15,361 bases of DNA from Clostridiaceae bacterium (GTDB taxonomy: Bacteria; Bacillota_A; Clostridia; Acetivibrionales; Acetivibrionaceae): contig JAAZCB010001225.1 in assembly GCA_012513545.1 (NCBI GenBank), positions 1 through 15,361 of the forward strand. Reading direction: 5' to 3'. Position numbers and translations under genes: made by a program. The notes under the pieces are model-generated. The model ran no database searches. It was not told where the DNA came from and worked only from the letters and a program-made list of their open reading frames with translations. Numbering within the stretch: position 1 is the stretch's first letter; every line of letters begins with the position of its first letter. Shown here one piece after another: positions 1 through 15,361 of this stretch.

Positions 1-897
1 ACAGATGCTTACGGAAATGTAACTACGGCAGTACAGACAATTACTGTCACAGATACTACAGCACCGGATTTGAGCATTCCTGAGGATATAACAGTAACTG
101 CAACCGGAGAGATGACGCCTGTGGAAATTGCGGATGCGACTGCGTATGACCTGGTTGACGGTGAAGTTTCGGTAGAAAATGATGCATTAACACTTTACCC
201 TGTAGGTATAACAATTGTTACCTTCAAGGCTTCGGACAGTCGAGGCAATACAGCAGTAAAAACAATGAGAGTTACAGTTGTTGACGAATTTCTGCCGGAA
301 ATAAAGGTTGCCGGTATAAAAGGTGCAGGATGGATAGAAGTTACAGAACCTGCAAATGGAGACTTGGGTAAAGTTAACTATGACTTCAACATAAAATTAA
401 ACAAAGACGGCCGCCCAACCGGCAAAATTAAAATTCACCGTCATAAGTCTGATATGAAGATAGACTGCAAGGATATAGACTGGTTTGTTATAAGTCCGGA
501 AGGCGCAGAGTTCCAGGGTACAGGAAAAATTAAGGGAACGAAGGACGTGTTTACCGTTAATGTAAGGATTGACAATGCAGGCAAAAAGGTTAGCATACGA
601 GTATGGTCGGGGACAGATACTACTGCAGAGCCTATTTACAAAGCCTTAAATGTTAAGCATAACGGAGGTGCAATACATTTTCATGTTGAGCCAAAGAAGG
701 AAAAGGATAAAGATAAGGAAATAGGAAAAGGCAAAGATAAGGAAAAAGACAAAGAAAAAGATATAGATAAGGACAAAGACAAAGAAAAGGACAAAGACAA
801 AGAAAAGGACAAAGACAAAGATAAAGACAAAGACAAAGATAAAGACAAAGATAAAGATAAAGATAAAGTAAAGGACAAAGACAAGGAAAAGAAATAG
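1..897 (+). CDS. C-terminal part of a HYR-domain surface protein with a Lys-Asp-rich tail (partial)
   Basis: The frame is open from base 1, so the true start lies upstream and 298 C-terminal residues are visible. The first ~20 residues end a repeat unit (…TITVTDTTAPD), followed by an Ig-like HYR module at about residues 21-96 with the hallmarks TAPDL…I, P.G.T.VTF.A.DS.GN and V.V.D. Residues ~104-208 resemble the C-terminal beta domain often found after HYR repeats in bacterial surface proteins (GWIEV…TGKIK…DWFVI…GTGKIKG…VRIDN…IRVWSG). The last 67 residues are almost pure Lys with Asp/Glu. No LPXTG motif or SLH domain is seen, so the anchoring is unknown; the basic/acidic tail might bind wall polymers, which is a guess. 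Family knowledge suggests an adhesion or structural role outside the cell. No clear terminator follows. Confidence 0.8.
   Translation, partial: TDAYGNVTTAVQTITVTDTTAPDLSIPEDITVTATGEMTPVEIADATAYDLVDGEVSVENDALTLYPVGITIVTFKASDSRGNTAVKTMRVTVVDEFLPEIKVAGIKGAGWIEVTEPANGDLGKVNYDFNIKLNKDGRPTGKIKIHRHKSDMKIDCKDIDWFVISPEGAEFQGTGKIKGTKDVFTVNVRIDNAGKKVSIRVWSGTDTTAEPIYKALNVKHNGGAIHFHVEPKKEKDKDKEIGKGKDKEKDKEKDIDKDKDKEKDKDKEKDKDKDKDKDKDKDKDKDKDKVKDKDKEKK
694..894 (+). repeat. Imperfect hexanucleotide (GAYAAA) tandem repeat encoding the (Lys-Asp)n tail
   Basis: A tandem array of GACAAA/GATAAA, with some GAAAAA/GAAAAG units, encodes alternating Asp/Glu-Lys. The + strand is almost all purine, with a pyrimidine only at the third base of each Asp codon. 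The six-base unit preserves frame when it expands or contracts, so the tail length may vary between strains. Long open frames on the minus strand here are artefacts of the low-complexity sequence. Confidence 0.85.
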
Positions 898-1021
898 AAA
901 TAGAATGCTCCTTGCTTGATAGATAGCAGGAAAGTAGAATTTTTTGCTTGAGAGCATTAAGAAATTATTAATATTTAGTAACAGATGAGTGGTAAAATAA
1001 TATAAAAGAGGTTTTCATACT

Positions 1022-1059
1022 TTGATATGAGGTCACAATAAAATATAAATTGTGACCTC
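1022..1059 (+). promoter_or_regulatory. Candidate promoter of the regulator gene, embedded in an 11-bp inverted repeat
   Basis: GAGGTCACAAT (1029-1039) and ATTGTGACCTC (1049-1059) form a perfect 11-bp inverted repeat with a 9-nt AT-rich centre. A candidate promoter overlaps it: TTGATA (1022-1027), 16-nt spacer, TATAAA (1044-1049), giving a start near 1056. No T-run follows, so a terminator is unlikely. A repressor operator, possibly autoregulatory, fits better. The rest of the gene-free stretch 898-1088 shows only a weak 7-bp inverted repeat (904-910/952-958). Confidence 0.5.
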
Positions 1060-1066
1060 GCTCATT
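1051..1066 (+). promoter_or_regulatory. Weak FNR/CRP-type box near the regulator's start site
   Basis: TGTGA-CCTCGC-TCATT matches 8 of 10 positions of the TGTGA-N6-TCACA pattern seen better conserved at 1904 and 2806. It overlaps the inferred transcription start, where binding would repress. Negative autoregulation is an inference. Confidence 0.35.
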
Positions 1067-1088
1067 ATAAGTTAAGAGGTGATGTAAG

Positions 1089-1796
1089 GTGGGTAAAGGC
1101 TCAGTTTGTAATTGTGAAAACTGTCAGCACCGGTTGTGTGTTTCAAGAGTACCTATATTTTCCGGTCTGGCTTCAGAAGAATTAAGCAAGGTTGCAGCCC
1201 TTATAGTTAAAAAGAAGTATGAAAAGGGGGAGCTGATTATTATGGAAGGAAGCTTCCCGGAAAACCTGGTCATTATAGATCAGGGTCAGGTAAAGGTTTT
1301 TCGTTATACTTCGGAAGGGAAGGAACAGATTCTGTATATATTCGCGAAGGGTGATTTTTTTGGAGAAAAGAACCTCCTGAATAACCAGGAAGCTACCTAT
1401 AACGTTGAAGCTTTAGAAGCCACTAACATCTGTATGATAAATAAAAAGGATTTTCAGAAGCTGTTGCAGGATTATCCTGAAATAGGGATTAAGATTATTG
1501 GAGAATTATGCAGCCGCATGGAGAGAATTGAGGGTGCAGTCCAAAGTATGGGTACAAAAAGCATCGAAGCGCGCATTAACAGCATTCTGATTGAATTTGC
1601 GCAAAAGTATGGGAAAAAGCACCCAGGGGGAATTCTTGTAGAGCTTCCGCTAAGCCGTGAGGGGATAGCCAATTATATAGGAGTCGCAAGAGAAACGGTA
1701 AGCAGGAAGTTAAGTGCCCTGCAAGAGGAAGGTATTATAGAGATGATTGGGAATAAAAAGGTGCTGATATTGGATATAAAAGCTATAGAGGAATAG
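1089..1796 (+). CDS. Crp/Fnr-family transcriptional regulator, FNR/HcpR type with Fe-S-like cysteines
   Basis: A 235-residue protein starting at GTG, with AGAGGTGAT (1075-1083) as ribosome binding site. An N-terminal cysteine cluster (C7, C9, C12, C17, in CNCENCQHRLC) precedes a cyclic-nucleotide-binding-type beta-roll (residues ~22-125: F..L, G..I..EG, G.VKV, GDFFGE). A dimer helix follows, then a winged HTH (~187-225) with PLSREGIANYIGVARETVSR. Spacing C9-x2-C12-x4-C17 plus internal C115 resembles the cluster ligands of E. coli FNR (C20, C23, C29, C122), so an oxygen/NO-sensitive [4Fe-4S] cluster is plausible. The recognition helix RETVSR has the Glu/Ser/Arg of FNR. The genes downstream (ric and the DUF1858 operon) carry matching boxes and are its likely targets. 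A haem-type HcpR or a cluster-free FNR relative are the alternatives. Confidence 0.85.
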   Translation: MGKGSVCNCENCQHRLCVSRVPIFSGLASEELSKVAALIVKKKYEKGELIIMEGSFPENLVIIDQGQVKVFRYTSEGKEQILYIFAKGDFFGEKNLLNNQEATYNVEALEATNICMINKKDFQKLLQDYPEIGIKIIGELCSRMERIEGAVQSMGTKSIEARINSILIEFAQKYGKKHPGGILVELPLSREGIANYIGVARETVSRKLSALQEEGIIEMIGNKKVLILDIKAIEE

Positions 1797-1810
1797 TATG
1801 TTATTAATAT

Positions 1811-1845
1811 AAAAGCCTGGGAGAGAATCCTTAAGGCTTTTTTTT
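1811..1845 (+). terminator. Rho-independent terminator of the regulator gene
   Basis: AAAAGCCT (1811-1818) pairs with AGGCTTTT (1834-1841) around a 15-nt loop, and the run of eight T ends at 1845. It lies 15 nt after the regulator stop codon. Confidence 0.8.
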
Positions 1846-1889
1846 AACCTCTTTCGAACGAAGTGAAAGAGGGACTCGATATCCCGAAG
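1844..1889 (+). repeat. Dispersed hairpin element, copy 1
   Basis: The 46-nt element holds CCTCTTTC (1848-1855) pairing with GAAAGAGG (1865-1872), then a small GGGA/TCCC hairpin (1871-1885) and GAAG before a T-run. It matches the reverse complement of 11501-11558 at 44 of 46 positions, apart from a 12-nt segment missing here. The missing segment is bounded by GAGG in copy 2, so copy 1 looks like a slippage deletion. The T-run at 1890-1896 suggests it could also act as a second terminator. Confidence 0.75.
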
Positions 1890-1903
1890 TTTTTTTATGA
1901 AAT

Positions 1904-1944
1904 TATGACTTGAGTCACAGAAAATTTATTTGGCTTGCTATACA
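1904..1944 (+). promoter_or_regulatory. FNR/HcpR-type box and promoter of ric
   Basis: TATGA-CTTGAG-TCACA (1904-1919) matches 9 of 10 positions of TGTGA-N6-TCACA. A -10 candidate TATACA lies at 1939-1944 and there is no recognisable -35. The box centre (1911.5) is about 40 bp upstream of the inferred start (~1951), the position of a class II activator replacing the -35. Control by the regulator at 1089 is inferred. Confidence 0.6.
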
Positions 1945-1988
1945 ATTAGACCATAGGATAACTTATTTGCAGATTGGAGGAATATATT

Positions 1989-2690
1989 ATGAATACTATT
2001 TTTAACGGTAATCAGGCTGTAGGGGAAATTGTTGCAATGCTGCCTAAAGCCAGTGAAATTTTCAAACAATACAAGATAGATTTCTGCTGCGGAGGAGACA
2101 GAAAGCTCTCTGAAGCGGTAAAAGAGCTGAAGGTAGATGAAGGCGAAGTTTTGAAAAAGCTCAATGAAGCATTTGTTGAAAACAGCAAGGTAGGTACAGG
2201 CGGCAAGAGTTTCACAGAAATGTCCCTACATGAATTGACTCAATACATTGAGGGTACTCATCATGTTTATGTTAAAAAAGTGCTCCCTGAGCTTGGCGAG
2301 TTAACAGTAAAAATAATGAAAGTACATGGAATTAATCATGCGGTGCTTTTCAGAGTCCACAAGCTATTCTCAACTTTGAGGGCAGAACTGGAGCAGCACT
2401 TGATAATGGAAGAGGAAATCGTTTTTCCACTAATCGCAGAATATGATAAAACTTCGAGTGCCCAAAGCTTTGAGAAAGCAAAACAGGTTATAAGGCAAAC
2501 AGAGGATGAGCACGAGACAGCCGGAAACATCTTAAAAGAGCTAAGGAAAATAACAGAGGATTACAGTGTTCCCGAGGATGGGTGCAATACTTATTATATA
2601 ACCTTTAAAACTTTGGAAGAACTTGAGGCTGATTTATTCCAGCATATTCATCTGGAAAACAATATTTTGTTCAGAAAATGGAGTGATTAA
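1989..2690 (+). CDS. ric: RIC/ScdA/YtfE family di-iron protein (repair of iron centres)
   Basis: The start at ATG 1989 is set by GGAGG (1976-1980); an in-frame TTG further up lies in this ribosome binding site. The 233-residue product has an N-terminal ScdA_N domain (residues ~3-62) with the diagnostic FCCGGD (C33, C34). A hemerythrin-like four-helix domain follows, with candidate di-iron ligands H91/H92, H137, E141, H175, H219/H221 and E223 in the order known for E. coli YtfE. The family is cytoplasmic and restores iron-sulfur and non-haem iron proteins damaged by nitric oxide or oxidants. Length and domain order are normal. It is transcribed on its own or with the next operon: no terminator is visible after it, but the next genes have their own box. 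Confidence 0.92.
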   Translation: MNTIFNGNQAVGEIVAMLPKASEIFKQYKIDFCCGGDRKLSEAVKELKVDEGEVLKKLNEAFVENSKVGTGGKSFTEMSLHELTQYIEGTHHVYVKKVLPELGELTVKIMKVHGINHAVLFRVHKLFSTLRAELEQHLIMEEEIVFPLIAEYDKTSSAQSFEKAKQVIRQTEDEHETAGNILKELRKITEDYSVPEDGCNTYYITFKTLEELEADLFQHIHLENNILFRKWSD

Positions 2691-2691
2691 T

Positions 2692-2757
2692 ATGAAAGTC
2701 ATAGGGAATTTCAGCAAACGAGATATCGCAAATGAAACATGCGCTAATAATGGATGA
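2692..2757 (+). CDS. 21-codon open frame after ric, possible remnant
   Basis: A start ATG sits 8 nt after GGAG (2680-2683), directly behind the ric stop, and encodes MKVIGNFSKRDIANETCANN plus Gly before TGA. A further in-frame ATG (2758) runs only seven more codons. The good ribosome binding site suggests it is or was translated, but no family is recognised. It may be the head of a deleted gene. The surrounding gap 2691-2805 shows nothing else. Confidence 0.25.
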   Translation: MKVIGNFSKRDIANETCANNG

Positions 2758-2805
2758 ATGCCTGTAGAAGAAATTCAATAATTATTCTGTTAAATTTGTC
2801 TTATT

Positions 2806-2848
2806 TGTGATTATAATCACAGCAATTATTTTTTTGCCAGGATAAAAT
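2806..2848 (+). promoter_or_regulatory. Perfect FNR/HcpR-type box and promoter of the DUF1858 operon
   Basis: TGTGATTATAATCACA (2806-2821) is a fully symmetric 16-bp palindrome, matching TGTGA-N6-TCACA exactly. A -10-like sequence lies at 2841-2848 (GATAAAAT), the same distance from the box centre as in the ric promoter. The class II activator layout is therefore repeated. Confidence 0.7.
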
Positions 2849-2885
2849 AAAATTGGATTTTAAAAAGAATAAGGAGGATAATAAC

Positions 2886-3074
2886 ATGAAAATAACTAAG
2901 GAAATGACTATCGGACAGGTAATAAGGGCTAATCCGCAGGCGCCACAGATTTTAATGAGTTTTGGAATGGGTTGTATCGGGTGCCCGTCATCACAGGCAG
3001 AGACAATAGAGGAAGCATCTATGGTTCATGGCATCAGTATTGACAAGCTGTTAGAGGCTTTGAATCAAGAATAA
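2886..3074 (+). CDS. DUF1858 small disulfide/metal-motif protein
   Basis: A 62-residue protein whose ATG follows a strong AAGGAGGATA (2871-2880); upstream in-frame codons are non-coding leader. It is one DUF1858 domain: KITKEMTIGQVI, AP.IL..FGMGC, then C30-x2-C33 in GCIGCPSS, ending with a helix (SIDKLLEAL). DUF1858 is structurally related to the ScdA_N domain of RIC, and its CxxC may bind a metal or do thiol chemistry; its biochemistry is not established. As first gene of a four-gene operon under a perfect FNR-type box, beside ric, it is probably part of a redox or NO response. Confidence 0.88.
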   Translation: MKITKEMTIGQVIRANPQAPQILMSFGMGCIGCPSSQAETIEEASMVHGISIDKLLEALNQE

Positions 3075-3103
3075 ACAATAAACAATAAATGGGGGTGTAC
3101 AGT

Positions 3104-3736
3104 GTGAGCTTGTTTTTAGGCAATATACATTATTGGCTTTATAATAAAATTCTATGCTTTGAAGAGCTTGAAGATCAAATTATCAAAAGTGTAAAAGAGC
3201 GGGACAAGGATATAGATGCATTGGTGAACCAAACTAATGAGCAGTTTGGCTCTCCCACAGGGGGAAAGCCTCTTGAGGAAATTATAGGCAATTCAGATAT
3301 TCACGGGCGGCTTCAAATGAAAATTGAAAGTGCAGAACTCAGGCAAGCAATGCTAATAACAGAACTATTAAAATGGAATACTGCATATAAAACTGATTTA
3401 CTGAAAATATACTCAGAGCAAGGTAAGGCAGCCGCACAGGAGTATTCAAACAAGGTGGAATCTCCGGAAGAAATATTCAAAGCTCTTAATGATTTTTTAC
3501 TCGAAGGTATGCCTTGCGACAGGGTAAATGTTATGGTCATAAACAATGATGATGAGTTTTCATGGAAGACAACCATGTGCCTGCATAAAGCTTATTGGGA
3601 TCGGGTTGGCGGTGATGTACGGAACTTCTATGATTTAAGGGAAGCATGGATTAAAGCTTTTGTTTTTGGTATCAATGACAAATATAAATATGAGAAGTCA
3701 GGGGACGGTTTGAACCGGATTGTCAAGCAACAGTGA
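3104..3736 (+). CDS. Uncharacterised protein with a duplicated IH…L..KI motif
   Basis: An in-frame ATG at 3089 has no ribosome binding site. GTG at 3104 lies 6 nt after GGGGGTG (3091-3097) and is preferred, giving 210 residues. No signal peptide or clear membrane segment is seen; the protein is mostly predicted helical and probably cytoplasmic. Residues 7-27 (NIHYWLYNKI…) and 66-86 (DIHGRLQMKI…) share I-H-x-x-L-x-x-K-I-x3-E, suggesting two related helical units. A conserved-looking C-terminal part has MCLHKAYWDRVGG (C159, H161) and could bind metal or haem, but I cannot show this. It sits in the operon between the DUF1858 and hemerythrin-like genes, 15 nt before the latter's start. I do not recognise a characterised family. 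Confidence 0.75.
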   Translation: MSLFLGNIHYWLYNKILCFEELEDQIIKSVKERDKDIDALVNQTNEQFGSPTGGKPLEEIIGNSDIHGRLQMKIESAELRQAMLITELLKWNTAYKTDLLKIYSEQGKAAAQEYSNKVESPEEIFKALNDFLLEGMPCDRVNVMVINNDDEFSWKTTMCLHKAYWDRVGGDVRNFYDLREAWIKAFVFGINDKYKYEKSGDGLNRIVKQQ

Positions 3737-3750
3737 AAAGGAGGACGCTT

Positions 3751-4308
3751 ATGAACTGTATTGAGCTAATGGTTGATGAACACAGGAATATAAAAAGAAT
3801 GCTTGCGGTTATACGCAAGTACTGTAATAGAATATTAAGCGGTGAAGTTGTTCAATATGAGGACTTTTATAAGATCCTTGATTTTATAAGGAATTATGCT
3901 GATAAACACCATCATGGAAAGGAAGAGCTTCTCCTGTTTAACAGGATGGTGGAAGAACTTGGTCCGACAGCGGAAAAGCTTGTGCGGTATGGTATGAATG
4001 TGGAGCATGACCTGGGAAGACTGCATGCTCAGGAACTTGAAGCTGCGGTAAAACTTGTACTTGAGGGGAATATGGATGCCAGGCTTGATGTTATAGCCAA
4101 TGCTGTTTCATATACTCATTTGCTCAACAGGCATATTGACAAAGAGGATGGAGTAGTCTACAAATATGCGCAAAACAACCTTTCCAAAGAGACTATTAAC
4201 AGGCTGGAGCAGGAGTGTCTCGCTTTTGAAGAAAAAGCTGCTGAAGATAAAACCCAGAGCAAGTATTTGGCATTGCTAAGTGAGCTTGAGGAGAAGCAGG
4301 AATTTTAA
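3751..4308 (+). CDS. Hemerythrin-like (HHE cation-binding) protein
   Basis: ATG 3751 follows AAAAGGAGG (3737-3744). The product has 185 residues and is nearly all alpha-helical. Candidate di-iron ligands are H11 (DEHRNI), H53-H55 with E58/E59 (DKHHHGKEE), H86 (EHDLGR), H123 and H128 with E132 (NRHIDKED). This is the H…HxxxE…H…HxxxE order of HHE-domain proteins. The family binds non-haem di-iron and takes part in oxygen, peroxide or NO handling. Unlike RIC it has no ScdA_N domain, but the separate DUF1858 protein two genes upstream carries the related module, so the operon holds the two halves of a RIC-like protein as separate genes. Third gene of the box-controlled operon. Confidence 0.85.
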   Translation: MNCIELMVDEHRNIKRMLAVIRKYCNRILSGEVVQYEDFYKILDFIRNYADKHHHGKEELLLFNRMVEELGPTAEKLVRYGMNVEHDLGRLHAQELEAAVKLVLEGNMDARLDVIANAVSYTHLLNRHIDKEDGVVYKYAQNNLSKETINRLEQECLAFEEKAAEDKTQSKYLALLSELEEKQEF

Positions 4309-4327
4309 GGAGAAAGGAGGGAGTGGT

Positions 4328-4519
4328 ATGAGAGCATGTGTAGACAAGGATTTGTGTATTGGCTGTGGCTTATGCGAAGCACTATCTCCTGCAGTGTTTA
4401 AAATGGATGATGAAGGCAAGGCAGAAGCAATCACGGAAGAATTGTCACAGGAATTGCAAAATGAAGCAGAGGAAGCTAAAAGGCAATGTCCTGTAGAAGC
4501 TATCTCAATTGAGAAATAA
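4328..4519 (+). CDS. Single [4Fe-4S] ferredoxin
   Basis: ATG 4328 follows AAGGAGAAAGGAGGGAG (4309-4323). The 63-residue protein has C10-x2-C13-x2-C16 (CIGCGLC) and C54-P near the C-terminus, the four ligands of one [4Fe-4S] cluster of the Fer4_13/Thermotoga ferredoxin type. The body between is acidic, as usual for these electron carriers. It ends the operon, with a terminator 30 nt on, so it may feed electrons to the hemerythrin-like or unknown protein. The ferredoxin-type sulfite reductase at 6257 is another possible partner. Extra C4 is not an expected ligand. Confidence 0.92.
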   Translation: MRACVDKDLCIGCGLCEALSPAVFKMDDEGKAEAITEELSQELQNEAEEAKRQCPVEAISIEK

Positions 4520-4548
4520 TTGAGACAAGACTTGGATTAATATTTCAT

Positions 4549-4591
4549 AAAAGAGAGGAACTTCAGAAGAAAGGGCCCTCTTTTCTTTGTT
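4549..4591 (+). terminator. Rho-independent terminator of the redox operon
   Basis: AAAAGAG (4549-4555) plus GG pairs with CC plus CTCTTTT (4576-4584) around a ~17-nt loop with one bulged A. A T-rich tail follows (TTTTCTTTGTTT). Confidence 0.7.
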
Positions 4592-4777
4592 TGGTCTACT
4601 CAGATATAACTTTTAGATCAGCTTTAGTGAGTGTTTATCAAAAAAATGTCCAGACAGGATTATGCTATATGGTTTATGAATAGAACCAGCTAATATTCTA
4701 TGTGGAAATGCCTTTATTCTGCTTAAAATATTAGTATCTTTAATATCTGTTATAAACAAAAATTATTTAAATTCATA

Positions 4778-4807
4778 TTGACAAAACAATAGCATATATA
4801 ATATTAT
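4778..4807 (+). promoter_or_regulatory. Promoter of the trans-sulfuration gene
   Basis: TTGACA (4778-4783), 18-nt spacer, TATTAT (4802-4807); an overlapping TATAAT at 4797-4802 has only 13 nt spacing. The leader would be under 60 nt, too short for an S-box or T-box riboswitch. The gene-free stretch 4592-4777 is AT-rich and holds only a weak 8-bp inverted repeat (4690-4697/4727-4734). I see nothing else there. Confidence 0.6.
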
Positions 4808-4830
4808 AAAACAAACAGGAATAGTAGGAA

Positions 4831-6006
4831 ATGAAACCATATAAGATGAAGGGAAGTGGAAATGTGTTGGAATGTAGTAAAAGTACGCAGGTTGTCCACG
4901 GATTCAAAGGATATGATCAATATACAGGTGCAGTCAGTTTTCCGATTTATCAAAGTGCAACCTTCAGGCACCCGGGGTTAAACCAGACTACAGGCTATGA
5001 TTATTCAAGACTTCAAAATCCAACCAGGGAGGAGCTTGAAAATACTATGGCATTGCTTGAAAACGGCAGGCACGGTTTTGCTTTTTCGAGTGGAATGGCT
5101 GCGGTATCTGCTGTGTTAAAGCTCTTTTCTCCAAAGGATCACATTATAGTATCGGATGACTTGTATGGGGGTACATACAGGCTTTTTGAAGAAATATACA
5201 GTAAATTTGGCATTGAATTCAGTTATGTTGACACCAGCTCCTTAATAAATATTGAAAATGCCATAAAGGAAAATACGGCTGCCGTGTTTATTGAAACACC
5301 CTCAAATCCCTTGATGAAAATAACCGATATTGAGGCAGTAGTTGAACTATCAAAGTCAAACGGTATGATGACTATTGTCGACAACACATTCCTAACACCC
5401 TATTATCAAAGACCGCTTGAGCTTGGATGTGATATTGTACTGCATAGCGGAACAAAATATCTTGGAGGTCATAATGACACGCTGGCGGGTTTTGTTATAT
5501 TGTCAGAGGATGAACTGGCGGAAAAGCTCAGACTAATACAAAAGTCTGAAGGAGCAGTTCTTGCACCTTTTGACAGCTGGCTTATTTTAAGAGGTATAAA
5601 AACACTTGGAATACGGCTTGACAGGCAGCAGCAAAACGCTCTGAAAATTGCCGGTTGGCTGAAGACACATGAGAAAGTTGAAAAAGTCTATTATGCAGGG
5701 TTGCCTGATAGCCCGGGATATGAAGTGCTAAAGAAGCAGTCATCAGGTTTCGGTGCTATGATTTCAATTCATGTCAGGGATGCAAGTTTTATAGAACCAA
5801 TCCTTGAAAGAGTCAGGGTATTGATATTTGCAGAAAGCCTTGGAGGGGTGGAAAGCCTGATTACCTATCCGATTGCACAGACTCATGCTGCAATACCTGC
5901 TGAGATAAGAGACAGGTTGGGTGTCAATGATAAGCTACTTAGGATATCAGTTGGGATTGAAGATGCCGACGATATAATAAACGACCTGGAACAGGCGATG
6001 AGGTGA
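4831..6006 (+). CDS. Trans-sulfuration PLP enzyme (cystathionine gamma-synthase/lyase family)
   Basis: From ATG 4831 the product has 391 residues. This start has only a distant AGGA, and a TTG at 4867 behind AAGGGAAGTGG would give a more typical N-terminus, so the start is uncertain. Family marks are TGAVSFPIYQSATF (32-45), YDYSR phosphate-binding residues Y58/R60, SSGMAA (86-91), D184 in VDNTF, SGTKYLGGH with the PLP lysine K209, and ESLGGVESLITYPIAQTH (335-352). Such enzymes make or cleave cystathionine, or put sulfide onto an activated homoserine. The ITYP.AQTH tail is shared by Bacillus MetI and MccB, so sequence alone does not fix the reaction. Position ahead of the sulfide-making genes favours sulfide or cysteine incorporation into homocysteine. 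Its stop overlaps the start of a truncated paralogue. Confidence 0.85.
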   Translation: MKPYKMKGSGNVLECSKSTQVVHGFKGYDQYTGAVSFPIYQSATFRHPGLNQTTGYDYSRLQNPTREELENTMALLENGRHGFAFSSGMAAVSAVLKLFSPKDHIIVSDDLYGGTYRLFEEIYSKFGIEFSYVDTSSLINIENAIKENTAAVFIETPSNPLMKITDIEAVVELSKSNGMMTIVDNTFLTPYYQRPLELGCDIVLHSGTKYLGGHNDTLAGFVILSEDELAEKLRLIQKSEGAVLAPFDSWLILRGIKTLGIRLDRQQQNALKIAGWLKTHEKVEKVYYAGLPDSPGYEVLKKQSSGFGAMISIHVRDASFIEPILERVRVLIFAESLGGVESLITYPIAQTHAAIPAEIRDRLGVNDKLLRISVGIEDADDIINDLEQAMR

Positions 6007-6113
6007 TGAAATTGAAATCTGGAACCAAACTGGTACAAAATGGCAATGAAATGGATAAGTCATGGGAAGCCCTCAATGTCCCGATTTATCAGGCTTCAAA
6101 CCTAGGAATATGA
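6006..6113 (+). pseudogene. Truncated N-terminus of a second trans-sulfuration PLP enzyme
   Basis: A start ATG overlaps the upstream stop (TGATG), the mark of translational coupling. The frame reads 35 codons to TGA at 6111, including TKLVQNGNE and ALNVPIYQASN. This matches the first ~32 residues of cystathionine synthase/lyase family enzymes (compare TGAVSFPIYQSATF in the upstream gene). The remaining ~350 codons are absent. An ancestral tandem pair like the overlapping metI-metC of Bacillus, with the second gene deleted, is the likely history. Confidence 0.75.
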
Positions 6114-6127
6114 GTGTTCCAAGCATA

Positions 6128-6217
6128 TAAATCCGATTGGAATTTTAAGAATTATATTAAAGTATATATACTGGGTAAATGATGTTTGAAAACTGAGTAA
6201 ATCGATTGGAATAATAA
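6128..6217 (+). promoter_or_regulatory. Twin TAAATC(C)GATTGGAAT boxes and promoter region of the sulfite reductase gene
   Basis: Two near-identical direct boxes, TAAATCCGATTGGAATTTTAA (from 6128) and TAAATCGATTGGAATAATAA (from 6198), lie 70 bp apart. Candidate promoter elements TTAAGA (6145-6150) and TATACT (6167-6172), 16 nt spacing, lie between them; another, TTGAAA (6186-6191) with AATAAT (6210-6215), overlaps the second box. The motif resembles sites of Rrf2-type cysteine regulators such as CymR, by memory of the family only. A palindrome AGTATATATACT is at 6161-6172. Confidence 0.45.
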
Positions 6218-6256
6218 GTATTAACCTGAATATCATATATAGGGAGGAACTGGCAG

Positions 6257-7858
6257 ATGGCTTATGATAAAGTTTGGGAAAGGGACATTGAGTCCTTGAA
6301 CAACGTTGAACGGATAAAGCTAAAAAGGGATGGACTTGACGTATTGGAAACTATAGTCCGGAAGTATTCAAAACAAGGTCTTGATTCAATACCTGAGGAT
6401 GACAGGATACTGTTAAAGTGGGCAGGAATTTATGAGCAGAAGCCGAAGAATGGATCTTTTATGCTGAGAGTCCGTATTAATTCGGGTAAGCTGAAGGCAA
6501 ATCAGGCAAAAGAATTGGCAGGTATATCCAGGGAGTACGGAAAGGGTTTTCTAAGAATTTCTACAAGAGGAGCAATTCAGTTTTACAATATTAAATTGGA
6601 ACAATTGCCCGGAATTTTTAGCAGGTTGGAAAAGGTAGGCCTTGCCAGCTATGAATCCTGCGGGGATTGCCCGAGGACGGTAATTGGCAATCCCTTGGCC
6701 GGGGTTGATAAATACGAGCTAATGGATACTACTGAGTTGGTCAATCAGGTTAATGATTATTTTCTGCTTAACAGGGATTTTTCAAATCTCCCAAGAAAGT
6801 TGAAAATCTCAATCTCATCAAGTGTGGTGAATCCGGGAAACTCGGAAATAAACGATATATCCTTTACACCAGCCGTTAAAAAAGCAGATGGTAATGAGAT
6901 TATAGGATTTCACCTTAGAGTTGGAGGAGGGCTTTCAACAAGACCGATTATGGCAAAGGAGTTAGATGTATTTGTATTACCCGGGGAGGTTCTTGATGCC
7001 GCAATTGGTACAGCTAAAATTTTCAGGGATTACGGCTATAGACAAAACAGAAATCATGCGCGTCTGAAGTTTCTTGTTGACGACTGGGGAGTAGAAAAAT
7101 TCACTGAAAAATTATTTGAATATACCGGTAAATTGACGACAAGAGGGATTGACAAAACTATTGGTTGGAATAATTCATATTACTATGGTGTACACGAGCA
7201 AAAACAAGAGGGGAAATACTATATCGGAATACATGTCCCTTTGGGTGAACTGAATGCGTCTGAATTGCTCGAGCTTGCTCAAGTAAGTGAGTTATATGGT
7301 GACGGTACGTTAAGAACTACTACCAGCCAGAATATTATTGTTACAGGGATTGACAATTCAAACATTGACAAGGTTTTGAAATCGTCAGTGCTTAGTAAAT
7401 TCAGCTGTAAACCGGAAACCATACTTGCCAATATTGTGGCCTGCACCGGGTCAAGATTCTGTAACCTTTCTCTGACTGATACACAGAGTATGGCGCTTGA
7501 ACTGGCAAGTGCTATTGACGATAAATTCAAGCTCGACTTGCCAATACGGATAAGTATAACAGGATGTCCCAATTCCTGCGGTCATGTGCACATAGCCGAC
7601 ATAGGACTTAGGGCTGCACTTATAAAAACAGACTCTCAAAGAGAGGAGGCTTTTGACGTCTTTATCGGTGGAAAGCTCGGACCCGGAGCACAATTCGGCC
7701 AAAAGCTGAAAACACGTATAAGGAAAGCAGAGGCGGCTAGTTGTATAAGCAGTATTATTGAATATTACATGAAGGAACGCAGAAAAGAGGAGTTGTTTCA
7801 TGATTTTGTAAGGAGACAGGATATATCTGCATTTCAGGCACTTCTAAGCAGGAGTTGA
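6257..7858 (+). CDS. Siroheme/[4Fe-4S] sulfite (or nitrite) reductase, ferredoxin-dependent type
   Basis: ATG 6257 lies behind AGGGAGG (6241-6247); 533 residues, normal for the family. Two ferredoxin-like half domains and two siroheme domains alternate. The cluster/siroheme ligands are C396-x5-C402 (CTGSRFC) and C437-x3-C441 (CPNSC). Anion-binding basic residues are visible in STRGAIQ (R104), CPRTVIGNP (R140) and RKLKIS (K181, K183). The enzyme reduces sulfite to sulfide by six electrons; the same fold includes NirA nitrite reductases. APS reductase and ATP sulfurylase genes following directly favour sulfite. No CysJ-like flavoprotein is present, so ferredoxin is the expected donor. Expression is probably set by the twin boxes upstream. 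Confidence 0.88.
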   Translation: MAYDKVWERDIESLNNVERIKLKRDGLDVLETIVRKYSKQGLDSIPEDDRILLKWAGIYEQKPKNGSFMLRVRINSGKLKANQAKELAGISREYGKGFLRISTRGAIQFYNIKLEQLPGIFSRLEKVGLASYESCGDCPRTVIGNPLAGVDKYELMDTTELVNQVNDYFLLNRDFSNLPRKLKISISSSVVNPGNSEINDISFTPAVKKADGNEIIGFHLRVGGGLSTRPIMAKELDVFVLPGEVLDAAIGTAKIFRDYGYRQNRNHARLKFLVDDWGVEKFTEKLFEYTGKLTTRGIDKTIGWNNSYYYGVHEQKQEGKYYIGIHVPLGELNASELLELAQVSELYGDGTLRTTTSQNIIVTGIDNSNIDKVLKSSVLSKFSCKPETILANIVACTGSRFCNLSLTDTQSMALELASAIDDKFKLDLPIRISITGCPNSCGHVHIADIGLRAALIKTDSQREEAFDVFIGGKLGPGAQFGQKLKTRIRKAEAASCISSIIEYYMKERRKEELFHDFVRRQDISAFQALLSRS

Positions 7859-7989
7859 TTTCTACTTCTAGTTGTAGCTATTAAAAGGTTTAACCAATGA
7901 AAATAAGCACTATTTGCAGATTTAAAACGGTTTTGATTTGCAGTGCAGGTAAAAGAGGCATATGAAATTATACCTATGGGGGGATGAAA

Positions 7990-8715
7990 ATGGACAGGAA
8001 TGAAATTAAGCTGTTAAATGAGCAGTTTAAGGATAAAACAGCCCAGGAGATTATTGATTTTGCAATTGATAAATTCGGATTGTCAAAAATAATCCTGGCA
8101 ACCAGTCTTTCTATTGAGGATCAGGTGCTTACAGATATTTTTGTTAAAGCAAATAAAGACTGCCGTTTATTCTTTATTGATACCGGAAGACATTTTCAAA
8201 GTACTTATGATTTATTGCAAAATACAGCAGAGCTATATAATGTCAGCTTTGAAATTTATGCACCCGACAATAAAGATCTAGAGGTAATGGTTCATGAACA
8301 CGGTCCGAACTTGTTTTACGAAAGCATCGACCTTAGGAAAAAATGCTGTGAGATAAGGAAGGTTATACCGCTAAAGAGAGTGTTGAAAACGGTGGATGCC
8401 TGGGTATGCGGACTTAGGAGGGAACAATCACCCACAAGGGATGAACTTAATGTTTTTGAGTGGGACGCCGGCAATGAAATCATGAAGGTCAATCCCTTAG
8501 CCTTTTGGGATGAACAGAAGGTCTGGGAATACATAAAAAAAGAAAACATTCCTTATAACAGGTTATACAAGGAGAATTTCAGAAGTATCGGCTGCCAGCC
8601 CTGTACGAGGGCTGTAAAGGACGGTGAGAATGTCAGGGACGGCAGATGGTGGTGGGAAAATCCCGACAGGAAGGAATGCGGACTGCACACAGGTAAGAGG
8701 AACACAACAGCTTAA
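7990..8715 (+). CDS. cysH: Assimilatory adenylyl-sulfate (APS) reductase, CysH family
   Basis: Two ATGs are in frame; the second (7990) has GGGGGG (7978-7983) at a proper 6-nt distance, the first has none, so 7990 is chosen (241 residues). The PP-loop-type nucleotide site begins ATSLSIED, with FFIDTGRHF (61-69) following. Cluster cysteines C119-C120 (KKCCEIRK) and C202-x2-C205 (GCQPC) mark the [4Fe-4S] form that uses APS rather than PAPS. The catalytic cysteine C230 lies in KECGLH near the C-terminus. The reaction is APS plus thiol (thioredoxin) to sulfite and AMP. The gene is 131 nt after sulfite reductase, and that gap (7859-7989) has no terminator, only an imperfect palindrome at 7862-7877, so co-transcription is likely. 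Confidence 0.93.
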   Translation: MDRNEIKLLNEQFKDKTAQEIIDFAIDKFGLSKIILATSLSIEDQVLTDIFVKANKDCRLFFIDTGRHFQSTYDLLQNTAELYNVSFEIYAPDNKDLEVMVHEHGPNLFYESIDLRKKCCEIRKVIPLKRVLKTVDAWVCGLRREQSPTRDELNVFEWDAGNEIMKVNPLAFWDEQKVWEYIKKENIPYNRLYKENFRSIGCQPCTRAVKDGENVRDGRWWWENPDRKECGLHTGKRNTTA

Positions 8716-8777
8716 GGCATCAGGGATTAATAGTGGTAATGTATCCGTAAGGATTAAAAGGGATGGAGGATGGTAGA

Positions 8778-9659
8778 ATGAATCATTTGGATAAACTTGA
8801 GGCGCAAAGTGTATACATACTGAGGGAAGCATACAGGGAGTTTAAGAATTTATGCATGCTCTGGTCTATCGGCAAGGACAGCACTGTACTTTTATGGCTT
8901 GCCAGAAAAGCATTTTTCGGACATGTACCTATTCCGTTGGTGCATATAGACACACATTTCAAAATACCTGAAATGATAAGCTACCGGGATGATCTGGCAT
9001 TAAAGTGGAGACTTACAATGATATATGGAGAAAACACCGGGGCATTAAAAGAGAAGAAGACCTTTCCAGATGGAAAAGCAGACCGGCTGACCTGCTGCCA
9101 GGCTTTGAAATCCGAGGCTTTAAAAAACACTTTGTCGGGAGAATGGCCAAGGTTTGTAATGGATCACGAGAAAAAGGAATATGTGAAGGATTCAAAGCAG
9201 GAAAAGTATACAGGGGTCATTGTGGGCGTAAGAGCGGATGAAGAAGGAAGTCGTTCAAAGGAGAGATATTTTTCGCCAAGAGACAAGGAGAATGACTGGG
9301 ATGTAGGAGATCAGCCCCCGGAATTCTGGAATCAGTTTAAAACTGATTTTGCACCGGGAACCCATGTCAGGATTCATCCTTTACTTGACTGGACTGAGCT
9401 TAATATCTGGGAGTATATAGAAAGAGAAGATATACCGATTACCTCATTGTATTTTGACCATGGAGACGGAAAACGATACAGATCTTTGGGGTGCTACCCG
9501 TGTACATCACCGGTGGAATCTACGGCAAAAAATGTCAAGGAGATAATAGAAGAGTTGAGAAGCGGTAAATTTGCAAATATTGCCGAAAGGTCAGGCAGGG
9601 CACAGGACAAGGATGATGGAGGAGGTCTTGAAACACTTCGCAAAGGGGGGTATATGTAA
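8778..9659 (+). CDS. cysD: Sulfate adenylyltransferase subunit 2
   Basis: GGAGG (8765-8769) is 8 nt before ATG 8778, which is preferred over the in-frame ATG at 8763; 293 residues, close to the family length. The PP-loop SIGKDST (30-36) binds ATP, and further family marks are [11 protein letters not shown] (56-66), [20 protein letters not shown] (150-169), [20 protein letters not shown] and the typical end [20 protein letters not shown]. It joins sulfate to ATP forming APS, driven by GTP hydrolysis in CysN. The next gene starts one base after its stop. Confidence 0.96.
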
Positions 9660-9660
9660 T

Positions 9661-11457
9661 ATGGAAGCAAGAGAGCAGATGAATATTGTTATTGTAGGAC
9701 ATGTAGATCACGGAAAAAGCACTGTTATTGGCAGATTGCTGGCTGATACAGGGTCTTTGCCGGAGGGAAAGCTTGAGTCAGTCAAGGAGTATTGCAAAAA
9801 AAACTCCAAGCCTTTTGAGTATGCCTTTCTTCTGGATGCCCTTAAGGATGAACAGGCTCAGGGTATTACAATTGATACTGCAAGGTGCTTTTTTAAGACC
9901 CGCAAAAGGGATTACATAATCATTGATGCTCCAGGGCATATTGAATTCCTTAAAAACATGGTTACCGGAGCATCCAGAGCTGAAGCGGCGCTTCTTGTAA
10001 TTGATGCAAAGGAAGGTATACAGGAAAATTCCAAAAGGCACGGACACATTGTTTCAATGCTTGGTATAAAGCAGGTTGTAGTGCTGGTTAATAAAATGGA
10101 TATTGTGGATTTTGACAGGGATGTATTCTGTAGAATTAAAGCAGAATTTACTGAGTTTCTTGGCAAAATAAACATCCAGCCTTTGGAGTTCATACCTATC
10201 AGTGCTTTTCATGGAGACAACATTGCCCAAAAATCGGATAACACCATTTGGTATGATGGACTAACCGTACTTGAGCAGCTGGATGCATTCAAAAATAAAA
10301 AGAGCATAGCCGAGCAGGTTTTCCGCATGCCTGTCCAGGACATTTACAAATTTACAAAAGAAGGTGATACCAGAAGGATTGTTGCAGGGACAATCACTGG
10401 AGGAAGCATTAGCAGAGGTGATGAGGTAATTTTTTTACCTTCGCACAAAAAGTCTGTTGTCGAAAGCATTGAGGGCTTCAACGTCAGTACAAGGGATACG
10501 GCTTATGCTGACGAGGCAATCGGGGTTACACTGAACACTCAGATTTATATAAAACCCGGAGAGCTGATGGTTAAGGCAAATGAGAAGCTTCCATTTGTCA
10601 GTTCAAGGTTCAAAGCGAATGTTTTTTGGGTCGGTAAATCGCCACTAACCAAGAACAGGAATTACAAGTTGAAAATTGGCACAATGAGAGTAGGTGTAAA
10701 GCTTGTAGAGGTATTAAGCATTATTGATGCTGCGGAATTGAATGTCAATACCTTTAAGGATCAGGTAGAACGCCATGATGTTTCAGAGTGTATTTTTGAG
10801 ACACTAAAGCCTGTAGCCTTTGATTTGATATCAGAGTTTGAACAGTCAGCGAGGTTTGTGATTGTTGATAATTATGATATTTCCGGAGGGGGTATTATTC
10901 TTGAAAGTTTGCCCGATATAGAAAACAGCTTGAAGGAACACATCAGAAAAAGAGAATTCCTTTGGGAAAAGAGTTTGATTACACAAGAGCAAAGGAAGGA
11001 AGTGTATGGGCATAAATCCAAGTTCATTGTTCTTACTTCGGGAAGCGATAGCGCTCAGAACATTATACAGGATATTGGAAGGGGACTTGAAAAAAGACTA
11101 TTTGAAATGAAATACAAAGCGTACTATCTTGGCGTTTCGAGTCTTGCTTCAGGGCTTGCAGAAGAAGCAAGCATTGAACTTGAAAGCAGGTATGAGTATA
11201 TAAGGCAGATTGGTGAACTGGCAAGAATATTCACCGACTCGGGTCAGATATTAATTACATCTGTCTATAATATTGACGATTATGAGGCAGAGTTGCTTAA
11301 ACTTCTTAATCAACCTAACGATATCCTGATAATTAATATCGAAGAATCCCCATTTGTTAATTTTGTGCCTGATGCCAGCATAAAAATTGATAATGCTGTA
11401 GATGCAGTATGCAGTATTCTTGCAAAACAGAGTATTATTCTTGATTACTATATTTAG
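9661..11457 (+). CDS. cysN: Sulfate adenylyltransferase subunit 1 (CysN) fused to a degenerate APS-kinase-like domain
   Basis: ATG 9661 follows GGGGGG (9645-9650); 598 residues. Residues 1-~425 are CysN: GTPase motifs GHVDHGKS (13-20), DAPGH (89-93) and NKMD (144-147), then two EF-Tu-like beta barrels. Residues ~430-598 align with the APS kinase part of CysNC ([21 protein letters not shown], then [14 protein letters not shown]…LEKRLF…YKAYYLG, …[21 protein letters not shown]…). The Walker A expected as G-x4-GK[ST] reads SGSDSAQN, and the DGDN.R, FS..DR and KGLY motifs are missing. This domain is therefore very unlikely to phosphorylate APS. The APS reductase nearby makes PAPS unnecessary. A retained structural or allosteric role is inference, by analogy with the inactive kinase-like domain of fungal ATP sulfurylase. 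Confidence 0.93.
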
Positions 11458-11500
11458 TTTTTTTTAAGCAAAAATGAACTCCATCCACCAAAATAAAAAG

Positions 11501-11558
11501 CTTCGGGACATCGAGTCCCTCGCATTTAACCTCTTTCACTTCGTTTGAAAGAGGTTAA
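11501..11558 (-). repeat. Dispersed hairpin element, copy 2 (inverted relative to copy 1)
   Basis: On the minus strand this 58-nt copy matches 1844-1889 with two substitutions plus an extra 12 nt (11518-11529). Its main stem is longer than in copy 1: counting flanks, 11524-11537 pairs perfectly with 11547-11560 (14 bp) around a 9-nt loop. A second hairpin, GGGAC/GTCCC on the minus strand, lies at 11503-11517. It fills the gap after cysN together with the terminator. Confidence 0.75.
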
Positions 11559-11605
11559 ATAAAACAATACTTTGCGGGACGCACAAGTATTGTTTTATTA
11601 TTTTT
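11558..11605 (+). terminator. Strong, near-symmetric terminator after cysN
   Basis: AATAAAACAATACTT (11558-11572) pairs perfectly with AAGTATTGTTTTATT (11585-11599), and the stem continues as TGCG/CGCA around a GGA loop with one bulged C. T-run at 11601-11605. An A-rich left arm means it could also work on the other strand. It closes the sulfur operon. Confidence 0.75.
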
Positions 11606-11843
11606 AAAGGGGTATAATAATTATGACCAGGTAATAATAACAGAAGATAATTGATTGTGAAATAGACTCAATAGTGTGGATTGAAGATGGAATAATCTTT
11701 GTGGTCTGTGAAAAAATAAGAGTGTTAATGCAATCGGTTACCAGTGAATTACTTTTGTCAACAACAATTTAATTTATGGTTAATAACAGACATTAGCACT
11801 ATCTGAACGTAAACCATAAGTATTAAACTTATTGGAGGCTTTT
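11606..11843 (+). other. Gene-free leader region of fabH with a long-loop inverted repeat
   Basis: TTATGGTT (11774-11781) and AACCATAA (11812-11819) form an 8-bp inverted repeat, and nested CAGA/TCTG (11787-11790/11802-11805) could extend it as an interrupted hairpin just before the fabH ribosome binding site. A possible -35 TTGTCA is at 11755-11760 without a convincing -10. An open frame of ~43 codons (11641-11772) has no start and is not called. Confidence 0.3.
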
Positions 11844-12824
11844 ATGAGAATCAAATCAAGTGCAAGAATTACAGGAGTCGGCGCTTATGTGCCGGCTGGG
11901 AAGCTTACAAATTACGACCTTGAGAAAATGGTTGATACAAACGATGAATGGATAATAAAACGTACGGGAGTGAAGGAACGGCGCATATCTCAAAAAGATG
12001 AATACTCAAGTGACATGGCTGTCAGAGCAGTTGAAAGCCTGATTGAAAGATGCAATGCAAGGGTTGATGATGTGGACATGATAATTGTAACTACTTTTAC
12101 ACCCGACCATATGACCCCAACTGTGTCTGCTTTGGTTCAGGGGCACTTTGGTATGGAAAATGCAGGAGTTATGGATATCAACTCCGGGTGTACAGGTTTT
12201 GTATACGCTTTATGTGTTGCCAATTCTCTGATAACGTGTGGAAATAGTAACAAGATACTGGTGGTTGCATCAGAAACGGTTTCAAAAGTTGTAGATTATA
12301 CAGACAGAAATACCTGCGTACTTTTTGGAGATGGGGCTGCAGCTATGCTTGTTGAAAGGACTGAAGGCACAGGCAATTTCTTTGTATCAGGTTTTAAAAC
12401 TGACGGTAAACTTGCCGGATGTGTTTCATGCAGCATTCTCTCTGATAAAATAAATGGGAAGACAGTTTCAAAGAAACAATTGTTTGAGCAGGAGGGCAGT
12501 TTTTTATACGAATACGTTCTGAAAAATGTTCCCTCCGGTGTAGCGGAGCTTGTTGATAAAGCAGGACTAACCCTCGGAGACATTAATTGGTTTGTACCGC
12601 ACAGTGCAAACCTGAGGATGATCGAAGCGATTTGCAGGAGGCTTGATTTCCCGATGGATAGAACTCTGGTGAGTAATCAATATTATGGAAATACATCCTC
12701 GGCAACCATACCTCTTGCGCTGTGGATGGCTGCTGAGAGCGGGAAGCTCAACCCCGGTGACAAAATACTGCTGTATGGCTTCGGTGGAGGACTGACCCAT
12801 GGAGGGGTTATAGTTGAATGGTGA
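11844..12824 (+). CDS. fabH: 3-oxoacyl-[acyl-carrier-protein] synthase III (KAS III)
   Basis: TTGGAGG (11832-11838) sets ATG 11844; 326 residues, the normal family length. The Cys-His-Asn triad is C116 (INSGCTGFVYAL), H253 (VPHSANLRM) and N283 (YYGNTSSATIPLAL), and the C-terminal GFGGGLTHGG is present. R40/TGVKERR (41-47) matches the CoA-binding start of the family. It condenses acyl-CoA, usually acetyl-CoA, with malonyl-ACP to begin fatty-acid synthesis. No other fab gene is in view and it is followed by p-aminobenzoate genes, so it may be a second copy or serve another product; sequence alone does not decide. It begins its own transcription unit after the terminator at 11558-11605. Confidence 0.92.
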   Translation: MRIKSSARITGVGAYVPAGKLTNYDLEKMVDTNDEWIIKRTGVKERRISQKDEYSSDMAVRAVESLIERCNARVDDVDMIIVTTFTPDHMTPTVSALVQGHFGMENAGVMDINSGCTGFVYALCVANSLITCGNSNKILVVASETVSKVVDYTDRNTCVLFGDGAAAMLVERTEGTGNFFVSGFKTDGKLAGCVSCSILSDKINGKTVSKKQLFEQEGSFLYEYVLKNVPSGVAELVDKAGLTLGDINWFVPHSANLRMIEAICRRLDFPMDRTLVSNQYYGNTSSATIPLALWMAAESGKLNPGDKILLYGFGGGLTHGGVIVEW

Positions 12825-12869
12825 TTAATTCTATTGGCGGGACTTGGAATAGAGGATGTGCATTATTAA

Positions 12870-13442
12870 GTGTTTTTAATAGTTGATAACTTTGATTCAT
12901 TTGTATATAATTTGGCAAGATACATGGAAGAATTAGGCGAAGCTGTAGTGGTGCACAGGAGTAACCGGATATCTTTGGATATGGTTGCCGGACTTGAGCC
13001 AAAAGGCATTATTATTTCACCAGGTCCCAAATCACCCAGGGACAGCGGGTTTTTAGCAGACCTGATTAATGCATACAAGGGGAGAATACCTTTTCTTGGA
13101 ATATGTCTGGGCCACCAGGCAATAGGTTATGCGTTTGGAGCAGGTATAATAAAAGCGAAAGAACCGGTTCATGGCAGCGTTTCAGAAGTTTTGCACGATG
13201 GGCACGGCATTTTTTGCGGTATAAAGACTCCACTCAAAGTGACCAGGTATCATTCGTTAATTGTTGACAGGGAGAGCCTTCCGCATTGCCTTCAAGTTAC
13301 CTGTGAAACAAAGGACGGTATAATTATGGGCTTAAGACATAAAGCTTACTGCATTGAGGGTGTTCAGTTTCACCCTGAGGCCGAATTAACCGAATGCGGA
13401 CATCAGATTTTGCAAAACTTTATTGACATGTGCGGAGGGTAA
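12870..13442 (+). CDS. pabA: Aminodeoxychorismate synthase, glutamine amidotransferase subunit
   Basis: The GTG start gives the family-typical opening FLIVDNFDSFVYNL; its ribosome binding site is weak (AGAGGA at 12851-12856, 13 nt away), perhaps compensated by coupling to fabH 45 nt upstream. 190 residues. Class I glutamine amidotransferase triad: C79 in GICLGHQAIG, H168 and E170 in QFHPEA; the PGPKSPRDSG oxyanion-side loop is at 51-60. It supplies ammonia from glutamine to PabB. TrpG is nearly indistinguishable, and the assignment rests on the adjacent pabB and pabC. Confidence 0.9.
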   Translation: MFLIVDNFDSFVYNLARYMEELGEAVVVHRSNRISLDMVAGLEPKGIIISPGPKSPRDSGFLADLINAYKGRIPFLGICLGHQAIGYAFGAGIIKAKEPVHGSVSEVLHDGHGIFCGIKTPLKVTRYHSLIVDRESLPHCLQVTCETKDGIIMGLRHKAYCIEGVQFHPEAELTECGHQILQNFIDMCGG

Positions 13443-13447
13443 GCATA

Positions 13448-14797
13448 ATGGAAATAGTTCTGAAAGAGACAGATACTTTGTTAAATTCCTTTGACGTCTA
13501 TTCGATATTTAAAGATGAAAAGAATGTAGTTTTTCTGGACAGCGGGAGGGACTTTGAAAGTCTGGGAAGATACTCGTTTATTGGCTTAAATCCTTTCAAA
13601 ATTATTAAAGGAAGACATAACAGGTGTAATATTGATGGGACAGAGTATGTATGCGACATATTTTTAAAGCTTAGTGAATTATTGAATAAGTATAAAGCGC
13701 ATAATAATACAGATATACCATTTATTGGAGGTTGTATGGGGTATTTTTCATATGATCTTGGACTTGAACTGGAAGGTGTAATTGGAAAATCAAAGGAAGA
13801 TCTTATAATACCTCATTATTATTTTATGTTTTATGACAATCTAATTATTTTTGACAATAAATCAGGTAAAAAGTTTATTTCTGCTTGTGGTATGAACAAT
13901 AAGCATCATAAAAGCATTTCCCTCATTGAGGAAAGGATTTCAAAACAAAAAAAGGTTGAAGGCGGACAAATTAAAAGGAGTGCAGTGAGTCTTAATTCAA
14001 ACTTCACTGAACAGGAATATGTAGAAACAGTCAGAAAAGTAAAGGAATACATAGAAAATGGCGATATATACATTGCCAATCTAACTCAAAGATATACAGC
14101 ACATACGGATAAAGACTCCTATGAAATATTTAGGGACCTGAGAAACATAAATCCGGCACCTTTTGCGGCTTTTATGAGGCTGGATGATTTTGAGGTCATA
14201 TCTTCGTCTCCTGAAAGGTTTTTAAGGGTTATTGACAATAATGCCGAGACGAGACCTATTAAGGGAACAATGCCGCGAGGAAAAACTATTGCACAGGATG
14301 AACATAACAGGGATAAATTGATAAACAGCAGCAAAGACAAGGCGGAGCTGCTGATGATTGTGGATCTTGAGAGAAATGACCTTAGCAAGGTATGCAAGCC
14401 TCATACTGTTAAGGTAAACGAATTGTTCAGACTTGAGGAATACAGCACGGTGTTTCATCTTGTAGCTGCTGTGTCAGGGGAGTTGAAGGAGACTGTGGAT
14501 TCAGTACATTGCCTTAAGGCGTGCTTCCCGGGGGGCTCTATAACAGGGGCTCCAAAGCTTAGGTCAATGGAGATTATTGATGAACTTGAAGGTGTTAATA
14601 GAGGGCTTTATACTGGGTGTATAGGGTATTTTTCCTTTGATGGAAATGCGGATTTCAATATTGTTATACGAACAATAATTAAAAAGGACAGCAGAGTTTA
14701 TTTCGGAGTTGGAGGGGGAATAACCTGGCACTCCGTTGAAGAAGCTGAGTACCAGGAAACTTTACATAAAGCGGATGCATTGATGAGGGTGATATAG
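13448..14797 (+). CDS. pabB: Aminodeoxychorismate synthase component I
   Basis: GGAGGG (13434-13439, over the end of pabA) precedes ATG 13448; 449 residues. The N-terminal domain (~1-170) has the anthranilate-synthase-I-like fold (RYSFIGLNP; GGCMGYFSYDLG). The chorismate-binding domain follows, with NLTQRY, SSSPERFLR, ETRPIKGTMPRG (267-278), DLERNDLSKV and FPGGSITGAPKLRSMEII. PIKGT with K272 is the ADC-synthase form; TrpE has Ala in that place (PIAGT). It converts chorismate and ammonia to 4-amino-4-deoxychorismate with PabA. Confidence 0.94.
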   Translation: MEIVLKETDTLLNSFDVYSIFKDEKNVVFLDSGRDFESLGRYSFIGLNPFKIIKGRHNRCNIDGTEYVCDIFLKLSELLNKYKAHNNTDIPFIGGCMGYFSYDLGLELEGVIGKSKEDLIIPHYYFMFYDNLIIFDNKSGKKFISACGMNNKHHKSISLIEERISKQKKVEGGQIKRSAVSLNSNFTEQEYVETVRKVKEYIENGDIYIANLTQRYTAHTDKDSYEIFRDLRNINPAPFAAFMRLDDFEVISSSPERFLRVIDNNAETRPIKGTMPRGKTIAQDEHNRDKLINSSKDKAELLMIVDLERNDLSKVCKPHTVKVNELFRLEEYSTVFHLVAAVSGELKETVDSVHCLKACFPGGSITGAPKLRSMEIIDELEGVNRGLYTGCIGYFSFDGNADFNIVIRTIIKKDSRVYFGVGGGITWHSVEEAEYQETLHKADALMRVI

Positions 14798-15361
14798 TTG
14801 GTAATTATAAACGGAGAAATATCAAGTGAATGCAATATAGTGTTGGACAGCGGGTTTTATTACGGTAGGGGTGTCTTTGAAACAATTCTGGTTAAAAACC
14901 GGCCAGTATTTTTAAAGCAGCACTGCGAAAGGTTGAAGAGAGGACTTGAGAAACTGGGTGTAGTTAATGAGGCTGGTGAGGTCTATATTAAAGAATGTGT
15001 TCGCAAATACGACATACATGACTGCGTTTTAAAAGTGGTAGCTACTGAAAAAAATACAGTAGTGATTACCAGAGATATAACATATAAACCTGAGGACTAC
15101 TTAAGGGGTTTTTGTGTAAAACTCAGCAGCTTGAGAAGAAACCCTTTCAGTCATATTACCGGTTTGAAATCGCTTAACTATACCGATAACATTATTGAAA
15201 AAGAGCAGGCTATGCGTGAGGGATATGATGAAGTTATATTTCTGAACACCCAAAATGAGCTTGCAGAAGGAAGTATGTCAAACCTTTTCTTTGTTAAGGA
15301 AGGTATAATTTATACACCTGATAAAACCTGTGGGATTTTAAATGGAATAGTAAGGGAATGG
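14798..15361 (+). CDS. pabC: Aminodeoxychorismate lyase, class IV aminotransferase fold (partial, 3' end cut)
   Basis: The frame starts at TTG directly after the pabB stop, with GAGGGTGAT upstream in the end of pabB. It opens as the family does (VIINGEIS), runs 188 codons and is still open at the window edge. Seen are DSGFYYGRGVFETI (17-30), HCERLKRGL, the PLP lysine K124 in TGLKSLNY, and LAEGSMSNLFFV (155-166). It eliminates pyruvate from aminodeoxychorismate to give p-aminobenzoate for folate. D- or branched-chain aminotransferases share the fold, but the position behind pabA-pabB makes PabC the clear choice. Translation is probably coupled to pabB. Confidence 0.92.
   Translation, partial: MVIINGEISSECNIVLDSGFYYGRGVFETILVKNRPVFLKQHCERLKRGLEKLGVVNEAGEVYIKECVRKYDIHDCVLKVVATEKNTVVITRDITYKPEDYLRGFCVKLSSLRRNPFSHITGLKSLNYTDNIIEKEQAMREGYDEVIFLNTQNELAEGSMSNLFFVKEGIIYTPDKTCGILNGIVREW

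Follow-up and report, generated by a model that had tools for sequence, protein, structure and literature searches.

Why should a bacterium that encodes an intact RIC protein also carry modules related to those of RIC as separate genes, together with a protein of an unnamed family and a ferredoxin? The question is raised by the window, a 15,361-nucleotide stretch of DNA from a Clostridiaceae bacterium (contig JAAZCB010001225.1), in which a first-pass annotation had read a four-gene operon next to ric. The layout was confirmed: the four genes are co-directional and occupy 2886-4519, with intergenic gaps of 29, 14 and 19 bp, and ric lies at 1989-2690 (Table 1). A strong ribosome binding site had been claimed for every gene. 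GGAGG-type sites were indeed found upstream of the DUF1858, hemerythrin-like and ferredoxin genes, whereas the gene for the 210-aa protein has the weaker GGGGGTG; it begins with GTG, a start that is supported because the N-terminus of the family is conserved. The terminator described behind the operon corresponds to a hairpin, which is weak and was absent from the list of a simple terminator scan. Rfam gave zero matches at gathering scores. The reading that we favor, and hold to be rather probable, is that the operon serves against nitric-oxide (nitrosative) stress, as a module working beside RIC.

Table 1. Features of the operon and its surroundings in the window
Feature	Position	Strand	Evidence
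CRP/FNR-family regulator, adjoining ric	1089-1796	+	Pfam cNMP_binding 85.4 bits, HTH_Crp_2 62.2 bits
TGTGA-N6-TCACA-like box, one mismatch, upstream of ric	1904-1919	+	Pattern scan
-10-like hexamer TACAAT, ric	1941-1946	+	Sequence
ric, intact: ScdA_N plus hemerythrin-like iron-centre repair protein	1989-2690	+	TIGR03652 251.3 bits (cut-off 204.7)
Perfect TGTGA-N6-TCACA box, HcpR/CRP type, TGTGATTATAATCACA	2806-2821	+	Pattern scan; published HcpR consensus
Putative -10-like hexamer TAAAAT, operon	2843-2848	+	Sequence; inference
DUF1858 (hcp-associated redox disulfide domain), GCIGC motif	2886-3074	+	PF08984 81 bits (cut-off 32.2), TIGR03980 97.1 bits
210-aa protein of an unnamed family	3104-3736	+	Conserved H9, H67, E78, R80, C138, D139, H161; predicted V4R/H-NOX/TRAPP-like fold
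Hemerythrin-like protein, RIC-type di-iron ligand positions	3751-4308	+	PF01814 Hemerythrin 59.6 bits; alignments
63-aa single [4Fe-4S] ferredoxin	4328-4519	+	Fer4_13 62.7 bits
Possible weak terminator hairpin	about 4549-4584	+	Fold of 4520-4610, z-score -0.59

Elsewhere in the window, the product of 70-897 has a long tail of Lys-Asp-Glu repeats and resembles HYR weakly, its 18 bits falling short of the cut-off. A sulfur assimilation cluster occupies 4831-11457; it encodes a Cys/Met PLP enzyme, CysH, a nitrite/sulfite reductase of the siroheme type, and proteins like CysD and CysN, the last two named by eye. The same sulfur assimilation genes were seen at a locus of genome G620 (L233), where a hemerythrin-like gene adjoins the cysN-like one and the gene for the 210-aa protein is absent.

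The perfect box reported in front of the operon was recovered at 2806-2821. This box and the one before ric each start 37 bp upstream of a -10-like hexamer with five of six positions matching (by eye), and both would centre near -41.5 relative to the transcription start, a usual site position for CRP/FNR-type activators. Allowing at most one mismatch, TGTGA-N6-TCACA occurred twice in the window against 0.51 expected, and at least two copies were found in 20 of 200 shuffles; the box count alone is weak evidence, and the shared position before ric and the operon is the stronger point. The box had been called FNR-type; in its letters it is CRP/HcpR-like instead, the HcpR consensus being wTGTGAnnnnnnTCACAw (PMC1274295, excerpt). 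The regulator encoded upstream of ric has N-terminal cysteines at positions 7, 9, 12 and 17, a further Cys 115, and the recognition helix ARETVSR. In the same excerpt of PMC1274295, R180 and E181 were tied to the site bases G3 and A6 of TGTGA. The regulator contains this R-E-x3-R arrangement, and therefore box and regulator agree; we infer that this adjacent protein would control the operon.

H11, H54-x3-E58, E85-H86 and H128-x3-E132 of the hemerythrin-like protein occupied the RIC ligand positions in an alignment of five hemerythrin-like and three RIC proteins. Among 25 aligned members, H54, H55, E58, E59, E85, H86, H128 and E132 were invariant, and H11 was lost in one. Classical O2-carrying hemerythrin has a seven-ligand site that ends in Asp; this site was not matched, the last ligand pair being H128-x3-E132 in 25 of 25. 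The di-iron ligands of Escherichia coli YtfE are H84, H129, E133, H160, H204 and E208 (PMC9268430, excerpt). Compared through the three other RIC proteins, YtfE itself lying outside the alignment, they correspond by sequence alone to H11, H54, E58, H86, H128 and E132. The hemerythrin-like protein is thus RIC-like at its predicted metal site. A search of the PDB with its profile gave no hit at E 0.01. The similarity of DUF1858 to ScdA_N was weak, with E 0.013 for the window protein and 6.7e-6 for a relative, and the gene order RIC-DUF1858-hemerythrin was found at two other loci (L213, L214). With these ligand positions, the description of the operon as a split relative of RIC is a fair one. It does not replace RIC, because an intact ric adjoins it. 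For RIC itself, both iron donation (PMC9268430, excerpt) and nitrite reduction to NO (PMC9052748, excerpt) have been argued.

The 210-aa protein had been called unknown, and the window sequence indeed gave no Pfam or NCBIfam match. A single-sequence search returned 343 database relatives and a profile search 2300, of which 120 were listed each; in these lists the organisms named were Clostridia and their relatives, and every source name but one (P0131) read hypothetical or uncharacterized protein. When 106 close relatives were scanned, the Pfam matches were weak and scattered (best E 0.0048, with 25 of 45 families listed), and those in NCBIfam likewise. Searches of PDB sequences with the protein and its profile gave chance hits only, and a single-sequence query of viral contigs gave no relative. 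The family is marked by a set of conserved residues: H9 in 101 of 101 sequences and, of 102, H67 in 99, E78 in 99, R80 in 97, C138 in 100, D139 in 101 and H161 in 97. Residue 69 (window 3308-3310) is Arg in the window protein and Trp in 98 of 102 sequences, where it lies within a conserved IHGWLQ.

V4R, H-NOX, TRAPP/Bet3, the MopR/PoxR/DmpR sensors, YslB and BcsD form one fold group, and two confident models together with a profile comparison place the 210-aa protein in it as a predicted structure. Members of this group made up 50 of the 50 structure matches listed for the second model and 49 of the 50 listed for the first, the odd one being a designed protein; a few of the titles were assigned to the group by us. 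Five profile-profile comparisons were made in all. A broader profile (A5) matched V4R with E 1.3e-4 over 123 columns and a narrow one (A2) with E 0.015, against E 0.47 for the hemerythrin-like family as a control; the two with ATC_hydrolase (PF14196), considered as a candidate for the nearest family, gave E 0.27 and 0.12. Among 38 divergent relatives, 5 matched ATC_hydrolase, with E 4.4e-6 at best; the window protein did not. V4R (PF02830) gave no Pfam match with the window protein, and was absent from the 13 Pfam families matched by the 38 divergent members and from the 25 of 45 listed for the 106 close ones.

H-NOX proteins are marked by the heme motif YxSxR and by a proximal His that precedes the first strand. 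The motif was present in 0 of 102 sequences of the family, and no column from 95 to 135 had His in more than 10 of 102. A bolder reading, that the protein is a new NO receptor or processor of H-NOX fold, with its own His/Cys metal or heme site, and controls or serves the stand-alone RIC-type di-iron protein, is one we regard as unlikely.

We compared the neighbourhoods of 101 copies of the gene for the 210-aa protein, in three samples from the phylum (21), the class (40) and the order of G647 (40 of 108 new genomes taken). The gene was present in 23 of 398 genomes of the phylum sample (one false), in 42 of 391 of the class and in 115 of 194 of the order. The false hit, a chemotaxis receptor in G387 (L024/L046), was dropped before counting, and G006 and G082 (broken or partial; phylum sample) and G435 and G551 (class sample) were left out. 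Of the 101 copies, 58 had a hemerythrin-like gene on their own strand and no more than 300 bp away (5, 22 and 31 per sample). By identity to the window protein, this neighbour accompanied 23 of 27 copies at 45% or more, 26 of 46 at 35 to 45%, and 9 of 28 below 35%. The two genes occurred together in 29 of 391 genomes against 6.0 expected (42 with the former gene, 56 with the hemerythrin-like one at E 1e-25). Within 1 kb we found DUF1858 in 25 of 101 copies, a nitrite/sulfite-reductase-like gene in 6 and a ferredoxin in 2; within 3 kb, a hybrid-cluster protein (HCP) in 9, RIC in 3 and an FNR-type regulator in 9. All nine HCP neighbours begin like hybrid-cluster proteins. Homologues of the protein thus do keep company with hemerythrin-like and DUF1858 genes, but more loosely than had been proposed: the full four-gene set in the order of the window occurred in 0 of 101 copies, and 28 had none of the partners named above. 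The term "ferredoxin-driven" is weakly supported, because a ferredoxin lies within 1 kb of only 2 of 101 copies and no copy has all four genes. The gene was found in 1 of 19 genomes in the order of G371 and in 0 of 14 in the family of G620, two groups that added little on the neighbourhood seen in the window.

Twenty hemerythrin-like genes that do not adjoin the gene for the 210-aa protein, 16 of them in genomes without it, were picked by hand. Within two genes of them we found HCP six times, RIC twice and DUF1858 six times, and all six HCP proteins scored above the NCBIfam hybrid-cluster-protein cut-off. Partner sets vary across the loci; the parts thus recombine within an NO-related set. Several single loci are also of note. 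Two of the six HCP proteins have a C-terminal DUF1858-type (TIGR03980) domain and are encoded between FNR-type regulator and hemerythrin-like genes, at L226:3634-5469 and L230:1172-3013, and a DUF438-hemerythrin-PAS protein (L084:9004-10221) lies near ric, a regulator and a DUF1858-unnamed-hemerythrin set. A cupin-type gene and a ferredoxin are directly upstream of the gene for the 210-aa protein at L103 and L104 (the Pfam cupin match was tested at L103), and a similar cupin-type gene immediately follows it at L042. At L036:8540-10888 the gene adjoins one for a 782-aa protein in which nitrite/sulfite reductase domains are fused to TusA.

The reductase neighbours bear on the idea that the 210-aa protein assists siroheme nitrite/sulfite reductases, in their maturation or as an electron partner, its link with the hemerythrin-like protein being secondary. 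At L033:6565-7641 and L038:8412-9446, small siroheme-type reductases with a C-terminal DUF1858 domain are encoded directly upstream of its gene, and the window, too, encodes a nitrite/sulfite-reductase-like protein at 6257-7858. However, the 6 of 101 copies within 1 kb of such a gene compare with 58 of 101 for the hemerythrin-like one, and the window reductase belongs to the separate sulfur assimilation cluster, which is also present at L233, in the family with no copy in 14 genomes. We consider this idea very improbable.

While scanning for the box of the window, we noticed TGTAACnnnnGTTACA upstream of many relatives; it is the published HcpR2 motif GTAACn4GTTAC (PMC1274295, excerpt). In a first set of 61 copies, 14 had a perfect HcpR2 site as against 4 of 357 control upstream regions (p 9e-10, a statistic that, like those below, ignores kinship among genomes), and 19 had one with at most one mismatch, against 7 of 357. 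A second set of 40 genomes was picked before the sequences were seen, from one order, which had contributed nine loci to the first set; here perfect sites preceded 21 of 40 against 5 of 141 control genes (p 3e-12), and sites with at most one mismatch 36 of 40 against 10 of 141 (p 2e-24). The five perfect control hits in this set belong, by their coordinates, to divergently oriented genes with which the unit has its upstream region in common. Three other palindromes were found at 0, 0 and 1 of the 40 loci. In this count the TGTGA box of the window was perfect in 0 of 101 relatives, and a copy with one mismatch stood before 5 of the 61 in the first set and none of the 40 in the second; a scan reaching 10 bp into the gene gave one perfect box (L107). 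A perfect HcpR2 site also lay within 300 bp of 4 of the 20 non-adjoining hemerythrin-like genes, and the order at L219 is HCP, perfect HcpR2 site, hemerythrin-like, DUF1858, ferredoxin.

Hemerythrin-like genes in HcpR regulons have already been published in general terms, in an excerpt of PMC1274295 that makes no mention of the 210-aa protein. In Clostridioides difficile, HcpR activates hcp and frdX in response to NO, and cells in which one or the other gene is knocked down are more sensitive to NO (PMC12915319, excerpt). A DUF1858 gene was among those down in a Bradyrhizobium nnrR mutant (PMC6710368, excerpt). The control sites of many relatives suggest that the operon may be switched on by nitric oxide, and together with the HCP neighbours they support the handling of NO that the first-pass annotation had put forward.

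Oxygen could instead be both signal and substrate, with the di-iron protein scavenging or sensing O2 and a [4Fe-4S] regulator of FNR type in control. Some HHE proteins carry O2, the regulator of the window has FNR-like N-terminal cysteines, and at L001 the pair is followed, on the opposite strand, by a gene that reads like a superoxide reductase (named by eye). However, the HcpR2 sites, the HCP and RIC neighbours and the ligand positions, which are of RIC type and not of O2-carrier type, all argue against this, as does the C. difficile hcpR mutant, whose sensitivity is to reactive nitrogen species and not to those of oxygen (PMC12915319, excerpt); we find the oxygen reading doubtful. A general thiol or iron homeostasis module, for which NO control is one of several inputs, would suit the selenoprotein forms of DUF1858 with CxxU (PMC9312934, excerpt) and the 28 of 101 copies without any tested partner, but it is improbable given the 36 of 40 second-set loci with an HcpR2 site of at most one mismatch.

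In the NO stress module that we prefer, ric and the operon would be activated jointly, either by the adjacent CRP/FNR-family regulator or by a relative of HcpR type. The chemistry would take place at the RIC-type di-iron site of the hemerythrin-like protein, which would either react with NO or nitrite or donate iron to damaged centres, and DUF1858 might contribute a redox-active CxxC, standing where RIC has ScdA_N. The His/Cys/Asp/Glu set of the V4R/H-NOX-like protein may hold a metal, a cofactor or a small ligand, and the protein could serve the di-iron protein as a partner or sensor. The ferredoxin would be an optional donor that can feed electrons in this organism.

What is known of how strict anaerobes withstand NO concerns chiefly Hcp, flavodiiron proteins and RIC. 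The operon would add another unit, conserved in many Clostridia, and the fold group predicted for its unnamed family contains H-NOX, the classical NO receptor domain. In our literature search, which covered few subscription journals, no paper was found that names the family or the operon. The proposal gives a first hypothesis for some thousands of "hypothetical" proteins, and the operon offers a direct route to testing the roles of the RIC domains when they are apart. If the NO-receptor reading is true, the pair would be an NO sensor-effector pair of anaerobes, so far unnamed.

Compared with known systems, the operon is close to RIC/YtfE/ScdA (TIGR03652), with which it shares the ligand positions and, weakly, the likeness of DUF1858 to ScdA_N, and next to which it lies with an equally placed box. 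However, its modules are separate genes (2886-3074 and 3751-4308) instead of one chain, a V4R-like protein and a ferredoxin are added, DUF1858 has C-x-x-C where the RIC of the window has C-C, and an intact RIC is encoded alongside. It also resembles the HcpR regulon (Hcp, FrdX and others), as the box of the window fits the HcpR consensus and, within one order, most relatives have an HcpR2 site upstream. Within the V4R/H-NOX/TRAPP group, the 210-aa protein would stand apart by a conserved residue set of its own.
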